DNA of 63,790 nucleotides, taken from IMG/VR virus record IMGVR_UViG_3300036852_000142, positions 1-63,790 of that record. One strand, written 5' to 3'. The notes below the pieces were generated by a model. The model ran no database searches and was not told the origin of the DNA. It was given only the letters and a program-made list of their open reading frames with translations. Shown here in pieces: positions 1 to 63,790 of the stretch (within the stretch, counting starts at the first letter, position 1; the number at the start of each line of letters is the position of its first letter). The translations under genes and the position numbers were made by a program. The DNA is from a virus.

Positions 1-127
1 GCCGAAACCGAAATGATCGCCAAGTTGCTCCGTGAACAGGAGCGCGATGGTTGGCGAGTCGAAACCAATATCGAGAATGTGCCGAGCGAAACAGGTCAGT
101 ACGCCTTGCGAGACGGTCTCGCTAGTA
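1..127. repeat. Terminal direct repeat (5' copy of assembly overlap)
   Basis: The first 127 bases are identical to the last 127 (63664-63790). The repeat lies inside a protein-coding gene whose reading frame is continuous across the join, so it is best read as the overlap left when a circular or circularly permuted genome was assembled linearly. The length 127 is also a common assembler k-mer. The true unit is then 63,663 bp. Confidence 0.95.
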
Positions 128-378
128 AGGGATGGGGTGTTAGTTGGAACATGCGGAAGTCCATTGAGCAATCCTCATGGTTCAATAACATGAAGCGCCC
201 GATCTTCATGTGGCTTCCTGATACCGATGGGAGCGCAGCACTATGGCTCGACAATAAAATTCGCTGCTCGCGCTGCGAGGGTAAGCCAATTATCGATCTG
301 TTTGAAATAGACATTCACAACCGCGAAGTCCACGGGGATCTAGAAGATTTGGACTGTTGCGAACATTGTTGGCATTGA
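1..378 (+). CDS. Small zinc-ribbon-like phage protein (3' part, gene spans the junction)
   Basis: The frame is open from base 1 and joins the GTG-started segment at 63643-63790, giving about 132 residues in the circular genome. The internal ATG at 13 is not needed as a start. The C-terminal third carries CSRC and CCEHC pairs that could bind one zinc ion. It is the last of the rightward early genes before the HNH gene, which starts two bases after its stop. No function recognised. Confidence 0.75.
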   Translation, partial: AETEMIAKLLREQERDGWRVETNIENVPSETGQYALRDGLASKGWGVSWNMRKSIEQSSWFNNMKRPIFMWLPDTDGSAALWLDNKIRCSRCEGKPIIDLFEIDIHNREVHGDLEDLDCCEHCWH

Positions 379-379
379 A

Positions 380-739
380 GTGATCCACAACTCCACTTTA
401 TCCCGCTCTACACCTATGAAGCGCAGCGGAAGGCTGCGGCCTAAGAAGGTCTATTTGTTCGTAGGCAAGAAGACGAGAGCCTGGGTCAATGCCCGCGCCA
501 GGTTAAAGAAGAAGTTTGCGGCAATGGGGATCACGACCTGCGAGTTGAAGTACCCAGAATGTACACACGATAACTTTTTGTCCTTTGCTCATGGAAAAAA
601 GCGGCGTCATTTAGTAGGCGATGAATTAGAAACTCTCGTTTGTTTGCTCTGCCAAAATTGCCATTCCAGAATAGAACAAATGCCAGAGGCCGCGATGGAA
701 GCGATTGTTAGGAGCGTGATAGCGGAAAGAGCCATGTGA
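380..739 (+). CDS. Small HNH-like endonuclease
   Basis: About 119 residues from a GTG start two bases after the previous stop; an internal ATG at 416 is a possible alternative. The basic N-terminus is followed by a Cys-x5-Cys pair, a central His-Gly-Lys-Lys-Arg stretch and a C-terminal LCQNCHSRIE, the usual arrangement of a compact zinc-stabilised HNH (beta-beta-alpha metal) fold. Such proteins nick DNA in recombination or packaging. Specific role unknown. The next gene overlaps its stop. Confidence 0.65.
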   Translation: MIHNSTLSRSTPMKRSGRLRPKKVYLFVGKKTRAWVNARARLKKKFAAMGITTCELKYPECTHDNFLSFAHGKKRRHLVGDELETLVCLLCQNCHSRIEQMPEAAMEAIVRSVIAERAM

Positions 740-1383
740 TGACACTAACTGTGGAATCAATCAAGGAGATGCTGAAGAAGATTACGCCCGATTGGAAATT
801 AGAGCGTTCAGAAGGCTCAGACATTTGCAAGATCGTGGTAGGGAACGGGCGTTGGCGCGATTTCGAGCACCATCTACCAGAGAACGCTGAGTTCATCATC
901 GCCTCACCCACTATTGTCCGATACCTACTGGAGAGGCTGGAAGAAGCGGAGCGTGAGAAAGAAGAAGTCAATGGTCATATCGAGGGCTTGCTACGGCGTC
1001 TATCAGACACGCAAGGTCAACTTGACAAATGGAAAGGCCGGGCAAAGGCATTCCATGAAGGCTATCTCGATAAGGCATTTGAAGTGACCGCGCTTGAAAT
1101 TCAGAAGCTAGACCTCCAGGCGCACGGTGTTGATAAAGTGACGGCTCGCGTCAACGAGTCACTAAAAACAAAGATGCTGGCTGCGTGTATCGAGCGCAAC
1201 GAAGCAAGGGAGCAAGTCGCCGAACTCCGCTCCCAACTCTCTGAAGCAAGGGCTGAGATTGAACAGTTGCGAGAGTTAAGTTATGCGGTGCTTCCGAATT
1301 GTCTTTACGATCAACTACTGATCAGCGCGGCCTATACAGCTTTCTTAAAGCTGCTGCTACAGAAGGAGATGAGTGATGGCTAA
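739..1383 (+). CDS. Coiled-coil phage protein
   Basis: About 214 residues; GTG 736 and ATG 739 are both in frame and overlap the previous stop. From about residue 60 to 190 it is a long Glu/Lys/Arg-rich heptad pattern predicting coiled coil. The N-terminus (about 1-55) is a small mixed domain. No catalytic motif is visible. It is translationally coupled to both neighbours, so it belongs to the early-right operon. Function unknown. Confidence 0.7.
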   Translation: MTLTVESIKEMLKKITPDWKLERSEGSDICKIVVGNGRWRDFEHHLPENAEFIIASPTIVRYLLERLEEAEREKEEVNGHIEGLLRRLSDTQGQLDKWKGRAKAFHEGYLDKAFEVTALEIQKLDLQAHGVDKVTARVNESLKTKMLAACIERNEAREQVAELRSQLSEARAEIEQLRELSYAVLPNCLYDQLLISAAYTAFLKLLLQKEMSDG

Positions 1384-1660
1384 GACAAGAATGTGCAAAC
1401 TGCCCGACCATGATGTTTTTGAGTTGATTTGTGGCTATCCGCTCCCGTGCCCGTGGCATGATAAAGCGACTTGGCTTGATGAGTTATTCGCTGATTGTAG
1501 AGAAGGTAATCACGGAGAATGTCTATTCCAATGGCCTAATCCACTACTGACCTGTGACTGTCCATGCCATAAAGAATCTTGGGATGCAGGTTACATCAGG
1601 CGGGCAAAGGAAAAAGATGAAAAAGAGCGCAACGATGAGTCCGAAGGACAGCAACCATGA
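1376..1660 (+). CDS. Cys/His-rich small phage protein
   Basis: About 94 residues starting at ATG 1376 and overlapping the preceding stop. It contains many Cys and His residues, including a PCPWH segment and a CDCPCHK cluster, consistent with metal binding. The C-terminus is Lys/Glu-rich. Compact early-operon gene of unknown function; its stop overlaps the next ATG. Confidence 0.65.
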   Translation: MAKTRMCKLPDHDVFELICGYPLPCPWHDKATWLDELFADCREGNHGECLFQWPNPLLTCDCPCHKESWDAGYIRRAKEKDEKERNDESEGQQP

Positions 1661-1986
1661 GTAAGCCAGAGAAAGCACCTGAGAAGATTTGGATCACCTG
1701 GGATGACAGGTATGCGTGGGACATTCCTGAGACGGGCGGAACTGAATATGTTCGTGCCGACCGCACCTACGCAGACGGAGTAAGAGACGCAATGAAGGTC
1801 TGTAATGACGTGGAGGCGGAATGGCTAAAACTAGCGCAAGGTAGTCTACCAGATGATGACGTTCAAGGATATTTTCGCGGGGGTCAACATGGAATCGCGG
1901 AGGCGGTCAAACAAATCCGCGCCCTGCTTCCTGCTGACGTAGTAGAGGAGAAACATCTCACTAATGCTGCCGAAGTGGAGAAATAA
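1657..1986 (+). CDS. Hypothetical phage protein
   Basis: 109 residues beginning at an ATG that overlaps the previous stop in an ATGA arrangement. The Trp/Asp-rich N-terminus (KIWITWDDR, then TEYVRAD) is a pattern seen in many small siphovirus early proteins; the C-terminal half is helical and acidic. No catalytic or binding motif can be named. Confidence 0.65.
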   Translation: MSKPEKAPEKIWITWDDRYAWDIPETGGTEYVRADRTYADGVRDAMKVCNDVEAEWLKLAQGSLPDDDVQGYFRGGQHGIAEAVKQIRALLPADVVEEKHLTNAAEVEK

Positions 1987-1988
1987 AA

Positions 1989-2108
1989 ATGAAACCGTTT
2001 CATTGGCTTTGGTGCGTACTTATTGCTGGGCACAATTGGAGCGATGCTGGCGATTGGTTTATGTGTTGGCGTTGTAAGAAGCTGGTAAAACTCCCATCGT
2101 GGAAATGA
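1989..2108 (+). CDS. 39-aa mini protein with CxxC knuckle
   Basis: ATG 1989 opens a 39-codon frame with an aromatic, His/Trp-rich N-terminus and a CWRCKK zinc-knuckle-like motif near the C-terminus. Similar FCWRC-type mini proteins are frequent in tailed phages. The start lies two bases after the previous stop and its own stop overlaps the next ATG, supporting translation by coupling. Function unknown. Confidence 0.55.
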   Translation: MKPFHWLWCVLIAGHNWSDAGDWFMCWRCKKLVKLPSWK

Positions 2109-2269
2109 AACGACAGTATTCCAAAGAAGAGTTGGAGGCGCTGCCATTTCGCCCGAGCAAGGACATGGAGCGAAAAAAAGCAGAGTGGAAAAGGAGACTC
2201 TCCGAATCTAAACGGAGGCGTGATGCTCGAAAGCGGCTTAAAACCGAAGGAGAAAACGATGGCAAATAG
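2105..2269 (+). CDS. 54-aa basic protein
   Basis: A 54-codon frame starts in ATGA overlap with the upstream stop and ends eight bases inside the next gene. The product is dominated by Lys, Arg and Glu (KRRRDARKRLK near the end), so a helical nucleic-acid-binding peptide is plausible. No family recognised. Confidence 0.45.
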   Translation: MKRQYSKEELEALPFRPSKDMERKKAEWKRRLSESKRRRDARKRLKTEGENDGK

Positions 2270-2543
2270 AAAACGTGGTAAGAACAAAGAGTTCAGATGC
2301 GACACGATTGATGAACTGCGTCGCGCTTTCGATGAAATCAAATCCGTGGTCGCGGGCGACACGCGGTTTATGGCACAAGCCCTAATGTTTCTTGCGGAGC
2401 GATCCGTGGTGAGCATTCCGCGCGTTCAGCGCAAGCCTACCGAATGGCAACGATTCTTCGCTAAAGGCATGAAGGCCGGTAAGAGTCCGGCCCAGATTGC
2501 CGAAGAGTGGCGTACACGGCCACGTCTGCGGAAGGCGGGTTAA
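2259..2543 (+). CDS. Hypothetical small DNA-binding-like protein
   Basis: The start at ATG 2259 is chosen because it is preceded by AAGGAGAAAACG; an upstream ATG at 2220 has no comparable site. The 94-residue product has a basic N-terminus, a helical middle and a C-terminal segment (MKAGKSPAQIAEEW) resembling a helix-turn-helix. Function unknown. Confidence 0.6.
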   Translation: MANRKRGKNKEFRCDTIDELRRAFDEIKSVVAGDTRFMAQALMFLAERSVVSIPRVQRKPTEWQRFFAKGMKAGKSPAQIAEEWRTRPRLRKAG

Positions 2544-2546
2544 CAA

Positions 2547-2879
2547 ATGCCGCGCAGACCGTCACTGATCGATCTTGAGAGGCAATGCCAAGTAACGCTC
2601 ATGCTTCTTCCCTACGTTGCGGGGTTACCATTCCTAAATGATGAAGCAATCGCCAGAGTGTTTGGGCAAACAATGGCGATACGTAACTGGCTGGATGCAA
2701 TCCCGACCATCCCGACTCTGCCAGAAGTGATCCTGCAAAAGCATCGTCGAACTAAGGAAGAACAGCGGGCTCACTGGCGAGAGAAGAAACGAGAAGAACG
2801 AAGGCAGAAACGAGCACGTGAATATTTTGAACAACTCGAAAGCCTTGGATACAAAGTTATAGTTGAGCCACAGAAGTAG
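2547..2879 (+). CDS. Hypothetical charged-helix protein
   Basis: 110 residues. The first 60 are fairly hydrophobic and helical; residues about 65-95 are an uninterrupted Arg/Lys/Glu helix (KEEQRAHWREKKREERRQ), then a short beta-like tail. It follows the previous gene by three bases. Its 3' end lies in a linker sequence repeated 340 bp downstream. No function recognised. Confidence 0.6.
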   Translation: MPRRPSLIDLERQCQVTLMLLPYVAGLPFLNDEAIARVFGQTMAIRNWLDAIPTIPTLPEVILQKHRRTKEEQRAHWREKKREERRQKRAREYFEQLESLGYKVIVEPQK

Positions 2880-2915
2880 CGAGCAGTCGTAAAACCGAAG
2901 GAGAGGTGAATGATG
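2863..2915 (+). repeat. Linker repeat, copy 1 (carries ribosome-binding site)
   Basis: About 50 bp covering the end of one gene and the start region of the next (GAGCAGTCGTAAAACCGA, then GGAGAGGTGAATGATG) recurs at 3212-3294. Copy 2 differs by a few substitutions and about 28 extra bases in the middle. Both copies place a start codon at the same position. Confidence 0.75.
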
Positions 2916-3215
2916 ACTAAAGAGATGGATAACTTAAACATTGAGCTAGTCCATGTTGATGTAGAGCCATTTCATGGCGTTCATAAGAACGACTTAGTGT
3001 GTTGGCCCGGCCGTAGCAAAAACTGTGGAAGACCAAGGGAATGGGCTGTATTCCATGATGAAAATGAGGCGAAAGCCTCCTTCGACTATCTCACCTCCAT
3101 TTACATTGGAACGTGCTCTGAACACTTACCGCTGGCTTTACACTATCACCCAACTGCGTTGAATTACATACGACCATATCCCGGCCATATCCCTACCACT
3201 CAAAAGGACGTTTGA
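2910..3215 (+). CDS. Hypothetical phage protein
   Basis: 101 residues from tandem ATGs at 2910/2913, preceded by GAAGGAGAGGTGA, a strong ribosome-binding site. The sequence is His/Tyr-rich with two Cys and ends in a basic tail. No motif assigned. It is the gene flanked by the two linker repeats (2863-2915 and 3212-3294), so it looks like an exchangeable cassette. Confidence 0.65.
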   Translation: MMTKEMDNLNIELVHVDVEPFHGVHKNDLVCWPGRSKNCGRPREWAVFHDENEAKASFDYLTSIYIGTCSEHLPLALHYHPTALNYIRPYPGHIPTTQKDV

Positions 3216-3294
3216 GCCGCGGAAGTAGAAACCGAGATTTGACCTTCGCCCCCAAGGGTGAGCAGTCGTAAAACCGAAGAAGAGGTGAATGATG
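3212..3294 (+). repeat. Linker repeat, copy 2
   Basis: Second copy of the linker described at 2863-2915. It begins with the same TTGAGCC..GAAGTAG sequence, has an insertion of about 28 bases, then repeats the 35-base ribosome-binding-site segment with a single G-to-A change. It supplies the start of the 39-aa gene. Confidence 0.75.
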
Positions 3295-3411
3295 GAAGAA
3301 CAGCTTAGAATTATTTCTTCACAACTATTGGTTATTCAGTTCGTGTTGGGCGTTCAGTTAATTATCGTCGCTGCTTTACTAGCAGGCATCCGCAAGGCTC
3401 TGACCACTTAG
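3292..3411 (+). CDS. 39-aa single-span membrane mini protein
   Basis: ATG 3292 (or in-frame ATG 3289) sits in the repeated linker behind GAAGAAGAGGTGA. The product has one hydrophobic segment of about 22 residues (FVLGVQLIIVAALLAGI core) with a short acidic N-terminus and a basic C-terminus, typical of a phage single-pass membrane peptide. Function unknown. Confidence 0.55.
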   Translation: MEEQLRIISSQLLVIQFVLGVQLIIVAALLAGIRKALTT

Positions 3412-3464
3412 AAGGGAAGTAACGCCTTCGCTTCTTCCAAAGGGGGCAGAGGGAAAGGAGAAAA

Positions 3465-3701
3465 ATGATGGGAATGAAATTTTCAGAGGACCATGGTCAT
3501 CTATACGACGTAGTAGCCGTCAGTCTTGATGACCATAGTGTTATTTGGGTTGAGGAAAAGAAGACTCTACCTAATGCGGAGGCGGTTGTTGCAATGGCCG
3601 TGATGCGGCAAGGCGTTGAGGATAGGTTCTTTGTGCCAGTAGCCGCAGGGCAATACAAGGAAGGTGATAATTATATCGGCGAGATCAAGAAGGAGAATTG
3701 A
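3465..3701 (+). CDS. Hypothetical small phage protein
   Basis: 78 residues from tandem ATGs behind GGGAAAGGAGAAAA. Short beta strands and an acidic core; resembles small phage host-takeover proteins only in size and composition. Nothing recognised. A CTCCGC..GCGGAG hairpin follows its stop. Confidence 0.65.
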   Translation: MMGMKFSEDHGHLYDVVAVSLDDHSVIWVEEKKTLPNAEAVVAMAVMRQGVEDRFFVPVAAGQYKEGDNYIGEIKKEN

Positions 3702-3706
3702 AAATC

Positions 3707-3727
3707 TCTCCGCTCGCACGGCGGAGA
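3707..3727 (+). other. Intergenic hairpin, CTCCG/CGGAG type
   Basis: A perfect 7-bp inverted repeat (TCTCCGC, 7-nt loop, GCGGAGA) lies six bases after the stop of the 78-aa gene. There is no following T-run, so it is not a standard terminator. Hairpins with the same CTCCG..CGGAG stem recur at 4438-4460, 44513-44529 and 54584-54600, all outside genes. Confidence 0.6.
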
Positions 3728-3792
3728 TAGGGAGGAAGCTTGCGGCGGTCATTGAGGGTGGTAGCCGTCAACGGTGCATGGGCGTTGGATGA

Positions 3793-4077
3793 TTGAGCAG
3801 TACAACGAATGTCCAGCCAAGCGACCTGAGCCGCCGCAGTTCTCTCTTCTCTTTTGAAGGAATGGGAAAGGAAGCGATGAGAAATTATCTATTAGCCTTT
3901 GGCGGCGTGTTTTTTACCGTGTTATCTGCGAGTACGTCGATAAGTATCGTGCTCAAGAATTACGGACTTTATGAGGACGTCTCAAGGCCCGTATTGGCAT
4001 TGCTGTGCTTTGTTTGGATGCTTTTGGCAGCGTTGTGTTTCGGTTCGCTGACCACCGCGCAGCAGAGGAAGGAGTAA
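3793..4077 (+). CDS. Two-span membrane protein
   Basis: The frame opens at TTG 3793, but ATG 3877 (after AAAGGAAGCG) or ATG 3862 is a better start, giving 66-71 residues. Two hydrophobic segments are separated by a short loop (LKNYGLYEDVSRP), and the C-terminus is basic. Candidate superinfection or membrane-stress protein; no family assigned. Confidence 0.6.
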   Translation: MSSTTNVQPSDLSRRSSLFSFEGMGKEAMRNYLLAFGGVFFTVLSASTSISIVLKNYGLYEDVSRPVLALLCFVWMLLAALCFGSLTTAQQRKE

Positions 4078-4089
4078 GAGTATTTTGAT

Positions 4090-4347
4090 TTGGTAAATAT
4101 GAAGCTGGTTACGCAGCAAGTGGCATCTCAACGAGACAGACAAGCAGAAGAAGAAACAGCGAAAGCGGAATGCGTACGTCGCTGGCCGACTCTTAACCTA
4201 CGCTGCGAGGCACGCTACTACAACGGGAAGGTTGAGGGCTACGTTATCATGCAGGACAAGTTGGACTACGGTCGTCCGCGGTCGGTTGGTTATGGCAAGT
4301 CTGCGTCCGATGCTTGGCGTGATGCTCTTGGGCGGTTGGATGACTAA
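4090..4347 (+). CDS. Hypothetical phage protein
   Basis: 85 residues from TTG 4090, or 82 from ATG 4099; neither has a strong ribosome-binding site. Helical, Glu/Ala-rich N-terminus and a C-terminal basic region (GYGKSASDAWRDALGRL) typical of small phage early proteins. A 19-bp direct repeat starts three bases after its stop. Confidence 0.55.
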   Translation: MVNMKLVTQQVASQRDRQAEEETAKAECVRRWPTLNLRCEARYYNGKVEGYVIMQDKLDYGRPRSVGYGKSASDAWRDALGRLDD

Positions 4348-4349
4348 GC

Positions 4350-4368
4350 AGCCTTCAACGTGAAATGA
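4350..4368 (+). repeat. 19-bp direct repeat, copy 1
   Basis: AGCCTTCAACGTGAAATGA occurs here, just after a stop codon, and again at 5002-5020, overlapping another stop. The two copies bracket the genes at 4486-4749 and 4761-5015 and look like recombination linkers around a two-gene cassette. Confidence 0.8.
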
Positions 4369-4437
4369 AAACCAAGAATCTTTGTTACGATCAAGGTAAA
4401 GCAGGAAAAGAACTCGCTACCGGATCGGGTTTGAACT

Positions 4438-4460
4438 CTCCGAGCCGCGAAGCGACGGAG
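4438..4460 (+). other. Intergenic hairpin, CTCCG/CGGAG type
   Basis: CTCCG and CGGAG flank a 13-nt loop in the spacer before the GTG-started gene at 4486. The rest of the 4369-4485 spacer shows no gene. Confidence 0.4.
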
Positions 4461-4485
4461 TAACTTGAATGGAGGGGAGGTTGCG

Positions 4486-4749
4486 GTGAAAATTAGTGAA
4501 CAGGCCAAGCGCCTTGAGAACGACGGGCAACTAGACGACGCGGTTGTTTGCTACTGGAAGGATGAAGACGGGCTTTGGTGGGTGTACCTTCCATATTGCG
4601 GCTCGGGCGTCATATCGAAACATACAACCGAGGAACATGATGACGGAACGATCAGCGTTACACCTTCCATCTTAATGACAGGGCATAACCACGGCGAGCC
4701 CGTTACAAGGCACGGTTATCTTACTAAAGGCGTTTGGAACGAATGCTGA
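4486..4749 (+). CDS. Conserved phage protein of the PSI-motif type
   Basis: GTG 4486 is chosen because GGAGGGGAGG lies five bases upstream; the longer frame opens at TTG 4465. The 87-residue product has a Trp-rich strand (GLWWVYLPYCG) and a TISVTPSILM segment. This resembles the small phage family often mislabelled ammonia monooxygenase, which has a conserved PSI followed by a CH-F-G tail, but the Cys-His pair is not conserved here. Role unknown. Confidence 0.55.
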   Translation: MKISEQAKRLENDGQLDDAVVCYWKDEDGLWWVYLPYCGSGVISKHTTEEHDDGTISVTPSILMTGHNHGEPVTRHGYLTKGVWNEC

Positions 4750-4760
4750 CAATTTAGGTT

Positions 4761-5015
4761 ATGGCAAAGCTAATCAACAACAAGGTCTATCTATCACCGT
4801 TCGAGGCAAGCGCAGTGCTGGGAATTAGCTACAAGACGTTAGAGCGTTGGGTTGACGCTGGGGGCATGAATGTATGGGCACAACAAGGAGCGCGGCGGAA
4901 GAGAGTTTGGAAACGCCTTGCTATAAAGCGAATCGTGACGCCGACCGGCTATCGGCTTTACGAACAAGCGAGCATTGATGCGTTACGAAATTCGTTTGAG
5001 AAGCCTTCAACGTGA
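4761..5015 (+). CDS. MerR/excisionase-like helix-turn-helix protein
   Basis: 84 residues. YLSPFEASAVLGISYKTLER is a classic winged-helix recognition unit of the excisionase/HTH_17 type, followed by a basic linker and a second strand-helix. Being in the rightward early operon of a phage with a tyrosine integrase, it could be the recombination directionality factor or a transcription regulator. A weak TTAGG site precedes ATG 4761. Confidence 0.65.
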   Translation: MAKLINNKVYLSPFEASAVLGISYKTLERWVDAGGMNVWAQQGARRKRVWKRLAIKRIVTPTGYRLYEQASIDALRNSFEKPST

Positions 5016-5020
5016 AATGA
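5002..5020 (+). repeat. 19-bp direct repeat, copy 2
   Basis: Exact copy of the repeat at 4350-4368; here it encodes the last residues and stop of the helix-turn-helix gene. Confidence 0.8.
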
Positions 5021-5092
5021 TCGCAAACTTAATACGTGGAAAGCCACGGTTCTTTGCAACCTAAAACTTAAATTCTTGAATTGAGGGTTTGT

Positions 5093-5305
5093 ATGTCCAC
5101 TAATTCAGTAGAAGCTATCAGAGAGCGACGGGCGAATAACTACGTCAAGATAGCACGAGCAAGTCACTACGCCACTGTAATGCTGGGCGACATCGGTTAT
5201 CTTCTCTCTGCTTTAGAAGCAGCACAGCAGGAGAATGAACGGCTGCGAAAATGGCAGGCAGGTTTGCAGGCTACAACGCTTTCCACGCGCAAGCGAAAGC
5301 GGTAA
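5093..5305 (+). CDS. Hypothetical helical protein
   Basis: ATG 5093 after GAGGGTTTGT gives 70 residues; TTG 5081 is an alternative. It is helical with a C-terminal coiled-coil (AAQQENERLRKW) and a basic tail. It begins MSTN, as does the next gene, whose first bases are nearly identical; the two starts may derive from a duplication. Function unknown. Confidence 0.55.
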   Translation: MSTNSVEAIRERRANNYVKIARASHYATVMLGDIGYLLSALEAAQQENERLRKWQAGLQATTLSTRKRKR

Positions 5306-5339
5306 TAATCGGGCTGTTGGAAGCGATGAAAGGAAAGTA

Positions 5340-5663
5340 ATGTCCACCAATGAAGAAGATAGAAAGAAGGCCGCAGAGATTCTGCTTGCCAATAATTTGC
5401 CAACACGATTTACGGAACGGCATGTCTCCGCACGCAATAAACAATTAGCTGAGGACATCGCCGCTGCCCTTTCAGAAGCCCGCAGCCAGCAACGAGAGGT
5501 AGGTAGACAAATGTTAGCCGCTGAATTATTGGGTCATCTGGATCGTACAACCAGCACCACGGCGGCGTTCCATTTAATCAAGAGTCTTTGTCAGGTTGAG
5601 TTGGGACTTGAACCGAATTCGTTAGGAGTGGTGATTGAAGAAGAAGCGCACAACAACGGTTGA
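5340..5663 (+). CDS. Hypothetical helical phage protein
   Basis: ATG 5340 behind GAAAGGAAAGTA is preferred over the upstream ATG 5235. 107 residues, Ala/Glu/Arg-rich, predicted mostly helical, with an acidic C-terminus. It overlaps the next gene by 29 bases. No family recognised. Confidence 0.55.
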   Translation: MSTNEEDRKKAAEILLANNLPTRFTERHVSARNKQLAEDIAAALSEARSQQREVGRQMLAAELLGHLDRTTSTTAAFHLIKSLCQVELGLEPNSLGVVIEEEAHNNG

Positions 5664-5847
5664 GATTATTGAAATCCCGCTTGAATTCGACGGCGCAATG
5701 AACGTTGCGTGGAAACGGGCACGGCAACTCAGTTGGGGAATGCCACTCTTCATGCTGGAGGCAATGAAGCCGATGCTAGTTTCGATCTACATGCAAGGAT
5801 GCGTTGACGGCTACGAGGCGGCTATTCGCAGTGAAGGGAAAGGTTGA
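5635..5847 (+). CDS. Hypothetical phage protein (TTG start)
   Basis: TTG 5635 has AGGAG at proper spacing and gives 70 residues with a basic N-terminus and two hydrophobic helices containing several Met residues. It overlaps the previous gene in another frame. Function unknown. Confidence 0.5.
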   Translation: MKKKRTTTVEIIEIPLEFDGAMNVAWKRARQLSWGMPLFMLEAMKPMLVSIYMQGCVDGYEAAIRSEGKG

Positions 5848-5849
5848 AA

Positions 5850-6107
5850 ATGACTAAACCAAACGATTTTGTTTCTCAACTAGCACACGAGGCAGCAGAG
5901 AAGATCGTCGCTGCTTTGTACGCACCAACACGATTGCCAATGGCAGAACTCCAAGAGCAAGTCGCTTCCATTATCGAATCAGTCTTTGCTGGCTCTCACG
6001 TGCCCAATAGACAGAGTATCTTTCCAGAACCAATACCGACTGAACCTGCGAATACTTCAATTGTGACTCTGGAATCACATCAAACGTCGCGAAAAACTTG
6101 GCCATAG
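5850..6107 (+). CDS. Hypothetical phage protein, last rightward gene
   Basis: ATG 5850 follows GGAAAGGTTGAAA; 85 residues. The helical N-terminal half (LAHEAAEKIVAAL) is followed by a Pro-rich, low-structure tail. It is the last gene of the rightward operon, converging on the leftward late genes 90 bp further. No clear T-tailed terminator is seen in 6108-6198; only a weak GGAA..TTCC hairpin near 6160. Confidence 0.55.
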   Translation: MTKPNDFVSQLAHEAAEKIVAALYAPTRLPMAELQEQVASIIESVFAGSHVPNRQSIFPEPIPTEPANTSIVTLESHQTSRKTWP

Positions 6108-6198
6108 ACAATTGTACATTCGAATCGTGAAAGGGTCAGTAAAAGTATCCAACTATATCTACGGAACAGATTTCTGTGCTTCCATAAGCTGCATTCGG

Positions 6199-6411
6199 TT
6201 AAGACGTGGTATATCTTTCCACCAAGTCCTTCAACCATTGGAGTTGTGACTCTACTGGCGAGTAATACGGGTGTGAAGCTTGGCTTATTTCACTCAAAAA
6301 GAACTTCCTATCTTCCTCTGTCATTTGGGCGTAATTTGGACGCAGTAATTCAATGCACCGCCGAGCATCTGCTGCACTTTCTCTGTCAACCACTATCATT
6401 CTGCGTTCCAT
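6199..6411 (-). CDS. Small protein at end of late operon
   Basis: 70 residues with a strong ribosome-binding site (AAGGAGAGAGG before the start at 6411). Helical and acidic; contains PNYAQMTEEDRKFFLSE. It is the last leftward gene, directly after the tailspike, a usual place for a chaperone or receptor-associated protein, but no function can be assigned. Confidence 0.65.
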   Translation of the reverse strand: MERRMIVVDRESAADARRCIELLRPNYAQMTEEDRKFFLSEISQASHPYYSPVESQLQWLKDLVERYTTS

Positions 6412-6436
6412 ATTATTTACCTCTCTCCTTAATCAT

Positions 6437-8443
6437 CTAATAGAAATATCCGAAAATATCTACCGTGCAGAATCTAGAACTGCCGTAAGCTAAGTCAGCT
6501 TGCACTTGAACTTTTGCCCCATTAGCAACTACTCGTGGTACATTACTGCCCGGATTTGATGTTAAGGCGACAAGGAAATGAGCTGCATTGTTAGCATTGG
6601 TTGTCGCCACCCCACCACCAAGAAATGTGCCACCAGCGCTCTCCTTGATATAAAGTGCGGTAGTTGAGCCACCGTTGAATACTCCAGATGAAATAGATCT
6701 AAACCGAGCGAAGGTAGGCACGAAATTCAGACCAGAATTATTAGTCCAAGCATCTTGAACAGTTCCTATATTCAAATTCATTTCAAAGCTGGCAACCAAA
6801 GTTTCAGCATATCGAGACACTTGTGAAATTTTGGCACGAAAAGCAATGCCATCCCAGACCTTCCCAACAGCTAATGTCGAATCCCAAACCTCGACACCAA
6901 CATGATCAGCCTCTTCGCCCGAGTAGAGGCCAGCAAGAATTGCAATCTGTGCGGTAGTCAGTCTCTGAGGCCAGCCAATCGAAGGCATTAAGTAACCAGG
7001 AGTACTAACACGGGTAATCGTGCCGCTGAGGGGGATAAGTACATTTGTATCATCCATGGCAACATAACGGAACTTCTGGGTGTCGTTGTCTATGAATATT
7101 GACCCGTTAGCGCCGTCCATGCGATTGCCGGTAAATATGAAACCATTCCCAGCTCCTCTCATTCGCACGGCTGTGTGCGTCACATTGGTGCCTACAGACA
7201 TATAACTATCTATTAAAGTAAGACCGTTGCCCCTCCACTCTATGCACACCCCACCATTAACATTGGCGTCCCACCAGCCGCAGTTTTCCAAGATCAACTT
7301 GTCAGCGTTAGCCCCCGCACCGGCGCCATCAAGCACACCCGATTCATTGACGCCACATGCTATACCTTGAGCTTTTCCACTAGCTCCCGGTTCAAACGTA
7401 AGGTTCTCCCCTTTCCAATGGATGCGGGGGTTAGCTATCGCATAATAATTATAAAGGCCGAACCACACATCATTGATCTTGTTATCATTAGAGTAATCGC
7501 CTCCGAAATTAGAGATACCGAAATTGGACCAATAGAATTGCCCATCACTGATTACCGCGCCATTCATGCGGGCAAGGTTTACTCCGCTTCGTGCGTTGAT
7601 TGCGCTTGGGAATGCGCCGCCACCGCCAATGAAGAAGTCATTAACTTTTAGGCCATAACTATGTCCACTTGGAGGATGGCCGATAACATCACCAGTGAAA
7701 CTTGAATGTGTGTAACGAATCTCGATCCCGTGGATTGTGAGGCTATCACTCAGATCATCATCAATCAGCGGGTTTGAACCGGAAACGTTGAAGATCAAAG
7801 CGGACTGTTTTCCACTTGGTGAATTTGTACGTCCACCACTTGTAGTAGCGCGAAGCTCCATTGACGATGTGCTGGTAAGATCTAACGATGAAGTTGAATA
7901 ATAGGCTCCTGGGCCAAGCTCAACCGTGACCGCGCCGATGGTTTTTGCCGCTGCAATTGCTGCTCGTAACGCGGTTCCGTTATCTGTGCCTGTTATGCCA
8001 TTCCAATCACCAACAGTACCCCACCAACAAGTGTGGATTACTCTTAATAAGTGATTGTCAACGAAAGACATTGTTCCTTGTGAGGCAAGAGCATTATAAA
8101 AAATCTTTCGCAGTGGCCAGTTAGAACCATCACTTAAAATTATCACTGTCTGCCCGGTAGTTATATTGAGCGAACCAGCCCCTACAAACTCCAGCGTCAA
8201 AGTTGTAGGGACTGTGACGTTTGCTCCATTAGGAAATAGAGAGGTAGAGATGCGAAGGGTCGAAACTGCCGATCCAATAGCTGTGATCGCGGCAGACAGA
8301 CTAGCGTAGGAAGTATCTCTGTAGACATTTGCGTCCAACCATAAAGAGTTATCTACCGCTAAAAGACTCTCTCTAAGTTGAGGAACCAGATTGTGAGGAT
8401 CGGCATCTGGAATGGGTATTGCTAAATTTGGAGTCGTATCCAT
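6437..8443 (-). CDS. Tailspike / receptor-binding protein with beta-helix
   Basis: 668 residues. The N-terminus (about 1-45) resembles short phage-tail-fibre attachment segments (NLAIPIPDADPHNLV). Residues about 150-500 are rich in Asn/Gly/Ser/Thr and short repeated strands (for example GNGLTLIDSYMSVGTN, GNGFIFTGNRMDG), the signature of a right-handed parallel beta-helix of the pectate-lyase fold, as in tailspike depolymerases. The C-terminus is a separate beta-rich domain. It overlaps the hub gene stop by one base. Expected at the tail tip to bind or degrade surface polysaccharide. Confidence 0.8.
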   Translation of the reverse strand: MDTTPNLAIPIPDADPHNLVPQLRESLLAVDNSLWLDANVYRDTSYASLSAAITAIGSAVSTLRISTSLFPNGANVTVPTTLTLEFVGAGSLNITTGQTVIILSDGSNWPLRKIFYNALASQGTMSFVDNHLLRVIHTCWWGTVGDWNGITGTDNGTALRAAIAAAKTIGAVTVELGPGAYYSTSSLDLTSTSSMELRATTSGGRTNSPSGKQSALIFNVSGSNPLIDDDLSDSLTIHGIEIRYTHSSFTGDVIGHPPSGHSYGLKVNDFFIGGGGAFPSAINARSGVNLARMNGAVISDGQFYWSNFGISNFGGDYSNDNKINDVWFGLYNYYAIANPRIHWKGENLTFEPGASGKAQGIACGVNESGVLDGAGAGANADKLILENCGWWDANVNGGVCIEWRGNGLTLIDSYMSVGTNVTHTAVRMRGAGNGFIFTGNRMDGANGSIFIDNDTQKFRYVAMDDTNVLIPLSGTITRVSTPGYLMPSIGWPQRLTTAQIAILAGLYSGEEADHVGVEVWDSTLAVGKVWDGIAFRAKISQVSRYAETLVASFEMNLNIGTVQDAWTNNSGLNFVPTFARFRSISSGVFNGGSTTALYIKESAGGTFLGGGVATTNANNAAHFLVALTSNPGSNVPRVVANGAKVQVQADLAYGSSRFCTVDIFGYFY

Positions 8444-11400
8444 TATGGCAAAGTTATCCTAACTGGAATTCCATCAGGTTGAGGCGATTTGCCTTTTTGG
8501 TAAATTTCGAGATTTAAGCTCGACTGTAAACTTCCGAAGTCTGCTAGTTGTTGCCTGCCAGCATAGATTGTACTCGGCAACAATGCTCCACCAGCGGTGA
8601 TGTTTCTGACAGAAAAAAAGTCATTCGTTTTTACTGTCAACCTCAAGGGGAATGGAAATGTTCCCGTGCCCGCTAAAATCAGTATAGGTTTTTGCCCTTG
8701 ATTTGGGTTGAAATTCACATAGACACGATATTCCGTACCACTGAGCAGGAAAGTGTATCGTGGTCCGAGTCTGATATAAGTAGTTTGGCCGTACAGAATT
8801 GGCCCAGCTCGACCAATATCAACATTGTCGCGAGTCCACACTATGACCCCAAAACTCTTATAAGTTTCCAACGCAGTTCCAGGTTGCGTACCTTCAGTCC
8901 ATTCTATTGATATTGGCGCATTTACCAATGTGGGCACGAATGGAGCGGTCGTATTGGTTCTCGTCTCCAAAGCAAGCATCGGGTTTCCGAAGTCATGCGC
9001 CCAGGCATTGGCTTGATCTACTAATTCAACGGTAGAAGGATTCTGGAACGTAAAATCGAACCGGGAGAATGTTTCAACCAACGGTTCCACGGTCATCGCT
9101 GTGACATTTCCGACTACATTATTTTTGTTGAAAGTGCCGGTTGTATAGCTGCCGGGCCAATTACCTTCCCAACTTTCTTCTGCAACTAATAGCTGAACCC
9201 CGTGATTGGTTCCAGTAGTTGCAGGTAGCGTGCGCTTTAGAGTGACGAATCCGCTGGTCCATACCCCTACGGCATATTGAGCGGGCTCTTCGTCAGGTTT
9301 TGGGTGACCTGTGAATTGTGTAAACCAATCACCACTACCATCCTTGCCTCCTGTTATGTCGCTAACCTTGCGCGGTCTCCAAGTGTTACCTGTCCATGTG
9401 AATGGAACGATGGCAGCGTCATCCAACGACTGCCCAGAGGTTACTGCCCGATAGTTATTTTCAATGTTTAGATCCTCAATCAGCAAAGGTACAAACCGGA
9501 CTGCCGCGTCCAGAAAGACAAACCGCTTTCCTGTAAAAGAATCCGCGACACGGTCTTCCGTATCCCGCAGGCCGTTTAATAAAGTAGTTAACTGCCAGCG
9601 GTTTGGATAGCCACCTAACTTAGTGGCAGTACCAAAGCGAAAGACCATATCGCCAGCCAAACCCGGATTAGCACCGTTAAGTACATCGGCTTTAGTAACG
9701 CTCGACAGACTCTGAGTCGTGTTGTAAAGATCAACGACAATCTTTCCGAGGTTAATGAAGTTGGTTCCTGTTCCATTTGAGGTGAGATTGATTGCCGTTC
9801 CGCCCAGCGTCGCTGCCAGCTTGAAAGTATCGCTTGACTTGTCGCGCACAAAATACGGCGTTCCAGCAACTAAAGGCGCGGGCAGAGCGCCTCCGGTATT
9901 ACCAACAGTCACTTCATTACCGTTAACTAATTGATTGCTAATGCTGGTCAGTAGATCCGTTGTCGAGTCTGCCGTGAATACGATGTCTATAACTTCCGGA
10001 TCGGGATAAAGATCCGAAGCACTAACAATTGTTCCCATCGTCCCTGGTAAATTAGACTCAGAGAGCTGATACCACTCATTGTTTCTTTCAATATCGAGTG
10101 CAAAGCCCGGCCACGATTGCCCAACGTTTGTACGTGGCGTGCCGACCATGTAAAACCCAACCCCATTGTTAGTTGTTTCATCGCCGTCTCGAAGCAGAGG
10201 TGTATCGAGAAACAGCGCAACGGTCATCGCCGGGATTGGAACTACAGGTTTTTCATAGGAGTAAGGATCTACAACTGCTGATTGATCGAACAATGGCTCG
10301 TCTAAAATAATTCCTTCGCACTCTCGTATTCCTATCCCACCTGAATCCTTTGCGTGCAGGATCGTATAAGTAAATCCATCTGATAACGTGGCGGTGAAGA
10401 TAGACCCAACATTGATCCATAGATGCTCCCAGGAAAGAACATACTTGCAGGGCTTTTCAGTGTAGCGGCGGTAGACCTCTTTTTGGGCTAAGGCTTGGGC
10501 TTCTTCGCGGGTTAAAGTCCACTGAAGATCCAAAGTGGCGCTATCTTCTCCAACGGTAATCTGTCTCCCATATCCCTGAAGTCCTGGCTCGCCATCTCGA
10601 TCGAGATCGACATACTTAACATCTACCCTTCTCACTAGATCGGTTTCGTTTGGCTCAATCGCGTCGATTAAGGTCAGCGGGCCATCTTGGGTTTCTTCAT
10701 CATCACTCCAAGCAAAATCTTTATCCGTTAGAGTGGCAACAGAAGTAAATGGGTACTTCGGTTTACCAACTAAGATCCCCTCTTGTTCTGCGTAAATGAC
10801 ATCGAAAGGAATTTCCGCCGACTGCATTGGTTCGCGCGCCTCGAACTTCGACCCCATGATTCTCAATCCCCGAGGTGTAATTGTCTCCAGAGCCGAAAAG
10901 TCATAATCCCCAGAGTCAATTCCTACCCGCGAACACATGAATGCGCACATTTGGGCCAGGTTCTTTATCGTGTCATGCTCTAAAAGCGCGATACGATTCG
11001 GAATTACGCCTCCCCAACGTGTTAGATAAAATGCTGAGTCAACCTCATAGCACCTGCCTCGATAAGCAGGAGTAGATCCAGCGCCATACTGAGCATCTAT
11101 TGCGGCCTCATAAGTAGGATCAGGGAGTTGAGTTGTGTTGCCAGGATAGATTGCAAACTGAGCGTTGCCACCATGATTTATTGTCCCTGTATCACCTCCA
11201 GTTGGCTCTCTATCCGGTAGTCCATTCCATCGATCAAACGGCACGTCATAATCGGTAGTTGGATCGGGCGGCAGCTCAGGATCGTAGGTTGTATCGGCGC
11301 CAATCGCCGGATCAAGCACCCCGGTTGTGCCTGTGGTGTGGCCAGGGAAAGCGTAAATCTTGTCTATTCCGACGTTGTAAGTTGAGGACTTGTTCTGAAT

Positions 11401-12297
11401 CTTGACCGTGTTATCGCCATCATTGAGGGAGACTGCTACCGTATGGGCAAGATAGACCTCATTCGTTGGTGCTAGGTTGATGCTTTGGGGCGCTCCACCA
11501 TTGATCGTAAGCTCGATCGGGAACGTGCCGCCCGCGGATGTGCGGTAGTAGATTGAGAGTTGGCGGGTAGCAGCTCCATTAGACTTCACATTATTCCATT
11601 GAACGCTTCCTCCATTTCCTCCTCCGCCATTCTGTAAAGTTACCTCATTGCCGCCAGAAGCATTGTCGTAGGCAACAATCTGATACGGAGTTGTATAGCT
11701 GGAGGCTGACTCACCTTCATAACTTGAGACTTGGCCGTATAGATCAAAGATCACGTCTGAATTTGCTTTACTTCTCAGAACTCTGTATGGCCCTTTATTG
11801 GCCAAGAGCAGAAGCCAGTCGAGATCATAAGTGGTGGTTCTGGTTTCCGTGGTCGTACCACCACCACCGAATTTGCCTCCACCTGATTGTTGGGTCGTAG
11901 TCGAAACGTGTTTGCGAATTCCACTCGTCCATCCAACTATCGCCGGCACCCATGACCCTCCATAGCCATCCGAAAGCATCCCAAAATAAACTTCAGGAAT
12001 AAGGACGCCAAGTTCAGAGTTGATAACTAATTCGCCAGTACGACGGCCGCGCTCTTCGACGATCTTCTGACGAGGCGTTAGCAGGGTTGTGAGGATCGTA
12101 GTTGCGGCTGTAGTGGCAGCACTGACAATCAATGAAGTAAGAATGACTGAGCCAGTGATCGGGTCAGAAACCCTACCGCGTTCTAAAGCTTCCTCAAATT
12201 CTTGCTTCTTCTTTTCAGCATAAAGTTCTAGGCGTTCGAGCAAGGCTAGGGGCTTAGGCTCGTATTTTATGAGGGCTTGCGACTCGTCTTTATTCAT
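8443..12297 (-). CDS. Tail tip hub / host-specificity protein (J-like, GTA type)
   Basis: 1284 residues. A hydrophobic Ala/Thr-rich stretch lies at about 50-73. Residues about 205-320 look like an inserted carbohydrate-binding beta-sandwich (LTINGGAP, LNDGDNTVKI, IDKIYAFPG pattern as in CBM6). From about 410 to 690 the sequence fits the Phage-tail_3/GTA hub family (IPFDVIYAEQEGILV; RRVDVKYVDLD; LTREEAQALAQKEVYRR). The C-terminal third is beta-rich. With the NlpC/P60, DUF2163 and DUF2460 genes it forms the distal tail baseplate. Confidence 0.85.
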   Translation of the reverse strand: MNKDESQALIKYEPKPLALLERLELYAEKKKQEFEEALERGRVSDPITGSVILTSLIVSAATTAATTILTTLLTPRQKIVEERGRRTGELVINSELGVLIPEVYFGMLSDGYGGSWVPAIVGWTSGIRKHVSTTTQQSGGGKFGGGGTTTETRTTTYDLDWLLLLANKGPYRVLRSKANSDVIFDLYGQVSSYEGESASSYTTPYQIVAYDNASGGNEVTLQNGGGGNGGSVQWNNVKSNGAATRQLSIYYRTSAGGTFPIELTINGGAPQSINLAPTNEVYLAHTVAVSLNDGDNTVKIQNKSSTYNVGIDKIYAFPGHTTGTTGVLDPAIGADTTYDPELPPDPTTDYDVPFDRWNGLPDREPTGGDTGTINHGGNAQFAIYPGNTTQLPDPTYEAAIDAQYGAGSTPAYRGRCYEVDSAFYLTRWGGVIPNRIALLEHDTIKNLAQMCAFMCSRVGIDSGDYDFSALETITPRGLRIMGSKFEAREPMQSAEIPFDVIYAEQEGILVGKPKYPFTSVATLTDKDFAWSDDEETQDGPLTLIDAIEPNETDLVRRVDVKYVDLDRDGEPGLQGYGRQITVGEDSATLDLQWTLTREEAQALAQKEVYRRYTEKPCKYVLSWEHLWINVGSIFTATLSDGFTYTILHAKDSGGIGIRECEGIILDEPLFDQSAVVDPYSYEKPVVPIPAMTVALFLDTPLLRDGDETTNNGVGFYMVGTPRTNVGQSWPGFALDIERNNEWYQLSESNLPGTMGTIVSASDLYPDPEVIDIVFTADSTTDLLTSISNQLVNGNEVTVGNTGGALPAPLVAGTPYFVRDKSSDTFKLAATLGGTAINLTSNGTGTNFINLGKIVVDLYNTTQSLSSVTKADVLNGANPGLAGDMVFRFGTATKLGGYPNRWQLTTLLNGLRDTEDRVADSFTGKRFVFLDAAVRFVPLLIEDLNIENNYRAVTSGQSLDDAAIVPFTWTGNTWRPRKVSDITGGKDGSGDWFTQFTGHPKPDEEPAQYAVGVWTSGFVTLKRTLPATTGTNHGVQLLVAEESWEGNWPGSYTTGTFNKNNVVGNVTAMTVEPLVETFSRFDFTFQNPSTVELVDQANAWAHDFGNPMLALETRTNTTAPFVPTLVNAPISIEWTEGTQPGTALETYKSFGVIVWTRDNVDIGRAGPILYGQTTYIRLGPRYTFLLSGTEYRVYVNFNPNQGQKPILILAGTGTFPFPLRLTVKTNDFFSVRNITAGGALLPSTIYAGRQQLADFGSLQSSLNLEIYQKGKSPQPDGIPVRITLP

Positions 12298-12796
12298 CGA
12301 TGCCTCGAACCCTCCAGATCGAATGTGTCCGTTTTAGCCACCTTTGATCCATCCGATGTTCCACCACTCCGTGCTTCTCGTTTCCTGAATGGATAACATA
12401 ATAGACTCCATCACCTCTCTGTTCTGTGTAGATACCTAAATGCCGTGGCACATCTGGCGCGCGCAGATGCTCATCGCAAAACGCTAAGATGTCCGCAGGC
12501 TTCGCCTGACTCATGTCTGGCGCTTCCCATCCCACGTTCCCAGTTACAAAGTCGAGGTTCTTTTCAAGTAGGGCGAGCATTAATGAGCCATCTTCGCGCC
12601 GGCGATAGTTGCGGACGATGTCTACTACCTCTGTATGTCCCGCTTCTCGAAAGACGCCTTCAACAAACCCTTCGCAGTCTGCTCCAGTCTCTTTGGAAGC
12701 GCCTTGATGTAACCAGCGCACGCCTTTCCAGGAGCGGGCTATTTCTATAATTTGTTCGCGGGTAGTTTTTACAAGAAGGTCTACACTTGATGGCAT
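12290..12796 (-). CDS. NlpC/P60 tail-tip cysteine peptidase (lambda K / GTA type)
   Basis: 168 residues. Cys41 in GADCEGFV, His119 in PRHLGIYT and His136 in YVIHSG fit the NlpC/P60 catalytic triad; the family cleaves peptidoglycan peptides during DNA entry. Position between the DUF2163 protein and the hub, with an 8-base overlap into the hub gene, matches lambda K and the gene transfer agent tail peptidase. Confidence 0.88.
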   Translation of the reverse strand: MPSSVDLLVKTTREQIIEIARSWKGVRWLHQGASKETGADCEGFVEGVFREAGHTEVVDIVRNYRRREDGSLMLALLEKNLDFVTGNVGWEAPDMSQAKPADILAFCDEHLRAPDVPRHLGIYTEQRGDGVYYVIHSGNEKHGVVEHRMDQRWLKRTHSIWRVRGIDE

Positions 12797-12805
12797 GGGA
12801 ATAAA

Positions 12806-13027
12806 TTAGGCAATTGCCCTTTCAAACATTTCATCAAGTTCTCGCTCACGCATCTTTGCAGTTCGATAGTTAAGACGGCAGGTTTTACAGAAAAGCTCTT
12901 TGCGCTTCTTAGGCCCACGACAACCAATGCAATCAATGGGCGTATTGGGCGTATTTCGCCTTTTACCCTTCGGATATATCTTCTTAGGGTGGTTCGTTGC
13001 TATTGGCGAAGCGATATTGTGTGCCAT
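12806..13027 (-). CDS. Small four-cysteine zinc protein
   Basis: 73 residues, basic, with CIGC and CKTC pairs separated by about 12 residues, likely a zinc ribbon. It has no obvious ribosome-binding site at ATG 13027. It lies between the tail peptidase and the lipoprotein moron, a place where lambdoid phages carry accessory genes. Function unknown. Confidence 0.55.
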   Translation of the reverse strand: MAHNIASPIATNHPKKIYPKGKRRNTPNTPIDCIGCRGPKKRKELFCKTCRLNYRTAKMRERELDEMFERAIA

Positions 13028-13090
13028 GTGCGCTTTGCGGGTTTGTGCTGAAGCCTTAGTGTTAGCAGAGGTTTCATCTGCCCCGAATTG

Positions 13091-13222
13091 ACCGGGTTGA
13101 CAAGGCGAAGTCAGTTACGCCCGGATTTCAGCTTCAGACCGCCAGTTCCCTAGCTGGCATTTCAAACCACTGGCCCTCACCCAGTGCGCTTTAGGCTAGT
13201 CTGATTTTCAGGGACTCAGACT
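13091..13222. ncRNA. Candidate structured RNA: four consecutive hairpins
   Basis: The gap 13028-13428 has no gene. It contains four hairpins in a row: CCGGG..CCCGG (13093-13123), GCCAGTT-CCCT-AGCTGGC (13141-13158), CACTGG..CCAGTG (about 13168-13186) and AGTCTGA..TCAGACT (about 13198-13222). The loops of the second and third contain CCCT and that of the fourth contains AGGG, so loop-loop pairing is possible. Not a tRNA: no T-loop and no U33. Strand undecided. Confidence 0.4.
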
Positions 13223-13312
13223 CTTAAAGAACCTTTGCGCTTTCTCTAGGATCGTGTGTTATGATTATCCCGCTGAGATAGCGCAACTCTTCGCTGAGGG
13301 TTGTTAAGAAAG

Positions 13313-13340
13313 GGTCAGTCCAGAAATGGCTGGCCTTTTC
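13313..13340 (+). terminator. Rho-independent terminator with GAAA loop
   Basis: GGTCAG, a bulged T, CCA, a GAAA tetraloop, TGG and CTGGCC form a 9-bp stem (one G-T pair) followed immediately by TTTTCTATTT on the plus strand. No gene lies just upstream on that strand, so it would end a short untranslated transcript of the 13.09-13.31 kb region; a TATGAT at 13260-13265 is a possible -10. Confidence 0.55.
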
Positions 13341-13389
13341 TATTTCTCAGCGTAGCGTGCTTTGGAGATTTATTTTGGGCGTGTTAGGT

Positions 13390-13419
13390 TTGCTTCGTGG
13401 GACACTTTAGAGATAGCAT
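13390..13419 (+). promoter_or_regulatory. Candidate moron promoter
   Basis: TTGCTT (13390-13395), an 18-bp spacer and TAGCAT (13414-13419). The predicted transcript would begin only a few bases before ATG 13429, and no Shine-Dalgarno is present, so the lipoprotein mRNA may be leaderless. Confidence 0.4.
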
Positions 13420-13428
13420 TCCCGCACC

Positions 13429-13785
13429 ATGAAAGCCTTGCCGTTTCTGTTTGGCATACTTCTTATTTGCGGCTGTACGATGCAGTCACCAAACGCAGCG
13501 CAAGATACTTACGATATAACTTACGAAGTACTTGGCTTTGGTGCTAACTCCGCTGACATTGCTTATACAAATGAAACCGGCGGAATGGAGTTTAGGAACA
13601 CGCGGATTCCCTGGGCGCATAACATGGTAGGAAAACAGGGAGATTTCTTATATCTTTCGGCCCATAACACAAAAGGCGTAGGCGGTGTATCAGTGCGAAT
13701 TTCAGTTAATGGGAAGATTCGTAAAAACGCGGTAGTTGAGGGAAGCGGTATTGCCACGGCGGATTATCGCTGCTGCGAATTTTGA
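13429..13785 (+). CDS. Moron: predicted lipoprotein
   Basis: 118 residues transcribed against the surrounding tail genes. The N-terminus MKALPFLFGILLICGCTMQ is a lipoprotein signal with lipobox ICGC and Cys at about 16, followed by a small beta-rich domain ending in CCEF. Phage lipoproteins expressed from the prophage often block superinfection or mask receptors; that role is inferred from location and topology only. The stop abuts the convergent DUF2163 gene. Confidence 0.7.
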   Translation: MKALPFLFGILLICGCTMQSPNAAQDTYDITYEVLGFGANSADIAYTNETGGMEFRNTRIPWAHNMVGKQGDFLYLSAHNTKGVGGVSVRISVNGKIRKNAVVEGSGIATADYRCCEF

Positions 13786-14649
13786 CTAACTCTCGGGATA
13801 TTTTAATGTGAAACCAAGGCTAGGAATATCCCACTCAGCCTGGGCATTGAGAACAGCTTCTGCGCTTATCAACTTACAATCCTCCCGCGTGCCTTTCAGG
13901 CCACGACTTACATCCAAGGTCTCCGCTGCGGTTATCGTTGCGGGTAGCGGTAACTGAGTGACTATTTCAGTGCGTGTGCCGCCATCCGTGGTTGTTGCTG
14001 ACTTAATCTCCATCGGAGGGTAAACAGCATTTGGCCCACTAGTAAAATCCACCAAACCGTTAACTAGGTAATCCGCATAAGGTTGAATATAAAGAACTTT
14101 GAATGTCCGTCGATCTGTAACTGATGACACGCTGGTTGCGTGCGTAAATGCTGCGGCAGCAGTGCTACCTATCAATTCGGTTAGCGTTCTTTGCCGAGCT
14201 ACATTACTCGTAAGATCGCCAATCTTCTGTCTCAGTAAATCAGCGATTGAGCGGAACTCCAGCTTGAAAGCAAAGTTGCCCATTGGTTCGATCTTGCCAA
14301 CATAACCCTTTTGTTTCCTGACTGTTCCCAATGACGTATCTCGATAATCGATGATGATCTCTTTAACAATTGCGGCTCGTTTCCACTTTCCAGCTTCAAC
14401 ATTCGCTTTTGTGACGATGTCATCGAAAACCCCAACCAACTCGGAGCTGTCAGGCTCAAGGCCGATCTGTATTACGGAAGTCGATGGTTCATTTGGAGTA
14501 GCCTTGTAGGTATTGCCGTTATAAACAAGATCGCGAGAATGAGAAGCATATCGCGCGACCGTGGCGTCTCGAGCGGTTATTTCCCAGACATCGCATGGCC
14601 AGATACAATTTCCAGCAAGAGCGTCTTTTTGTGCCTGAGTTGCGGGCAT
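13786..14649 (-). CDS. DUF2163/BR0599-type baseplate hub protein
   Basis: 287 residues. The N-terminal half (VWEITARDATVARYASHSRDL; GLEPDSSELVGVF) and the C-terminal segment (DVSRGLKGTREDCKLI) fit the DUF2163 plus BR0599 domains of gene transfer agent and siphovirus tails, where the protein forms part of the iron-sulphur-type hub beneath the tail tip. It overlaps the DUF2460 gene by one base (shared ATGA). Confidence 0.85.
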   Translation of the reverse strand: MPATQAQKDALAGNCIWPCDVWEITARDATVARYASHSRDLVYNGNTYKATPNEPSTSVIQIGLEPDSSELVGVFDDIVTKANVEAGKWKRAAIVKEIIIDYRDTSLGTVRKQKGYVGKIEPMGNFAFKLEFRSIADLLRQKIGDLTSNVARQRTLTELIGSTAAAAFTHATSVSSVTDRRTFKVLYIQPYADYLVNGLVDFTSGPNAVYPPMEIKSATTTDGGTRTEIVTQLPLPATITAAETLDVSRGLKGTREDCKLISAEAVLNAQAEWDIPSLGFTLKYPES

Positions 14650-15422
14650 TAGTAAGCTATGTTCAACTCGACGTGTGAAATTTCGCGCATGCCAACGCTC
14701 TGTGCCTGTCCGACAATATCTCCGCGCAGATTAAATTGATTGTCAGTGAAGGTCATTGCCAAGTCGAACGATCCCGACCACTTAATGATCGTTCCGGTAG
14801 ATGGCGCCGCACTGAACGTGATGACTCCCGTTGTTACATTGACTGTCCATCCGGTTGTTTGTTCAGTTGAGCCAAAGTAAACTTTAAACACTTCGGCGGC
14901 GTAAGGTGGGGCATTAGCATCACCAACAAACTTGCGTGCGGTAACGCCATCCGGTTCATAGAGAGTCGCGCCTGTAGCCTTGGCAGCCTGAACTACCGGT
15001 TTTGTTATGCGCTTAACATTTGCTCGGGCCGTAACGCCCCGACGAATAGAAGATTTATAGAGTTTGAATGTGGTCAGTGATCCATTGGGAACCTGAATCC
15101 CGCCTGGCCCAGCAATCACTTCCTGTGTAACTGAATTGAAGTGGGGGAAACGTACTCGCAGCCCAACTCCTGAGCCATATCCTCCATTTATCGTGTCTAA
15201 GAGATAGGTAAAGTGGGCTGAATTAAGCAATGAGAGATCGAACGTTCCTCGCTCTAATTCGTCGTAACGAAGTATCGCAGTCTTAGTAACCCCAGTTTGA
15301 CGGTTGGTCATATGCACGTTGGCATATTCTGGCCCACCAACAAAAGGGCCTTGCCCGCCTTCAGGGATACTAAATAAATTAGGATCGAGGAGGGATTCGT
15401 CGAAATCTATGAGTATGGCCAT
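14649..15422 (-). CDS. DUF2460-type distal tail protein
   Basis: 257 residues. The pattern of a 2460-type distal tail protein is visible: N-terminal strand-rich domain with TNRQTGVTKTAILRYDELER, a GLRVRFP motif and a C-terminal LAMTFTDNQFNLR strand. In gene transfer agents this protein makes the ring joining tail tube and hub. It lies directly after the tape measure and before DUF2163, the canonical order. Confidence 0.85.
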   Translation of the reverse strand: MAILIDFDESLLDPNLFSIPEGGQGPFVGGPEYANVHMTNRQTGVTKTAILRYDELERGTFDLSLLNSAHFTYLLDTINGGYGSGVGLRVRFPHFNSVTQEVIAGPGGIQVPNGSLTTFKLYKSSIRRGVTARANVKRITKPVVQAAKATGATLYEPDGVTARKFVGDANAPPYAAEVFKVYFGSTEQTTGWTVNVTTGVITFSAAPSTGTIIKWSGSFDLAMTFTDNQFNLRGDIVGQAQSVGMREISHVELNIAY

Positions 15423-15423
15423 A

Positions 15424-18400
15424 CTAAGTTAAGAGTGCCGCAATCTTTTCTGCCAGTTCTCTCTGGCTGCGCTTCTGTCGGAAAGTCTGCATGCGAGGTG
15501 CAGGTACGGTTACGTTAATATTGTTAACTACTGTCTTATTACTCATGTTTCTGACTTGCGATTGATTATAGACATGTCCGGAGCGAAGAGGCATGAAATA
15601 TTCCTCGCCCCTCTCGTTTACGCGATACAGTTGACCGGCTGATACTGAACCGCCTGACGCGCGTCCGGGAGTGCCAATCGCAGGGATGCCACCGATTCCT
15701 CCTCCTGGACCAGCTCCACCTCCCAAGTGGGTGCCACCGCCAATTCCACCGATAAAGGCACCGATAATTGTACGCAGCAAGCCGCTTAAGAAGCCTCCAC
15801 CACCGCCCGCCGCACCACCACCGGCAAAACCCTTCGTGATCGCATCAGCAATTGCCGTTTCAAGATTTAACAGAGCTCGACTCTTGATCATCTCTAAAAT
15901 GCCCTTGATGAATTCAAGAGTTCCGCCCTTGATGCCGGATCGGAAACCTTCCGTTAAGCCGCGATCCAAAGCGTTTGTAAGATCACCTGAAAATCTCTCA
16001 ATACTTTCTCTTAACTCAATTAATTGCCGCTCATTGATTTCCTTGATAAGCTGAACATGCTGAGCCTCCAACTGCTCTCGCTCGGTAATAAACGCACTAT
16101 ATAACTGTTTACGCTCATCAAAACTCTTCCTTTCCATGTCTTTTAGGAGGTTAAGAAAGAGTTCGCGCTTCGCAAGTTCGATGCGAATATTCTCTTGCTG
16201 AATATCAAGCACATCAACTGCGCGCCGTGCCCGACGACCACGACCAAGCCCTGCGCCAGTTATATCTAATTGGTGAAGAATTGATTGTTTCTGAAGCTCA
16301 ATACCTTGTAAGCGAACGTTTGATAGTGTCTGCTCCAACGTAGCATTGAAATCGCGTTGGGCTGCGAGGCGTTCTTTTAGAGCAGTAGCCGCTTTGCGAT
16401 CATTGTCTGCGGATAATCGTCCGATCTCTGATTCAATTTCGCCCATTCGCATGGACGCTTCTATCTGCTTGGTCTTATCCCCACGCGCGCGATTAAATTC
16501 ACTTCGAGCAATCGCCATTCGCTCGATCAAGCCCTGCATTTCGATCTGCCCAATTGCTTTAACAGCCGTTTCCTGGTTAATCACTCGCTGGTCGGCTAGG
16601 GCTTGCCATAAATCTGATTCCTGCCTGCCAACAATTTCATGAACACGCAGCATTCCTTCTTCGCGAATGCGATCCCGGTCAGCAAAGTCTTCCAAAAGAT
16701 TGTCGATATATTTTGTAACCGCATCCGCGCTTTTTCTTTCTGCTTCTCGCTTTCTTAAGTCGATCTCGGCTAAGGCGACCGCGCCACCTTTTTTCAATTT
16801 AGCGGCTTGTTTTTCTTCGTTCTCTAATCCGTTAATAGTTTCGTTTCGTTCTTTAATCGCCAGAGCAATTGCGTCAGTTGTGTATTGTTCAAGTGAGACG
16901 CGGCGAGTAGATAGACTACGGTTTAATGCAGTCTCTTGAGCTTTCAAAGCATCGAGCGTGGCTCTAAGCTGTAGCTCAGCGAGCCGCCTTGCTTCAGCGG
17001 CAGGATCTGGGCCGCCACCACCTCCACCACCACCGGACTGAAGGGATTTAAGTGCGTTTTGTATCCGTCGTATCTCGTCGGCTTCCTTTTGCGCAAGATC
17101 GCGACTCGCTTTTGCTGTCGCGCCGATTTGTGCTTTGGTTTGAGTTGGAATCTTATTGATGTCGACGGGAACTAAGGCGCCTCTTGATCCGGTTGGGGTT
17201 GGTCCACGCCCCATAAATTCTCGGAACTGTCCAAATAATGATTGCCCCGCAGGAGGCCCAGGGGCACCAGTAGGAAAGACATCCTGCACAAAATTCTTCA
17301 GCGTGCGGATAATCTGAATCTCTAGTCTCAGCGGACTAATACTATGAAGAAAACTGGCCAGACTAGAAATTTCCTTAACTAAATTTGCTACTTCTCTGGC
17401 GGTAGAAATCAATTCTTTCTGGTTATCATTAAGCCATCGGGAAAATGTTCTGAGTCCGTCGGTAACGAGCGGGGTAAACTCATTTGCTATTGAGCGGCCT
17501 GTGGCTTCAAACTTTTGTCTCAATCGAGTAATCGTGTCACTTAATTCATCACCTTTCCGAGCCGCACGGGTTGTGATTAAGATCCCCATTTCTTCCAATT
17601 TGGCGGTGAATTTATCGATGTCACCGCCAGCTTCCTTAAACACGCCTTGAACTTCACGTCCCGATCGACCGAACAATTTCATCGAGAGCGCGGATTGCTG
17701 AGCGCCTTGGGGAAGCTTGCTTAAAGTTGTGAAGGACTGGCGCAGAGCTTTTTCGTTATCTTGGAAATCTATATTAAGGGCTTTAAGTAGTCGGGAGGTT
17801 TCTTTGTTTCCTTCGTTGGCTTCTTCCATGTGGCGTTGAAAGATTCCTAACGAAGCGGCAATAGTGTCAATACTCCCGCCCGAGGTTTCAGCCGCGTTCC
17901 CTAAAGCAGAAAGTGTTTCGACTGAAAAGCCTGTTTGCTGACTTAAATCATGGAATTTACCTGTTGCCTCAGATGTTGCAGAGACTAATTTATAAATCCC
18001 AAATGCTGAGCCTCCGATCGCGGCTAAAGCTGCGGCGAGTGCTGTCAATGCGCCGCCACCTGCGGCCAAACTTCCAATGGAAGAAAGACGTCCGGCGATT
18101 CCTCCGAGCGGGCCTTGTAGTGCCGCAATAGAGGTAGACAACTCTTGAGTTATTTGCGTAAACGATTTAGCACCCGTAGCCGCGCGTAGAGCGGAGCGTT
18201 CCTGCTCTTTCCATTGTCGGACTAACGCAGCCGATCGTTGGCGCTGAAGGGACTCGCTCGCCTTGAGTTGTTGGCCTAATGAAAGTTCGCCTTGGCTGAT
18301 ATTTTTTTGTGAAGCATTAACACTTGAGGCGGTCTGCCTCATTGATGAGGCAACACGTTTTGTGGCAGCGTCAAATTGAGCGGTTTCTGCGGTAAAGACC

Positions 18401-18429
18401 GCAATAAGTTTGCCAATTTCCGTTGCCAC
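15424..18429 (-). CDS. Tail tape measure protein
   Basis: 1001 residues, the longest helical protein here. Ala/Ser-rich N-terminal helices, a hydrophobic Gly/Ala segment at about 120-150, a long coiled-coil middle, a Gly-rich linker near 470, hydrophobic Gly/Ala clusters near 890-930 and the usual C-terminal SGGSVSAGQLYRVNERGEEY motif. Its length sets the tail length. The frameshifted chaperone genes lie immediately upstream as expected. Confidence 0.93.
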   Translation of the reverse strand: MATEIGKLIAVFTAETAQFDAATKRVASSMRQTASSVNASQKNISQGELSLGQQLKASESLQRQRSAALVRQWKEQERSALRAATGAKSFTQITQELSTSIAALQGPLGGIAGRLSSIGSLAAGGGALTALAAALAAIGGSAFGIYKLVSATSEATGKFHDLSQQTGFSVETLSALGNAAETSGGSIDTIAASLGIFQRHMEEANEGNKETSRLLKALNIDFQDNEKALRQSFTTLSKLPQGAQQSALSMKLFGRSGREVQGVFKEAGGDIDKFTAKLEEMGILITTRAARKGDELSDTITRLRQKFEATGRSIANEFTPLVTDGLRTFSRWLNDNQKELISTAREVANLVKEISSLASFLHSISPLRLEIQIIRTLKNFVQDVFPTGAPGPPAGQSLFGQFREFMGRGPTPTGSRGALVPVDINKIPTQTKAQIGATAKASRDLAQKEADEIRRIQNALKSLQSGGGGGGGGPDPAAEARRLAELQLRATLDALKAQETALNRSLSTRRVSLEQYTTDAIALAIKERNETINGLENEEKQAAKLKKGGAVALAEIDLRKREAERKSADAVTKYIDNLLEDFADRDRIREEGMLRVHEIVGRQESDLWQALADQRVINQETAVKAIGQIEMQGLIERMAIARSEFNRARGDKTKQIEASMRMGEIESEIGRLSADNDRKAATALKERLAAQRDFNATLEQTLSNVRLQGIELQKQSILHQLDITGAGLGRGRRARRAVDVLDIQQENIRIELAKRELFLNLLKDMERKSFDERKQLYSAFITEREQLEAQHVQLIKEINERQLIELRESIERFSGDLTNALDRGLTEGFRSGIKGGTLEFIKGILEMIKSRALLNLETAIADAITKGFAGGGAAGGGGGFLSGLLRTIIGAFIGGIGGGTHLGGGAGPGGGIGGIPAIGTPGRASGGSVSAGQLYRVNERGEEYFMPLRSGHVYNQSQVRNMSNKTVVNNINVTVPAPRMQTFRQKRSQRELAEKIAALLT

Positions 18430-18491
18430 GTGTGAAGAGTAACAACATTATCAAGTTTATTTTCGAGAAAGACTTAGCAATACGGAGAGTT

Positions 18492-18520
18492 TTGTAAAGC
18501 ATCAGATCCTGAGATAGGAT
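18492..18520 (+). promoter_or_regulatory. Promoter of membrane-protein moron
   Basis: TTGTAA (18492-18497), exactly 17 bp, then TAGGAT (18515-18520). ATG 18528 begins seven bases after the -10, so transcription should start at or next to the A of the start codon and the message would be leaderless. AGGGTGT between them is too close to serve as a normal ribosome-binding site. Confidence 0.5.
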
Positions 18521-18527
18521 AGGGTGT

Positions 18528-18728
18528 ATGATTCCTCTAATCGGTATTTTGTTGTGTATCTACCTCGTCTTCAAAGGCTTTGAGATTTTCCAGATTGCTT
18601 GGTGCAGCGAAGATCCACCTCTAAGCGCTTTAATAATTGGTGTTATCGCAGTACTAGCGAGCATTGTCATCGCCGGTTTTTTTGCGACAACGCTCTGGTC
18701 TATTCAGCCTTCTCAGCTTACCCCTTAA
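18528..18728 (+). CDS. Moron: two-span membrane protein
   Basis: 66 residues on the strand opposite the tail genes, between the tape measure and the GT chaperone. Two hydrophobic segments (IPLIGILLCIYLVFKG and ALIIGVIAVLASIVIAGFFA) are joined by a short acidic loop. With its own promoter it should be expressed in the lysogen; a membrane-located superinfection-exclusion function is a guess. Its stop is five bases from the convergent tail gene stop. Confidence 0.6.
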   Translation: MIPLIGILLCIYLVFKGFEIFQIAWCSEDPPLSALIIGVIAVLASIVIAGFFATTLWSIQPSQLTP

Positions 18729-18733
18729 GCCAT

Positions 18734-19003
18734 TTACCACTCCGGGAGAATAATTTTCTCAGGTAACTTAAGCTGCTTCGCTAGATCTAATTGGGCCTTG
18801 TATCGCGCTTGCAAAATCGCGCGCGCCTCCTCTTGATAGCGGATGGCAACGCGAGGTAACTCCCAAACTCTTACACCCAAGAAACGGGCGATCAAATGAT
18901 TGCTTACATAATCGGGGCGTTGAACGCCAGTGTGAACTCCTGTGAGCCAGTCTCGGTAATCTCGGGCGTCGTCGGGTTCTGGATCGTCTCTTCTGCCACT
19001 GTT
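18734..19003 (-). CDS. T extension of tail assembly chaperone GT (via -1 frameshift)
   Basis: This frame has no good start of its own: the ATG at 19042 lies inside the overlap and is unsupported. It continues from the upstream chaperone when ribosomes slip -1 on the eight-A run at 19002-19009. After the shift the next residues are NSGRRDDPEP and 89 codons follow, giving a GT fusion of about 252 residues. As in lambda, the longer form would load the tube protein onto the tape measure. Confidence 0.85.
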   Translation of the reverse strand, partial: NSGRRDDPEPDDARDYRDWLTGVHTGVQRPDYVSNHLIARFLGVRVWELPRVAIRYQEEARAILQARYKAQLDLAKQLKLPEKIILPEW

Positions 19004-19491
19004 TTTTTTACCGTAGTTGCCCGGGCTATACAGCGTTCCCACAACTCTTCCACTAAATCGGCCGGCAAGCGCATGAGATTCTCTTTGCTGGGAACAATAT
19101 CCATTCCGTTTTCAGTAATGCTCCACCCCTTTAGCAGTGCGGTAAAAGATCCATCTGGCAATTTGACAGGACAAGAGAGTCGCTCAGCAAAGGCTTCCCG
19201 CTTGATCTCGGCAATCTCTTTTTCCATCGAAAGCAAGGAGACAGATAATTTGGCTTCTGGTTCACCGTCCCTCTTCTTTGACTTTTTAGCCCGCTGCTTA
19301 ATTTCAGCAGTCAAGGCGTCGAACTTGGAGGCTAAAGCTTTATGCCGCTCGGTTACAGGCTTCAAGCGTTCGTTCAATTCCGCGTGATAGTCGGGCGTTA
19401 TGGCATCGATGTTGACGCGCAACTCAACTGATTCGCTGTTGCGCTCAAACGTTTCGATCACGATGTTTTCACTGAAGGACGAAAGTTCCAT
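18904..19491 (-). CDS. Tail assembly chaperone G
   Basis: 195 residues, helical and charged, lying between tail tube and tape measure as all G-type chaperones do. Most ribosomes stop at 18904; a fraction slip -1 on the A-run 163 codons into the gene to make GT. A strong position-based call; sequence identity with lambda G is not expected. Confidence 0.85.
   Translation of the reverse strand: MELSSFSENIVIETFERNSESVELRVNIDAITPDYHAELNERLKPVTERHKALASKFDALTAEIKQRAKKSKKRDGEPEAKLSVSLLSMEKEIAEIKREAFAERLSCPVKLPDGSFTALLKGWSITENGMDIVPSKENLMRLPADLVEELWERCIARATTVKKTVAEETIQNPTTPEITETGSQEFTLAFNAPIM
19002..19009 (-). promoter_or_regulatory. Programmed -1 frameshift site (A-run)
   Basis: On the minus strand the mRNA reads G GUA AAA AAA ACA; the eight consecutive A bases contain the slippery heptamer A AAA AAA. 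A -1 slip moves translation from the G frame into the T frame, which is open for 89 further codons. Confidence 0.85.
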
Positions 19492-19500
19492 TCTGCATTT

Positions 19501-20487
19501 TTACAAACTTGTAAGTGTCGTAATCAATTCAATCTCAAACGCTTTGTTCCCGAAAGTAGAGTTGTACTCAGGGGACATCGTGTACTGATAGCCCCACACT
19601 GCGTTATCAATATCAGTCTGAGCCATTGCTTCAACTGAAGCCGCAAAGTCAACCTTCAACGTGTAGTAAGTCGAACTTTCGATCAATGGCCCAGTAATCA
19701 GAAAACGCATTAGTTTCACTGGACTAGAGGTAGGCGAGATCGAGTCATACAATGTACGCGATTCCGAATTGTCTTCCGTAATAAATGAAGCAGTGAGATC
19801 GGCTGGCGTCTCGACCGTCTCAGCGAAGGACGGAAATGTAGTGTTCAATACCCAGAAGGCAACTTGCTTGTTTGCGATCGCAAAATTGGCGGATGAAGCT
19901 CGGGAAACTTTTGTTGTTCCGATTGTTCCGCCAATCGGGTCCATGAAAATGTCCACACCGCGAGGGCTACCAGGTAGTTGAGTAATAGAAGTTGGTGAGC
20001 CAGTTAAAGAGCCGGCTACCGGATTCCGGCCTAATAGCGATCCGGAGACTGTCGCGCCGTCATTAGCAAGTGTGACGCTCAAGTCGGTAAATATCGAATA
20101 GACCATTTGCCGACCGGCAGTAGCATCGCCTTCCTGGATAGTTAAGGTAGTAAACGCATCCTCGCCAGAAGCTAAGGATGTAAATAACCACTTCCGCGCT
20201 AGCGTCGCGCCTCCTGGAGTCGTGATAACTGGAGTAACAATCGTCGAAAGGGGATAAACGATCTCGGTAAAGTTCAGCGGGCTTTCATTGAGTGTTCCAC
20301 CGCCAAAATCTTTTGTGATCTGCTTAACTGTGGGGATCTTAAATCCCATCCCGCGAAACTTTGCGATGTCCAAAGTTCGGGAAAGGCGAAGATCCATTGA
20401 GGGCAGTTTTTTACTGGCAGCAATAGCAGTGCCTTTGGTGGTTTCAGCACCAACCTGCACGAGCCTGTTAACTAATGATCTGGCGAT
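19501..20487 (-). CDS. Major tail tube protein (possible ATC start)
   Basis: About 328 residues from the proposed start or 319 from GTG 20460. The N-terminus SLVNRLVQVGAETTKGTAIA matches the phage tube family pattern (VQVG-ET--GTA). Upstream of GTG there is no ribosome-binding site. In frame, GAGGAGG lies at proper spacing before an ATC codon at 20487-20485, and an in-frame TAA bars any start further up. Located between tail terminator and chaperones, as expected for the tube. Confidence 0.85.
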   Translation of the reverse strand: MARSLVNRLVQVGAETTKGTAIAASKKLPSMDLRLSRTLDIAKFRGMGFKIPTVKQITKDFGGGTLNESPLNFTEIVYPLSTIVTPVITTPGGATLARKWLFTSLASGEDAFTTLTIQEGDATAGRQMVYSIFTDLSVTLANDGATVSGSLLGRNPVAGSLTGSPTSITQLPGSPRGVDIFMDPIGGTIGTTKVSRASSANFAIANKQVAFWVLNTTFPSFAETVETPADLTASFITEDNSESRTLYDSISPTSSPVKLMRFLITGPLIESSTYYTLKVDFAASVEAMAQTDIDNAVWGYQYTMSPEYNSTFGNKAFEIELITTLTSL

Positions 20488-20505
20488 GGCGCACCTCCTC
20501 GGTAA

Positions 20506-20697
20506 TTACTCGGGCTTTGCTTTTTCCGCCGGAGGCGACGGGTTTGCAGTGAACGTCACTGAATAACTACCTGATTCAATCTGTGCGTTCGCTGGTAGAT
20601 GAATCACAAAATTCATGTATGGCTCACTGTTGGTAACAAATACCTCTTTTGCCGCGCTTGATGGAACCACTTTGATATTTACGTTTTCAAACTTCAT
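20506..20697 (-). CDS. Small tail-region protein
   Basis: 63 residues with GAGAGG before ATG 20697. Two or three predicted beta strands and a charged Pro-rich C-terminus. It lies between the tail terminator and tube genes. Could be a minor tail component; no family recognised. Confidence 0.6.
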   Translation of the reverse strand: MKFENVNIKVVPSSAAKEVFVTNSEPYMNFVIHLPANAQIESGSYSVTFTANPSPPAEKAKPE

Positions 20698-20737
20698 AAT
20701 CGCCTCTCTTCAGCTTTCTTCAGTAACTCAGCTTTAA

Positions 20738-21184
20738 TTACACCGTCTTGCTAATGAATAGTCTGAACAGTCCGCCCAGGTTGAGATAGTGCTTTCCGGT
20801 GGCTGCATTGAATTCTTCCCGGTTAATCGGCTGTTCTCTGCGAGCAGTGAAGTAGTAATCTCCTGACGGTTGATATACGGCGACTCCAAGAACATCGTCG
20901 ATCCGCTTATCGACTTTCTTGACTGTGGCTGTTGGGCGGCCTTCGGTGACAACCCGGACTTGGAAGAGTGGTAAGGTTGCGAGCCTGACCGTCCCCAACC
21001 CGTCAATGTCTGAACCAGCCATAAAATTGAATAAACAATAAGGAAACACGCGACGGTCAGGAGGACTAGGAACAAAATCAGCATAGATCCGAGTGCTAAC
21101 CTCGGCAGTGATGTCCGCGTTTCCCGCGAGGGCAGCAGCGATCCATATTTTTGCTTGCTCAATTTCTGTGATGTCTCCGGCCAC
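20738..21184 (-). CDS. Tail terminator / DUF3168-like protein
   Basis: 148 residues from GTG 21184, one base into the previous stop region. The segment VFPYCLFNFMAGSDIDGLG followed by LFQVRVVTEG and a KKVDKRIDDVLG helix is the usual pattern of tail completion proteins that cap the tail tube. A competing frame at 20734-21186 lacks such patterns. Position after the HK97-gp10 homologue fits. Confidence 0.78.
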   Translation of the reverse strand: MAGDITEIEQAKIWIAAALAGNADITAEVSTRIYADFVPSPPDRRVFPYCLFNFMAGSDIDGLGTVRLATLPLFQVRVVTEGRPTATVKKVDKRIDDVLGVAVYQPSGDYYFTARREQPINREEFNAATGKHYLNLGGLFRLFISKTV

Positions 21185-21185
21185 A

Positions 21186-21512
21186 CTAGAAAATTCTCCC
21201 GATGCTCAATAACTGCTTCTTCGCGCTTTCATAAGCTGGCGTCATAAAAGGCTGTGCCTCTTGATCTAAAGTTCCATATTCAACAAATTCTGAGTAGTCA
21301 GCTTCTGACTCGGTAGCTGAACGGAGACTCGATTCACTAGCTTCCTCTGTTTGGCTTATGTGATCGCGCATGAATCCAGTGTCTACGGGTGCTAGTTCCT
21401 GAGCTAGAACAGCACAGGACTGGGCCGCAGAGTTCAACTGAAATACCGCTACGCCTTTTAGCTTCTCTGAGGCGCGTTGCAATTGTTCCAAGCCTTTTAG
21501 TTCAACTCTCAT
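21186..21512 (-). CDS. HK97 gp10-like tail completion protein
   Basis: 108 residues. The family hallmarks are clear: APVDTGFMRDHI, then SEFVEYGT and AQPFMTPAYE. These proteins form the neck between head and tail. It overlaps the upstream gene by four bases and is followed by the terminator. Confidence 0.9.
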   Translation of the reverse strand: MRVELKGLEQLQRASEKLKGVAVFQLNSAAQSCAVLAQELAPVDTGFMRDHISQTEEASESSLRSATESEADYSEFVEYGTLDQEAQPFMTPAYESAKKQLLSIGRIF

Positions 21513-21886
21513 ATCTGTAAAGTAGCTTCTACTCTCACGAATGGACTGAGTGAATCAAATACCGGAACTGGATTTAGAAACGTTCGCGCTGATACGAGGC
21601 CATTGGCCCTCACCAGGATTTCATAATGCGGCTTGATGGCCATCGTCTTTGTTGTTGCCGGAAGTTTAAGCTCATGGTCTAAAGTAACAATCCCTTGTCC
21701 AGCTATCACCACTTGACGAGGACGAGAAGATTTATAAGAACAGGGAATTTTGCTTGCGCGACTTGTCGGCAGTTCCTCGTCACCAACTTTCTCTTTGAGA
21801 TCGCACAGATCCGGAAAGATCTCTCCTGCTACTTCAGCGAGTTCGCTTCTTACTTCGTCAATGGCTTCGGCGACGTCGTTCATCAA
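21509..21886 (-). CDS. Head-tail joining (stopper-like) protein
   Basis: 125 residues, helical N-terminus then a beta-rich body (QVVIAGQGIVTLDHELKLP; FVRVEATLQI). Its place between the connector candidate and the gp10 homologue is that of the head completion/stopper protein. No decisive motif; assignment is by synteny. Confidence 0.65.
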   Translation of the reverse strand: MMNDVAEAIDEVRSELAEVAGEIFPDLCDLKEKVGDEELPTSRASKIPCSYKSSRPRQVVIAGQGIVTLDHELKLPATTKTMAIKPHYEILVRANGLVSARTFLNPVPVFDSLSPFVRVEATLQI

Positions 21887-22200
21887 TAATCACATCCATT
21901 TGCGTAACTCGCGCTTACGGGAATATGAAACAAACCACCTGTTGTAGTCGTTGCTAACCCCAACCGTTCTGTAACTCGCTTGCGAATTGCGCGTCTGGCC
22001 CGCTCATTGTCAATGTCAATACCGTCTGCGCCGCCGACCATTCGCAAGTGTTTATCTTTAATCTCTTCCCATTTACCGACATCGTCATTCATGGCCGATT
22101 CTTGGGCTGAGTTGAGTTCTCCGCACAAAGACTCGATGGTTTCAAAAGTCTTGTTACCAACAATCTCCCGCACAGTCTCAAGTGCTGACTGATCAAGCAT
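21883..22200 (-). CDS. Head-tail connector candidate
   Basis: 105 residues, mainly helical with an acidic centre and basic RRAIRKRVTERLG segment. ATG 22200 overlaps the stop of the 57-aa gene (TAATG) and its own stop overlaps the next gene. Small helical proteins here normally form the adaptor ring below the portal; assignment by position. Confidence 0.55.
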   Translation of the reverse strand: MLDQSALETVREIVGNKTFETIESLCGELNSAQESAMNDDVGKWEEIKDKHLRMVGGADGIDIDNERARRAIRKRVTERLGLATTTTGGLFHIPVSASYANGCDY

Positions 22201-22373
22201 TAGTCGTAACTTCCGTCTCCCTCTTCACCCTGCATGGCTGCTCGTGTTCTCTTCAATAACTCTTGATAAGCGAAGTCATCGCCTTGCAGTTTTTGTTCGA
22301 GAAACTCCTGAAATTCCGCACGTCTCTCGCACTGTCGCCGATATTCAAGTGCTCGTTCTTCTTCGGCAGTCAT
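22200..22373 (-). CDS. 57-aa helical head-region protein
   Basis: A 57-codon frame fills the gap between two assigned genes, starting in ATGA overlap with the upstream stop and ending in TAATG overlap with the next start. The product is very rich in Glu, Arg and Gln and fully helical. The perfect double overlap makes it a real gene; function unknown. Confidence 0.6.
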   Translation of the reverse strand: MTAEEERALEYRRQCERRAEFQEFLEQKLQGDDFAYQELLKRTRAAMQGEEGDGSYD

Positions 22374-23128
22374 CACGATCTCGTTATCTCAACCTCAACA
22401 TGACCCCCCGGATCGGCAAGGCCGGTTGTGCCAACGTGCGTTGAGATAAATGCTAATACATCACCAGCCGCGACTGCCCGATCATCAATGGCACCATCAC
22501 CCCCAGCAACTGTATTTGTGGATGTAGGGGCGTCAGTCAACCCCGCGCATGTACCATTGTTGATGTCAATGTTCATGGTCTGATCATCGATGGCAGCCTC
22601 TTTTGCAGTAAGAACGACATTGGCACCCGTGCCGCTAACATCGAAGAAATCGGAAATGTCGGCATCGGCCGCAAGTGCAGTGCGGATCTTTCCACCTACT
22701 TTGTTAGCAGTGTCGCCTAAAGCCACTGCCACTGATTTTGTTTTAGGCGAACCCGTCATCCCGTCTGCCGTTACGATTACCGTGGCATTTCCGGCCGTAG
22801 TAATGGTTCCGACAACGGTTGCGGTTTCGACTTGAAGCGTACCCGCGAGATTTAGAGCAGTTTCATCAGCAGCAGGAGCATTTACTCCACTGATAAATGC
22901 CTTGGCCGCAATCTCATCGGTTCCTGAACCTGCTTGACCCTTATTTACAATAGAGAGCGTACGAGACTCGGTGTCAGCGCCCGTCAGTACGGCGCTTGCC
23001 ATAAAACTGACAGCCGTAACAACTCCATCAAAAGGAGCCTCCCCAAGTATGGTGGTTTTATCTGCGTTGGCAGCTACAGCTGGCGCATCAGCAGTTAACG
23101 ACCTGACAAGCGGTGACTGTTCACTCAT
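22373..23128 (-). CDS. Head decoration / fibre-like protein
   Basis: 251 residues, Ala/Thr/Gly/Val-rich. A repeated beta-domain (TITTAGNATVIVTADGMTGS...VALGDTANKVGGKIRTALA) is common in phage capsid decoration and tail proteins. It follows the capsid and two small genes, so a capsid surface role is likely but unproven. Confidence 0.6.
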   Translation of the reverse strand: MSEQSPLVRSLTADAPAVAANADKTTILGEAPFDGVVTAVSFMASAVLTGADTESRTLSIVNKGQAGSGTDEIAAKAFISGVNAPAADETALNLAGTLQVETATVVGTITTAGNATVIVTADGMTGSPKTKSVAVALGDTANKVGGKIRTALAADADISDFFDVSGTGANVVLTAKEAAIDDQTMNIDINNGTCAGLTDAPTSTNTVAGGDGAIDDRAVAAGDVLAFISTHVGTTGLADPGGHVEVEITRS

Positions 23129-23340
23129 TCTGCTTTACTCCTCTTTTCGGTGTAACCCTTGTCTGTGTAGTTCCCCCGATGGGCAAGTTTGCGATTAACA
23201 TTCACGGTCTTGCCATCAGGCCGAACCATGGGAACAGAAGTTCGCTTGATCGAATTCTTAAAACTCTCGCTTGCTTCAAACCGTTGGCTTACTACTTGGC
23301 CATCGGCATTTTTAATAGGGATAGACTTTACGGAGGCCAT
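23125..23340 (-). CDS. Small basic head-region protein
   Basis: 71 residues; beta strands then a Lys/Arg-rich C-terminus. Overlaps the decoration gene start and is one base from the 80-aa gene upstream. No family recognised. Confidence 0.6.
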   Translation of the reverse strand: MASVKSIPIKNADGQVVSQRFEASESFKNSIKRTSVPMVRPDGKTVNVNRKLAHRGNYTDKGYTEKRSKAE

Positions 23341-23582
23341 TATTTCTTCTCCTTAACAGGTTGGGTTCCAGTGAACTTAGTGCCGCCAACCTTTTCAGCC
23401 ATCTTCGGATCTGTTTCAGGAGTCGGCGCCCCGCTCGTCACACCTGCAACTGAGTAGTTCTCGTCCGGCGTAGTGTCCACCTTGACGCCGCGATAGCCTT
23501 GATCTTGTTCCTTGTCCATCTTGGCTTGCGCTTGCTCACCACCTAGATCGCCGCCTTGCTTGGCGGTTCCTTTATCTGCCAT
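23340..23582 (-). CDS. Small hydrophilic head-region protein
   Basis: 80 residues of low complexity, rich in Gly, Lys, Asp, Gln and Thr, probably disordered. Lies directly after the major capsid gene. Could be a capsid-associated peptide; nothing more can be said. Confidence 0.55.
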   Translation of the reverse strand: MADKGTAKQGGDLGGEQAQAKMDKEQDQGYRGVKVDTTPDENYSVAGVTSGAPTPETDPKMAEKVGGTKFTGTQPVKEKK

Positions 23583-23598
23583 TTTCTTCCTCCCTCGG

Positions 23599-24540
23599 TT
23601 ACGGAGTTACAAGAACGCCGAATGGATAGCGATCCGCTTCAGTTGGCTCTTGATAGTTGATTACATTGGCAACCTGCCAAGCCACCCGGAAAGTCAAGCG
23701 CATTGCAACCATATCTTGTTGGGCAAGGTTGAATACAATCGCTCCGGTGTTGTCTTGAATAACTGCCTGGTCGAGAATCTTCCAAGTGAAGTCTTTACGA
23801 ACGCCAATGATTGAGTTTGAGAAGTCACCTGCAAAGAGTTCAGCGGAATTGGCCCCAGTGGGCCAGAGGCCATCCATCGAAATCTGGTACTTCGCGCCTT
23901 CAACCATCTGGGCATTAAGATCAACATCAAGCAATCTCTCGCCTTGCGTTGATCTTACCTGCCGGAATCGGCCGAGGTAGCTTCGCTGGGTAACTATTCC
24001 GGTAACTGCGAAGCCGTCGGCTTCGACCGTTGCCATAACATCGGAGATGTCGCCAGCCAACCCGCCTGTCGCAGCCGCGTTTGTTCCACGATTCACTGTA
24101 TTACCCGCAGCCGCTGCAGCTGTCGCGACATCGTCAGGCCAAGAAGCGGGCTTGTTGACCCCGAAGAAGATCGCCGCATCCAGAGTTCGCCCGGCAGCCT
24201 GTTCGAGTAGCGGTCTCACCGTACCCCAGATGTCAAACGAAGCATCATCCAAAACGTTTTCAGGGATTGGCACAATAGCGGCAATCTCTTCAACGTTCAG
24301 ATACTTATTCGCCCAATTGACTTCCGTTGTCTGCTTGAGGCCAGTATCACCATTAACAAAATAGGCAGTCGGCAAAGCAGACAATACTGGCATGCGCGTT
24401 TGCGCCGTGGACATAGCCACACGGATCGACAACGCGAGTGCCGCTGATTGGCTTTGAAGGTTTTTGAGGATCTCATTCGACACTTGCTCGGGGACAAGCG
24501 CCGCTGCCTCAGTTCGAGAAATAATATTTGTGTAAGCCAC
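23599..24540 (-). CDS. Major capsid protein (HK97 fold)
   Basis: 313 residues. The pattern of HK97-type major capsid proteins is present: N-terminal RTEAAALVPEQVSNEILKNL, then MPVLSALPTAYFVNGDTGLKQT and VEEIAAIVPIPENVLDDA, central SMDGLWPTGANSAELFAGDFS and C-terminal AMRLTFRVAWQVAN. There is no N-terminal delta domain, so scaffolding comes from the separate gene upstream. Forms the icosahedral shell. Confidence 0.95.
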   Translation of the reverse strand: MAYTNIISRTEAAALVPEQVSNEILKNLQSQSAALALSIRVAMSTAQTRMPVLSALPTAYFVNGDTGLKQTTEVNWANKYLNVEEIAAIVPIPENVLDDASFDIWGTVRPLLEQAAGRTLDAAIFFGVNKPASWPDDVATAAAAAGNTVNRGTNAAATGGLAGDISDVMATVEADGFAVTGIVTQRSYLGRFRQVRSTQGERLLDVDLNAQMVEGAKYQISMDGLWPTGANSAELFAGDFSNSIIGVRKDFTWKILDQAVIQDNTGAIVFNLAQQDMVAMRLTFRVAWQVANVINYQEPTEADRYPFGVLVTP

Positions 24541-24552
24541 CTCTTATCTCCT

Positions 24553-25146
24553 TTAGGCACCGTAGCCGGCGCGTTGGCGGATCAGCGTGTTCATATCAGG
24601 AGAGCCGCTTGAACGAGCGCCTACGCCGCCGTCAGCCGATCCTGTTATTACGCCGAAAAGTTCTGGAGCCTCTACCTTTGCCTGGGTAACGAGGTCTTTA
24701 AGGTTTACGACCTTACCCTCGTCGTCGAACTCGAAGTCGTGTTCGATGAATCGCACTAAAGCACGTGTATTTCGTACGGTCACGCCATTGCGCTTGTCGG
24801 CAATATAAGCCTCAACTTGATCACGCGCCCGGAAGCGACGTAACTCTGTTTCAGCGGTTTCGGCTCGGGTTTTCAGCTCTTCCGCAGTTGGTTGGCCCTC
24901 TTTCTCGCCGCTAACCTCTTTCGCAATCTCCTTCCGTGCCTGCTTGTGAAGCTGGGGCATCTTGGCTCTTATTGCGTTTTCGAGAGCGGTCTTGAATTCG
25001 GGCGTCTGCGTAATATCGACTTTTGCAGCCTCAGTTTTTGCGGCCTGAGTTTCCGCGCCCGCTTTGGAGTCATCCGTTTTTTTACCGTCATCGGCTGACG
25101 TTTCTTTCGACTCCTCTTCGGTGGTGGTCTTTTCTTCTTCTGCCAT
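24553..25146 (-). CDS. Scaffolding protein
   Basis: 197 residues: acidic low-complexity N-terminus (about 1-45), a long charged helix (about 60-115) and a C-terminal Gly/Ser-rich tail ending NTLIRQRAGYGA. This is the usual layout of phage scaffolding proteins and the gene lies directly before the capsid gene. Confidence 0.85.
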   Translation of the reverse strand: MAEEEKTTTEEESKETSADDGKKTDDSKAGAETQAAKTEAAKVDITQTPEFKTALENAIRAKMPQLHKQARKEIAKEVSGEKEGQPTAEELKTRAETAETELRRFRARDQVEAYIADKRNGVTVRNTRALVRFIEHDFEFDDEGKVVNLKDLVTQAKVEAPELFGVITGSADGGVGARSSGSPDMNTLIRQRAGYGA

Positions 25147-25181
25147 AGATTCCTTTCTTGGCCTAGCAAACTAGCACGGAA

Positions 25182-25358
25182 CTATTTTTTACGTTTTCCA
25201 CGACGGCTGAGCTTGGCCTGTTTGAGCGCAATAGCAATCTTCTGCGCGCGCGGGCGCCGCTTACTGCCCTTTGAGCTCAACTCATGCATTACCCGGCTTA
25301 CAACACGGCGCTTGGTGGCTTTCTTCATTCCTTTCCTAGCTTTTGGAAGCGGCATCAT
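25182..25358 (-). CDS. DUF6496-like basic protein
   Basis: 58 residues from ATG 25358 (TAGGAG site); a longer frame starts at 25397 without a site. VSRVMHELSSKGSKRRPRAQKIAIALKQA matches in outline the small DUF6496 family (VMHEF-G..KSRKQAIAIAL) found in many phages and bacteria. Very basic; function not known. Confidence 0.65.
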   Translation of the reverse strand: MMPLPKARKGMKKATKRRVVSRVMHELSSKGSKRRPRAQKIAIALKQAKLSRRGKRKK

Positions 25359-25365
25359 CCAACTC

Positions 25366-25533
25366 CTATGTCTTGAAGAATCCCATAATATGTTCAACAG
25401 AATAGAACAAAACTTCCTTTAATTTCGGGTCACTTGGCTCGAAGACTTCGTTGCGTTCAGTTAGGAACCTTCTGACAATCTCTTTTCCGCCAAACGCACG
25501 GACTTTGATAAGGCTTCCTCGTTTGAGGCTCAT
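25366..25533 (-). CDS. 55-aa phage protein
   Basis: A 55-codon frame from ATG 25533 behind ATAGGAGGG. The product is basic and helical with an aromatic C-terminus (LFYSVEHIMGFF). A short gene in the head module between portal and scaffold; no family recognised. Confidence 0.6.
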   Translation of the reverse strand: MSLKRGSLIKVRAFGGKEIVRRFLTERNEVFEPSDPKLKEVLFYSVEHIMGFFKT

Positions 25534-25601
25534 AAAACCACCCTCCTATGAAGCGGCATCATGTCAATACCGAAAAGTAAAATCCAAGATAATCTGCACA
25601 G

Positions 25602-25621
25602 GGTATGTGCGGGTATGTGCC
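25602..25621 (+). repeat. Tandem decamer repeat
   Basis: The decamer GGGTATGTGC occurs twice in tandem in the 106-bp spacer between the 55-aa gene and the C39-like gene. No regulatory role can be assigned. Confidence 0.6.
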
Positions 25622-25639
25622 ATGCGCGCACGGCCGGAA

Positions 25640-25987
25640 TTAGGGTATAACACCCTTGGCATCCATAACGAAGGCGTGATGATGTTTCGGCTTATCGACA
25701 AATTGCCTGACTGTGACGATGTGAATGGGGGCGAACGGGATCATCATGCGTTTGTTGTGTTCCCTGAGATCGATATAACCAGTTCCGCGCTTTTCAATTA
25801 CTGAATAACCGTGATCACAAATGAACTCTTTCGCAAAGTCTGTATTGATTCCTGCCTTGTTGAAATCATTTTGGAACTCTGTGGCTACCTCGTCATAACC
25901 CCAGCCCAGAACCATTGCTATACAAGCAATAACGCATCCTTTATCATGCTTGGCAACAACATGCTTAACTCCCTTTTTAACCGTCAC
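25640..25987 (-). CDS. C39-like cysteine-peptidase-fold protein
   Basis: 115 residues; the start is GTG 25987 overlapping the portal stop (GTGA). HDKGCVIACIAMVLGW (Cys about 18) and a C-terminal HHHAFVMDAKG supply the Cys and His of a papain/C39-type fold; a Gly-Tyr-Ile-Asp segment precedes the His. Because no prohead protease is otherwise visible in this module, a head-maturation role is possible, but similar proteins occur in phages as unassigned accessories. Confidence 0.55.
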   Translation of the reverse strand: MTVKKGVKHVVAKHDKGCVIACIAMVLGWGYDEVATEFQNDFNKAGINTDFAKEFICDHGYSVIEKRGTGYIDLREHNKRMMIPFAPIHIVTVRQFVDKPKHHHAFVMDAKGVIP

Positions 25988-27321
25988 GCAATCACCTCTG
26001 ATTGCCCATTAGTCCTCTCTTCTTCCTTAGGTTCGGACTCTTCAGATTGAACCGCATTCTGCATGTCTTGAATCTGCTTTTCTGAATATCCAAGTTCACT
26101 CCAGACAACTTCCTGCGGAATGCCTAAGTCCTTCACTTTCGTTGACGCCTGCTTTATCTGCTCGCCTTCGTTTCTCGTTTCAGTATTCAGCCATTTAGCC
26201 TCTGGTTCGTATTCACCTTTGCCAGCAATTTGTAGCGCAAAGCGCATGGCATCAGACCACACTCCGCCCCAAGCCTCAGACTTGTCGTTAATCTTTGCCG
26301 TCAACGGAGCTTCGGCAGTCTTTAATGATTCGCCTGACGGATATGTACCTTCAAGAGAAAAGAAGTGGAGAGGAGTGCGGCTGACGCGAGCGATCTCTTT
26401 ACGAAATCCGTCAATAATAGAAAGATAATGTGAGACGTCAGATGGCTCAAATTGCCCAAACTTTATATCTTTAGATGTGGAGCCCCATACTCCGCCAGCA
26501 AGTAGCGGATACTTCTTCTTGGCCTCTGCAAGCGTCAGATCGTCCTCAAGTCCAATGGCCCACCTCTGGGGCACTCCGTAGAACTCAGAAGCAACAAGCA
26601 TATCGGCAATAGACTTGTTCAACGCATCTTGGACGGGAATTGCCTCTTGCAGTTCGGAGATCCCGAGTGAGCCTATGCCGGTACGATTGCCGAAGTGGAA
26701 TACAGGAACCTTGTCATAATTGTTTTTAATGGGCCAGGGCTCGCCTTCAGCTTCGAATCTAATAAAAGCCTCGGCACGATCTGGCAACCCACCATGAACT
26801 TTCTCTCGGGTGATGTACTTTTCTATCCGATCTCTAAAGTAGAGTGTAAGCCTCGATTTATTTTCAACTGTCCAAGCCTTTGCCGCCCGAGTGATATAGC
26901 CTGGTTGCTCATCGTCATACTCTGTGACAATCGCAGTCGCGCGGTTTGGGTAGAACGTTGGGAAATCCTCTTTGTCGGGCCAGATTATTAAATACCCATC
27001 GCCCTCAATCAAACTATCAAGATGCACTTCGTTTGCCCTGACCTTCAATCGGTTACGGCGCCAGATCTCATCTATGGAAGGCCGAACATCTTGCCCTTGT
27101 GGAACGGTAAAGCCATCGAGTTTGAGCCGATCTTTAACGGTCTCGCAGACACATGGGCATAGATTGTCCGCGAAGGCTTTGAATAGCCTTCCAAACGCTG
27201 ATTGAAGTTTTTCAGAGGCAAAAGCTAAGCGATGATTACCATCGTAGTAGTTGCGGGCTAAAGTATAGGAATTTCTGCGTGAGGCAAACTCTGTGAGCGC
27301 CCATTTAATGTCATCTGTCAC
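25984..27321 (-). CDS. Portal protein (SPP1 gp6-like)
   Basis: 445 residues. Fits the SPP1-type portal family: N-terminal YYDGNHRLAF, a conserved DSLIEGDGYLIIWPD core, GIGSLGISELQEAIPVQDALN and SGESLKTAEAPLTAKI. Forms the dodecameric DNA channel at one capsid vertex. Directly downstream of terminase. Confidence 0.92.
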   Translation of the reverse strand: MTDDIKWALTEFASRRNSYTLARNYYDGNHRLAFASEKLQSAFGRLFKAFADNLCPCVCETVKDRLKLDGFTVPQGQDVRPSIDEIWRRNRLKVRANEVHLDSLIEGDGYLIIWPDKEDFPTFYPNRATAIVTEYDDEQPGYITRAAKAWTVENKSRLTLYFRDRIEKYITREKVHGGLPDRAEAFIRFEAEGEPWPIKNNYDKVPVFHFGNRTGIGSLGISELQEAIPVQDALNKSIADMLVASEFYGVPQRWAIGLEDDLTLAEAKKKYPLLAGGVWGSTSKDIKFGQFEPSDVSHYLSIIDGFRKEIARVSRTPLHFFSLEGTYPSGESLKTAEAPLTAKINDKSEAWGGVWSDAMRFALQIAGKGEYEPEAKWLNTETRNEGEQIKQASTKVKDLGIPQEVVWSELGYSEKQIQDMQNAVQSEESEPKEEERTNGQSEVIA

Positions 27322-27357
27322 ACCCGAAGAGTAGCAAGAACTCGAACTTTATTTCTG

Positions 27358-28779
27358 TTACCAGTTTAGTGAACGACCTTCTCTGGCTTCTGAAGCCTGA
27401 TAAGCCATCGCGCCAGCCACAAACGAATCGGGTGGATGCCCAGACCCTCCTAAATCATCATTAGTACAATATCGGTGCTCGCCTTCGCAGTAACGGATCT
27501 TTGGCGATACGATCGATCCGTTCTCAATTGCGGCAATATAGTCTGTAAACACGTCAGCGCGAACCTGCCCAACTAAGACAATGCCCTCGGCCTTTACAGT
27601 TAGATAGTCATCTACTACGTTCCCGATTCCTGTCTTATCGTGACATGCCCTACCACCATATCGTTCAACCCGTTCATTGAATTTTTTAATCATCATCGGC
27701 CAAGCCATGCGCCCTAACCTGATCCAAGAAACGCGCTTCATTGGGCGACAGTCAATCCGCCAAGTATCAATAATCGTCCAGTCTTTTTCTTTTGCCCAAT
27801 CACAGCCGTGAGCATACTTTGCGCCTTGGACAGGAACTTCTATCTCAACTTCCCGCCCTGCTTCACCTGTATACTCACCTAGATTCTTTTGAAAACATGC
27901 ATCGACCTTTTCAGGAAGTATCGCCCTTCCTTCCGGACTGGGCTCCTGAAGATCATATTCAGCCTGCCACATTGAGGCGGTCACTTCACCGCGCTTGGAT
28001 TCGATTTCGCTTTGTGTTAGCCATCCATCAGGTTCCGCACTTGTTTCCTTCCAGCACCATTCCTGCACTGGCCATCCGTTCTCGCTAGCTCGCTTTAATA
28101 CTTCCGTAAACGTTGCATCTGCATAATGGTGGGTGGAACTCAATACTGTCTGTTTCGGCACCGTTAGAGTTGACATCGGTTGCCCCATCGCGGCATCGAG
28201 AATTTCCAGATCCATTTCGTCAACCTCATCGCAGCGAAGCCTGGAAGGGTGCGGACCGCGAGCTGACTTGCTCGAAGCCATAAGTGCGGTAACAATCCCA
28301 CCACCGCGATAGCGGGTTCTGCGTTGAATATTTTCTTCACCGCTTGACCACTTCTGTAAGTATTCGAGAACGCGAGTTGACTGCTCTCCAGAGCCACCAA
28401 GAATTGTTACCTCAGCACCGAGCGTGTCGGCTTCGCAGTGGCCTAATAGAGCTAACAGATAAGTCTTGCCGCCAAAGCCCCGGCTGGCCTTCCATATCGT
28501 TACTCCATGGCGCGCAAAGTACGCGTCTGCGAACGCACGGAATGGCGTTGTGTGGTTTGGACAAACTTGGTTATCAGGAATTCGCAGTCCAAAGGTATTA
28601 AAGAGAAAGGCCTTTAATTCAGCATCATTATGTGGCCCTTGTTGGGCTGCGCGGACTGGCTCAATGTCCGTTGGATTCAGCCAATTGGCGACTTCCTGAA
28701 CCAACGAGTCTTGTAAATTCGCTTGAGGCAGAGGCGAAGATGGAATTTCTAAGGGTCGTGTCTGTGACATGCTTCTCAA
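27358..28779 (-). CDS. terL: Terminase large subunit
   Basis: 473 residues. Walker A-like SRGFGGKT at about 99-106, Walker B LRCDEVDE with Asp184-Glu185, and nuclease acidic residues in GCDWAKEKDW, CHDKTGIG and HPPDSFVAG. It packages DNA with the small subunit. The first Met lies 119 bases inside the small-subunit gene in another frame; a TTG at 28704 would shorten but not remove the overlap. Confidence 0.93.
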   Translation of the reverse strand: MRSMSQTRPLEIPSSPLPQANLQDSLVQEVANWLNPTDIEPVRAAQQGPHNDAELKAFLFNTFGLRIPDNQVCPNHTTPFRAFADAYFARHGVTIWKASRGFGGKTYLLALLGHCEADTLGAEVTILGGSGEQSTRVLEYLQKWSSGEENIQRRTRYRGGGIVTALMASSKSARGPHPSRLRCDEVDEMDLEILDAAMGQPMSTLTVPKQTVLSSTHHYADATFTEVLKRASENGWPVQEWCWKETSAEPDGWLTQSEIESKRGEVTASMWQAEYDLQEPSPEGRAILPEKVDACFQKNLGEYTGEAGREVEIEVPVQGAKYAHGCDWAKEKDWTIIDTWRIDCRPMKRVSWIRLGRMAWPMMIKKFNERVERYGGRACHDKTGIGNVVDDYLTVKAEGIVLVGQVRADVFTDYIAAIENGSIVSPKIRYCEGEHRYCTNDDLGGSGHPPDSFVAGAMAYQASEAREGRSLNW

Positions 28780-29338
28780 CGGCGCGCTTCAATCCTTCTG
28801 TAATGGCGCGCATCATCTCCCGAACAGCCTGTGCAGTAAGCATTTCTTGGTTTTCAACGGCGCGCTTCCTTTGCGATTCTACAACCTTTGTCTTTTTGAT
28901 AACGAGTTCTTCAATCTTTTCCCACGCGTCCCAATCCGCTGCGCCTTCCACTAGCAATTCACCGAGCGCATTCAAACTTGCCGCCATGGCCACGGTGTTG
29001 CCTGCCTGTCGCGCTTCTCGCGCATCATTGTAATTCTGAAGAGCCTGCTTCCACTTTTCCCCTGATTCGCCAGAGTCAACCCGTTTGGCAACGTCCATTA
29101 AGCGAGAATGAAGAAGTTTGATGTCTTCAGTTAGATCGAGAAGATCACGACCTTCTAACGCCTGAAAGAGTTCAGCAAAGCGAGTGGGCAAATATTTCGA
29201 GTAAAGTCCGTGTTTGAATGACGGAGCCATTGGGCCGGCGAGGGACTTTCCGCCGTGGTGGTAGCAAACATCTTTACCGCGCATCGCATTCGCGCCGCAT
29301 TTTTGCTTCGTTCGCTTGCTTGTTCGAATACACTTCAC
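28661..29338 (-). CDS. Terminase small subunit candidate
   Basis: 225 residues. The N-terminal CIRTSKRTKQKCGANAM followed by CYHHGGKSLAG is the HGG-type zinc motif frequent in small terminase subunits; the rest is helical. Directly upstream of, and overlapping, the large subunit. Recognises the packaging site. Confidence 0.78.
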   Translation of the reverse strand: MKCIRTSKRTKQKCGANAMRGKDVCYHHGGKSLAGPMAPSFKHGLYSKYLPTRFAELFQALEGRDLLDLTEDIKLLHSRLMDVAKRVDSGESGEKWKQALQNYNDAREARQAGNTVAMAASLNALGELLVEGAADWDAWEKIEELVIKKTKVVESQRKRAVENQEMLTAQAVREMMRAITEGLKRAVEKHVTDTTLRNSIFASASSEFTRLVGSGSRQLAESNGH

Positions 29339-29365
29339 TCAAGAGGGTTCCTTAAACTCATACGG

Positions 29366-30505
29366 TCACGCAGCACGGGTTATCTTCTCAGATATTAGTT
29401 TCGGAGAGAGACCAAGAGCGGAGAGACGTTCAAGACAAACCGCCACGTAGGAAGCGGACAGTTCAACGGCATAACACCTGCGATTTAGGTTTTGCGCGGC
29501 CACTAATGTTGTGCCGCTCCCGCTGAACGGTTCAAAGATTAGTTGTTCGGTTTTTGGACTGAGACGCTCAACTAACCATTCCCACACTTTAATTGGTTTC
29601 GATGTCGGGTGTATTTGCTCGCCCTCTCGGTCTACCGCCATCACAATGGAGTCGGGTCTACCGCCTAATCCATGCGCCAAGTAAGGGTCTTTCCCATAGA
29701 CAAGAATCGGGTGAAATTGAGTAAAACCCCACGAACTATTACCCATACCTGCTGGGTGTATCCATGCCATTACCCAGTTTGGCCGGGGATAGTCCCACAT
29801 AAGCCTGTGTCCGCTCGTGAGCGCGATTGGGCAGTTAAGCGATAGAAGTATCGGCATGAACTTATTGACGAGCGCTAGAGCGTTTTCTGTTGAATCATGA
29901 AAGTCCGAATAAGCAATCCCCACACCATATGGGGGGTCCGTTACTACAGCGTCCGGTGTTTCGCCATTGAGTAGCCGCTTAATATCATCAAGGTTAGTAC
30001 AGTCACCGCATAACAAGCGGTGCTTTCCAATTTCCCAAAGCTGTCCGCGTTGAACTTTCCACTTCTCTTGTAGTTCAGCCGCCTTATCGATCATTTCAGC
30101 AACGGCTGATTCATCTTCTTCAAGCCTATGCCCGTTTCCAGTCCAGTCGTCAGGAATATCAACGCCCCAATCAGAAAGCGGAAGGTCTGACCATTCATTT
30201 GCAAGGCAGTCCCAATCCCATTCGCCAAAGCCAGCATTATCTTTAATGATGAATTCCTGCTTCTGTTCGGGAGTGAGTTCGGAAACTTTCTTAATCCATT
30301 CGTCAGGAATGTCTTTATAGCCTAAAGACTTAAGGGCTTGGAGGCGCATGTTCCCACCCAAGACAATCCCTTGATCGTCTACCACGATCGGCCGGAGGTT
30401 CATCATTTGCGGAAATTCTTGGAGGGACTTCTTCAGGCGAGTAAACTTTTCGTCTTTAATAATTCGAGGGTTCTGCGGATTGGATGTAATTTCAGCAAGC
30501 CTCAA
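29366..30505 (-). CDS. ParB-domain DNA methyltransferase (adenine/cytosine-N4)
   Basis: 379 residues from TTG 30505, which has GGGAGAGG upstream and overlaps the stop of the 46-aa gene by four bases. The first 90 residues are a ParB/Srx-like domain (NPQNPRIIKDEKF; GIVLGGNMRLQALKSLG). DPPYGVG (motif IV) precedes EPFSGSGTT (motif I), the beta-class order. Phage solitary methyltransferases protect against restriction; the ParB part may give DNA sliding or specificity. Confidence 0.87.
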   Translation of the reverse strand: MRLAEITSNPQNPRIIKDEKFTRLKKSLQEFPQMMNLRPIVVDDQGIVLGGNMRLQALKSLGYKDIPDEWIKKVSELTPEQKQEFIIKDNAGFGEWDWDCLANEWSDLPLSDWGVDIPDDWTGNGHRLEEDESAVAEMIDKAAELQEKWKVQRGQLWEIGKHRLLCGDCTNLDDIKRLLNGETPDAVVTDPPYGVGIAYSDFHDSTENALALVNKFMPILLSLNCPIALTSGHRLMWDYPRPNWVMAWIHPAGMGNSSWGFTQFHPILVYGKDPYLAHGLGGRPDSIVMAVDREGEQIHPTSKPIKVWEWLVERLSPKTEQLIFEPFSGSGTTLVAAQNLNRRCYAVELSASYVAVCLERLSALGLSPKLISEKITRAA

Positions 30506-30642
30506 AACAACCCTCTCCCACCATAAAACCAGAGAGTAAAAGCTAAGCCAGTCCAGTAGGCAATTCTGCCTGCCTCTGATGGCTTGCCCTCTGTTGCTAG
30601 ATAGATGACGAGTCCTATTACGCAGATGATTAAGGCGATCAT
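30502..30642 (-). CDS. 46-aa two-span membrane mini protein
   Basis: ATG 30642 opens a 46-codon frame with two hydrophobic segments (ALIICVIGLVIYLA and IAYWTGLAFTLWFYG). Its start overlaps the previous gene and its stop overlaps the methyltransferase TTG, so it sits in a coupled chain. Function unknown; possibly an accessory lysis or exclusion peptide. Confidence 0.6.
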   Translation of the reverse strand: MIALIICVIGLVIYLATEGKPSEAGRIAYWTGLAFTLWFYGGRGLF

Positions 30643-30872
30643 CCTTGCACCGACTCCTCAGAAGCGATCCCGCCAATGCCAATTACCGTTTGCGGCTCGG
30701 GCAATCCTAATACCTTCCGTTCCGCTGGAGACATTGCTTCAAGTTTCTTTTGCGCTGATTCTCTTGCCGCCAATTCATCACGTTGGGCAGTCAAGGCGCG
30801 CATGGCCTCTCGAAGGGCATCTTTCTCCGCACCTAGTTCCAACAACTTGGCTTCGATTTCTTCAATCGTCAT
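30639..30872 (-). CDS. Coiled-coil small protein
   Basis: The start at ATG 30872 follows AAGGAGATAAGG; a longer frame from 30971 lacks a site. 77 residues: a strong heptad coil (IEEIEAKLLELGAEKDALR) then a Pro/Gly C-terminus. No function recognised. The spacer 30873-30990 contains no gene. Confidence 0.65.
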   Translation of the reverse strand: MTIEEIEAKLLELGAEKDALREAMRALTAQRDELAARESAQKKLEAMSPAERKVLGLPEPQTVIGIGGIASEESVQG

Positions 30873-30990
30873 CCTTATCTCCTTAGTGTTAAGCGGCCAC
30901 CCTTTGTCTTTCCCGAAATGCGTGCGAGCGAGCGGCGGCGCACTTACGACATCGGCGACGTCCGCCGTCACAGATTTTCAAGTTGTCGCT

Positions 30991-31398
30991 TCAGAGCTTG
31001 AATATCTTGTTCGCACCATTGTCAAACTGTACGATCACGTCCCCGCCATTCGGAGTTACAGGAAGTCCCGTGGCTGTATCTACATAGGCAATAAGGCGAG
31101 AAGTAGATTCTGTTCCCGTATCTTTGTAGAAAACAATTGCCTCAGAGGCATCGCCAGAGACGGCTGATAATGTTACGTCAGCGGCGTCCGCCACACCGGC
31201 TGTTACTGTTTTCGACGCTAAAGCACCCGACGTGGCCACGCGCGCTGCTGCTGGTACGTCATCCAAATTGTCGTGGGTTGCTAAATTGACTGTGTAGTCC
31301 GCCACATCAACTAAAATCAATTTGATTGTGTCAGTGTCCCAATCAATAGAGCCTTCCAAGAAGCCCTGACGGCCAAAGTCGTAAAGCGCATTTGCCAC
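30991..31398 (-). CDS. Conserved virion protein (decoration-like)
   Basis: 135 residues beginning MANALYDFGRQGFLEGSIDW with the remainder built of Ala/Thr/Asp-rich beta strands and ending NGGDVIVQFDNGANKIFKL. This pattern is very frequent among siphovirus structural proteins of uncertain place on the particle. Grouped here with other surface proteins. Confidence 0.7.
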   Translation of the reverse strand: MANALYDFGRQGFLEGSIDWDTDTIKLILVDVADYTVNLATHDNLDDVPAAARVATSGALASKTVTAGVADAADVTLSAVSGDASEAIVFYKDTGTESTSRLIAYVDTATGLPVTPNGGDVIVQFDNGANKIFKL

Positions 31399-31445
31399 GG
31401 TGCTGTCCTCCTAACGTTACAGCCTACAACAACCTGCAATTTTAT

Positions 31446-31802
31446 TTATCCCAAGTCATCCTGAACCCTGATTAACAGATAAGGCTTATCTACGTCTGTG
31501 GGAAAAGTAACGACCACGCCCCCAGGCAAAGTGGTTTGAAACTCCATTTCATAATCTCCAACTGTGTCGAGATCCGCAGCGGCCCATTGGTATATAAATT
31601 TCCCTAACGCTACGTTACTAAAACTAAAACTTGTTCCGTTGATCTTCAGCGTAGTTCGCCCTTGTCTCCGCATGAACACTTTTCTCGAAGTGTTTCCAGT
31701 ACAATCCACTACCGCATCATTCGCATCCCTGAATTGACCGGAGATGGTTCGGCCTACGTCATTCTGTTTGATTGTGTAATCGATTTTGTAACTCTCTGCC
31801 AT
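31446..31802 (-). CDS. BppU N-terminal-domain-like virion protein
   Basis: 118 residues of beta-rich sequence: KQNDVGRTISGQFRDAND, VFMRRQG, then DLDTVGDYEMEFQTTLPGG. This fits the N-terminal fold of baseplate upper protein BppU, which attaches receptor-binding modules. Stop overlaps the next start by one base with the repeat protein. Confidence 0.7.
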   Translation of the reverse strand: MAESYKIDYTIKQNDVGRTISGQFRDANDAVVDCTGNTSRKVFMRRQGRTTLKINGTSFSFSNVALGKFIYQWAAADLDTVGDYEMEFQTTLPGGVVVTFPTDVDKPYLLIRVQDDLG

Positions 31803-33226
31803 TACTCCAACTCCGCTCGCAGACTTCCATCGGTATCTAATATAACCGAGGTCGCACCGTTAGAATCTAAGCTAATGATCAATGCTCCGTTCGAGTCCAA
31901 GACAATGCTTGTTGGATTCAGAACCTGGCTTATCAACCCGCCACTTATAACAATGCTTCCGAAGGCTTCCTGGCTTACCACTCCGGTTAATGAGATTGTT
32001 GTGGTCGCATTCAAAACAAACGCGCCAAAAGCCTCGGCTGACCCAATCCCGCTAATAGCAATAAGATGATTAACCTTGAGAATGCCAAACGCTTCGCTGG
32101 AAACTATTCCGCTCAACCCAATTGAGACAGCGCCACGTAGAATTTCTGGTGTTCCAAACACTTCACCAGATCCGATTCCAGTCAAACTCACGAATACTGG
32201 GCCACCTGTGAGGATCGAAGAACCAAAAACCTCGCCGCTTCCTATACCCGGAAGCACAATAGTGCGATTCAACTGTGATGTGCCAAAGGTTTCTAGTGAA
32301 CCAATCCCTGTGAGTTGAATTGCTCGGTTTATCTGTGCTGTCCCAAAGTTTTCAACCGAGCCTATCCCTGGCGGACTTATTGTTACTGCGCCTGGTTGTA
32401 GGGCTGGAGTTCCGAAACTCTCTTGAGACGTAATCGCCGAAAGGCTAATAACAAATGCGCCGCTATTAACGATCAATGAGCCGAAAGTCTCTCCACTGGG
32501 AATACCAGTCAGCGAAATCGTTACGCTTCCCACCTGAATTGTTGTACTTCCGAAAGTTTCAGTACTGGCAATCCCGCTCAGTAATAATCGTAGATTTATT
32601 TGAGGCGTGCCAAAGCCTTCAGACGAGCCAATTCCACTGAGAGTAATGGTGCGATTGACGTAGTGAGATCCAAAACTTTCGGATGAGACGATTCCTACCA
32701 GATTGATCGTGTGATTGATCTGAGGCGCGCCAAATAGTTCTTGTGACGCAATTCCACTTAAAGTAATCGTTACTGCCCCACCGGAAAGCGTAAGAGTACC
32801 AAACGCTTCTACGCTTCCTATTGCGCTCGGCGAAACTGTCTGGTTCAGCCTGAACGTGCCAAACGTTTCTGCCGAACTAATGCCCGAAAGTGACAGGGCT
32901 TGATTGATCTTGGCGGTTCCAAAAGACTCGCCTGAGGTGATGGCCGTTGGGAATATTGAGACAGAACCACGCGCGACGGTGAGAGTCCCAAAAGCTTCTG
33001 CTGAACTTATTCCACTGGCTGTTATGTTTCGATTGATCTTGGCTGTACCGAAGGCTTCCGCCGAAGCGATTGCAGAAGTTGTGAGGTTACGGTTTAGCTT
33101 ATTGGTTCCAAACGCTTCTGCGCTGGCAATAGCGCCCACGCCTGAAACCGTTTGACTTACAGGCGGGAGAACGGCCGCAATTGGTTGGCCTTGCTGCGGC
33201 TGAGGAGGTGGATAGAATAACGCCAT
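31802..33226 (-). CDS. Repeat protein: 19 tandem GIxSxExFGT repeats (fibre-like)
   Basis: 474 residues with a Pro/Gln-rich start, then 19 repeats with core G-I-x-S-x-E-x-F-G-T in two length classes of about 20 and 23 residues, and a final strand-rich cap (IVLDSNGALIISLDSNGA). Such repeats occur in phage surface proteins and suggest a beta-solenoid or extended fibre. Located among virion proteins between head and tail-fibre genes. Confidence 0.75.
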   Translation of the reverse strand: MALFYPPPQPQQGQPIAAVLPPVSQTVSGVGAIASAEAFGTNKLNRNLTTSAIASAEAFGTAKINRNITASGISSAEAFGTLTVARGSVSIFPTAITSGESFGTAKINQALSLSGISSAETFGTFRLNQTVSPSAIGSVEAFGTLTLSGGAVTITLSGIASQELFGAPQINHTINLVGIVSSESFGSHYVNRTITLSGIGSSEGFGTPQINLRLLLSGIASTETFGSTTIQVGSVTISLTGIPSGETFGSLIVNSGAFVISLSAITSQESFGTPALQPGAVTISPPGIGSVENFGTAQINRAIQLTGIGSLETFGTSQLNRTIVLPGIGSGEVFGSSILTGGPVFVSLTGIGSGEVFGTPEILRGAVSIGLSGIVSSEAFGILKVNHLIAISGIGSAEAFGAFVLNATTTISLTGVVSQEAFGSIVISGGLISQVLNPTSIVLDSNGALIISLDSNGATSVILDTDGSLRAELE

Positions 33227-33232
33227 CCTATC

Positions 33233-33736
33233 TTATGTCAGTTCTTCGTAGGTAACAGTGATCGTCCAACCAGTAGTAGTTCCTGGCGCCGCCAGAAACC
33301 TTACGCACCAAACTGTGCTGGGAGGAATGATGATTCTCTCTTCAGGGGTAGGAACCCAGAACCATCCATTCAAATTATTAGGATTAACAAGATAGTGATT
33401 TGTGTATGTACCCCCAGAGTCGGCAGAGGAGTTGATCCCAATCCGGCCTGCGCCACCAATAACGCTTGTGTTTCCAACTAGTCCTGAGGCTGGGCCACCT
33501 AGTGGAGAAATATTTTGAGGCGTGACGGAAGTAGTTGTCAGAGTGCCAGCAGTATCGCGAGTTGAACAGGCAATTCTAACCTGAGCCGCTGTTGCGGTGG
33601 CGTTCTGCGTAATTTCAATCCGCCGAATCGCAATCCGCGCTCCTGCCACTACGCCCGCTGCTGTTTGCAAGGCCAGTAAAACATTCCCGGTGCCTAGAGT
33701 CATGTTCTCGCCAGGAGCTGTATAGATTCTGCCCAT
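33233..33736 (-). CDS. Virion surface protein (beta-sandwich)
   Basis: 167 residues, Thr/Gly/Ala-rich with alternating hydrophobic residues, consistent with a compact beta-sandwich; the C-terminus (STVWCVRFLAAPG...WTITVTYEE) is typical of phage decoration proteins. Role inferred from composition and neighbours only. Confidence 0.6.
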   Translation of the reverse strand: MGRIYTAPGENMTLGTGNVLLALQTAAGVVAGARIAIRRIEITQNATATAAQVRIACSTRDTAGTLTTTSVTPQNISPLGGPASGLVGNTSVIGGAGRIGINSSADSGGTYTNHYLVNPNNLNGWFWVPTPEERIIIPPSTVWCVRFLAAPGTTTGWTITVTYEELT

Positions 33737-33746
33737 TTATTTCTCC

Positions 33747-34700
33747 TTACTGTGCTAATAATGCTTGCATCTTATGTGAAGGTGGTGGATAAATTCCTGC
33801 GGCTGCCGCAGTGAAATAGCCAACCAAGAAAAAATCATTAGTAGTCGCCGCTATTTTCCCTTGGATCAGTTGCGAACCGTCTGCTTCCACCATCGCCATT
33901 GGATGACGATCTGCGAGTTTGTAAATATCTTCCGCTGAGCCGTTCTTTCGTAGAGCATAGTTACTGCTGCTAGCAACAGTGACTTCTATGAGTCCACCGA
34001 TAGCGCCAGCGGGAAGGGCGGACAAGGCAGCATAAGCACCCGTTGAGCCGAGTGATAAATCGGTAGCATTGTCTAAAAAAGTTGCGTCTGACTTGATGTA
34101 GCCAACCAAGAAGAAATCAAGACTAGTGTTGCTGATGTAACCTTCACAAATCTCGGAACCATCTACACCAATAATCCACCCACCAGCAGAGTGATTAGCC
34201 ATTTGGCTTATGCGGTTGTCTGTCGATCCATTCTTGCGTAAACCAAAATCGTATCGAGTTGGCCCATTGATAATTTCAAAGATCGCGCCGATGGCCGTGT
34301 CGCCGCCTGTGTCTCCACTAATGTTTATCGCTGTCCAAGCAGCAGTAGCGGTAAGAGATTTGTTGACAGCATTGTCGAAGAAAACCGCGTCGGTGGTGAA
34401 GTAGCCGACAATATAAACATCAATGTTTGTTGTGTCACCGACATAAGCCTCAAAAATTCCGCTGCCATCTAAACCAATCGCCGCCCAAATATGGTTGTTA
34501 CGCGACAGAATAGGAATACGATTGTCGGTCGAACCGTTCTTCCGCCAACCAACAGCGTAGTCGGTCGTGCCAATGATATTAACAATATGAAGCATTACCC
34601 CCGAGGCACCGGAAGGTACACCAAAAGAAGTTGCGTCAACGTCAGTCCATGCCGATGCTGAGCCGGGGGTGACTTCTACGGGTGTAATGAAAGCTGCCAT
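33747..34700 (-). CDS. Virion protein with three homologous domains
   Basis: 317 residues comprising three copies of a domain of about 95 residues, each with a RKNGS core (WRKNGSTDNRI, LRKNGSTDNRI, LRKNGSAEDIY), a later DGS motif and a closing FLVGYF-type strand. Triplicated beta-domains suggest a trimer-like surface knob or receptor-binding unit. Function inferred from structure of the sequence. Confidence 0.65.
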   Translation of the reverse strand: MAAFITPVEVTPGSASAWTDVDATSFGVPSGASGVMLHIVNIIGTTDYAVGWRKNGSTDNRIPILSRNNHIWAAIGLDGSGIFEAYVGDTTNIDVYIVGYFTTDAVFFDNAVNKSLTATAAWTAINISGDTGGDTAIGAIFEIINGPTRYDFGLRKNGSTDNRISQMANHSAGGWIIGVDGSEICEGYISNTSLDFFLVGYIKSDATFLDNATDLSLGSTGAYAALSALPAGAIGGLIEVTVASSSNYALRKNGSAEDIYKLADRHPMAMVEADGSQLIQGKIAATTNDFFLVGYFTAAAAGIYPPPSHKMQALLAQ

Positions 34701-34701
34701 C

Positions 34702-35115
34702 TCAAGCTAAGATTATTTCCATACCTTGCAGCTTGGCAGTATCCATTTGAAGTTGAGCCTCGGTCGAGTAAGTCATAACCACTAAGCCCAAGTCGTTGGT
34801 TATATCGTTATAAAGCGAAGTGTCTATTTTTTCACCTATCGGCTGCTTCATATTTTCGTTATGAAATTCAACTGTATAAAGCCAGAAAAGATAAGCATGG
34901 AGTTTGTCAAAAAGAGCCTTCGACTGTACTGGCGTGGCTCCAAGATCATAGATCTTCCCATCAGCTTTGAAGGGCTTCGATAACCCCTGCTTCCAGAAGT
35001 TGTAATAGCAATCTGAAAGCTCGTCATGCAACACCTCGAACTTCTTATCAACAATTGCACGAAGTTCCGCAAATTGTATGTTTGTACGGTTTCTTTCAGA
35101 AGACTGATACATCAC
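34702..35115 (-). CDS. Hypothetical helical protein
   Basis: 137 residues, helical and aromatic, with no hydrophobic export signal. It overlaps the end of the secreted beta-helix gene by four bases and is followed by the triplicate virion protein. Could be a chaperone or attachment protein for either; no family recognised. Confidence 0.55.
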
Positions 35116-36650
35116 TTCTTTATCAGAACAAACACCCCGAATTCCGGTGCTGTGTGCGCGTTGACATTCGGGAAGTGGGTGATCTGCGATGCTCCCAACA
35201 GCGGCACGGCAATTAACCCGGTCATAGGAATATTAACTGTGGGATTACTCGCCGAATATGTTCCTGTCGCTACCGGTGGGCCATAGAAGTTCTGCGCATC
35301 GCGAACTTCATACTGCTCGCCGTCCTGCAAGCCAGAAGTGGAAATGTTGACTTGAACAGACAAGAGGTTGTCCCAGTTATAGATAGCGATATTCGCTCGC
35401 CCGCGTTCATACTGATTGGGACGAATGAAAATTTGATTTCCGCTAGTCGGATAACCAGTGGTAGCCGTAATCAAAGTATTGTTGCTCTGCGTGATTGTCT
35501 GCCAAGGCCCAAAATACAATGCACCGTTGGCATTTGTTCCGTTAACTAGATAGTTGCCCGTGGCTGTCACGTTGAAATGTGTCGGCGTTGGGTAGTACGA
35601 CAGCCATGCTCCTCCCATGCTTTCTGTTCTCCGGTTGTAAGTTCGGTTGTTCATGATCACCAAGTCGTGCATCGGACAACAATCCCGTGTGTAGGTGAGT
35701 AGGTTCCACTGCCCATTCTCAAACAGAATGTTGTTATCAAAGGTGGTGGAGTTGACGTAAGCCGAACCATCAGAACTCATTTTCAGCCCTACAGTGAAGT
35801 TCTTGAACGAAATGTTGTCGCGTAACATGCGAATCGTAGTGGACGTGTTCTGTCCATACACCGCGCTGCCTTCCTTGGTGTTGTTAATTCCTCTATACGC
35901 TCCAATGCCCCAGAAGAGAGAGCCGTAAATCTCACCTCCCACAGCAGTTTTCCAGAAACCAATTCCTGGATGCCCAGTGTCATGGATGACCATGTTGATG
36001 GCCTTGTTGCCTACTCCGAACATGGAGATCCCTGGAGAATGGTCGGCAGAGTTGACCACATTCCGCGTCACACTTGCGGAATTCGTAATCTCGAATCCCC
36101 ACCACCACGCATAAGGCCCGTTAGACGTAATGCCCCCGTTCACTGTGGCGCGCTCTCCCGGATAGCCTCTTATAATTACCGGAGCCGCTGCGGTGCCGCC
36201 TAAGTTGCTGGCGAAGATTGTTGCGCCACCTGTCCCATAACCGCCCCCACGCAGACAAACAGTTTTGCCAGGCTGCGAGCCCTTTTGCAGCGCTGCCGAT
36301 AAACTCAATGGACTAGCGAGCGTCCCGGTTCCGGTGGCACTACCGTTCGCAGCAACATAGTAGTCGCAGGTAAACGCTATCGGTGACGGGCTGGGCACCG
36401 GCGACGGACTCGGCACCGGAGTTGGTGTGGGCGTTGGCTCAGGTGTTGGTGTTGCTGTCGGCGTTGGGGTCGGCGTTGCTGTTGGAATTGGTGTCGGCGC
36501 AGGCGTTGGTGTTGGCGTTGCGCAGGGCACAATTTGAGTTACCTGCGACTGCCGATCCGCCGCAATCACTGTCTCAAGACACTTCTCCTGGGCCTGGGTT
36601 GAGATGCTAAGAGAAAGAATAAACGTGCAGAGGAAGGGAATAACTTTCAT
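35112..36650 (-). CDS. Signal-peptide protein with Pro-Thr linker and beta-helix domain
   Basis: 512 residues. Residues 1-21 are a Sec signal peptide ([16 protein letters not shown] core, cleavage after Ala-Gln-Ala-type site). Residues about 43-90 are a PTPTP/SPSP linker. From about 95 on, repeated strands with Asn/Gly turns ([24 protein letters not shown]) predict a right-handed beta-helix as in polysaccharide lyases. A signal peptide on a late phage gene is unusual; it is likely an acquired host gene exported by the cell, perhaps to alter surface polysaccharide. Confidence 0.65.
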
Positions 36651-36691
36651 TCCCTAAGAGTACTAACTATTTGATGTTTATTTGTGAGAGG

Positions 36692-36853
36692 CTACTTCGT
36701 CGGCTTCCGTGCGCCACCCTGCTTCAAGGGCTTCAACTTCAGTTTGCGGCGAATCAAGTTTGAGTCCGACTCGCCGTCTTTCGCCTGCCTCCGAAGTCGA
36801 TCAAGCTCTTCGGGCAACAGAGTAACTTTAATTTGTGGTTTTGTAGTAGGCAT
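36692..36853 (-). CDS. Ribbon-helix-helix small regulator
   Basis: A 53-codon frame from ATG 36853. QIKVTLLPEELDRLRRQAKD followed by a second helix and Lys-rich tail is the Arc/CopG ribbon-helix-helix pattern. It ends the VWA operon and could autoregulate it through the palindrome at 39210-39232; this pairing is inferred. Confidence 0.6.
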   Translation of the reverse strand: MPTTKPQIKVTLLPEELDRLRRQAKDGESDSNLIRRKLKLKPLKQGGARKPTK

Positions 36854-36931
36854 TTAGTTTTTTGGCCCCCGCCCCAAGCGAACGACTTGCGCCGCTCACG
36901 CTTTCGCGTTGGAGACTTGGAACGGGGATAG

Positions 36932-37243
36932 CTAAAACTCGTCGTCCTGTGGATCGGTTTGTAGGCCGACCCGCTCGTCGTACTTCGCTTCGACCACTGG
37001 ATAGCCCTCGTGAATCCGATAACCTCGTAAGACGTGCTTCACTGGGACGGGACAGAGCGATTGCCACGATTCGGTTGACGGATCGAACCGACCTTCAATT
37101 AGACAGAGAATTGAGTGACCGCCGTCTGACGTGTAGCAATACCATTGACTCAATTCGGTTGGTAGTTCAGAGTGATACGCCTTCCCTCGAATGAGAAAAG
37201 ACGTACCCTCAAAGAACTTCTCGATTATCTGAGCAGTGTTCAT
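36932..37243 (-). CDS. Hypothetical protein in VWA operon
   Basis: 103 residues, with several Trp/Tyr/Cys residues and an acidic C-terminus; no known motif. It follows the VWA gene by four bases, so is probably co-expressed with it. The 78-bp gap downstream contains an ACGC-GAAA-GCGT hairpin on the minus strand. Confidence 0.55.
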   Translation of the reverse strand: MNTAQIIEKFFEGTSFLIRGKAYHSELPTELSQWYCYTSDGGHSILCLIEGRFDPSTESWQSLCPVPVKHVLRGYRIHEGYPVVEAKYDERVGLQTDPQDDEF

Positions 37244-37247
37244 TTCT

Positions 37248-37829
37248 TTAAGCTTTCAAAAGTAATTGTCGCACTGTTGGCGCTAGCGCGTGGCCGTTTG
37301 TGCGCCCCCAGTCAGTACGCACTACCCGACCACCGGCGCTTCGCGCTAGACGGTGCATAAAAGCAATGGCTTCCTTATCTGAGTCTGGACCACAATAAAC
37401 CACGTCGATAATTCCGGTTAGTTTCTCAGCGGCCTCCAAAGCAGCGGCTTCGTCGTCCGGCTGTCCATCGGAAATTACTATTGTATGCCTTGGTCGATAT
37501 TGCCGACCGTACTCAAGCGCGTAGTGAAGTGCGGTGCTACCGTCAGGCTCAGGCAGGCTCTCAAACATTTCTTGAGCTGTGGAATTGAAAGCGATTATCC
37601 GAGCAGCTGGAAATTGCGGTCGTATCTGGTCCAAGGCTTCCTGTAAAACCGTGATCTTTTTCCGACTCCCAGCCGATTCGTCCATTGACCCGGACACGTC
37701 GCAAAGTAGTAGTACCTCTTTGGTAGCCCCGTCCAATCGCTTCTTAAACCGTGAAGTCTCGCCAGTGTCGGGAAGTTTAGACGCTTGCTGTAACAGCGAC
37801 TGAAGCGGATTAGCTATTCGAGTCTCCAT
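37248..37829 (-). CDS. VWA-domain protein with MIDAS motif
   Basis: 193 residues from ATG 37829 behind AAAGGAGGAG; the longer frame start has no site. DVSGSMDES is the DxSxS metal-ion adhesion motif and SDGQPDDEAA the second acidic site of a von Willebrand A domain. In bacteria such domains partner AAA ATPases or act in metal-dependent complexes; no ATPase is adjacent here, so the partner is unknown. Overlaps the coiled-coil gene upstream. Confidence 0.75.
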   Translation of the reverse strand: METRIANPLQSLLQQASKLPDTGETSRFKKRLDGATKEVLLLCDVSGSMDESAGSRKKITVLQEALDQIRPQFPAARIIAFNSTAQEMFESLPEPDGSTALHYALEYGRQYRPRHTIVISDGQPDDEAAALEAAEKLTGIIDVVYCGPDSDKEAIAFMHRLARSAGGRVVRTDWGRTNGHALAPTVRQLLLKA

Positions 37830-38526
37830 TGCTTTGCTCCTCCTTTTCAAAGTAATCACAACCAGCAAGAAACTTCGTTCCTGGGCGGTCGTAGGTTGGG
37901 TGCTCTTGTCCTTTAGCCTTGATATACCGCGCCCGAAACTTCGCACAAAATTCAATTAACTCAGGTTTGCGCGCCATTAAACCGCGCGAAGTCTTAATCT
38001 TGTTTTCGTCCGCGTTCCAGTCCACCAAGTGCGAATCGTCGTACTGATTACAGGTTGGATTGATTAAAACACGGACACCGTAGCGCGACTTCCAGTAGTT
38101 AATACTGATCGTGGCGGGGTCCCGTTCAACCAGTGCCGCAGCTTGTTTGAGCCAAGCGCGTTCTTCGTCCTCACGGATTTGCGCCTCTACCACTTTCTTC
38201 TTAGCTTCGGTGGCAAGTTCCTGTTCGCGTATCTCTTGCTGCTTGCGCTGGCGTTCAGTGTTTGCAGCAGACTCTCTTGCTTCGGTTTCTCGTCGTACTT
38301 CCTCTACCGCTTCCTTCGCTAACCGTTCACGTTCCAGCGCCCGCAGTCTGGCGGCCTCGCGTTCACTGGCCTCTGTGCGAATACGAGCCTTCTCGGACTC
38401 GTCCAAAACAGCGCTACGAGAAGCTGTGGCAACGGCTGGATTACGAGAAACGGCTTCCTGGCAAGCCTCACGGATTAGAGTGACAAGTTGATCGTCGGTG
38501 AGTTGGGAAAAGTCTAAGGAGGTCAT
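37810..38526 (-). CDS. Coiled-coil protein of VWA operon
   Basis: 238 residues. A long Glu/Arg/Ala coiled coil (about 45-130) is followed by a globular C-terminus with ISINYWKSRYGVRV and two Cys. It is coupled to the zinc protein before and VWA protein after. No known function; likely a scaffold for the VWA protein. Confidence 0.6.
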   Translation of the reverse strand: MTSLDFSQLTDDQLVTLIREACQEAVSRNPAVATASRSAVLDESEKARIRTEASEREAARLRALERERLAKEAVEEVRRETEARESAANTERQRKQQEIREQELATEAKKKVVEAQIREDEERAWLKQAAALVERDPATISINYWKSRYGVRVLINPTCNQYDDSHLVDWNADENKIKTSRGLMARKPELIEFCAKFRARYIKAKGQEHPTYDRPGTKFLAGCDYFEKEEQSNGDSNS

Positions 38527-39101
38527 TACGCCACCTCCTTTTTCTCGCCAGTCGCTGAAAACTCAGCAGCCGCCGTAGGGCAAAGCGTGTCAAGTCTGGC
38601 TTCCAACTGCGCGGCCACGTACTGTTGGCCAGAGTGATCGCGTCCGTCAATCCACTTGCGACTCTCAATCCAAGTGCGAGGCTCGTCCTGCAAAAGCACT
38701 AGCGCGTCGTTGATCTCTTGCGTCGCGGTTTTGGTAAACTTAAAACTCTTTTCTACTTCCCAGTCCCAATTTCCATTGATTGCCCCAAACAGTTTTAAGT
38801 CTCGCAGCGCGGACGCGAGATCGTATTGAAGGGCGGAAGCAAGGAAACTGGCGCGCAGTGTCTCAGCCCAAGCAATTTGCTTCGGGCTTCCGGTTAATTC
38901 GGGTAGGCCAGAAGCCTTAGCAGATTCGGCTGCTTGTGCAGACTGCTCCGCGTGCTGTTTCTGCTTTTCTTCCTGAAAACAGTCAGAACACAGGCGACTT
39001 GGGCCTACGTTCTCTAGCCACCACTCTCGGTTCTTGTGTGGGCCCGTTAGGTTGTGGGTTTCGGTGTGTCCGCAGGCGTGTTCAACTTCGTATTTTGCCA
39101 C
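38526..39101 (-). CDS. CGH-type zinc protein, first gene of VWA operon
   Basis: 191 residues from GTG 39101, which follows AAGGAGATAAAACA; an ATG at 39206 lies inside the promoter and is rejected. The N-terminal EVEHACGHTETHNL plus LCSDC form a likely zinc site, and GSPKQIAWAETLR is a motif shared with widespread plasmid and element proteins of unknown function. Lead gene of an operon with its own strong promoter. Confidence 0.65.
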   Translation of the reverse strand: MAKYEVEHACGHTETHNLTGPHKNREWWLENVGPSRLCSDCFQEEKQKQHAEQSAQAAESAKASGLPELTGSPKQIAWAETLRASFLASALQYDLASALRDLKLFGAINGNWDWEVEKSFKFTKTATQEINDALVLLQDEPRTWIESRKWIDGRDHSGQQYVAAQLEARLDTLCPTAAAEFSATGEKKEVA

Positions 39102-39176
39102 TGTTTTATCTCCTTTTTTGCTCTTTCGAGCGCCCCGCGTTGGTTCGGTCGCGGCCCCGTGTTTTTCAATACTGGA

Positions 39177-39206
39177 ATTATCCCACAGGTAGGCCACTTG
39201 AGTCAA
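39177..39206 (-). promoter_or_regulatory. Strong sigma70-like promoter of VWA operon
   Basis: On the minus strand TTGACT (39206-39201), 18 bp and GATAAT (39182-39177), each one mismatch from consensus, 76 bases before GTG 39101. Confidence 0.7.
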
Positions 39207-39209
39207 GCG

Positions 39210-39232
39210 AAATCGAAAGATTTTTTCGATTT
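39210..39232. promoter_or_regulatory. Palindromic operator upstream of -35
   Basis: A perfect 9-bp inverted repeat AAATCGAAA..TTTCGATTT with five central bases ends four bases from the -35 box of the VWA promoter. It is A/T-rich, and is a likely site for a regulator such as the ribbon-helix-helix protein at 36692-36853, or an UP-type element. The rest of 39233-39475 has no gene. Confidence 0.6.
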
Positions 39233-39475
39233 ATTTTGCGTATTTTAGTAAGGAATCTCAGACGCCAAAGGCCCGTTTTTGCTGGCTTTTTGGGCGATTT
39301 TTCAAGCGATTTGGCCCTATCTGGCTAACTATTGCAAACATTAGCTTTTCAGTCTCGATTTAAGGCGTTTTCCAGGGAAGGGCGGTACAAGTAGGCTACT
39401 TGCGAGGAAAGAAAAGTGCAGGGCTTTCTGGCTAGATATTTGTGAGAGAGGCTTCAAACTCCCAAAGATCCCACC

Positions 39476-39769
39476 TTAACGACCTTTCCGGGCCTCACGT
39501 ATATCTGTTTTGATTTCCGACAAGTCGTTCCGCGTGGCATCAATAAACTGCTTGAATTCTTCCCTAGTAATCTGTCGATCCATGATCTTATTCAAGTCGT
39601 CGCGATCAGCTTTTATCTGCCGTTCTAAATTATCAATTCGCTGCATTTGCTCTCCCGCAGTATATCTGACAGTTCCGTAAGCTCCCGCGATAGCAATGAT
39701 TAGCGGCAAGACAAATTGAAGCACGAGTAATGCGGTCTTTCCATTTAGTGAGCGTGGCTCGTTTGTCAT
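39476..39769 (-). CDS. Single-span membrane protein with coiled coil (lysis-type)
   Basis: 97 residues: one transmembrane segment at about 13-35, then a charged coiled coil to the end. This inner-membrane anchor plus periplasmic coil resembles spanin or holin-antiholin components of phage lysis modules. No catalytic motif; class inferred from topology. Confidence 0.6.
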   Translation of the reverse strand: MTNEPRSLNGKTALLVLQFVLPLIIAIAGAYGTVRYTAGEQMQRIDNLERQIKADRDDLNKIMDRQITREEFKQFIDATRNDLSEIKTDIREARKGR

Positions 39770-39793
39770 TCATGGAAACCTCGCCGCAAATCT

Positions 39794-40216
39794 TTAGTGG
39801 ATGCACAACAATTTGAACGCTTCGCACATAAAACGGTTATTCGCGTCCTCAATCTTTCGCCTTAAGGCGTCACGTTCTGCGGTAAGAGACGCGATCAATT
39901 CCTTTTGGGCCGCGAGTTGGGCTCTCGTCCCTGTTTGCGCTTCTTCATAAACCACCACGAGCGCTGCGGTATTTTTTTTTCCTGCCGCCACTTCCTGTTG
40001 CGCGGAGTTTAGTAACACTCGCTGAGCGACATTCTCCCGCTCAAGGGCTTCCACGCGCAATGCTTTTGCTTCAGCTTTCGCTTCAGCGACTGCGGCTTTC
40101 ATTGCCTCTATTGCCGCCTTCAGCTCATCGGGTGAACAAGGGGCAGCGGGAGATGGTGCCGGCGTCTGGGCCATAGCGCCTACATAGAGAACCAGCAATA
40201 GGAGAAACGTTCTCAC
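39794..40216 (-). CDS. Exported coiled-coil protein (spanin-like)
   Basis: 140 residues with an N-terminal signal sequence (FLLLLVLYVGAMAQ core), a Pro/Ala linker and a long Ala/Glu coiled coil (about 30-130). Suggests a periplasmic spanin-type lysis protein. Overlaps the upstream gene by four bases. Confidence 0.6.
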   Translation of the reverse strand: MRTFLLLLVLYVGAMAQTPAPSPAAPCSPDELKAAIEAMKAAVAEAKAEAKALRVEALERENVAQRVLLNSAQQEVAAGKKNTAALVVVYEEAQTGTRAQLAAQKELIASLTAERDALRRKIEDANNRFMCEAFKLLCIH

Positions 40217-40701
40217 TTCGGTTTCTCCTGCACGCCGTCATCGCCTTGTTGTAGTTCAGGTTGCTGCTTCCCGACGACTGTAAGCCCAGTGAGACCGGCT
40301 GGGTTATCAGCATCGAGTCGAGCCATGTCAAAAGCTAACTTGAACATTTGGGCTTTAGCCTGTTCTCTTGGCCGCATGTCTTCGCTTATATCTTCGCTAC
40401 GATGATCCAGCCCCGCAAATAACTGCTCTTTCTTCTCCGCCGGCAAAGGTACACCTGGGTCCAGCAAAGACTCGGCTATTAACCTATCCAATGGTGCATA
40501 TCTTTCGTGAGGGTGCGTTAGCTCAGCCGCTAGCACCGTCTTGACGTATCCCCAGAACGGGACCACGCTTACGCCGAGCTTGCCCTCAAGGACAGCCATG
40601 CGGTCAGCTTGTGCCTTGAGACGCGCTAACACCAAAGCGGCGGCAATCGCCACGACAAGAGCAAATACCACCAAACCAATTCCAATTAGGCGAGGATTCA
40701 T
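40213..40701 (-). CDS. Membrane-anchored protein of lysis region
   Basis: 162 residues with an N-terminal transmembrane segment (IGIGLVVFALVVAIAAALVLA) and a charged soluble domain. No motif recognised. Part of the chain of lysis/virion accessory genes. Confidence 0.6.
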   Translation of the reverse strand: MNPRLIGIGLVVFALVVAIAAALVLARLKAQADRMAVLEGKLGVSVVPFWGYVKTVLAAELTHPHERYAPLDRLIAESLLDPGVPLPAEKKEQLFAGLDHRSEDISEDMRPREQAKAQMFKLAFDMARLDADNPAGLTGLTVVGKQQPELQQGDDGVQEKPK

Positions 40702-40723
40702 AGGTTTAATTCAGCGGAAACAC

Positions 40724-40869
40724 TTTCAGGGCGATAAACTTTTCTTCTCCGGTCTGATTGTCTACTCACAGGACAGGGTTACTGTATTTAGTTTTTCTTT
40801 CGAGTTCTTCCTTTCTCAGTCAAAGCCATTCCTACAGTTCCCGGCAACCGAAAACTCATCGCCCTGAAA
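40724..40869 (-). ncRNA. Candidate structured element closed by perfect 12-bp stem
   Basis: TTTCAGGGCGAT (40724-40735) and ATCGCCCTGAAA (40858-40869) are perfect reverse complements enclosing 122 bases in a spacer without a gene. Inner short stems are possible (for example ACAG..CTGT). The strand is assumed from neighbouring genes. Compare the element at 62441-62566, which has the same arm length and similar size. Confidence 0.5.
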
Positions 40870-40879
40870 TTCTTTTAGT

Positions 40880-41224
40880 CTACGCGGGCGGCTCTTCAGT
40901 CAGCCCTGGGATGGTCAGCGACACGTCGCTGATGGCCGCAGGATCGCCAGTTGTGATCGTGAAATCCGCGGCGCCGCTGCCGAGAATTTCGCCCTTAGCG
41001 TTAGTGACTGAGGCTGTAACCGAAGCCACGCCAGGAGCACCAAAAGACAGCGTGCCAGACTTAGAGGCAGCGTCAAAGCTAACTTCGACTACCTCAGGAT
41101 CACTGGATTCGACGGCCACGGAAAGACCGCTGACGTCTGCAATTGGATGACCTTCGGCGTCAGTCACGCCGCCAATGTTGATTGAGAATGATTCTGCCTG
41201 ATTATCGTCTGCTACCTTAAACAA
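40880..41224 (-). CDS. Ig-like (Big-type) virion protein
   Basis: 114 residues of beta-rich sequence: GLSVAVESSDPEVVEVSFD, GTLSFGAPGVASVTASVTN are hallmarks of bacterial Ig-like group 2 domains, common on phage capsids and tails. Single-domain protein; probably weakly binds carbohydrate on host or particulate surfaces. Confidence 0.7.
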   Translation of the reverse strand: MFKVADDNQAESFSINIGGVTDAEGHPIADVSGLSVAVESSDPEVVEVSFDAASKSGTLSFGAPGVASVTASVTNAKGEILGSGAADFTITTGDPAAISDVSLTIPGLTEEPPA

Positions 41225-41267
41225 ATTGCACCTCCTTATGTGTGCTCAATGGTAAAATTGAGGAACC

Positions 41268-42038
41268 TTGACGATTCCAAAATTGAAGATTTGCGCATCT
41301 TGCGAAACCCCTAAGCCAGTTTCTGAATTCTGGCTGAAACGAGATCGCAAGGATGGGCGCGACAGGGAATGCATTTTCTGCGGGAAGGCACGGAACGGAC
41401 GAAAACACGCCGCGCGAGCTGCTAAGAAAGTCTACAAACGTAGTCGCAATGGTGAAGTGCCGCACGGCACGAATAGCTGCTATGTGAACTATCGTTGCCG
41501 CTGCGACCAATGCCGCGCAGCGCGTGGCCGTTTTATGTCGGCACTCTACGCTCAGAACCCTGAACGGTTTATTGCGTACACCAAAAAGTCCGAAGAGAAA
41601 AGTGTTGATAGAAGGCGGGAGTATCGTAAAACATATTACCTGGAACACCGGGAGCAGCTTCTTACTAAAAGCCGCACTTATGCGCAAACGCAAAGAGGTC
41701 GCCAGTGTCAACGCAAAAAGCATCTTGCCCGAAAGGCGCGATTCACTGGAGCATCCGGCACGGCGTCGATAGACCAAATTGCGGCGCGATGGGCCTACTA
41801 TGGCGGCCGGTGTTGGGTATGCGGAATAGCCGCTAATGCGCTCGATCATGTGATGCCTATCTCCCGTAACGGTTCTAACTGGCCCGCCAATCTTAGACCC
41901 ATCTGCAAAAGCTGTAATTCGAGGAAACGCAATCATCCGCCTACTCGCTTTCTTTCAATCCGGGAAAAACGAATTTCACAGACCCCACCTTCGCCGGCGG
42001 TCCGGGCGGTGGCGGCTGCTGTTGAGCGTTTGCGATAG
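41268..42038 (+). CDS. HNH endonuclease, intruder on plus strand
   Basis: 256 residues from TTG 41268 (GAGGAACC just upstream; a TAAAAT -10-like box nine bases before it). The N-terminus has a CASC..CIFC zinc ribbon, the middle a basic CRCDQCRAARG segment, and the C-terminus the HNH core CWVCG, LDHVMPISRNGSN, LRPICKSCNSRK. Opposite orientation to all neighbours and overlap with the end of a minus-strand gene suggest a mobile homing-type insertion. Confidence 0.85.
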   Translation: MTIPKLKICASCETPKPVSEFWLKRDRKDGRDRECIFCGKARNGRKHAARAAKKVYKRSRNGEVPHGTNSCYVNYRCRCDQCRAARGRFMSALYAQNPERFIAYTKKSEEKSVDRRREYRKTYYLEHREQLLTKSRTYAQTQRGRQCQRKKHLARKARFTGASGTASIDQIAARWAYYGGRCWVCGIAANALDHVMPISRNGSNWPANLRPICKSCNSRKRNHPPTRFLSIREKRISQTPPSPAVRAVAAAVERLR

Positions 42039-42213
42039 CTTCCGCCACCTGTGCGAAGCCCGCTAGAATTGAATCGTTCTGTATTGATAGCCACTTGCCG
42101 TTATCTTTCGTGAACTCCTGAATTGCGTCCCCAATGTGAGTAAGCAGCAAATGGTATTGATCAAACTGAGTTTGATCTAATTTAATCAATGTCGGCTGAG
42201 GAGTTGGCGGCAT
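41941..42213 (-). CDS. Hypothetical phage protein
   Basis: 90 residues from ATG 42213, five bases after the previous stop. Pro-rich start, central helices, then a Gln/Pro-rich linker (QQQPPPPGPP) and a charged end. Its last 98 bases overlap, antisense, the C-terminal extension of the HNH gene. Function unknown. Confidence 0.6.
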   Translation of the reverse strand: MPPTPQPTLIKLDQTQFDQYHLLLTHIGDAIQEFTKDNGKWLSIQNDSILAGFAQVAEAIANAQQQPPPPGPPAKVGSVKFVFPGLKESE

Positions 42214-42217
42214 CAAT

Positions 42218-42424
42218 TTAACCCCCGAAACGCCAGCGAAAGAGTCCGCCAACACTTACATAGATCGCGAGTGCCACGGCCCACCATGGCGATCCGATGA
42301 GAATCAGGAAGCTAATAGCCGCCCCGAAACAAGCTAGTAAGATCACTAATCCAGTCCATTCCGGCAGTGGCTTCGAAGGCCCTCGATGCTGTGTGCCACC
42401 TTGTCCTGGTCTCCAGCTCATCAC
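42218..42424 (-). CDS. Two-span membrane protein (holin-like)
   Basis: 68 residues: Gly/Pro-rich start, then two hydrophobic segments (LVILLACFGAAISFLILI and WWAVALAIYVSVGGL), ending in a basic tail. Size and topology suit a class II holin or antiholin, near other lysis genes. Confidence 0.55.
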   Translation of the reverse strand: MMSWRPGQGGTQHRGPSKPLPEWTGLVILLACFGAAISFLILIGSPWWAVALAIYVSVGGLFRWRFGG

Positions 42425-42621
42425 CTTGAAATCTTAGTCTTGTCTCGGATTATGATTCCTCGTTCCTTGATCTCTTTCCAGAACTCGCGGATGAATTTCT
42501 CTGCCTTCTTCGGAGTCAAAGTCAAAACCTCCGTGATGAATGTGTTGTCGGAGCTGCGCCAGAGCTTGATCCTGATTCCGCCTTTAGCCTTTACGATGTC
42601 TGCGAATACTGGTTTGCTCAT
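42421..42621 (-). CDS. Hypothetical small protein
   Basis: 66 residues, basic, alpha/beta composition (GIRIKLWRSSDNTFITEVLTL). Overlaps both neighbours by four bases. Not recognised. Confidence 0.6.
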   Translation of the reverse strand: MSKPVFADIVKAKGGIRIKLWRSSDNTFITEVLTLTPKKAEKFIREFWKEIKERGIIIRDKTKISR

Positions 42622-43172
42622 GACGGATCTTCCTCATCGTCGTCAGATTCTTCATCCGAATCTGTAATGTTTTCACCCCTGGCCTTATGCTTGGCATATT
42701 CTGCTTTCCGTCGTGCCTTATCAGCTTCTTTCTCTTCCTGAAGTTTGATGATCTTCTCGACTGTAGCGCGCCGCTTCTCGTCTATCGTTAAGACCACGTG
42801 TAACGGATAGTCGTTAGACAAACAATCCTCTGGAAGCATCCAAGATGGGAACATAAGGCTGAACCATTTATTCTTGGTTTTGCTTTCGGGAAAGGCGCAT
42901 TTGAGTGTCGAGGTTTCGCTTCCCGTTTCCGAGGTTTTGCAGTTAATGTCTTGAGCTAATCCCGTATTCTCCGGCACAATCGAAATCAGAACCGGGTCGT
43001 GAATCTTTAGCCCACCTGCCTTGGAAAGAGGAATTTTCTCAAACTCCCAGAACTCATCTCCGTCTGAACACTTGAGAGCTAGGTAACTACCGAGAGTCGC
43101 TTCATGCGTGCCAGAGACGTAACACTTCATCTCCGGCGAACTGAATAAAATGAGGATTAAAGCTAATAGCAT
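42618..43172 (-). CDS. Exported protein with charged tail
   Basis: 184 residues. A short hydrophobic N-terminus (LLALILILFSS) may export it; the body has four Cys and beta character, and the last 45 residues are a charged Lys/Glu/Asp helix. No family recognised. In the lysis region. Confidence 0.55.
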   Translation of the reverse strand: MLLALILILFSSPEMKCYVSGTHEATLGSYLALKCSDGDEFWEFEKIPLSKAGGLKIHDPVLISIVPENTGLAQDINCKTSETGSETSTLKCAFPESKTKNKWFSLMFPSWMLPEDCLSNDYPLHVVLTIDEKRRATVEKIIKLQEEKEADKARRKAEYAKHKARGENITDSDEESDDDEEDPS

Positions 43173-43241
43173 TGGCGTCAGTTGGTCTATCTCTTAGTTG
43201 TGCGTTTCTCTCATCTCTAAGATGTCTCGCGGTAAATACCA

Positions 43242-43757
43242 CTACTTAGCCCGAATCACCTGAATCGTTGGCACGGCGATTTTCCAGAAAGCTTGGCTCC
43301 AGGGGCCATCGAGAAACTCGAGAACTTTTCCACCAAACCCGCCAACTTTGCCGTGGGGAATAAACTGCATTGCTTCTGTTCTTAACTCGCGCTCTTTCTC
43401 ATAAAGGCTCATGGCTCTAACAAAGTTGCCATGTTCGATCTCGGTTTTCTGATTTGCAATTGTCACGTTTTGATCGGCAATCTTGATTAAGTCCTGGAAT
43501 CGGTTTTCATTAGTTCTGCAAACTTGCAATTTATCTTTCTGGTTTGCGAGCTCTTCCACCTTTTCGGGCGAGAGGGCGCGAAAACGTTGACCATCAATCA
43601 AAACCACATGCGAGCCGTCAGGCAAACTCTTAACGTATTCGACAGTCTGTGCGCTACAAGGGCAGCTCAACTTTATCAGCGTCAGACAGGCGAGCACGGT
43701 CAGCAATACGCTTTTCAAGTTCTGCCTTTTCGTGGCTAATAGCATTTTCAAGCTCAA
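43242..43757 (-). CDS. Exported spanin-like protein
   Basis: 171 residues. Basic N-terminus then a hydrophobic signal (SVLLTVLACLTLIKL) followed by Cys-Pro-Cys, then a mixed body with a central coil. Its first 104 bases overlap the end of the upstream coiled-coil gene in another frame, as in nested Rz/Rz1-type pairs, though canonical lipobox spacing is not met. Confidence 0.55.
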   Translation of the reverse strand: MSLKMLLATKRQNLKSVLLTVLACLTLIKLSCPCSAQTVEYVKSLPDGSHVVLIDGQRFRALSPEKVEELANQKDKLQVCRTNENRFQDLIKIADQNVTIANQKTEIEHGNFVRAMSLYEKERELRTEAMQFIPHGKVGGFGGKVLEFLDGPWSQAFWKIAVPTIQVIRAK

Positions 43758-43959
43758 TTCGTTTCCGCTGGTTCTCGCTTAAATCCCGGCTTAGTTTTAT
43801 TAACTCTTGTTCACTGGCTCTGAGTTGCTCTAAAAACCGCGCTCTTTCTAATTCCTGAAGGGCTACTTTGTTTCTTAACTCCTGAACCCGAGCCTGTAAG
43901 TCAGGATCGAGCGACTGTTCAAGCCATGACAGCAATCGAAGGATAATTTGGCGAAGCAT
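43654..43959 (-). CDS. Amphipathic coiled-coil protein (Rz-type candidate)
   Basis: 101 residues: a short amphipathic/hydrophobic start (LRQIILRLLSWL) followed by a continuous Glu/Leu/Arg coiled coil. Start overlaps the holin stop by one base; end overlaps the exported protein. Topology fits an inner-membrane spanin component. Confidence 0.55.
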   Translation of the reverse strand: MLRQIILRLLSWLEQSLDPDLQARVQELRNKVALQELERARFLEQLRASEQELIKLSRDLSENQRKRIELENAISHEKAELEKRIADRARLSDADKVELPL

Positions 43960-44255
43960 TAAGGTTGAGGGGCTTGTTGTCCAACCACTTCCCCTTCACG
44001 GTTTGTCACAATGCCAGAACTATCGACCGACTTCGCTGCCGTGCCAGTCCCTGTGACGTTTTGGTCTTTGGCTGTTAGTAAGCCAAAACCAGCAATCAGG
44101 ATGCCGACAGTTTCGAGGATCAGCTGTCCGTCACTGAGAATTGCTTGAAAATCTTTTGTTCGATAGGCGACGGCAATGCGACCAACAGCCGCGACGATCA
44201 CAGCGAAGCCGGCTAGGGTTGTCCGCCAGTTAATTCCTAATAGTTTGCTCAACAT
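43959..44255 (-). CDS. Holin
   Basis: 98 residues. LLGINWRTTLAGFAVIVAAVGRI, a short loop, then ILETVGILIAGFGLLTAKDQNVTG form two hydrophobic segments in the pattern of a widespread phage holin family with the conserved AKD after the second helix. It makes the membrane lesion at lysis. First gene of the lysis cluster after a structured spacer. Confidence 0.8.
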   Translation of the reverse strand: MLSKLLGINWRTTLAGFAVIVAAVGRIAVAYRTKDFQAILSDGQLILETVGILIAGFGLLTAKDQNVTGTGTAAKSVDSSGIVTNREGEVVGQQAPQP

Positions 44256-44424
44256 TCAGCTATTCTCCTTCTTGCGTTAGCGTCAACTGCCCGGCGAATA
44301 CGGGGGATTCAGCAGATCCGCTAACCGCTCGTCCGTAATCCCCCCAAACAGAAAGGTGGAAAGCACCCTTTCAGTCTACTTTGGTTTCAGGATTTATTTC
44401 GGAGTGTTGATAGTAGAAACAGTA

Positions 44425-44450
44425 AAGCCGCCTGATTTCTCAAGCGGCTT
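44425..44450 (-). terminator. Possible terminator after hicB
   Basis: A perfect 7-bp stem (AAGCCGC/GCGGCTT) with a 12-base A-rich loop on the minus strand is followed by TTTACTGTTT. The T-tract is broken, so termination may be partial. Confidence 0.35.
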
Positions 44451-44510
44451 CACTTCTGGCAGAACCTACCCGCGCCTCAGTGGACGCTCTCGGCCCTACA
44501 TCGTGCTCGT

Positions 44511-44540
44511 GTCTCCGATTCTCGCGGAGTAGCGCAAAGT
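44511..44540 (-). repeat. 30-nt hairpin repeat, copy 1
   Basis: Conserved hairpin element matching 54582-54611 at 25 of 30 positions. The CTCCG/CGGAG stem and following AGCGC are intact and three of the five differences fall in the loop. Confidence 0.65.
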
Positions 44541-44593
44541 TTACATTCGCATCGAGCGACAGCCGTTAACGGCCAATGCGCACGCCTTATGCG

Positions 44594-44866
44594 TCACGTT
44601 TTCGGATGAAAACTCTCTAAAGGCTCTGGAATTTCTTGCCCCAACTCAATCACGGCCATAAGCCAATTCATCGCAGCATCTAACAGGTTGTAATAAGCCT
44701 GTTCCAGCGATTCGCCTTGGCTATAACAACCAGGAAACTCCCGCACATAAGCAGCGAACCCGCCATCTGATTCGCGCACAAAGCAGAAGGAGTATGGTTT
44801 TGCTAAATGCGCTAAAGCGTCATTCGCTTTCTCAGTTTCTTCGATAACGCCTTGGGTAACGAACAC
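44594..44866 (-). CDS. Orphan HicB-like antitoxin/regulator
   Basis: 90 residues. YSFCFVRESDGGFAAYVREFPGC and QGESLEQAYYNLLDAAMNWL fit the partial RNase-H-fold HicB domain. No HicA toxin (small dsRBD-like protein with GSH motif) is adjacent. Lone phage HicB copies may neutralise host HicA or act as repressors. Confidence 0.8.
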   Translation of the reverse strand: MFVTQGVIEETEKANDALAHLAKPYSFCFVRESDGGFAAYVREFPGCYSQGESLEQAYYNLLDAAMNWLMAVIELGQEIPEPLESFHPKT

Positions 44867-44930
44867 GATTCATTTTACCTCAGAAACACCAACGCCGCTA
44901 AAGGGAAAGTTTGTTCAGGACGCGGGACGG

Positions 44931-45419
44931 TTATGCTTGAGTGAGAGGGTTAGACATAAAAGATTCTTGGTATTCATTACCAAAGAGGCGCAGCCAATCG
45001 TCCTGACATTCCTTACAGTCTTTTCTAAGCCGATCAGAGGTGCAGTGGCAAATGTTACAGCGTTCGACTTCCTGCCTTGCGCGATGAAACCAATCTTCCC
45101 ACTCAACGAGTGAGACAGTGTTATCGAAATGAGCATAACGACCCCAGGCCTCACCGCCGCTAAATGAGATTTCTTTGCCGTCAAATTCAATCTCTCTAAA
45201 AGGTGAGAAGTCATGCCACTTGACTCTAAAATGAACATTGCCAAAATCTATGTCAGAGTCTTTATCCCATGGCTGCTGACGAGAATTCCAATAAACTATT
45301 GTCGCCTCTTCAACCAACGCATGGCATAGCGCCTCAACAAACCAATTGGCACGAAACGACTCGCCGCAAGCGCGTTCCCATCCGATTTCCTTAGATCGTT
45401 CGGCGAATTGACTTGACAT
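44931..45419 (-). CDS. Hypothetical protein with C-terminal zinc motif
   Basis: 162 residues. Trp/Asp-rich N-terminal two thirds and a C-terminal CNICHCTSDRLRKDCKEC cluster likely to bind zinc. A competing frame at 44915-45244 has no such features. Preceded by a structured spacer with a 13-bp inverted repeat. Function unknown. Confidence 0.6.
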   Translation of the reverse strand: MSSQFAERSKEIGWERACGESFRANWFVEALCHALVEEATIVYWNSRQQPWDKDSDIDFGNVHFRVKWHDFSPFREIEFDGKEISFSGGEAWGRYAHFDNTVSLVEWEDWFHRARQEVERCNICHCTSDRLRKDCKECQDDWLRLFGNEYQESFMSNPLTQA

Positions 45420-45422
45420 AAC

Positions 45423-45438
45423 AGTCTCAAAAGTTTGA
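45423..45438. other. Near-palindrome TCTCAAA-AG-TTTGAGA
   Basis: A 7-bp inverted repeat with two central bases lies four bases upstream of the start at 45419, overlapping the translation-initiation zone; possible operator or RNA hairpin. Confidence 0.5.
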
Positions 45439-45492
45439 GAACCTAGCTGCCGCGAAGTCTCATGCGGTAATTTAGATACCTGAAAGAGGTTA

Positions 45493-45545
45493 GGCTATCA
45501 AACCGATCTGAGATTTTGACGGATCGCTGGAACGGTTTGATAGCC
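45493..45545. promoter_or_regulatory. Perfect 13-bp inverted repeat hairpin
   Basis: GGCTATCAAACCG and CGGTTTGATAGCC flank 27 bases in the 45420-45643 gap. No T-run follows on either strand. It is either a transcription attenuator, a processing site or the border of a small structured RNA. The rest of the gap has no gene. Confidence 0.55.
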
Positions 45546-45643
45546 CTTAGGGATTTCTTCATGCGTAAGATAACACATCCTAAAGCCTCACGTCTATAAC
45601 ACAAGGCTGTAGATTGGACGCTAGAGTTAGCTAGGGTTTTTGT

Positions 45644-45967
45644 TCAGAGCTGCTCTTCATCATCTCCGTAGTCATATGGCGAGGTTGTAGATTGAATGGT
45701 GGCTCGTTCCATTGCATTGGAGTACCGCTGGAAAGCGTCAGCAAGCCGCGCAAATGACGCGCCTGCCGCTTGCGCACTTAGCCCAATCTTCCGCCAAGCA
45801 ATTCTCATTTGCTCGCAGAATTCTTCAACGCGAGCTTTAATTTCATCATCAGTGAGGATAGACGTGTCATAGCCGAATATATTAAGAGTGAAGCGTATCT
45901 CAGCAATTGCTCGCCGCTCGCGCCGCTTCCAATACCATGCCGTTAGTCGTGTGAGCATGTCCCTCAT
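45644..45967 (-). CDS. Hypothetical helical protein
   Basis: ATG 45967 behind GGAGTAAA gives 107 residues; an upstream ATG at 46009, overlapping the previous stop, would add 14. Mostly helical and basic in the first half (WKRRERRAIAEIRF), acidic at the end. Next to the ParB-like gene. Function unknown. Confidence 0.55.
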   Translation of the reverse strand: MRDMLTRLTAWYWKRRERRAIAEIRFTLNIFGYDTSILTDDEIKARVEEFCEQMRIAWRKIGLSAQAAGASFARLADAFQRYSNAMERATIQSTTSPYDYGDDEEQL

Positions 45968-45998
45968 TTTACTCCGACTTGCGGTGCCCATTCTATCT

Positions 45999-46889
45999 TT
46001 AGGCTGCATTTTCAAGTTGCGCTTCGTAATCAGGATGAAGGGCATAGAGATCAATCATCACCCCTCGCCGACCTTCCTGCCTGCTATCTTCCACGCTCAT
46101 AACTTCCAGCATTTTCTTTTCAACCATCAAGTCCAGCCGCTCATCTAATTCCGAATTGCTCATAAAATAACTACAGGTTTCAAGCCATGCTGCAATCTCA
46201 TCCCGGCTCGCTCGCTCAAGACCTGGCGAGCCTTCGTCGAAACTAAACAATCCAACAATAGCGCCGTAGTCTGCCTGCCTAGTACGGTTCTTTTGCCACT
46301 GTGCGCGATGGCCTTGCCAATAAACCATGCTTTCGATTGATGGGCAGCTTTCAGGGATTTCTTCTGCCAGCTTCGCCAATTCTTCCATGTAGTGATCAAG
46401 ATATGCGCGAGCTTCTCTTGATAACACGAGTTCGCTATCTTCTGGCTTCTCTTTCTTTTCACGACGAGCACGATCGGCTTCGCGCCGCACGCTCCGCTGA
46501 CTAAGTTGTTCCTTAGCAGCTTTGGCTAAAATCCTATCCTGCTGCTCAGGATCAAGACTGGCGACCTCCGCATGAGTAGAGAAGTCAACAACGTCCCGGC
46601 GCCGGGATGGATCAATAGCCTTTGCGACATAGGCATAATTCATCAATGTCTTTTTGGCACGGCCTGTCTCTTCAATTGCTTGGGCGTACTTCTCATCATA
46701 TTTTCTCTCACCGTAGTTTAGCCAATCTCCAATCCACCAACGAATCGCTAAGTCCGCGAGTTGCAGTTGCCTGCCAAGCCGCTCCCAGTGCTCAAACTTT
46801 AATTCTTCAGGCAGCGTGAGACTTGTCGGGGTAAACTCACAACCTGGAATATCGAATGGTGTCACAGGCCGCTCAGCGATAGCACTCAT
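45999..46889 (-). CDS. ParB/KorB-like helix-turn-helix DNA-binding protein
   Basis: 296 residues. The N-terminal third (LADLAIRWWIGDWLNYGERKYDEKYAQA, then helices ending DVVDFSTHAEVASLDPEQQD) fits a family of phage/plasmid DNA-binding proteins with ParB-type helix-turn-helix. Residues 130-150 are basic. A partition, replication-control or transcription role is possible. Starts after GGGAGAAATTAAGAAA. Confidence 0.6.
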   Translation of the reverse strand: MSAIAERPVTPFDIPGCEFTPTSLTLPEELKFEHWERLGRQLQLADLAIRWWIGDWLNYGERKYDEKYAQAIEETGRAKKTLMNYAYVAKAIDPSRRRDVVDFSTHAEVASLDPEQQDRILAKAAKEQLSQRSVRREADRARREKKEKPEDSELVLSREARAYLDHYMEELAKLAEEIPESCPSIESMVYWQGHRAQWQKNRTRQADYGAIVGLFSFDEGSPGLERASRDEIAAWLETCSYFMSNSELDERLDLMVEKKMLEVMSVEDSRQEGRRGVMIDLYALHPDYEAQLENAA

Positions 46890-46978
46890 TTTCTTAATTT
46901 CTCCCGCGTTTCTCGCTCCCGTCCGATTCGTTTAGTCCATAAAAGAAATAGAAATAGAAAATATAAAGTAGCCTTCAT
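46886..46978 (-). CDS. 30-aa membrane mini peptide
   Basis: ATG 46978 opens 30 codons with one hydrophobic run (TLYFLFLFLLW) and a very basic C-terminus; the stop overlaps the ParB-like start in ATGA. No strong ribosome-binding site. May act as a coupled leader peptide. Confidence 0.35.
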   Translation of the reverse strand: MKATLYFLFLFLLWTKRIGRERETREKLRK

Positions 46979-46993
46979 CTTAATTACGAGCGA

Positions 46994-47284
46994 TCATTCA
47001 ACGATTTGAGAAAGCGCCGCTTCGCGGACGCAGTTGCTTGAATGCTGCCGCAACGGAATCAATCCCTCGCGTCTCGCGCTCCATTTAATGCTCGCGGCAA
47101 CTTCCCACCATTGATAGAAACTGCCAACTCTTGAGCGGGCAATCGGATGTCGTGCCACATAGCCTTGAACCGCCAAACATTTGCCGCAGGCTTCGACTTC
47201 CTTTTTCGTTTCTTCAACAACTAAAATATCGCGGCCCTTCTCACGTTGGCGCTTAACCCATTCTGGCGAACGAATACTCGTCAC
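46994..47284 (-). CDS. Hypothetical small protein
   Basis: 96 residues; a central EACGKCLAVQGYVARH with a CxxC pair and a Trp/Arg-rich C-terminal half suggests a small nucleic-acid-binding protein. Ends near the mini peptide; starts one base before the ABA-sandwich gene stop. Confidence 0.55.
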   Translation of the reverse strand: MTSIRSPEWVKRQREKGRDILVVEETKKEVEACGKCLAVQGYVARHPIARSRVGSFYQWWEVAASIKWSARREGLIPLRQHSSNCVREAALSQIVE

Positions 47285-47285
47285 G

Positions 47286-47744
47286 CTACTTCTCCTTACC
47301 TTCTATAGCAGCAAGCGCAGCGCGGGAAATTGCCAGAGGTAAAGAATCTTCTACTGCAAACGCTGTAACAACGTGATCTTCGTTGTACGGCTCAGCCCGA
47401 GTAAATGAAACCTTCCAAACATAATTAAAGTCCGCGTGAAGATCGATACAACACCACTCTCCGGATTGGCGCATTTTCTCAATCAGTTTCATTGCAGCGG
47501 CTGTGTCGGTTGAGTAGTGCGGAACGTAGTTGAGTGCTCCACCGAAATCCATGTGCATATCGGGCGGACAGTAAAGAACATCGCCAATGGTTCTGTTATC
47601 TGTAGGGTGAACCGCTTTCTCCCATCGCGTCCAGCCCATAACACGTTCCGCGACAGCCGCGTCTAGTTCGCGCCCTGCCAAGCCCTGTGCTGGCGGTTGA
47701 GGGGATTCAGACGATCCGCTTCCAAGATGTTTTTGGCTTTCCAT
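47286..47744 (-). CDS. Phage ABA-sandwich domain protein
   Basis: 152 residues from ATG 47744, which overlaps the endolysin stop (TAATG). LAGRELDAAVAERVMGW, PHYSTDTAAAMKLIEKM and ISRAALAAIEG are the recognised signature of the phage ABA sandwich family, abundant in phages but of unknown role. Confidence 0.75.
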   Translation of the reverse strand: MESQKHLGSGSSESPQPPAQGLAGRELDAAVAERVMGWTRWEKAVHPTDNRTIGDVLYCPPDMHMDFGGALNYVPHYSTDTAAAMKLIEKMRQSGEWCCIDLHADFNYVWKVSFTRAEPYNEDHVVTAFAVEDSLPLAISRAALAAIEGKEK

Positions 47745-48418
47745 TAACCTAATAACTCCCAAGTTGCTTCGTCGATTATTCCTGTCTCTGGTAATTCATA
47801 TTTCTTCTGAAACTGCTTAATTATGGATTCCGTGATTCGACCATACTCACCATCAACGGAAAGAGAATATCCTTTTGCTTTCAATGCAGCTTGGGCAATC
47901 CGTACAGCCTGGCCTTTGTCTCCGAGTTTTAGAGTTGGTCTGGAAGGCACTTGAGGCGAACTGGGCTCACCATCTACTTTAGCCCATACTGCTTGCAGTC
48001 CGCCCTTCACATATAAGGCTCGGCATTCTTTAAGTGTTGGGCCTTTCAGTTCCACATGCGGCAGATCAATAAACTTTGTCCAGTCCCCACCCCACAAAAG
48101 CCCCACTTTCTCCGCCTCATCATTGATCGCTAAGAATGCTTCGCGCCAGTTCCAGTCAATTTTTCCATTAGGAACCGGAGCAATATCGCAAGCGAGCCCG
48201 AAGTTATGGTTGCTGTATCCCCCTCGCGCGCGTGTGACGATCTCTCCAGGCTTCGTTCTGCCCTGGGTAAATAGAAGATCTTGCTCTACGTAGGTTCGCA
48301 ACCCTTGGACAACTTCAAATGGAAACCCATTAGCGCCCAAGCCCGCGATTAGCAAGCGGACACGCGCCGCTAACTTGGGATGAACTTTAGAAAGGCGATT
48401 TTCAGAGGATTGATTCAT
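47744..48418 (-). CDS. Endolysin: VanY/M15-type peptidase with PG-binding domain
   Basis: 224 residues. SNHNFGLACD at about 69-78 (His71, Asp78) and LPHVEL (His121, Glu123) form the zinc site of L-alanyl-D-glutamate or D,D-carboxypeptidase-type endolysins. From about 160 the sequence is a peptidoglycan_binding_1 domain (LKLGDKGQAVRIAQAALKAKG; VDGEYGRITESIIKQFQ). It cleaves cell-wall crosslinks. Unusually far from the holin. Confidence 0.9.
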   Translation of the reverse strand: MNQSSENRLSKVHPKLAARVRLLIAGLGANGFPFEVVQGLRTYVEQDLLFTQGRTKPGEIVTRARGGYSNHNFGLACDIAPVPNGKIDWNWREAFLAINDEAEKVGLLWGGDWTKFIDLPHVELKGPTLKECRALYVKGGLQAVWAKVDGEPSSPQVPSRPTLKLGDKGQAVRIAQAALKAKGYSLSVDGEYGRITESIIKQFQKKYELPETGIIDEATWELLG

Positions 48419-48774
48419 GCTCCAATTGTTCGCAAGGCATCCTCAAGCGACCTCCAAATATGGACGGGCGCTTTCGGCACGAATTCTTCGTACCAAACCC
48501 GCTGATATATTGTTAGTCGTTGTCTACTTGGCGATTTCTCTCCATCCTTAATTTCAGCCACATACCACAAACCGTGGAATGCGACGAGAAGGTCTGGTAC
48601 ACCTTTCCCAACTGAAGCAATAGACTGAACTCCCGCACCCACCGCACGAAGGCCGCTTACTATCTCACTGTGATTGGAATCTATTTTCTTCATTCCCGAA
48701 TCTGTAAAGCTAGATTGTTTTCTAGATCGCTTATCATCAATTCCCGTACATTGCTCCCAGAACCATCTTTTCAA
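48415..48774 (-). CDS. VRR-NUC-type nuclease
   Basis: Up to 119 residues from TTG 48774, or 92 from ATG 48693. SNHSEIVSGLRAVGAGVQSI, GKGVPDLLVAFHG and VAEIKDG reproduce the PD-(D/E)xK core of VRR-NUC nucleases. Often encoded near replication genes and cleave branched DNA. Overlaps the endolysin start by four bases. Confidence 0.8.
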   Translation of the reverse strand: MKRWFWEQCTGIDDKRSRKQSSFTDSGMKKIDSNHSEIVSGLRAVGAGVQSIASVGKGVPDLLVAFHGLWYVAEIKDGEKSPSRQRLTIYQRVWYEEFVPKAPVHIWRSLEDALRTIGA

Positions 48775-49417
48775 CGTCAGTCAAATCCCAATGCGCCATG
48801 ACCGCGTAGAGTCCTGTTTGAGCCAGAGGCTTGAGCAGCATTGGGTCACCCGGCGGACGCTGAGGTTTTGGCAACGATTCCCACTTTTCCACTTCCCAGA
48901 GAATTGAGTATTCGCCCAACGCCCCGGTTTGCGGACGATGTTCGGGCGGGATAATCGGCACCGTTGCTTTGACCGTCTCTAAATAAAGCGGGATCTCCCA
49001 TTGCTTTCCCTCTGCAACCCGTGGGAGTGTACCCACGCCAAAGACGAATTGATCACGCTTGGCTTGAGCGCTCTTATTGGGGGCCGACAGAAAGAACCGC
49101 TCCGATGAAGAGAAATACGCCACGTTGCTCCAATGATTACGGCGAAAGAAAACCGTGTCTCGATCGGCGCGGGATAATGCCAATCGCGGGTGATAGTTTT
49201 CCGGTTCAACTCCAGCCTTCACAATTGCCGCGCGTGGGTTGATCACGCCCAGCCCTTCGGACAGTGCACCATAGACTGCCTTCATCATTCGATCATGCTG
49301 TGAACGACTGACGCGCAACGCTGCTTTATATTCATTGAACTTCGCAAGCGCGTCCGTCTTATCAAGAGTTACAACTTCAGCCGCATCGGATAGCGGCCCT
49401 GATAGTTCTGTATTCAT
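48737..49417 (-). CDS. Hypothetical phage protein
   Basis: 226 residues behind GAAGGAGGATTT. N-terminal helices, then a central RFFLSAPNKSAQAKRDQFVFG and Pro-rich C-terminal third. No known motif. First gene after the intergenic region bordering the integrase. Confidence 0.6.
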   Translation of the reverse strand: MNTELSGPLSDAAEVVTLDKTDALAKFNEYKAALRVSRSQHDRMMKAVYGALSEGLGVINPRAAIVKAGVEPENYHPRLALSRADRDTVFFRRNHWSNVAYFSSSERFFLSAPNKSAQAKRDQFVFGVGTLPRVAEGKQWEIPLYLETVKATVPIIPPEHRPQTGALGEYSILWEVEKWESLPKPQRPPGDPMLLKPLAQTGLYAVMAHWDLTDVEKMVLGAMYGN

Positions 49418-49594
49418 AAATCCTCCTTCTCAATCGGCAGGCTCAGGTCATCTGAAATCTTGAGCTTGGTCATCGAAAGTTCGAGTCCGAACAAAGCCCA
49501 CCTGCATCCTGATTGTCCTCATTATCCGCATAGTCCTTTGGCGTTTGGCTGCTAAAATATCCTAGATTTCCGCTAAGTGAAGACATGTGAATGG
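49418..49594. other. Candidate attP region
   Basis: The 177-bp gap at the 3' side of the integrase is where attP is usually found. It includes GTTCGAGTCC (49479-49488), identical to the T-loop and 3' T-stem of many tRNA genes, followed by GAACAAAGCCCACC. A site taken from the 3' end of a host tRNA gene is plausible but the 5' half of the T-stem does not pair, as expected for a core that only keeps the 3' part. Confidence 0.4.
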
Positions 49595-50833
49595 TTAGGC
49601 TTTTCGGCGCTTACGTCCGACCTCCGGCACTATATTCCCTTGATTTCCTTCGGAAAACACTGCGTTATTAAAATTCTTGTCCAAACCGAGTCCAAGATTT
49701 TCATTTCCCGCGAAGTTTTCCAGCACTTCCATAGCTCGATCTTTGCTCTCAGTTGACGCGTGACCATAATGCAGAATTAGCGTCTTGTCTGCATGGCCAG
49801 TAATCGATCCAATGGTCGCCAAGTCGCGTCCGGCTTGAAGCATTCGCGTGACTGCTGTGTGGCGCGCGTCATGAGTAACAAACCCGCCAGGCACATCGCG
49901 GCCGTATGTAACCCCCGCCGCTTCGCAGGCCTCGGCAAAGATTTCGTAATAGTCAGTGACCTCCTTACCATCCCGCGTGAAGACGTAGGCGCTCTCTGAC
50001 TGGCCTAACCTCTCACGCAGTATTTCCGCCAAAGTTTTCGTGATCTTCAGATAGCGAACTGTTTGCTCGGATCTTTTCTCTGTCTTCGTTCCGACGATTT
50101 GCATGACCATTGCGCCCCAATCAACCTGGTTCCAACGTAACTTACACAACTCGCCTTTGCGTGCGCCGGTCAACAATGCTGTTCTGAATACATGACCCAC
50201 ATTACGTCGGTTGGCAGCTCTGAATTCAGTTTCATCCTCACGCTTTTCGCTGTAGAGCCAAGTCAGCACACGAGTTACTTCTGAGGCTGAGATAACGCGC
50301 TCGCGTTTCCGTTTGGATCGCTTCGGACGCGGGATCTTCGGTGCATTCCAGTTCTTCAGTTCTGGATAGTAGTCAACTGCGGAATGTAATGCCGATGAGA
50401 TAATGTTTAGTTCCCGGTCAATGCTTGATGGCGCTTGACCATCGCGCTGGCGCCGCTCAACAAAACTGTTGAGATGCGACGTTAGCACTTGGTTAATCCT
50501 CAACCCTTGCGGAATCTCTTCGCAGAGAGTGTTCAATACTCTTCGCGCTCGGACTTGCTCATTGCGATTCAAGAATTGTGAAACGTGCTTATCAGCCAAC
50601 TCCCGCATGGTCGGCAAATCTTTCGGTATCAGAAAGCCGTAACGTAAGTCTTTTTCGGCAAGTCGGATTCTCGAAACAGCCGCTTCAACTTCCGCTTGAC
50701 TCAAAAATCCTGACTCACGTTTGCGCCGACCGTCTGCGAGTCGAATATCAAACCCCCACGAAAAGTATTTCTTTTTGCGCGTGTCATATTTCCATCCTAT
50801 GCGCTGTCGGTTCGAGTAGAACTTCTTGATCAT
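49595..50833 (-). CDS. int: Tyrosine-type integrase
   Basis: 412 residues. N-terminal AP2-like and SAM-like domains precede the catalytic domain with Arg225 (TGARKGEL), Lys250 (GTKTEK), His321-x-x-Arg324 (HDARH), His347 (TGHADK) and Tyr356 (LHYGH). Catalyses site-specific integration into the host chromosome, making this a temperate phage. Followed by the candidate attP region. Confidence 0.95.
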   Translation of the reverse strand: MIKKFYSNRQRIGWKYDTRKKKYFSWGFDIRLADGRRKRESGFLSQAEVEAAVSRIRLAEKDLRYGFLIPKDLPTMRELADKHVSQFLNRNEQVRARRVLNTLCEEIPQGLRINQVLTSHLNSFVERRQRDGQAPSSIDRELNIISSALHSAVDYYPELKNWNAPKIPRPKRSKRKRERVISASEVTRVLTWLYSEKREDETEFRAANRRNVGHVFRTALLTGARKGELCKLRWNQVDWGAMVMQIVGTKTEKRSEQTVRYLKITKTLAEILRERLGQSESAYVFTRDGKEVTDYYEIFAEACEAAGVTYGRDVPGGFVTHDARHTAVTRMLQAGRDLATIGSITGHADKTLILHYGHASTESKDRAMEVLENFAGNENLGLGLDKNFNNAVFSEGNQGNIVPEVGRKRRKA

Positions 50834-51081
50834 TTGGCTTGGCCTACCAGTCTGAGAATGTCAGTACGTCGCCGCGCATCTTCTATCAAAATTCGTCTGT
50901 GAGCAATGATTTCACCGCGAACCAAAAACAGTTTTTTGCCTTGCGGAATAATCGTCAGCTTTTCCGTGCCGGCCTTCCGCTTGCGAACAGTTGACGGATC
51001 TAGCCCAAGCATCCGGGCAGCTTCGGCCAAAGGAATCAGATCGTCCATATCGGATTCAAGTGCTTTTAGTTTCACGCTCAC
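50830..51081 (-). CDS. Helix-turn-helix (excisionase-like) protein
   Basis: GTG 51081 overlaps the stop of the winged-helix gene and gives 83 residues. LIPLAEAARMLGLDPSTVRKRK is a MerR/excisionase-type helix-turn-helix, and KLTIIPQGKKLFLVRGEI the wing. Being directly upstream of the integrase with four-base overlap, it may direct excision or regulate int. Confidence 0.65.
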   Translation of the reverse strand: MSVKLKALESDMDDLIPLAEAARMLGLDPSTVRKRKAGTEKLTIIPQGKKLFLVRGEIIAHRRILIEDARRRTDILRLVGQAK

Positions 51082-51386
51082 TAGCTCACCGCCCACCAAA
51101 GACAATCGTTACTCCCTATCTCTGTCCGTCTCACAAGTTTCATTTCCAAAAGTTCAGGCAACCGTCTTGCGATCTGGTATCTGTCCAACGTTCCAAGTTC
51201 TGCGAGCTCTTTACTGCTGCGACCGGGATATTGCTTCACAAGCTGAAGTGTTAGGGCTCTTTGCCCTCTCAAAGTTCCTGAACGCTCAATATCCTCTGCT
51301 GCCCTTCGAGATGAAGGAGGGTCTGTGCGGCGCGATCGCGATCTGGGAAAGTCGAGTTGGTATTGCACGCTCAAACCACACTCCAA
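51081..51386 (-). CDS. Winged-helix DNA-binding protein
   Basis: 101 residues. After a basic N-terminus, RALTLQLVKQYPGRSSKELAEL and RYQIARRLPELLEMKLVRR form a MarR-like winged helix. Likely a regulator of the small operon leading into int. Overlaps both neighbours. Confidence 0.65.
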   Translation of the reverse strand: MECGLSVQYQLDFPRSRSRRTDPPSSRRAAEDIERSGTLRGQRALTLQLVKQYPGRSSKELAELGTLDRYQIARRLPELLEMKLVRRTEIGSNDCLWWAVS

Positions 51387-51760
51387 TTAAACTTCTTAGT
51401 CTGTTTTCTTAAGAATGGGTTTAGAAAACTTTTCTCTTCAATGAAAACAACAACATCTTCCTTAACTTCCGGGCTAGGTTCCCGCGTCCCGCGCCGGTGC
51501 GTTATCGCAACTTCTTCCTGCCGGCGTTCAATGTGTCTCTCCAAGTAGCCATCCTTTGGCGGAGTTATCTTTACTGGTAGTCCTAAAGCCCGACGCTTGG
51601 AGCGCCTGCGTTCCTGATTAACGGTTGCCCGGTCTTTGTGACAAGTCTTGCAATAGCTGTGTAGACCGTCAGGACTTTTACGGTGCCTGTAGAAGTCCCA
51701 CACAGGAACATGCTGCCGGCAATCGCCACAGAACTTTGTTGCTATTCCTTCTTCGTTCAT
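51371..51760 (-). CDS. Zinc-ribbon protein related to HNH nucleases
   Basis: 129 residues. KFCGDCRQHVPVWDFYRHR followed by YCKTCHK is the same N-terminal zinc ribbon seen in the HNH endonuclease at 41268, but no His-Asn-His core follows. It may be a truncated recombination endonuclease or an independent DNA-binding protein. Confidence 0.55.
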   Translation of the reverse strand: MNEEGIATKFCGDCRQHVPVWDFYRHRKSPDGLHSYCKTCHKDRATVNQERRRSKRRALGLPVKITPPKDGYLERHIERRQEEVAITHRRGTREPSPEVKEDVVVFIEEKSFLNPFLRKQTKKFNWSVV

Positions 51761-51769
51761 CGGCAGCGT

Positions 51770-52114
51770 TTAACTCTCCCCATCGTCGTAAAGCTCATCG
51801 TCAGTAGGTTCGAATTCAGAGCGAGAGCCGACGGACAGTTGCGGCGCTGTGGGCATCTCCCAGGGCTTAACTGGTGCTTGTGCAGAGCCGTTCCCTACAC
51901 GTCTTGCGACTTCCTCAGTTACCGGAGTCATGGAGTAGATCGCGCCATTGCCGAAGTAGCGCGTGAAGTCAATCTCACCATCCGGCTTTGGCACATCAAC
52001 ACGAAGGAATGAGCAGCCACCAATACTCGCCTCAGTTACGCGCCCCGCTAACCGGACGTGCCCGAAAAGTTCCAGTACGGCCCAACAGTCAAATTTCAGT
52101 TCTGGTTCATCCAT
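51770..52114 (-). CDS. Conserved phage protein of unknown function
   Basis: 114 residues. VLELFGHVRLAGRVTEASIGG, FLRVDVP and GAIYSMTPVTEEVAR are recognisable as a widely distributed small phage protein. Its role is not known. Preceded by a hairpin 22 bases upstream of the start. Confidence 0.6.
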   Translation of the reverse strand: MDEPELKFDCWAVLELFGHVRLAGRVTEASIGGCSFLRVDVPKPDGEIDFTRYFGNGAIYSMTPVTEEVARRVGNGSAQAPVKPWEMPTAPQLSVGSRSEFEPTDDELYDDGES

Positions 52115-52135
52115 TACTTTGCCTTTGTTGTTTAA

Positions 52136-52166
52136 CTGGAGAGCGACTAGCTAAGTCGCCCTCCAG
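52136..52166. other. Stable intercistronic hairpin
   Basis: CTGGAG, one mismatch, GCGACT, loop AGCTA, AGTCGC, one mismatch, CTCCAG: a 12-bp stem in the 52115-52246 gap, 22 bases upstream of a start codon. Second weaker hairpins (AGTGC..GCACT, CACAG..CTGTG) follow. No T-run. May protect or attenuate the message. Confidence 0.6.
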
Positions 52167-52246
52167 GTTAGAGTGCCCAGACCCAAAGCACTTGCTTCGG
52201 GCGTCCACAGTGCATGCTTTCTGTGAACGGTTAATTGGCTTCATCG

Positions 52247-52495
52247 TTAAAAATACCTCTCAATCTTTGCGGGCAGTCCGCTCTTATCCGCACTGCTTCC
52301 AACAAACTCCTTCCCGACCGGAATTAGATGAATGCGCTCACCGCACTGCTTACACTGTCGCCAATACTTACTCGTCTTGCGCGTACCGTAGCCGCACTTC
52401 GGGCACATTGAACCGTCAAGCAATAACAAGGCAATAAGGTTCTCAAAGTTCGGTCTATCAGCAATGGAAAACTCGCGTGTGGTTTTTAGTTTCAT
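52247..52495 (-). CDS. Small zinc-ribbon protein
   Basis: 82 residues with CPKCGYGTRK and CKQCGERIHL, a likely single zinc ribbon, preceded by a hydrophobic helix. Located next to the helicase loader. Function unknown. Confidence 0.6.
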   Translation of the reverse strand: MKLKTTREFSIADRPNFENLIALLLLDGSMCPKCGYGTRKTSKYWRQCKQCGERIHLIPVGKEFVGSSADKSGLPAKIERYF

Positions 52496-52504
52496 CTGTG
52501 ACCA

Positions 52505-53272
52505 TTAAAAGAAATCAACTTCATGGCATTCTTGTAGTCGTGTCATTATCGAATTGCCCCAGATTTCATCTATGCGACCCCAATGAGTGCGCAGTGCCTC
52601 AGCGGAAAAGTTGCTCGTCACGACAATCTGGTGCTGAAATGAGCGCGCGGCATCTATCACGTTGAAAAGTTGTTCCGAAGCAAACTCACTTGGACGCGCT
52701 TTCTCAAACTCGTCAAGAAATAACAACCAAGGCTTGCTAGATTTTCGTAACTCATCGGCAGTTACTCGCGGTGCTTTTAATGTCTCGCCTTCTGGTACGC
52801 CAACTTCAACACGCCGAAAATCAGCAAGTAGATCGCGCACCGTACACGCTACAACTGGGCGCCGCTGGGATACGGCATAACGATAAAGCGCCCACGCGAT
52901 ATGACTTTTGCCAGTTCCGTTCTTACCAACAAACAGATATGAGTCATTAGGATTGGCTCGAATAAACGTAATCGCGGCTGCTTGCCCTGGATGTAAATCA
53001 GCGCGTGGACTCAATCGGGATAGTCTTGGGTTATTAAATACCGGCGGAATGATTGCGAGCTGCGCTTGTGCCATTCTGCGTTTAACACATTTACAGTTTC
53101 GCGCCATGATCACCACACCATCGCGTCTACTGCGAACCGGCTTGCCGTCTGCGATAAGTCGAACTCCAACCCCAAGACAACGCCAGCACTTAGCAGATTT
53201 TGGACTTTGGTTCGAACTTGAAATCGCTTTTTTGAGGATTTCCGTTTCGAGTGTTTTGCTTATGATTTCCAT
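52505..53272 (-). CDS. DnaC/IstB-like helicase loader ATPase
   Basis: 255 residues. N-terminal zinc residues (CWRC about 29-32, CKC about 60-62), Walker A GKNGTGKSH (about 116-124), Walker B LLFLDEFEK and sensor VVTSNFS. Loads the replicative helicase at the origin; analogous to lambda P. It begins 83 bases inside the initiator gene in another frame. Confidence 0.9.
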   Translation of the reverse strand: MEIISKTLETEILKKAISSSNQSPKSAKCWRCLGVGVRLIADGKPVRSRRDGVVIMARNCKCVKRRMAQAQLAIIPPVFNNPRLSRLSPRADLHPGQAAAITFIRANPNDSYLFVGKNGTGKSHIAWALYRYAVSQRRPVVACTVRDLLADFRRVEVGVPEGETLKAPRVTADELRKSSKPWLLFLDEFEKARPSEFASEQLFNVIDAARSFQHQIVVTSNFSAEALRTHWGRIDEIWGNSIMTRLQECHEVDFF

Positions 53273-54002
53273 TTCCGTTTCTTGATAGCCATGATCCGAT
53301 CTCGCTTTTAACAGACTGCCACGTAACCCGCGCCCGCCACTTGTCTTTTAGAAGGTCGCTATAGCAAGCCTCGCAGACTTCTGGTTTGTAGGTAGCAAGA
53401 AGCCAGTTAATCGCCGCGCCTTGCGCTTTGGGATCGGGGATTGGACCAGCAATGTGCTGATTGTGAAAATCCATAAGCCGCGAATGCGGCGATGGTGTTT
53501 TTAGTTCTTCTTCTCTTAGTTCTTCTTCTACGTTATTCTTTATTTCCACAGTGGAAATTGGTTTGGAACTTGGATCAACTTCCACTGGAACTTGGTTTTG
53601 TCCCTCAACTTCCACACTGGAAGGCGCAACTTCCACTGTGGAACTTGTAAAGCGATCCGTATTGATCTTCCAAATATCAGTGATTGTGATTTCTTGAAAC
53701 GGCTTTCCGCCACGCGGGTTTGTGACTTCTCTGGTTCGGATTAAGGGCCGATTTCCTAATTCTAGGCGTTTAGCTTCCAAGGCACTTTTCGTTCTACTGA
53801 CTGTTCCCACACCCATGCCCGTTTCGCGGGCAAGAGTCGCCGTGGATTTGCGGCATTTACCATTCGCAGTTGCGCCGGCAGCGCGTTTGAGATGTGCGTA
53901 GAGCACTAATTCCAACGGCTTCAATCCAATTTCAAAAACAATGTTCGGTATCTGTGTCCAGTATTGTCGGGCGTCACCCTCGTCAGTTACTTCGTGCCTC
54001 AT
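53190..54002 (-). CDS. Replication initiator (lambda O-like, HTH_36 type)
   Basis: 270 residues. N-terminal winged-helix domain (LVLYAHLKRAAG; TLARETGMGVGTVSRTKSALE) is that of phage initiators; a linker encoded by the iterons (Val/Glu-rich) separates it from a C-terminal loader-contact domain. The gene holds its own origin-like repeats. Overlap with the DnaC-like loader is as in other O-P pairs. Confidence 0.82.
   Translation of the reverse strand: MRHEVTDEGDARQYWTQIPNIVFEIGLKPLELVLYAHLKRAAGATANGKCRKSTATLARETGMGVGTVSRTKSALEAKRLELGNRPLIRTREVTNPRGGKPFQEITITDIWKINTDRFTSSTVEVAPSSVEVEGQNQVPVEVDPSSKPISTVEIKNNVEEELREEELKTPSPHSRLMDFHNQHIAGPIPDPKAQGAAINWLLATYKPEVCEACYSDLLKDKWRARVTWQSVKSEIGSWLSRNGNGNHKQNTRNGNPQKSDFKFEPKSKIC
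53500..53643. other. Putative replication origin: iterons plus A/T-biased repeat
   Basis: Inside the initiator gene are four copies of TTCCAC-(0 to 2 bases)-TGGAA-type sequence: 53543-53557, 53580-53590, 53610-53622 and 53631-53643, several with flanking CAACT and ACTTG. Beside them a TAGTTCTTCTTCT direct repeat (about 53503-53535) makes a strongly strand-biased A/T-rich stretch. This is the layout of lambda ori within O. Confidence 0.65.
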
Positions 54003-54054
54003 GTAAACGAAAAGCCCTCAACTTTCGAGACGCTAGAGCGTTAGCAAGGACTCC

Positions 54055-54115
54055 GCATAGTGGTACGAAGTAGCTGCCAGCGCCCCGAAGGTTCAAGGCT
54101 CTGTCTCCACTATGC
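54055..54115. other. 9-bp inverted repeat with 43-base loop
   Basis: GCATAGTGG (54055-54063) and CCACTATGC (54107-54115) are perfect complements in the 54003-54204 gap upstream of the initiator gene. A 24-codon frame (ATG 54167 on minus, GAG-poor site) ends at the first arm. Together they resemble a leader/attenuator, but this is speculative. Confidence 0.4.
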
Positions 54116-54204
54116 TATACGCCGGTTGCTTGCCGTCGCCCGCATCGCGGGATTTATTAACCACCATCACACTATCTCAACTCTCAGATTTAAGTTTTTA
54201 GCTG

Positions 54205-54471
54205 TCACGTTGCTGTAGGCCAATACCGATTTAGTGGCTCAGGCCATTCTCCGTCGTATGTTCCGAACTCGATTTGCGAATACATCACAACGTCTAGGCC
54301 AAGTTGTTTTGCTTCATCCCGCTGGCTCACGTTTCGACTCAGACGATCCGCACACAGTGCCTTTCCTATATTAATTTTAAGTAATCGCTGGCCATTGATT
54401 CGGCCTGAGCCTTTACAAGTCGAGCACTTGAAATCGCCAGTCCGACAACCAGAAGGCCCGCAAACACTCAA
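54205..54471 (-). CDS. Zinc + Cro/CI-like helix-turn-helix regulator (TTG start)
   Basis: 88 residues. CGPSGC..CSTCKGSGR is a likely zinc element, followed by a Cro/CI-type helix-turn-helix (RLSRNVSQRDEAKQLGLDVVMYSQIEFG). The start is TTG 54471; the strongest ribosome-binding site, GGAGG at 54482-54486, instead fits ATG 54478 in another frame, which encodes only 21 residues. Candidate repressor or Cro. Confidence 0.6.
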   Translation of the reverse strand: MSVCGPSGCRTGDFKCSTCKGSGRINGQRLLKINIGKALCADRLSRNVSQRDEAKQLGLDVVMYSQIEFGTYDGEWPEPLNRYWPTAT

Positions 54472-55347
54472 TAAGCATTCAACCTCCGGTGTCTTTCGGG
54501 ATAACGATCTGGGAAAGCCAGGATGCTTTGCCCCCTCGTAAAACTAAAAATGCTTTTCAAGAGTGAAATCCTTGAATCGCCGTCTCCGACTTTCACGGAG
54601 CAGCGCCAAGTACTAAGTCCCCGTCTCATCGGACGGTCGAGACACACGCTTTCGCGTCAGCGACTCAGGATTGAATTGCGCGGGGCCGAATTGGATACCG
54701 ACCTAGAGGAGCCTTGTACGGTAAACTCCGTCAGGGTTTTGCAAAACCCACGGCTGCTCGTCCAATATCTGACCTGCTTACGGGGCTTGGCCCAGCCTCG
54801 GAGTGCGAACAGCGTTTTCTCCGCATGATGCATCATGCCTGCCCGCGCAATTACGACGAGCCTTTGAGCGACCGTCTTTCAGATCGCCTTATCTCCCGTC
54901 GCAAACTTTTCAAATATCAAGCTGGCCGTTTCTCTCCCACGGCCAAAGTCACACCACTTGCAGGGCCAGTCTCGGTGTCCAAAACGGGGTTTCACCGTTC
55001 ACCCGAGCTTGGTTCTTCCCTGTCTCCGCGAGGTGTCGCGCGACCCGCTTGCGCTTTGGCACGACCATCTTTCAGACCGCGCTACTTGCCGCCGCGCTAT
55101 CGTTAGCACCGGAGTTTCGCTTGCTCCGGTAGCGCCGATTCTTACGCCTTATCGGAGGCCCGCAGTCAGCCTTACGGCCCAGCATGTTGCCCGTTGGTCT
55201 GCGACACCATGATTCGCCGTTTAGTAACACACGGCGAAACTCAAAGAACTCTTTTCAAGTAGGCGGGAACCTTTTAGCCCTCCCGAACCTCTAGATTCCC
55301 GCCCTCTGCCCGATTGCTGTTGCCATAGAATTAGCAATCGAGAGAAA
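54472..55347 (-). ncRNA. Large hairpin-rich non-coding region (candidate giant structured RNA)
   Basis: 876 bp with no credible gene in an otherwise tightly packed operon. Strong stems include CGATTGCT..AGCAATCG (55311-55340), GGCGGGAA..TTCCCGCC (55262-55303), TTCGCCGT..ACGGCGAA (55212-55237), ACCGGAG..CTCCGGT (55108-55130), TGGCCGT..ACGGCCA (54923-54945), the palindromes GCATGATGCATCATGC and GGGTTTTGCAAAACCC, CTCCG..CGGAG and ACGC-GAAA-GCGT. Loops are purine-rich on the minus strand (GAAA, GGGAGAGAA, CAAGCGAAA), matching the operon direction. CGACCRTCTTTCAGAYCGC occurs twice. Size recalls GOLLD/ROOL-type phage RNAs, but no sequence match is claimed. Confidence 0.55.
54582..54611 (-). repeat. 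30-nt hairpin repeat, copy 2
   Basis: See the copy at 44511-44540. It is the most 3' of the hairpins on the minus strand in the large non-coding region. Confidence 0.65.
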
Positions 55348-55815
55348 CTAACTCTTTTCAACTGAGACGTAAGGAGCGCGATCCTTCGTTTTCATTGCCT
55401 CACGAAGGATCTGTTTCGCCGTCTCCGTCCGTTCGCTACTTGATACCGTATTCAAGAAGCCGTTTAAGTTTCGCTTCTTTGCGGTAAACTTGATCTCAGT
55501 CTTAAATAGTTCGTCAAACACTTCTTTGCCCAATAACTCCGCGGCTGTGAACATCTGCTCGTTGTCAAATTCGTAGTCGATCCCAAACTCGACTTTCAGC
55601 CGTATGCCGCCAGTGCTTTCCAGGTGAACCGTCTTCTGTGTCCCTTTGTTTTCAAACGCGATGCCGGCCAGTTGTAAGCCAATCTCCCTTCTCTCTGTCG
55701 CCTGCTCTTTTACCTGCCTATCAAGTTGAGCGAACCGCTTAATCAGATCGTCTTGACTTAGGCCAGCAACCGCCGACTTCGGGGCGTCCGTGTCCATTGC
55801 TTCTGCGAATGTCAT
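55348..55815 (-). CDS. Conserved early protein next to annealing-type gene
   Basis: 155 residues from ATG 55815 (GGAGGGG site). A coiled helix (DDLIKRFAQLDRQVKEQATERRE) is followed by a conserved GIDYEFDNEQMFTAAELLGKE and IKFTAKKRNLNGFLN. Frequently paired with the protein encoded upstream; function unknown. Confidence 0.65.
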   Translation of the reverse strand: MTFAEAMDTDAPKSAVAGLSQDDLIKRFAQLDRQVKEQATERREIGLQLAGIAFENKGTQKTVHLESTGGIRLKVEFGIDYEFDNEQMFTAAELLGKEVFDELFKTEIKFTAKKRNLNGFLNTVSSSERTETAKQILREAMKTKDRAPYVSVEKS

Positions 55816-55829
55816 GTGATGCCCCTCCC

Positions 55830-56936
55830 TCAAAATGGAATACTTACATCACGATCGATTGAGTCGAGCTCGCTGATACTTAGTTCCTCAAGCGGCTTCA
55901 GCCCCTTCTCATCCAGATACGCTTGCAGGTGCTTATCAGAGTCGAAGTTTGTTTTGATTGATTTGATAACACCTGCCTTCCTGCTCCCAGATTTGAGGTT
56001 GTCAACACGCTCGCTTAGGAGTTTCAGCAGATCGCTAACCTGTCCATCGTCTAGCCCGTCAACATCGGCAACGCCTTCAAAGTTCTGTGCCACAAAAGCG
56101 TTTGCGGTTTTCTGTGTCCACTTAGGTTGATCGCCCAGCTCATTAAGCAATTTGAACGCATCCGCAACTGACTGAATAAGAGTCTTGCGAACTTTATCTA
56201 TCTTGGCGCGCGGCGCCGACTGCTTGCTAGTTACTTTCGCCTCTGTCTTTGTCTCTACGGGCTTTTCACCATTTGCGCTCGCTGTAATGTCCGTGAAGTC
56301 TTCAAGATCCTGGGTAAAGAATTCCGAGGCGTTGACGGCCAAGAGCGTAGCCGCGATCAAGGCTCGTTTTTGAGCCATCTTCTGCATGGTGTTGACTTGA
56401 TCCGCGATGTCAGGATTCGGAACCCGTTCAACCACCTGTGATGTAATTCGTTCGTCGGTGTCGTGAAACTTTGCCCCACAGCCATTCTTTTTTGTCCAGC
56501 ACAGCCATCCCCCGCCATATTCCTCTTTGCCCTTGATTACAGAGCCTTCTACGCCGCAGCTAGGGCATTTCCGCTCACCTTTGCGCCAGCGATATTTCGT
56601 CTCGTGACTGTTGCACGATCCGTCCGCCTCAGCAACTAATAGATCGCCGCGATAAAGAGAGCAGCGATAGAGATAATTGAAAAACGGTCGATCCCATTCT
56701 TCTGTGTGATCAATGAGCTGAAACCGCTTGCTTAAGCCGAATAAGGTGCAAAGTTTCTCTGCTCCTGGCTTGAGTAAAGTATTTTTTTCTGTGCCTGGAA
56801 TCTTGCCAAAGTCCGTCCCTTCGTTCATCAATTCCTGAACGTAAGTAACGATTGTTCGATAACGCTGTGTTGCCGTGGCAATATCCATTATCGGCATCAA
56901 TGCGTCGGATTCTCTTACTGTGATTGCTTCTGTCAT
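55830..56936 (-). CDS. Recombination-region protein with zinc motif
   Basis: 368 residues from ATG 56936 (AAGGAG). GTDFGKIPGTEKNTLLKPGAEKL, CPSCGVEGSV, GGGWLCWTKKNGCGAKF and NPDIADQVNTMQKMAQKRALI mark a conserved phage early family seen next to RecT-type annealing genes. A DNA recombination or repair role is inferred from company, not from catalytic residues. Confidence 0.65.
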   Translation of the reverse strand: MTEAITVRESDALMPIMDIATATQRYRTIVTYVQELMNEGTDFGKIPGTEKNTLLKPGAEKLCTLFGLSKRFQLIDHTEEWDRPFFNYLYRCSLYRGDLLVAEADGSCNSHETKYRWRKGERKCPSCGVEGSVIKGKEEYGGGWLCWTKKNGCGAKFHDTDERITSQVVERVPNPDIADQVNTMQKMAQKRALIAATLLAVNASEFFTQDLEDFTDITASANGEKPVETKTEAKVTSKQSAPRAKIDKVRKTLIQSVADAFKLLNELGDQPKWTQKTANAFVAQNFEGVADVDGLDDGQVSDLLKLLSERVDNLKSGSRKAGVIKSIKTNFDSDKHLQAYLDEKGLKPLEELSISELDSIDRDVSIPF

Positions 56937-56955
56937 CTGTTTTCTCCTTGTGAAT

Positions 56956-57085
56956 TGCCTCAATCGCGTGGTTTTAGCTCTGAGGCATTGTTACTTGGAA
57001 TTAACTTTCAACTTTTGACTGTCGGCGCCTTGCGCCGCTTTCTCGATCCGTGGAAAAAATTCATTTTATTAAGACGCCGGACAGT
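56956..57085. other. Gap with two long-range stems
   Basis: The 56937-57107 gap has no gene. TGCCTCA..TGAGGCA (56956-56987), GGCGC-CTT-GCGCC (57024-57036) and an interrupted long-range stem ACTGTCGGCG/CGCCGGACAGT (57018-57085) are present. Structured leader of the recombination genes is possible. Confidence 0.4.
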
Positions 57086-57107
57086 TCTAACGTCACGTTG
57101 TTATCCC

Positions 57108-57479
57108 TCAATTCGCAGGCGTCTTGAGTGCTGCCGCTGCGTTCCAAGCCGCGCGCAGGATTTCAGTGGCGCGCGGTATTACAGCAACAGCCTCGTCCAT
57201 AGTGACGCTATAAACCTTTAGCGTTACCCAGTGGTCATGGCCCACCTCGCCGGTAACTTCAAACTCAACTGAGCGCCAAGGCCGAACACGATCAGCATGC
57301 TCCCACGGAAAAATTGCGATATGGGGCGGCTTCTCATTGCTGCTACAATCCGCAAACCCTTCAAAGGTTTTCCATGCCCACCATTCAACACCCATATGCT
57401 TCCACTCATATCCATGCCACTCAACACGCCAGCCATCAGCGGTTAGAATTTCTTTGAGTTGTTTTGGCGTAGTAATCAC
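57108..57479 (-). CDS. Hypothetical phage protein
   Basis: 123 residues, Trp-rich N-terminal domain (VEWHGYEWKHMGVEWWAWKT) and helical C-terminus. Not recognised. Part of the early-left operon. Confidence 0.55.
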   Translation of the reverse strand: MITTPKQLKEILTADGWRVEWHGYEWKHMGVEWWAWKTFEGFADCSSNEKPPHIAIFPWEHADRVRPWRSVEFEVTGEVGHDHWVTLKVYSVTMDEAVAVIPRATEILRAAWNAAAALKTPAN

Positions 57480-57537
57480 CCAATCTCCTGCGTCCGCTTC
57501 GGCGCTCTCCCTAAACGTAGAAAGATCGCCCGTCGTA

Positions 57538-57768
57538 TTACTTGAAAAACCAGTCGTAAATCCGCTGTTTAATAAGATGGAATCGTGTGTGATTCACGGG
57601 ATGATCAACCTCTCGGGTAGCCTTCCGGATCGTTCCGTCTACATCCTGAATCTGCACTGGAACTTGCAGCGTCCATCTCTTTTGATGTTTGTATCTGGCT
57701 ACTTCTATTCGAGCTATATCGCGCGCGTGTTCGTAGTCAGGATCAACAACTCTTAAATTTGGTTTCAT
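57538..57768 (-). CDS. Hypothetical small protein
   Basis: 76 residues, basic, strand-rich centre (WTLQVPVQIQDVDGTIRK). No family recognised. Confidence 0.55.
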   Translation of the reverse strand: MKPNLRVVDPDYEHARDIARIEVARYKHQKRWTLQVPVQIQDVDGTIRKATREVDHPVNHTRFHLIKQRIYDWFFK

Positions 57769-57810
57769 GCTGCAAAAAACTCCTTTTTCGTAACTACTGA
57801 GTGCCCGTAT

Positions 57811-58176
57811 TCACGCGCTGGCCTCTTGAATGATTTTGTCGATCACACGCGCGGCTTGCTTCGGAGTTTTAAGGTCGTAGCGGTAGAATAGTCCCTTAGT
57901 TCCTTGCGCCTCCTCCTTACTAAGCCCAAGTAGTTTTTGGGCGGCATCCAGCGGAGACTCGACTATCCGACCTGACGGGCTAAACCACTCAAACTCATTG
58001 AAGCTATTCCAACGGGGCTTGAATCCAGCGAGGCTTAGGGCGTGTCCTGCAATGCACATAGCCGTGCCGCACTCCGTCTTATGTGCGAGGACATTCATAT
58101 TGAAATGCTTCCTATGGCGCATCCGCAAGAACCGCGTTCGTAGTCGTTTCAGCAACTCAACGTTTGTCTTTGTCAT
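57811..58176 (-). CDS. Conserved small phage protein with CGT-CIAGH motif
   Basis: 121 residues from ATG 58176. ECGTAMCIAGHALSLAG, LGLSKEEAQG and QAARVIDKII occur in a frequent phage family of unknown function; Cys and His in CGT..CIAGH could bind metal. Confidence 0.65.
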   Translation of the reverse strand: MTKTNVELLKRLRTRFLRMRHRKHFNMNVLAHKTECGTAMCIAGHALSLAGFKPRWNSFNEFEWFSPSGRIVESPLDAAQKLLGLSKEEAQGTKGLFYRYDLKTPKQAARVIDKIIQEASA

Positions 58177-58220
58177 CGTAATCACTCAACCTTTCTGGCT
58201 CGCGCGAAGCGCGGCCTTTC

Positions 58221-58361
58221 CTAAATAATTCGATTTCTACGCCGCGATGCTTTAGCGATCCGATTCCGCCGACGCCATTTGCATACGCGATTCCATTTTG
58301 TGTTATTGCGCGGCATCTTGTGCTCAGCGTATTCTCGAAATAATGCTTGTCCTGTTTTCAC
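58221..58361 (-). CDS. 46-aa very basic protein
   Basis: GTG 58361 follows GGTAGGAGAAGTTTA. The 46-residue product is Arg/Lys/Asn-rich (WRRRNRIAKASRRRNR), so probably binds nucleic acid. No family recognised. Confidence 0.5.
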   Translation of the reverse strand: MKTGQALFREYAEHKMPRNNTKWNRVCKWRRRNRIAKASRRRNRII

Positions 58362-58371
58362 TAAACTTCTC

Positions 58372-58587
58372 CTACCGTCTCATTTCCTTAACGTTAGAGG
58401 GACTTGCTTTGAGTTCTAACTGCTTCCCTAATCCGGTTAGGAATTGTTGAAGCGCAGTAATAATTGCTAAAGTCTCTTCTCTCTGAACTGGTTGGCTTGA
58501 CTCTTTTCCCGCGCCTGATTACGATCCTCGCCTCTCTTCCAACCGTGCGGCGTCTCGTGGGCGAACCTGTGAGGCGTTTTCGTGTCT
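58372..58587 (-). pseudogene. Possible broken small gene
   Basis: Two overlapping frames look protein-like: one contains HETPHGWKRGEDRNQ and ends at 58467; the other contains LAIITALQQFLTGLGKQL and ends at 58372 just before the ribosome-binding site of the 46-aa gene. Neither has a usual start codon. A single frameshift would join them into about 70 residues. Could equally be non-coding. Confidence 0.25.
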
Positions 58588-58788
58588 TTAGGCCGGCATC
58601 TCTACGCGCTCATACTTTTTGGGAAATTTCTTGATATAGCGCGGGAAACCCAGCTTTAATATTTCGTCCAACGCCTGCGACCGCGTATGCCCACGCAGTT
58701 CTGCGGCCTCGTCCAATCTGGTTTTGAATTCCAGAGTGCTTCGCGTTGAAATGATTGGATTGTCTTCTTGTTTAATCTGTTCGCTCAT
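58588..58788 (-). CDS. Ribbon-helix-helix-like early-left protein
   Basis: 66 residues from ATG 58788. ISTRSTLEFKTRLDEAAELRG followed by TRSQALDEILKLG fits a ribbon-helix-helix fold, although the tail is longer than Arc. First gene after the leftward promoter; it may repress that promoter through the TATACCG palindrome. Confidence 0.6.
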   Translation of the reverse strand: MSEQIKQEDNPIISTRSTLEFKTRLDEAAELRGHTRSQALDEILKLGFPRYIKKFPKKYERVEMPA

Positions 58789-58800
58789 AGCGTATACCAA

Positions 58801-58819
58801 TATACCGTATATCGGTATA
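58801..58819. promoter_or_regulatory. Operator palindrome at leftward promoter
   Basis: TATACCGTATATCGGTATA is a perfect 7-bp inverted repeat with five central bases, overlapping the -10 of the leftward promoter. Another TATACC half-site lies eight bases away at 58793-58798. Confidence 0.65.
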
Positions 58820-58835
58820 TGTCTGCAAGCGTCAA
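58806..58835 (-). promoter_or_regulatory. Leftward early promoter (pL-like)
   Basis: On the minus strand TTGACG (58835-58830), 18 bp, TATACG (58811-58806). The -35 lies in GGTCACATTGACGCT, identical to the sequence around the rightward promoter at 59518. Confidence 0.55.
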
Positions 58836-58877
58836 TGTGACCGATGGTGTTTTACGGACTTGGAAAGGAGCGTTTAC

Positions 58878-59201
58878 ATGTATACAGTTCTCGGCAACGG
58901 TATGCCGCGAAAAAAGCCAGTAGGCCCGGTAGTTAATTTCCAACTCAAGCTGTACGGCGAGGAAGCAGAACGTTGGCTGAAAATCAGAGACCAAGCAAAG
59001 AAGCGGAACAACTACATAGGCGATACTGGCATCAATAGACGGTTGCTAGGACTCGATCCTGATAAGGCTGGGGAAGTCACGGAGAGAGACCGTGCGTTCT
59101 TTTTAGGCCCCCAATCAAGCAAACCAGCGGAAATGCTTGGCCGCACGCCTAGCGGCAAAGCCCATATCAAGGACGTGTCCCCCAAAGTTAGACACAGATA
59201 A
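58878..59201 (+). CDS. Ribbon-helix-helix-like protein in immunity region
   Basis: ATG 58878 is preceded by GGAAAGGAGCG; 107 residues. A short basic lead is followed by VNFQLKLYGEEAERWLKIRDQ and a second helix (YIGDTGINRRLLGL), the strand-helix-helix order of ribbon-helix-helix DNA-binding proteins, then a long flexible C-terminus. Candidate immunity repressor or co-factor. Lies between two divergent promoters and directly before the degenerate S24 gene. Confidence 0.5.
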   Translation: MYTVLGNGMPRKKPVGPVVNFQLKLYGEEAERWLKIRDQAKKRNNYIGDTGINRRLLGLDPDKAGEVTERDRAFFLGPQSSKPAEMLGRTPSGKAHIKDVSPKVRHR

Positions 59202-59222
59202 GATCAAGGGTATTCCTTTTCA

Positions 59223-59489
59223 ATGGAAAGTTGTAGCGATCCGGCCTCTTACGAGGTCTCGGATACTGTTGTTTTACCAACACTTGACCTCAACGAGTTG
59301 CTTCTAGAGCATCCCGCCGCTAGCTTTGTGTTTCGCTGCGACGAAAACCTGCTCATAGTTGACCGCGCCCAAAGACCCTACGAAGGATGCCTGGTTCTCG
59401 TAAAAACGTCTCACAGCTACCTTGTCGAGCTGTATACAGGCCAACAGACGTGGGGTGTCGTAACCTACCAACTCCACAAAACTGCCTAA
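59223..59489 (+). CDS. Degenerate UmuD/LexA-type S24 domain protein
   Basis: 88 residues. LDLNELLLEHPAASFVFR, NLLIVDR and C-terminal WGVVTYQLH match S24 family proteins of the UmuD type, which normally read LDLNELLI..PAATFF-RV-GDSM-GI-GDLLIVDR...WGVVT. The GDSM segment with the catalytic Ser is deleted (about 13 residues) and the catalytic Lys position holds Glu. It should retain the dimer fold but not self-cleave. Adjacent to a DNA-binding candidate, it could give that protein a dimerisation partner. Confidence 0.7.
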   Translation: MESCSDPASYEVSDTVVLPTLDLNELLLEHPAASFVFRCDENLLIVDRAQRPYEGCLVLVKTSHSYLVELYTGQQTWGVVTYQLHKTA

Positions 59490-59517
59490 GCTAAAACCGA
59501 AAACGAATTCGGTCACA

Positions 59518-59546
59518 TTGACGCTGGACTTGTATACAAATATAGC
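59518..59546 (+). promoter_or_regulatory. Rightward early promoter (pR-like)
   Basis: TTGACG (59518-59523), 17 bp, TATAGC (59541-59546). It would drive the accessory genes from 59595 through the genome junction to 6107. Confidence 0.6.
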
Positions 59547-59562
59547 GTATACATCTATACGC
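59530..59562. promoter_or_regulatory. Operator palindromes at rightward promoter
   Basis: TTGTATACAA (59530-59539) lies between the -35 and -10, and GCGTATACATCTATACGC (59545-59562) is a 7-bp inverted repeat with four central bases over the start point. The TATAC half-sites resemble those at the leftward promoter. Confidence 0.6.
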
Positions 59563-59594
59563 GAATCCGGCAGGGCCAAAAGGTTAGGTGTTGG

Positions 59595-59870
59595 GTGACT
59601 GAGAAACAAGAAATCAAAAAGAGCGGTTCTGAGGATTGCCCTCATTGCGGAGGCCGGCGAGAGCGCGAGCTCAGAGGCGTGCTGGTGCTCCTAATCGTCC
59701 TGCTCACCTTCGGAATCGGATACATCAAGTTATTAACTGGAGCCGCTGACGACACTCTTGTACCGCCGTGGGCTGCAGGTCTTAGCGGAGCCGCCGTGTC
59801 GATGTATTTCATGTCTCGTTCAGGAGAGCGGATGAGGGAGATGACGCGAGAGATATGTCGGAAACAATAA
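59595..59870 (+). CDS. Zinc-knuckle membrane protein
   Basis: 91 residues from GTG 59595. A CPHCGG knuckle precedes two hydrophobic segments (VLVLLIVLLTFGIGYIKLL and PWAAGLSGAAVSMYFM), then a basic end. First gene after the rightward promoter. Function unknown. Confidence 0.6.
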   Translation: MTEKQEIKKSGSEDCPHCGGRRERELRGVLVLLIVLLTFGIGYIKLLTGAADDTLVPPWAAGLSGAAVSMYFMSRSGERMREMTREICRKQ

Positions 59871-59879
59871 AGCAGAAAC

Positions 59880-60255
59880 AAGGGCGTCAATGCTATGGCC
59901 CGGAGCTGGTTCGGTGATTCATGGTGAGGTTCGGGCCGGCAGTCTAGGCGATGTTTGGTACGTCATGGATGGTCGCGGTTAGGTTCGGTACGTCAGGCTC
60001 GGTTCGGAAGATTAGGCCGATCAAGGCAGTGTTAGGTAAGGCGGGGCAGGCGAGGAGTGGAATCCCAGCGGCGAGTCAAGGAGCGGGTAGGAATGGCACG
60101 GCAGGTGCGGCGGGGCAGGCGAGGAGAGGACACGCTTGGATCGCAGCGGTGTTGTCCGGTTTGGCAAGGTAGACAGGGAAAGGCGGCGATTGGCCTGTAA
60201 GGGCGAATCGTGGCGAGGAAAGGTAATTCAATTCAACTTTACTGAAGGAGAAAGA
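59880..60255 (+). repeat. G-rich period-5 tract (GGNNN), upstream copy
   Basis: No gene. The plus strand has long runs of GG every five bases (for example GGTTAGGTTCGGTAC and GGCTCGGTTCGG) and repeats of GGCAGGCGAGG. GG-N3-GG-N3-GG-N3-GG can form two-layer G-quadruplexes in the RNA. Closely similar sequence follows the next gene at 61036-61393. Confidence 0.7.
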
Positions 60256-61035
60256 ATGGGAACGAAAGCAACAAAACAATTAGCAGATAACGCAGACGAA
60301 ATGATGGCTAACGCAAAATCGTTAGTCATTCAGCAACCAACAATTTTCAGCGTGTCATTAGAGGTTCAAGGCACGGCTGACTTAATTCAAAACCGATTCA
60401 GTCAGAAGTCGGTTGAGCAGATGCTTCGCAAACACATGGGCATCAGCGTCCAACGTGAAAGCAAGAAACCTCGCGAAGTTTTGGAAGATGCGACGGTTCT
60501 CAATACGGATGGAAAAGTTTGTATTCCGCCCACGTCATTCAAACTGGCAATGATCGCGGCGGCGAGTCAGGTTAAGAATCTCAAGAAAACACAGCTCCGC
60601 ACAGCTTTGTTTATTCAGGGCAACTCGATCCCTATCACTTACCGCGAAATGGTTCCGCGCATGGATATTACGCGCACGTCCGGTATCGGGCGCACGCCAG
60701 ATGTTCGCTTCCGTCCGTCATTCCAAGACTGGAAAGCAAGAATGACGATCCAGTTTGCCGACACGCTGTCAGTTCAAAGCGTGGTCGATTTACTCAACCG
60801 CGCGGGGCAAGTTGGGGTCGGGGAATGGCGCCCTGAGAAAAACGGCGTGTTTGGAACATTCAAAGTTTCCCGTCACGTTGATACGCCAAAAGAGATTAGC
60901 GAAATCGAAGCACAGTGCGCGGTTCCGTTAGTGCCGTTGCGAATTCCTGATTGGGCACTTGACATGGACATTAACCCCGAAGTCTTGCAGAAGATTTTCG
61001 CGGCTCAAGGCGAATCTGAAGAAGTTGCCGCGTAG
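60256..61035 (+). CDS. Conserved early phage protein
   Basis: 259 residues from ATG 60256 (AAGGAGAAAGA); the longer frame from 60136 is rejected. VSLEVQGTADLIQNRFSQKS, MVPRMDITRTSGIGRTPDVR, and a Gly-rich AGQVGVGEWRPEKNGVFGTF loop are conserved in many siphoviruses. The Gly-rich loop resembles RAMP-type RNA-binding proteins, an analogy only. Flanked on both sides by G-rich period-5 tracts. Confidence 0.65.
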   Translation: MGTKATKQLADNADEMMANAKSLVIQQPTIFSVSLEVQGTADLIQNRFSQKSVEQMLRKHMGISVQRESKKPREVLEDATVLNTDGKVCIPPTSFKLAMIAAASQVKNLKKTQLRTALFIQGNSIPITYREMVPRMDITRTSGIGRTPDVRFRPSFQDWKARMTIQFADTLSVQSVVDLLNRAGQVGVGEWRPEKNGVFGTFKVSRHVDTPKEISEIEAQCAVPLVPLRIPDWALDMDINPEVLQKIFAAQGESEEVAA

Positions 61036-61393
61036 TAGCAGAGGCAACGCAATTCGGGGCACGGCTTGTTGGGGCACGGATTGGCAGGCGGGGCTTATTT
61101 AGGCTTGGCATTAGAGGCACGTGAAGGCACGGTAAGGCGGGTGGGGCAATGAGTGGATGGTTAGGATTGGCTGCGTCTGGAGAGGTGAGACAAGGCAGGC
61201 GAGGAGAGGCACGACGCGGGAGCCTGGGCGTGGATTCGGAAGGGCTGGGCGAGGCAGGCAGGGACAAGCTAGGTCGGGTTTGTACGGGCGAGGAAAGTCC
61301 GGGTAAGGCAATCACGGCAGGCATGGCTAACTAGGACAGGCTTGGAAAGGACGGGCGAGGCCCGGCACACATCAACTTTAAGGAGACAAAAAC
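61036..61393 (+). repeat. G-rich period-5 tract, downstream copy
   Basis: Same type of sequence as 59880-60255, including the shared GGCAGGCGAGGAGAGG. Frames on the opposite strand across it are Pro/Ser/Leu-rich and not real genes. Confidence 0.7.
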
Positions 61394-61903
61394 ATGAGTA
61401 CAGATATAACCAAAATTGCGGGCACGGAAATTCAGTATCTGCCGACAGAAGTGAAGCGCGAAAGGAAAGCGGTGGTTGTAGATCGTGAGCTAGAACGCAT
61501 CTACAGCCAACACCAAAGAATTACCGTTGATGATGTTCTGGCGGACGCTTTGAACGATGAAAGCCCACTACATAGTTACTTTGAATGGGATGACGCAGCG
61601 GCCGGTGAAAAGTACCGGCGAGTGCAAGCCTATTCACTAATTATGAGCAGCAAGTTCATTGTTCAACTTGTACAAGATGGCAAGGTAGAACCCAGAACAA
61701 TTTCTCAGTCAGGACAAGTCCGCAAGCTCGTTAGCGCATTTCGGGGTGAAGGATTCCGAATGCGAAATGAGGCACTAGCGGACGGTGAAATGCGCCAGGC
61801 GATTATCGAGGGCAAGAAATCTGTCTTGCGCTCTTGGTGCGAGTCCACCATTGACATTCAAGAATTGCAACCATTGCGCGAGTCGATTCTGGCGAAGTTG
61901 TAA
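61394..61903 (+). CDS. Conserved early phage protein (SPLH-FEWDD type)
   Basis: 169 residues. ITVDDVLADALNDESPLHSYFEWDDAAAGEKYRRVQAYSLI is the recognisable core of a small phage family often encoded next to the previous gene type. Role unknown. Starts after AAGGAGACAAAAAC. Confidence 0.65.
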   Translation: MSTDITKIAGTEIQYLPTEVKRERKAVVVDRELERIYSQHQRITVDDVLADALNDESPLHSYFEWDDAAAGEKYRRVQAYSLIMSSKFIVQLVQDGKVEPRTISQSGQVRKLVSAFRGEGFRMRNEALADGEMRQAIIEGKKSVLRSWCESTIDIQELQPLRESILAKL

Positions 61904-62205
61904 TGATCGAAATTACGCAAAACTTTCGAACTAAATATCGCTCCTCGGTTCAAAAGGCGAGGCGGGAGAAGATCCGCGTAGTTCGACTGGAAAACGATCT
62001 GTACTACGTCGCACGCCGTGCATCAGGGCATGGACGTTATCTCGTCCGTTTTTTCCATAAGAGCGATTCAGTCAGCGCGGTATGTGCCACGGTCTACAAC
62101 GAATCGTGTAAGGGATGCTGGCAAGGGCGGTGCTGTACGCATATCGCCGCAGCGGTTGAGCGCGGGATTAAGCATGGCCGAGAGAAAAGAAAGAAGGCAG
62201 CGTGA
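61903..62205 (+). CDS. SWIM-type zinc-finger protein
   Basis: 100 residues. CKGCWQGRCCTHIAAAVERG matches a CxC-xn-CxH SWIM finger that binds nucleic acids or proteins; the N-terminal half is basic and beta-rich. One-base overlap with the upstream stop. Confidence 0.65.
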   Translation: MIEITQNFRTKYRSSVQKARREKIRVVRLENDLYYVARRASGHGRYLVRFFHKSDSVSAVCATVYNESCKGCWQGRCCTHIAAAVERGIKHGREKRKKAA

Positions 62206-62417
62206 ACTTTCCTTTAGAACACACAAAATTACCTCTTACAGATGAGGAGAGATGGCCAGAAGAAATGAACGACGATCCTGTTAATGAAAACCAGAACCAA
62301 GGCATTCCAACGGGTAAGGTTTCCGAAAACAGTTCGGTGAGCGTTGCTCCGTCCGATCTGATTACGGTTTGCGATCACTGTCTACAGGCTTCTTGCTGGC
62401 AGGCAATCTTCTTCTGA
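62202..62417 (+). CDS. Small protein with C-terminal CDHC/ASCWQ motif
   Basis: 71 residues from GTG 62202. Acidic, disordered N-terminus and a C-terminal VCDHCLQASCWQAIFF, a tail frequent in small phage proteins with a Cys cluster. Function unknown. Confidence 0.55.
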   Translation: MNFPLEHTKLPLTDEERWPEEMNDDPVNENQNQGIPTGKVSENSSVSVAPSDLITVCDHCLQASCWQAIFF

Positions 62418-62440
62418 GATGCCGAACTAGCGGCTCTTTG

Positions 62441-62566
62441 AAACCTGAATCCTGACTCGTACGGGCTTAGCCTGTCGGGAGCGCAAGCGGCGCGGAACTC
62501 GATCATAAACCGGGACGCTGGGGCGATTGAGAATGACCACTTAATGCGCGTTCGGGATTCAGGTTT
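62441..62566 (+). ncRNA. Candidate small structured RNA closed by perfect 12-bp stem
   Basis: AAACCTGAATCC (62441-62452) and GGATTCAGGTTT (62555-62566) pair perfectly around 102 bases that hold ACGGGC-TTA-GCCTGT, a GCGCAAGC tetraloop-type hairpin and CTCGAT..ATTGAG. A multi-branch RNA on the plus strand fits, transcribed with the early-right operon. The 62418-62656 gap has no gene. Confidence 0.55.
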
Positions 62567-62656
62567 GAGAGAAGCCTGATACCAGCGAACAAAAGGGATA
62601 ACAGCCGCACGTTAGAAGAATGTAGTTTGCCGGAATTAAAAGAAAGAGGATTTGAA

Positions 62657-62887
62657 ATGTTAGAACTTGAACTTCCAGAACTAATCGAAGTCGTTGAGGA
62701 CTGCTCTGTTTGTGATGGGAAGGGTGAAGTCGTTGATGATTGGCCGCGCCGAGCGAATCGCCCAGGTGAAGAGCAGATGATGAATTGTGCCAACTGCGGC
62801 GGAACCGGTGAGCTAGTAAAAGAAATTTGTCATATATGCCAGAAGTCAGAATTCGAGTGCAAGTGTTTTGATGGAGGAGCCAAATGA
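62657..62887 (+). CDS. DnaJ-type zinc-finger small protein
   Basis: ATG 62657 behind AGAGGATTTGAA; 76 residues. CSVCDGKGEV and CANCGGTGEL are CxxCxGxG motifs like those of DnaJ, followed by two more Cys pairs (CHICQK, CKCF). Likely a zinc-dependent structural or chaperone-like accessory. Confidence 0.65.
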   Translation: MLELELPELIEVVEDCSVCDGKGEVVDDWPRRANRPGEEQMMNCANCGGTGELVKEICHICQKSEFECKCFDGGAK

Positions 62888-63333
62888 CCACAATCACAAT
62901 GAACCAAGCTAACGAATCAGAGCCGACTGCGGCTGTAGAAGAAACGCATACGCCAACGCCATGGACAGTGCAGCGACTTCATCACGCTAACGACGAACTA
63001 TGGTTGCAAATAGGTTTCTTCGATAACGATGGGCGTGAGATCGGCCCTATCTGCGAACTTGTGGGCGGCGCGGTGAAGATGTATCGGCCCGTTGCTGAGT
63101 TTCAACACTTAATTGCTCCAGAAGCAGAAGTGCGAGCCAACGCTGAGTTAATCGTTAAGGCTGTCAACTCCTACGCCACCAACCGACAGACTATCGCCAC
63201 CCTGCGGGATGCGGCACGGATGGTTGTTGATTGGTACGAAGGCACAACTAAGGATCTGCCTGATAGAACCGCGATGTATAACGCGGCCTGCGCTGCGCTC
63301 GCTATGCTCGCTATGATCGAGAAGGAGAAGTAA
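62884..63333 (+). CDS. Conserved small phage protein (ANAELIVKAVN type)
   Basis: 149 residues. TPTPWTVQRLHHANDELWLQ followed by RANAELIVKAVNSYATN and a helical C-terminus ending in AMLAMIEKEK is a common phage early protein pattern. Function unknown. ATGA overlap with the zinc protein. Confidence 0.65.
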   Translation: MTTITMNQANESEPTAAVEETHTPTPWTVQRLHHANDELWLQIGFFDNDGREIGPICELVGGAVKMYRPVAEFQHLIAPEAEVRANAELIVKAVNSYATNRQTIATLRDAARMVVDWYEGTTKDLPDRTAMYNAACAALAMLAMIEKEK

Positions 63334-63602
63334 TGGGAGTTGATCTAAGGCTGCTACCGTTCGATGCCGATCACGGCGATGGCCTTTCGTTCTCGCATAC
63401 GATTCTGGAAGTCGGACGCAATTACGATCTGCACGACAAGATTAGAAAGTTGCGCTCAATGCCTGTGCCTGCGAACTTCACGAGCTTTTGCGGTCTTGGT
63501 GATGACGGCGAGCTTACCTATGGAGTAACGATCGAAACTCCCTATGGTGAACCATTGGAATACGTGCTAGCAGGCGAATTTATTGGCACTGAGTTCCAGT
63601 AA
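63333..63602 (+). CDS. Conserved small phage protein
   Basis: 89 residues beginning MGVDLRLLPFDAD with a C-terminal YGVTIETPYGEPLEYVLA; a small family frequent in phages, role unknown. One-base overlap with the previous stop. Its stop overlaps an 11-codon frame of no evident meaning. Confidence 0.65.
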   Translation: MGVDLRLLPFDADHGDGLSFSHTILEVGRNYDLHDKIRKLRSMPVPANFTSFCGLGDDGELTYGVTIETPYGEPLEYVLAGEFIGTEFQ

Positions 63603-63642
63603 TGACTTTTGTTCAGGATAAGTTGGAAGAGGAATAGAACAG

Positions 63643-63790
63643 GTGAGCAATTCAGAAATACAAGCCGAAACCGAAATGATCGCCAAGTTGCTCCGTGAAC
63701 AGGAGCGCGATGGTTGGCGAGTCGAAACCAATATCGAGAATGTGCCGAGCGAAACAGGTCAGTACGCCTTGCGAGACGGTCTCGCTAGTA
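63643..63790 (+). CDS. 5' part of the zinc-ribbon-like gene that spans the junction
   Basis: GTG 63643, preceded by GAGGAATAGAACAG, opens the frame that continues at base 1 and ends at 378. The first residues are SNSEIQAETEMIAKLL. Confidence 0.75.
   Translation, partial: MSNSEIQAETEMIAKLLREQERDGWRVETNIENVPSETGQYALRDGLAS
63664..63790. repeat. Terminal direct repeat (3' copy)
   Basis: Identical to 1-127; see that entry. Confidence 0.95.

What the first reader, a model, noticed from the sequence alone, without database searches (positions are those of the whole stretch)
54472..55347. An 876-bp non-coding, hairpin-dense region in a packed operon: candidate giant phage RNA
Seen: no believable gene, at least nine strong stems (several perfect 8-bp), two perfect 16-bp palindromes and an internal 19-bp repeat (CGACCRTCTTTCAGAYCGC, 54870 and 55062). 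Loops are purine-rich on the minus strand, the transcription direction. Known: some phages carry ornate RNAs of this size (GOLLD, ROOL). Inference: a structured RNA of a known or new class expressed in the early-left operon.
Basis: partly seen in the sequence, partly recalled or inferred. Interest (0 to 1): 0.85.

Follow-up and report, generated by a model that had tools for sequence, protein, structure and literature searches.

The report
New large structured phage RNA family
A soil-type phage carries, between its DNA-replication genes, an almost 900-letter stretch that makes no protein but has the marks of a large folded RNA; two related phages carry diverged versions of it and a third shares one hairpin, and it matches no RNA family in Rfam.

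Summary
Window 54472-55347 (minus strand) is non-coding in all six frames, folds better than every shuffle (z about -4) and better than 30 other 876-nt stretches of the phage. It holds the two longest perfect palindromes in 63.8 kb. Rfam 15 gives no match at gathering scores and only chance-level ones below, and the phage and plasmid collections have none.

Through terminase relatives and a conserved core I found diverged homologues in other IMG/VR phages: L059 1078-1690 (613 nt) and L096 2974-2462 (513 nt), with L056 (about 260 nt) sharing one hairpin. All are non-coding and fold significantly in the sense direction, less so on the other strand. They share 5'-UUGAMAAGUUUGCGCGG ... CCGCGCAAUUCAA-3', the arms of a long-range helix. 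L096 lies at the same place: before a small gene, a second structured leader and the replication gene O (69% identical).

Best reading: an undescribed family of large structured phage RNAs in an early replication operon, resembling GOLLD and ROOL only in kind. Transcription, ends and function are untested. An operon-level cis role is the main rival.

The parts
54472..55347 (-). large structured non-coding RNA region (transcript ends unknown; the given borders are only the ORF borders)
   Evidence: non-coding; fold z -4.0 minus, -2.3 plus; most over-stable of 31 stretches
54897..54927 (-). conserved core, 5' part: GGCCAGCUUGAUAUUUGAAAAGUUUGCGACGGG
   Evidence: shared with L059 1233-1264 and L096 2963-2932 (profile search)
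54843..54850 (-). core long-range helix, 5' arm UUGCGCGG
   Evidence: same helix in L059 (UUGCGCGG/CCGCGCAA, p 0.93) and L096 (UGCGCGGCC/GGUCGCGCA, p 0.96); forcing it in the window costs 0.3 kcal/mol
54671..54683 (-). core long-range helix, 3' arm CCGCGCAA followed by UUCAA (pairs with UUGAA at 54909-54913)
   Evidence: 13 nt identical with L059; L096 has UCGCGCA-UUCAA
54923..54945 (-). hairpin UGGCCGUGGGAGAGAAACGGCCA next to the core
   Evidence: 28-nt, 93% match in a non-coding stretch of L056; pair probability 0.97
   Evidence: aligned with module B; 15 of 15 pairs form
54851..54904 (-). module B: outer helix UUGCGACGGG/CUCGUCGUAA plus hairpin with loop UGAAAGAC (second copy)
   Evidence: 14 of 15 pairs form; 3 two-sided and 4 one-sided changes against A; predicted with p 0.90-0.95
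54734..54749 (.). perfect 16-bp palindrome GGGTTTTGCAAAACCC; as RNA a 6-bp hairpin with loop UGCA
54823..54838 (.). perfect 16-bp palindrome GCATGATGCATCATGC; as RNA a 6-bp hairpin with loop UGCA
55251..55258 (-). UUGAAAAG motif; other copies at 55354-55361, 54906-54913, 54553-54560
   Evidence: 4 of the 11 minus-strand copies in the window lie in about 0.9 kb
54003..54204 (-). second structured non-coding element: leader of the replication gene O
   Evidence: homologous to L096 2185-2002, many kept pairs with two-sided changes, fold z -2.4 and -3.6
54205..54471 (-). 88-aa small zinc-ribbon-like ORF (CxxC motifs) after the RNA
   Evidence: (weak but positive coding score)
53190..54002 (-). replication initiation / DnaD-like protein ('O')
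   Evidence: phrog_270, phrog_186; 69% identical to L096 homologue over 193 aa
52505..53272 (-). DnaC-like helicase loader
   Evidence: phrog_50, AAA/IstB
55348..55833 (-). 161-aa protein before the RNA (phrog_2480; weak DUF7173)
   Evidence: intact over nearly its whole profile, so not an exon split by an intron
55830..56963 (-). 377-aa protein, phrog_10048 (unknown function; single-strand annealing type suspected by its place only)

Best explanation
The stretch encodes a large, multi-domain structured RNA, read from the minus strand as part of the early replication operon. It belongs to a previously undescribed, fast-diverging family found in related soil phages. Shown by sequence: it is non-coding; it folds beyond chance in the operon's sense direction; two diverged relatives share a core helix (5'-UUGAMAAGUUUGCGCGG...CCGCGCAAUUCAA-3'), one of them at the same place before O; and an internal two-helix module is duplicated with compensating changes. 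Inferred: the RNA is a self-contained unit that works as a folded RNA, probably in trans or as a scaffold. It would be cut or protected out of the early transcript and built from a conserved core junction plus variable domains, including hairpins with self-complementary UGCA loops that could let copies pair with one another. The reason to prefer this to control of one neighbouring gene is that the genes on both sides of it are unrelated between the window and L096, although the RNA and the O gene keep their order.
For: Non-coding in all frames. Sense-strand fold z: window -4.0, L059 -3.4, L096 -3.3, L056 -3.6, each with 0 of 60 shuffles as good; opposite strands -2.3, -2.8, -1.5, -2.0. Shared core: 46-nt match E = 2e-4 plus an independent 13-nt identity in the same order and complementary to it in L059; 26-nt match L059/L096 with 2 mismatches. 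The pair after the 8-bp helix is G-C (window), U-G (L059), C-G (L096), read. Synteny with L096: ORF - RNA - small ORF - structured leader - O. Module A/B pairs: 15/15 and 14/15 kept, three two-sided changes, against 29-56% of cells when slid; on the plus strand only 11 and 12 pairs form. Neighbouring genes not conserved.
Against: Only three clear members, so no proper covariation test (R-scape style) is possible; control (a) is not extreme (63 of 500 shuffles), because two sequences carry little information. L096 was picked by an exact pattern, so its 19-nt identity is selected; only the flanking match, the 3' arm and the synteny are independent. Outside the core the relatives do not align. 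The MFE of the window prefers a rival long-range helix to module A (forcing everything costs 12.8 kcal/mol of 348). No promoter, terminator or transcript evidence. No trans function has been shown.
Confidence: 0.55

Rival explanations
1. Cis-acting operon RNA: the same structured RNA works within the early transcript, for example as a processive antitermination, anti-Rho or processing/stability element that lets RNA polymerase cross an untranslated stretch and sets expression of O and DnaC.
For: It lies within a same-strand operon just before the replication genes in the window and L096; a second structured leader with compensatory changes directly precedes O; nearly 900 untranslated bases in an operon would otherwise invite Rho termination (general knowledge); no terminator-like site in the RNA on the minus strand.
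Against: Size (up to 876 nt) is far above known phage antitermination RNAs such as put or EAR (own knowledge); flanking genes and distances to the next start codon are not conserved; in L059 the next genes are not O but other early genes, among them a sliding clamp.
Confidence: 0.28
2. A very divergent member of a known large phage RNA class (GOLLD or ROOL).
For: Phage location, size of 500-880 nt, many branched helices; GOLLD has a conserved 3' region and a divergent 5' region, and self-complementary kissing loops (PMC12286853).
Against: No Rfam match even at E<=10 with permissive filters on 1.6 kb, none at gathering score in the whole window or in L059, L056, L096; no tRNA nearby.
Confidence: 0.07
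3. A double-stranded DNA element, such as a replication origin or protein-binding region beside the replication genes, whose palindromes and repeats are binding sites.
For: Two perfect 16-bp palindromes and four TTGAAAAG copies beside O and DnaC; phage origins often lie near the initiator gene.
Against: It is more G+C-rich (0.55) than its surroundings, not A+T-rich; TTGAAAAG copies are irregularly spaced and occur once in L059 and not in L056; G-U pairs that fit only the minus strand; stronger fold on the sense strand in all four phages.
Confidence: 0.06
4. Decayed or functionless spacer whose fold is a by-product of high G+C and recent duplication.
For: Sequence outside the core is not conserved among the relatives.
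Against: Dinucleotide shuffles correct for G+C; a core kept in three phages at otherwise unalignable sequence; kept pairs in the duplicated module; phage genomes rarely keep 0.9 kb of dead sequence in an operon.
Confidence: 0.04

Closest known systems
GOLLD RNA (Rfam family; Kretsch et al. 2025, PMC12286853)
   Same: large (many over 800 nt) branched non-coding RNA in phages and prophages; conserved part plus divergent part; self-complementary loops used for self-assembly in GOLLD
   Different: no covariance-model match; no tRNA neighbourhood; lies inside an early replication operon
ROOL RNA (PMC12286853)
   Same: phage-borne, 500-700 nt class of size, many helices
   Different: no covariance-model match; no tRNA island; different conserved core
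OLE and raiA RNAs
   Same: large bacterial structured RNAs
   Different: no match in Rfam; chromosomal in bacteria rather than phage early operons (own knowledge)
Phage antitermination RNAs (put of HK022) and EAR
   Same: structured RNA acting within an operon transcript, would explain a long untranslated stretch
   Different: these are about 70-120 nt (own knowledge) and no Rfam match was found here
Group I and group II introns
   Same: hundreds of nt of folded RNA in phage genes
   Different: no Rfam match; neighbouring ORFs are not split halves of one protein

Membership tests
GOLLD / ROOL | match to the Rfam covariance model | tested here: not met
   whole window at gathering score: 0 matches; 53900-55500 at E<=10: only chance-level eukaryotic or archaeal families; relatives: 0
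GOLLD / ROOL | location in phage near tRNA genes | tested here: not met
   no tRNA in the window or in the relatives' stretches examined
GOLLD / ROOL | assembly into homo-oligomeric cages | not testable with these tools
   two hairpins with self-complementary UGCA loops are compatible but prove nothing
Large structured phage RNA (kind, not family) | no coding potential over several hundred nt | tested here: met
   relatives also lack fitting ORFs
Large structured phage RNA (kind, not family) | structure beyond chance, in the sense direction | tested here: met
Large structured phage RNA (kind, not family) | pairs kept by compensatory change across homologues | tested here: inconclusive
   kept pairs with two-sided changes in modules A/B and one varying pair in the core helix among three members; too few members for a statistical test
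Large structured phage RNA (kind, not family) | transcribed | not testable with these tools
   no RNA-seq available
Group I / group II intron | Rfam match and split host gene | tested here: not met
   flanking 161-aa protein matches nearly its whole family profile
tRNA or tmRNA | ARAGORN gene call | tested here: not met

The most novel reading that the evidence does not exclude
A new class of ornate phage RNA, unrelated to GOLLD and ROOL, with a conserved junction core and interchangeable domains. Self-complementary loops and duplicated T-loop-like modules would make it self-assemble or scaffold replication proteins during early infection.
Probability: 0.3. Interest if true: 0.85.

Novelty: new variant of a known kind. 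Interest (0 to 1): 0.62.

Why it matters
Only two classes of giant phage RNA (GOLLD, ROOL) are well described, and their functions are unknown. A third family that sits inside an early replication operon rather than beside tRNAs, and whose members range from about 500 to 900 nt around a small conserved core, would give a new comparison for what such RNAs do and would make their function testable through a defined operon.

Tried and rejected
Rfam with gathering and permissive thresholds: nothing credible. Direct DNA similarity in phages and plasmids: none. The repeat hairpin as a search pattern: 0 hits in viral contigs; 4 genome hits, all chance (two coding, rpoB, a terminator), in line with about 4 expected. 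Paired-repeat pattern: 13 viral hits, none related. Loop-only pattern: 7 hits, unrelated. Neighbour proteins as baits: no close relatives, two distant ones without the RNA; synteny with Myxococcus phage Mx4 limited to one protein and no RNA there. Core pattern: 14 hits, of which L091 is L059's own phage, L096 is new, and the rest are chance. A loose scan of all held loci for the core pair found no further member. Long 'gaps' in other relatives were mostly genes missed by the codon model. Considered a conserved short peptide over the core (I/M-F-E/D-K-F-A): stops directly precede it in L059 and L096 and frames end at once, so rejected. Group I/II intron rejected (no model match, no split gene). 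A whole-structure fold with modules A, B and core together is possible but 12.8 kcal/mol above the MFE, so no complete secondary structure is claimed.

Full report
What the sequence is. The window is a virus record of 63,790 bases, a temperate tailed phage by its integrase, terminase and tail genes. Around the finding all likely genes are on the minus strand: a 377-aa protein (phrog_10048), a 161-aa protein (phrog_2480), then 54472-55347, then an 88-aa zinc-ribbon-like ORF, a 202-bp gap, a replication initiation protein 'O' (phrog_270/186) and a DnaC-like loader.

Observation. The region is non-coding: with a codon model from 22 phage genes every ORF in it scores negative and the best local score is below the shuffle median, whereas the flanking genes score clearly positive (the 88-aa ORF only weakly). 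The two 16-bp palindromes are the longest in the window. The repeat extends to 43 nt at 72%. The fold is significant as a whole on the minus strand: z = -4.0, 0 of 60 shuffles, and the most extreme of 31 equal stretches. Counting simple hairpins is not by itself significant, and short windows mostly are not.

Homologues. Direct searches failed. The terminase found 16 related IMG/VR records, although it has no match among isolate phages. In two of these a long non-coding stretch held local matches to the RNA. L059 1078-1690 has a 46-nt match (72%, E = 2e-4) and, further on, 13 identical nt, in the same order; these two pieces contain the arms of an 8-bp helix, UUGCGCGG/CCGCGCAA. L056 shares a 28-nt hairpin (93%). 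A pattern made from the first piece gave 14 hits in viral contigs: most are chance, one is L059's phage again, and one, L096, extends the match (26 nt with 2 mismatches to L059). L096 proved to carry the same operon: an ORF ending in DEDIPF (an SSB-like tail), 513 non-coding nt, a 91-aa ORF, 185 non-coding nt, and an O protein 69% identical over 193 aa. Since the pattern knew nothing of genes, this synteny is independent support. L096 also has the 3' arm (GGUCGCGCA-UUCAA) 3' of the 5' arm and complementary to it, p = 0.96.

Structure. All four stretches fold better than all 60 shuffles in the sense direction (z -3.3 to -4.0) and less so on the other strand (-1.5 to -2.8). In the window, the core 5' arm is separated from UUGAAAAGU by an extra hairpin (module B), so the core there is a junction: UUGAA/UUCAA, module B, and UUGCGCGG/CCGCGCAA. 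Forcing the long helix costs 0.3 kcal/mol, and the three together 3.7 kcal/mol. The base pair following the 8-bp helix is G-C in the window, U-G in L059 and C-G in L096. Read on the plus strand only 11 and 12 pairs form, because the changes use G-U pairs that exist on the minus strand only. With two rows the shuffle control is not extreme (63 of 500), so this is good but not conclusive evidence. The MFE of the window prefers another partner for module A; I therefore claim helices, not a full secondary structure.

Second element. The 202 bp before O (54003-54204) are homologous to the leader in L096. A two-sequence fold gives 39 pairs, ten with changes on both sides, and the folds are significant (-2.4, -3.6). 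The operon thus carries two structured RNAs around one small gene.

How it works. Shown: non-coding, structured in the sense direction, related RNAs in other phages. Inferred: the genes immediately before and after the RNA are unrelated between the window and L096 and different again in L059, while the RNA keeps its core. That fits a self-contained RNA better than a switch for one neighbouring gene. The palindromic UGCA hairpins and the repeated UGAAAGAY loops are natural sites for RNA-RNA contacts, but this is speculation. A cis role at operon level, such as antitermination across an untranslated 0.9 kb, remains possible (0.28).

Comparison. GOLLD and ROOL are the nearest known kind (PMC12286853). 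The present family is not a member on the two features I could test (covariance model, tRNA neighbourhood). I found no paper in the held library that describes an RNA of this kind in a phage early replication operon; most subscription papers are not in that library.

Limits. Three clear members and one partial one; no covariation statistics; ends of the RNA unknown; no expression data; host unknown.

Noticed in passing
window 54003-54204 (minus) and L096 2185-2002 (minus): A second conserved structured element, the leader of the replication gene O, with compensatory pairs between the two phages and a conserved GUGAGGGCUUUUCGUUUAMAUGA-like stretch near the start codon.
   Followed up: partly
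L076 about 2900-3067 (minus), phage G006: A strongly folded non-coding stretch (z about -6.4) closed by a 15-bp perfect helix GCGACAGGUCUGCGA/UCGCAGACCUGUCGC, directly after an SSB-like gene (tail SDDDIPF) and before a metalloprotease-like ORF (HEMSH) and an O-like gene; same operon place as the window RNA but no shared sequence seen.
   Followed up: partly
L062 about 5330-5490 (minus), phage G008: Short structured stretch with a long near-perfect inverted repeat (GCGCAAGAGCAAGCGCG ... CGCGCTTGCTCTTGGCG) before a small cysteine-rich ORF.
   Followed up: no
L096 2689-2562 (minus): The 3' domain of the L096 RNA resembles a tRNA-like fold: 9-bp closing helix UUCCUGCGG/CCGCAGGAA with a T-arm-like hairpin GUAGG-UUUCGACU-CCUAC beside it; ARAGORN calls no tRNA.
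   Followed up: partly
window minus strand 54553-55361: TTGAAAAG occurs 4 times here out of 11 copies on the minus strand of the whole window; role unknown.
   Followed up: partly
window 3702-4089 (minus): Another non-coding stretch with a possibly significant minus-strand fold (z -4.3 with 12 shuffles, only -2.25 with 60).
   Followed up: partly
window 27358-28779 (minus): The terminase has no match among 50,697 isolate phage records but 16 relatives in IMG/VR: an uncultured phage group with no isolate.
   Followed up: partly

What the first reader, a model, noticed from the sequence alone, without database searches (positions are those of the whole stretch)
59223..59489. UmuD-like protein lacking its catalytic centre inside the immunity region
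Strong S24 signatures flank a deletion exactly where Gly-Asp-Ser-Met should be, and the Lys position is Glu. With a ribbon-helix-helix-like gene immediately upstream and both lying between the early promoters, this could be a split, non-SOS-cleavable repressor or a decoy that pairs with host UmuD/LexA.
Basis: partly seen in the sequence, partly recalled or inferred. Interest (0 to 1): 0.7.

Follow-up and report, generated by a model that had tools for sequence, protein, structure and literature searches.

The report
Protease-dead UmuD fragment in phage switch
A temperate phage carries, between its two early promoters, a small protein clearly derived from the DNA-damage protein UmuD but with its self-cutting centre neatly removed; it probably acts as a pairing module for the phage's repressor, or it is a shrunken relic, and no second example was found.

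Summary
ORF 59223-59489 (+, 88 aa) matches UmuD models (phrog_811 E=1.5e-5; NCBIfam UmuD E=2e-5). AlphaFold, guided by UmuD relatives, gives a compact five-stranded core (pLDDT 93-97); its best PDB matches are all UmuD'. Normal viral UmuDs travel with UmuC (77 of 80; the other three are cut at the contig end); this window has none. The gene and the preceding ORF (58878, same frame, one stop between) sit between two divergent, inverted promoter copies carrying phased TATAC half-sites; 5 of the window's 6 GTATAC sites lie in this 0.76 kb (P about 1e-6): a lambda-like immunity layout. The ribbon-helix-helix reading of the neighbours rests on sequence pattern only. No deletion-bearing relative was found in IMG/VR or 396 acidobacterial genomes, and codon usage is at the low edge for this phage, so a decaying relic is not excluded. 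Best guess: a protease-dead dimerisation module of a two-piece, non-cleavable repressor (0.38). Known kind, new variant.

The parts
59223..59489 (+). UmuD'-derived, protease-dead S24-like protein, 88 aa; 11 residues around the catalytic Ser and about 25 residues further on are missing, Lys replaced by Glu
   Evidence: homology, alignment; fold
58878..59201 (+). putative DNA-binding protein (ribbon-helix-helix-like pattern VNFQLKLYGEEAERWLKIRDQAKKRNNYIGDTGINRRLLGL), 107 aa, in the same frame as the UmuD-like ORF
   Evidence: sequence; SD AAGGAG at 58865-58870; codon score typical of this phage; no profile hit, structure inconclusive
59199..59201 (+). TAA stop: the only stop between the two ORFs, which share a frame; ATG of the UmuD-like ORF follows 7 codons later
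58588..58788 (-). divergent small gene, first of the leftward operon, ribbon-helix-helix-like pattern (STRSTLEFKTRLDEAAELRGHTRSQALDEILKLGF)
   Evidence: weak match to the end of a HicB-like profile, E=0.19
58806..58835 (-). putative leftward early promoter PL (TTGACG - 18 - TATACG)
   Evidence: inference from consensus
59518..59546 (+). putative rightward early promoter PR (TTGACG - 17 - TATAGC)
   Evidence: inference from consensus
58828..58853 (.). left arm of the 26-nt inverted repeat that frames the two-gene unit
   Evidence: 85% complementary
59500..59525 (.). right arm of the 26-nt inverted repeat
58792..58820 (.). operator-like array at PL: four TATAC/GTATA half-sites, 7-8 bp apart
59531..59560 (.). 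operator-like array at PR: the same half-sites at nearly the same offsets from TTGACG
58879..58886 (.). TGTATACA over the start codon of the 58878 gene
59431..59438 (.). TGTATACA inside the UmuD-like ORF

Best explanation
The ORF is a UmuD'-type S24 domain that has lost its protease centre and a surface hairpin but keeps the beta core and the C-terminal strand. Sitting with the 58878 protein between PL and PR of a temperate phage, it most likely serves as a protein-protein (dimerisation) module of a two-polypeptide repressor: the 58878 protein binds the TATAC arrays at both early promoters, and the UmuD-like protein helps it dimerise or bridge operators. Because Ser, Lys and the active-site loop are gone, RecA-stimulated self-cleavage cannot relieve it; induction would need another route. 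Shown: UmuD descent, loss of the dyad, predicted fold, gene layout, clustered repeats. Inferred: DNA binding by 58878, interaction of the two proteins, repression, mode of induction.
For: UmuD homology; clean in-frame removal of the active-site loop with core and C-terminal WGVVTYxLH strand kept; confident fold with UmuD' structures as the top PDB matches, followed by phage 186 and lambda repressor C-terminal domains and LexA; the same strands appear, at low confidence, in a fold made without an alignment; position between two inverted promoter copies with matching half-site arrays, 5 of 6 GTATAC and all 3 exact TGTATACA in the window within 0.76 kb; domain order and frame as in a LexA/UmuDAb-type repressor with a stop between the domains; no other S24 protein in the window; integrase present.
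Against: No relative with the same deletions in the collections searched, so there is no conservation to show selection. No profile calls 58878 a DNA-binding protein. Synonymous codon usage is low for this phage (4% of coding windows score as low or lower). Sharing a frame has a 1 in 3 chance. The deleted loop contains residues that, by recollection of UmuD, lie near the dimer contact. The fold used UmuD relatives as alignment, so it leans towards UmuD.
Confidence: 0.38

Rival explanations
1. Relic: a once normal UmuD or S24 repressor domain of the phage, worn down by deletions and now without function, its start and stop intact by chance.
For: Orphan: no relative with the deletions; codon usage at the low edge of this phage's genes; two separate deletions plus loss of Lys; weak, distant ribosome site (AAGGG, 12 nt before ATG).
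Against: Both deletions are in frame and fall outside the predicted core strands; 88 codons without a stop; a confident compact fold; no remnant of umuC beside it; neighbouring short genes have equally low codon scores (59595 and 57811).
Confidence: 0.3
2. Decoy or modulator of host SOS proteins: the protein pairs with host UmuD or LexA, or docks on RecA, and blocks or redirects them; the S24 core is kept for binding and the protease discarded.
For: UmuD' core and C-terminal strand kept, protease lost; starts at about the UmuD cleavage site, so it resembles the activated form; phage proteins acting on LexA are known (gp7, described in PMC11332147); no UmuC of its own in the window.
Against: Position between the operators favours a role in the phage's own switch; only 11 of 396 acidobacterial genomes gave any match to the query and only a few of these are true UmuDs, so UmuD may not be a common target in the guessed host phylum; no binding data.
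Confidence: 0.22
3. Single read-through product: the 58878 protein and the UmuD-like ORF are made as one fusion by stop-codon read-through, or were one gene until a recent nonsense mutation.
For: Same frame, a single TAA, no other stop; order DNA-binding part then S24 part as in known repressors.
Against: A 1 in 3 chance of sharing a frame; an ATG and a possible ribosome site follow the stop; no fused relative found (one search shows only ordinary UmuDs).
Confidence: 0.07
4. Assembly or sequencing error in a normal gene.
For: Single metagenomic contig, reads not available.
Against: Two in-frame gaps and a Lys to Glu change together are not a typical error; no near homologue with Ser and Lys was found.
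Confidence: 0.03

Closest known systems
UmuD / UmuD' (DNA polymerase V subunit), incl. phage P1 HumD
   Same: Sequence family, fold, DLN..LL.HPAA.F and LLIVDR motifs, C-terminal WGVVTY strand; starts near the cleavage site like UmuD' and HumD
   Different: No catalytic Ser or Lys, 11 + about 25 residues missing, no UmuC partner, lies in the immunity region
Repressor C-terminal domain of phage 186 (PDB 2fkd, 2fjr) and other repressors without autocleavage
   Same: S24-like fold in a phage repressor; 186 is induced by the antirepressor Tum (PMC3121763); fold matches at ranks 16 and 19
   Different: 186 CI is one chain with its own helix-turn-helix; here the S24-like part is a separate ORF of UmuD descent
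UmuDAb-DdrR of Acinetobacter
   Same: A UmuD protein turned repressor, working with a second small protein (PMC11332147)
   Different: UmuDAb keeps its protease and its own DNA-binding domain; DdrR is not a UmuD
P22 Arc/Mnt immI region (own knowledge)
   Same: Temperate-phage control by ribbon-helix-helix proteins at short repeated operators
   Different: No S24-type partner; the ribbon-helix-helix identity is unproven here

Membership tests
UmuD family | profile match | tested here: met
   phrog_811 E=1.5e-5; NF007621 24.5 bits against a cut-off of 110: significant but far below the family cut-off
UmuD family | Ser-Lys catalytic dyad | tested here: not met
   loop with Ser deleted, Lys is Glu; in 154 comparison loci with the motif only one lacks Ser
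UmuD family | S24 beta core | tested here: met
   with the caveat that the alignment was made of UmuDs
UmuD family | adjacent umuC | tested here: not met
   no PF00817 in the record; 77 of 80 viral UmuD loci have it, the other 3 end at the contig edge
UmuD family | N-terminal arm before the cleavage site | tested here: not met
   ORF starts at about the cleavage site, as in UmuD' and HumD
S24 phage repressor (LexA/CI type) | N-terminal DNA-binding domain in the same chain | tested here: not met
   stop codon TAA 59199-59201 lies between the ORFs
S24 phage repressor (LexA/CI type) | repeated operators at both divergent early promoters | tested here: met
   (sequence only; binding not tested)
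Ribbon-helix-helix repressor (for 58878) | profile or structure match | tested here: inconclusive
   no Pfam, PHROGs or PDB match to a ribbon-helix-helix family; fold without alignment uninformative
SOS decoy | binding to host UmuD, LexA or RecA | not testable with these tools
   needs binding experiments or multimer prediction

The most novel reading that the evidence does not exclude
A temperate phage whose immunity repressor is split in two polypeptides: a ribbon-helix-helix DNA-binding protein and a separately encoded UmuD' core stripped of its protease that supplies dimerisation or operator bridging, giving an SOS-deaf relative of the LexA/CI design.
Probability: 0.22. Interest if true: 0.65.

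Novelty: new variant of a known kind. Interest (0 to 1): 0.45.

Why it matters
UmuD is known as a polymerase manager and, in Acinetobacter, as a full repressor that still cleaves itself. A stand-alone UmuD core with the protease removed inside a phage switch would show the S24 fold reduced to a pure pairing module, and would predict a lysogen that ignores the usual RecA signal. It can be tested with two small genes and two promoter fragments.

Tried and rejected
Vibrio phage SIO-2/VHB1 ungapped match: antisense to an annotated gene, chance. DNA-pattern scans of viral contigs for the deletion, fixed 7-residue gap (none) and 4-10 residues with a CAT histidine codon (six, all chance). Searches with UmuD alignments returned only ordinary UmuDs; their seed patterns include the stretch next to the active site, so they would miss most deletion forms. 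Single-protein scans of viral and genome contigs: none. Best acidobacterial hits are ordinary UmuDs, no fusion. RHH-like ORFs: no convincing relatives, and the two do not match each other. The shadow ORF 59304-59645(-) overlaps antisense and was not taken as a gene. Terminase search for a named relative: none. Literature: no paper found on a ribbon-helix-helix plus S24 repressor.

Full report
What is there. The window is a linear IMG/VR virus record of 63,790 bases. It has portal, tail, endolysin, integrase and DnaC-like loader genes, so it looks like a temperate tailed phage. The closest bacterial-genome match to its 60256 protein is on a Candidatus Sulfotelmatobacter contig, 59% identity, which suggests but does not prove an acidobacterial host.

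The ORF 59223-59489 (88 aa) matches UmuD models: phrog_811 E=1.5e-5, NCBIfam UmuD E=2.1e-5. Pfam S24 does not ring. Aligned with 30 distinct viral UmuDs it is 20-40% identical. It lacks 11 residues spanning the Gly-Asp-Ser-Met loop, reads Glu at the catalytic Lys, and lacks a further block of about 25 residues before the C-terminal strand. Its N-terminus lies at about the UmuD cleavage site, so it corresponds to UmuD'.

Structure. With the 30 UmuDs as alignment, AlphaFold gives mean pLDDT 85 and 93-97 in most of the core, with five strands. The five best PDB matches are UmuD' or UmuD (probability 0.99-1.00), followed among others by the lambda-186 hybrid, 186 and lambda repressor domains and LexA; E-values are modest (7.6e-3 at best). 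The alignment biases the model towards UmuD. A fold of the read-through product without any alignment has low confidence (pLDDT 32) but places the same strands.

Is it normal for phage UmuDs? No. Of 80 viral UmuD loci, 77 have a UmuC-like polymerase beside the gene and the other three stop at the contig end; in 154 loci where the motif could be read only one lacks the Ser, having Cys. The present record has no UmuC.

Surroundings. Upstream in the same frame lies ORF 58878-59201 with a good ribosome site; one TAA and seven codons separate it from the UmuD-like ATG. A 26-nt inverted repeat frames the pair (58828-58853 and 59500-59525). Each arm runs outward into TTGACG, a TATA-like box 17-18 nt on, and TATAC/GTATA half-sites 7-8 bp apart at nearly the same offsets. 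GTATAC occurs six times in the record, five of them in 58792-59552; random placement gives about 1e-6. All three exact TGTATACA lie here too. The consensus promoter scan by itself does not single these out, so the promoters are inferred from the shared layout. PL leads to the leftward gene 58788-58588 and the replication operon, PR to 59595 and the rightward operon. This is the layout of a lambda-like immunity region with the two ORFs in the place of the repressor.

How it may work. The best reading is a protease-dead UmuD' core acting as pairing module for a DNA-binding partner, probably the 58878 protein. Precedents: phage 186 is induced by the antirepressor Tum, and Gifsy repressors lack the autocleavage motif (PMC3121763); in Acinetobacter UmuDAb dimerisation matters more for operator binding than its helix-turn-helix, and a small corepressor assists it (PMC11332147). 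Rivals are a worn relic and a decoy for host SOS proteins.

Limits. No second example exists in what could be searched: viral contigs, genome contigs, 396 acidobacterial genomes. The scans with UmuD alignments were seeded next to the active site and would miss most deletion forms, so absence is not proven. Codon evidence leans slightly to a relic or a recent arrival: the raw codon score is below all coding windows, but with amino-acid composition removed it is at the 4th percentile, alongside neighbouring short genes. The ribbon-helix-helix reading of 58878 and 58588 is by eye only. The deletion by itself does not say whether the protein still dimerises.

Noticed in passing
window 59900-60250 and 61036-61393; L005 6754-7172, L006 3240-3900, L009 6708-7900, L163 6486-7640: G-rich, strand-skewed, apparently non-coding tracts of degenerate units like CGGCAGGCGAGG flank the conserved 60256 gene and recur downstream of its relatives (18 copies of GGCGAGGC in L009; GC skew 0.38-0.47 in the window and L005).
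   Followed up: partly
window 60256-61035 and 61394-61903: Two adjacent genes of unknown function (phrog_4652, phrog_15946) conserved together in many viral contigs, sometimes in swapped order (L005).
   Followed up: partly
window 54205-54471 (-): Small ORF combining a cysteine-rich zinc-finger-like start (CSTCKGSG) with a partial HTH_3 match (15.7 bits, below cut-off) in the replication module.
   Followed up: no
window 51374-51760 (-): Small zinc-ribbon/HNH-like protein matching Lar-like restriction alleviation and endonuclease VII families.
   Followed up: no
L157 2438-2911: A viral UmuD with Cys in place of the catalytic Ser and Arg near the Lys position (FILRAYL).
   Followed up: no
window 31802-33226 (-): 474-aa protein made of many degenerate repeats of the type GIxSxExFGxxxxN beside tail-region genes.
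   Followed up: no
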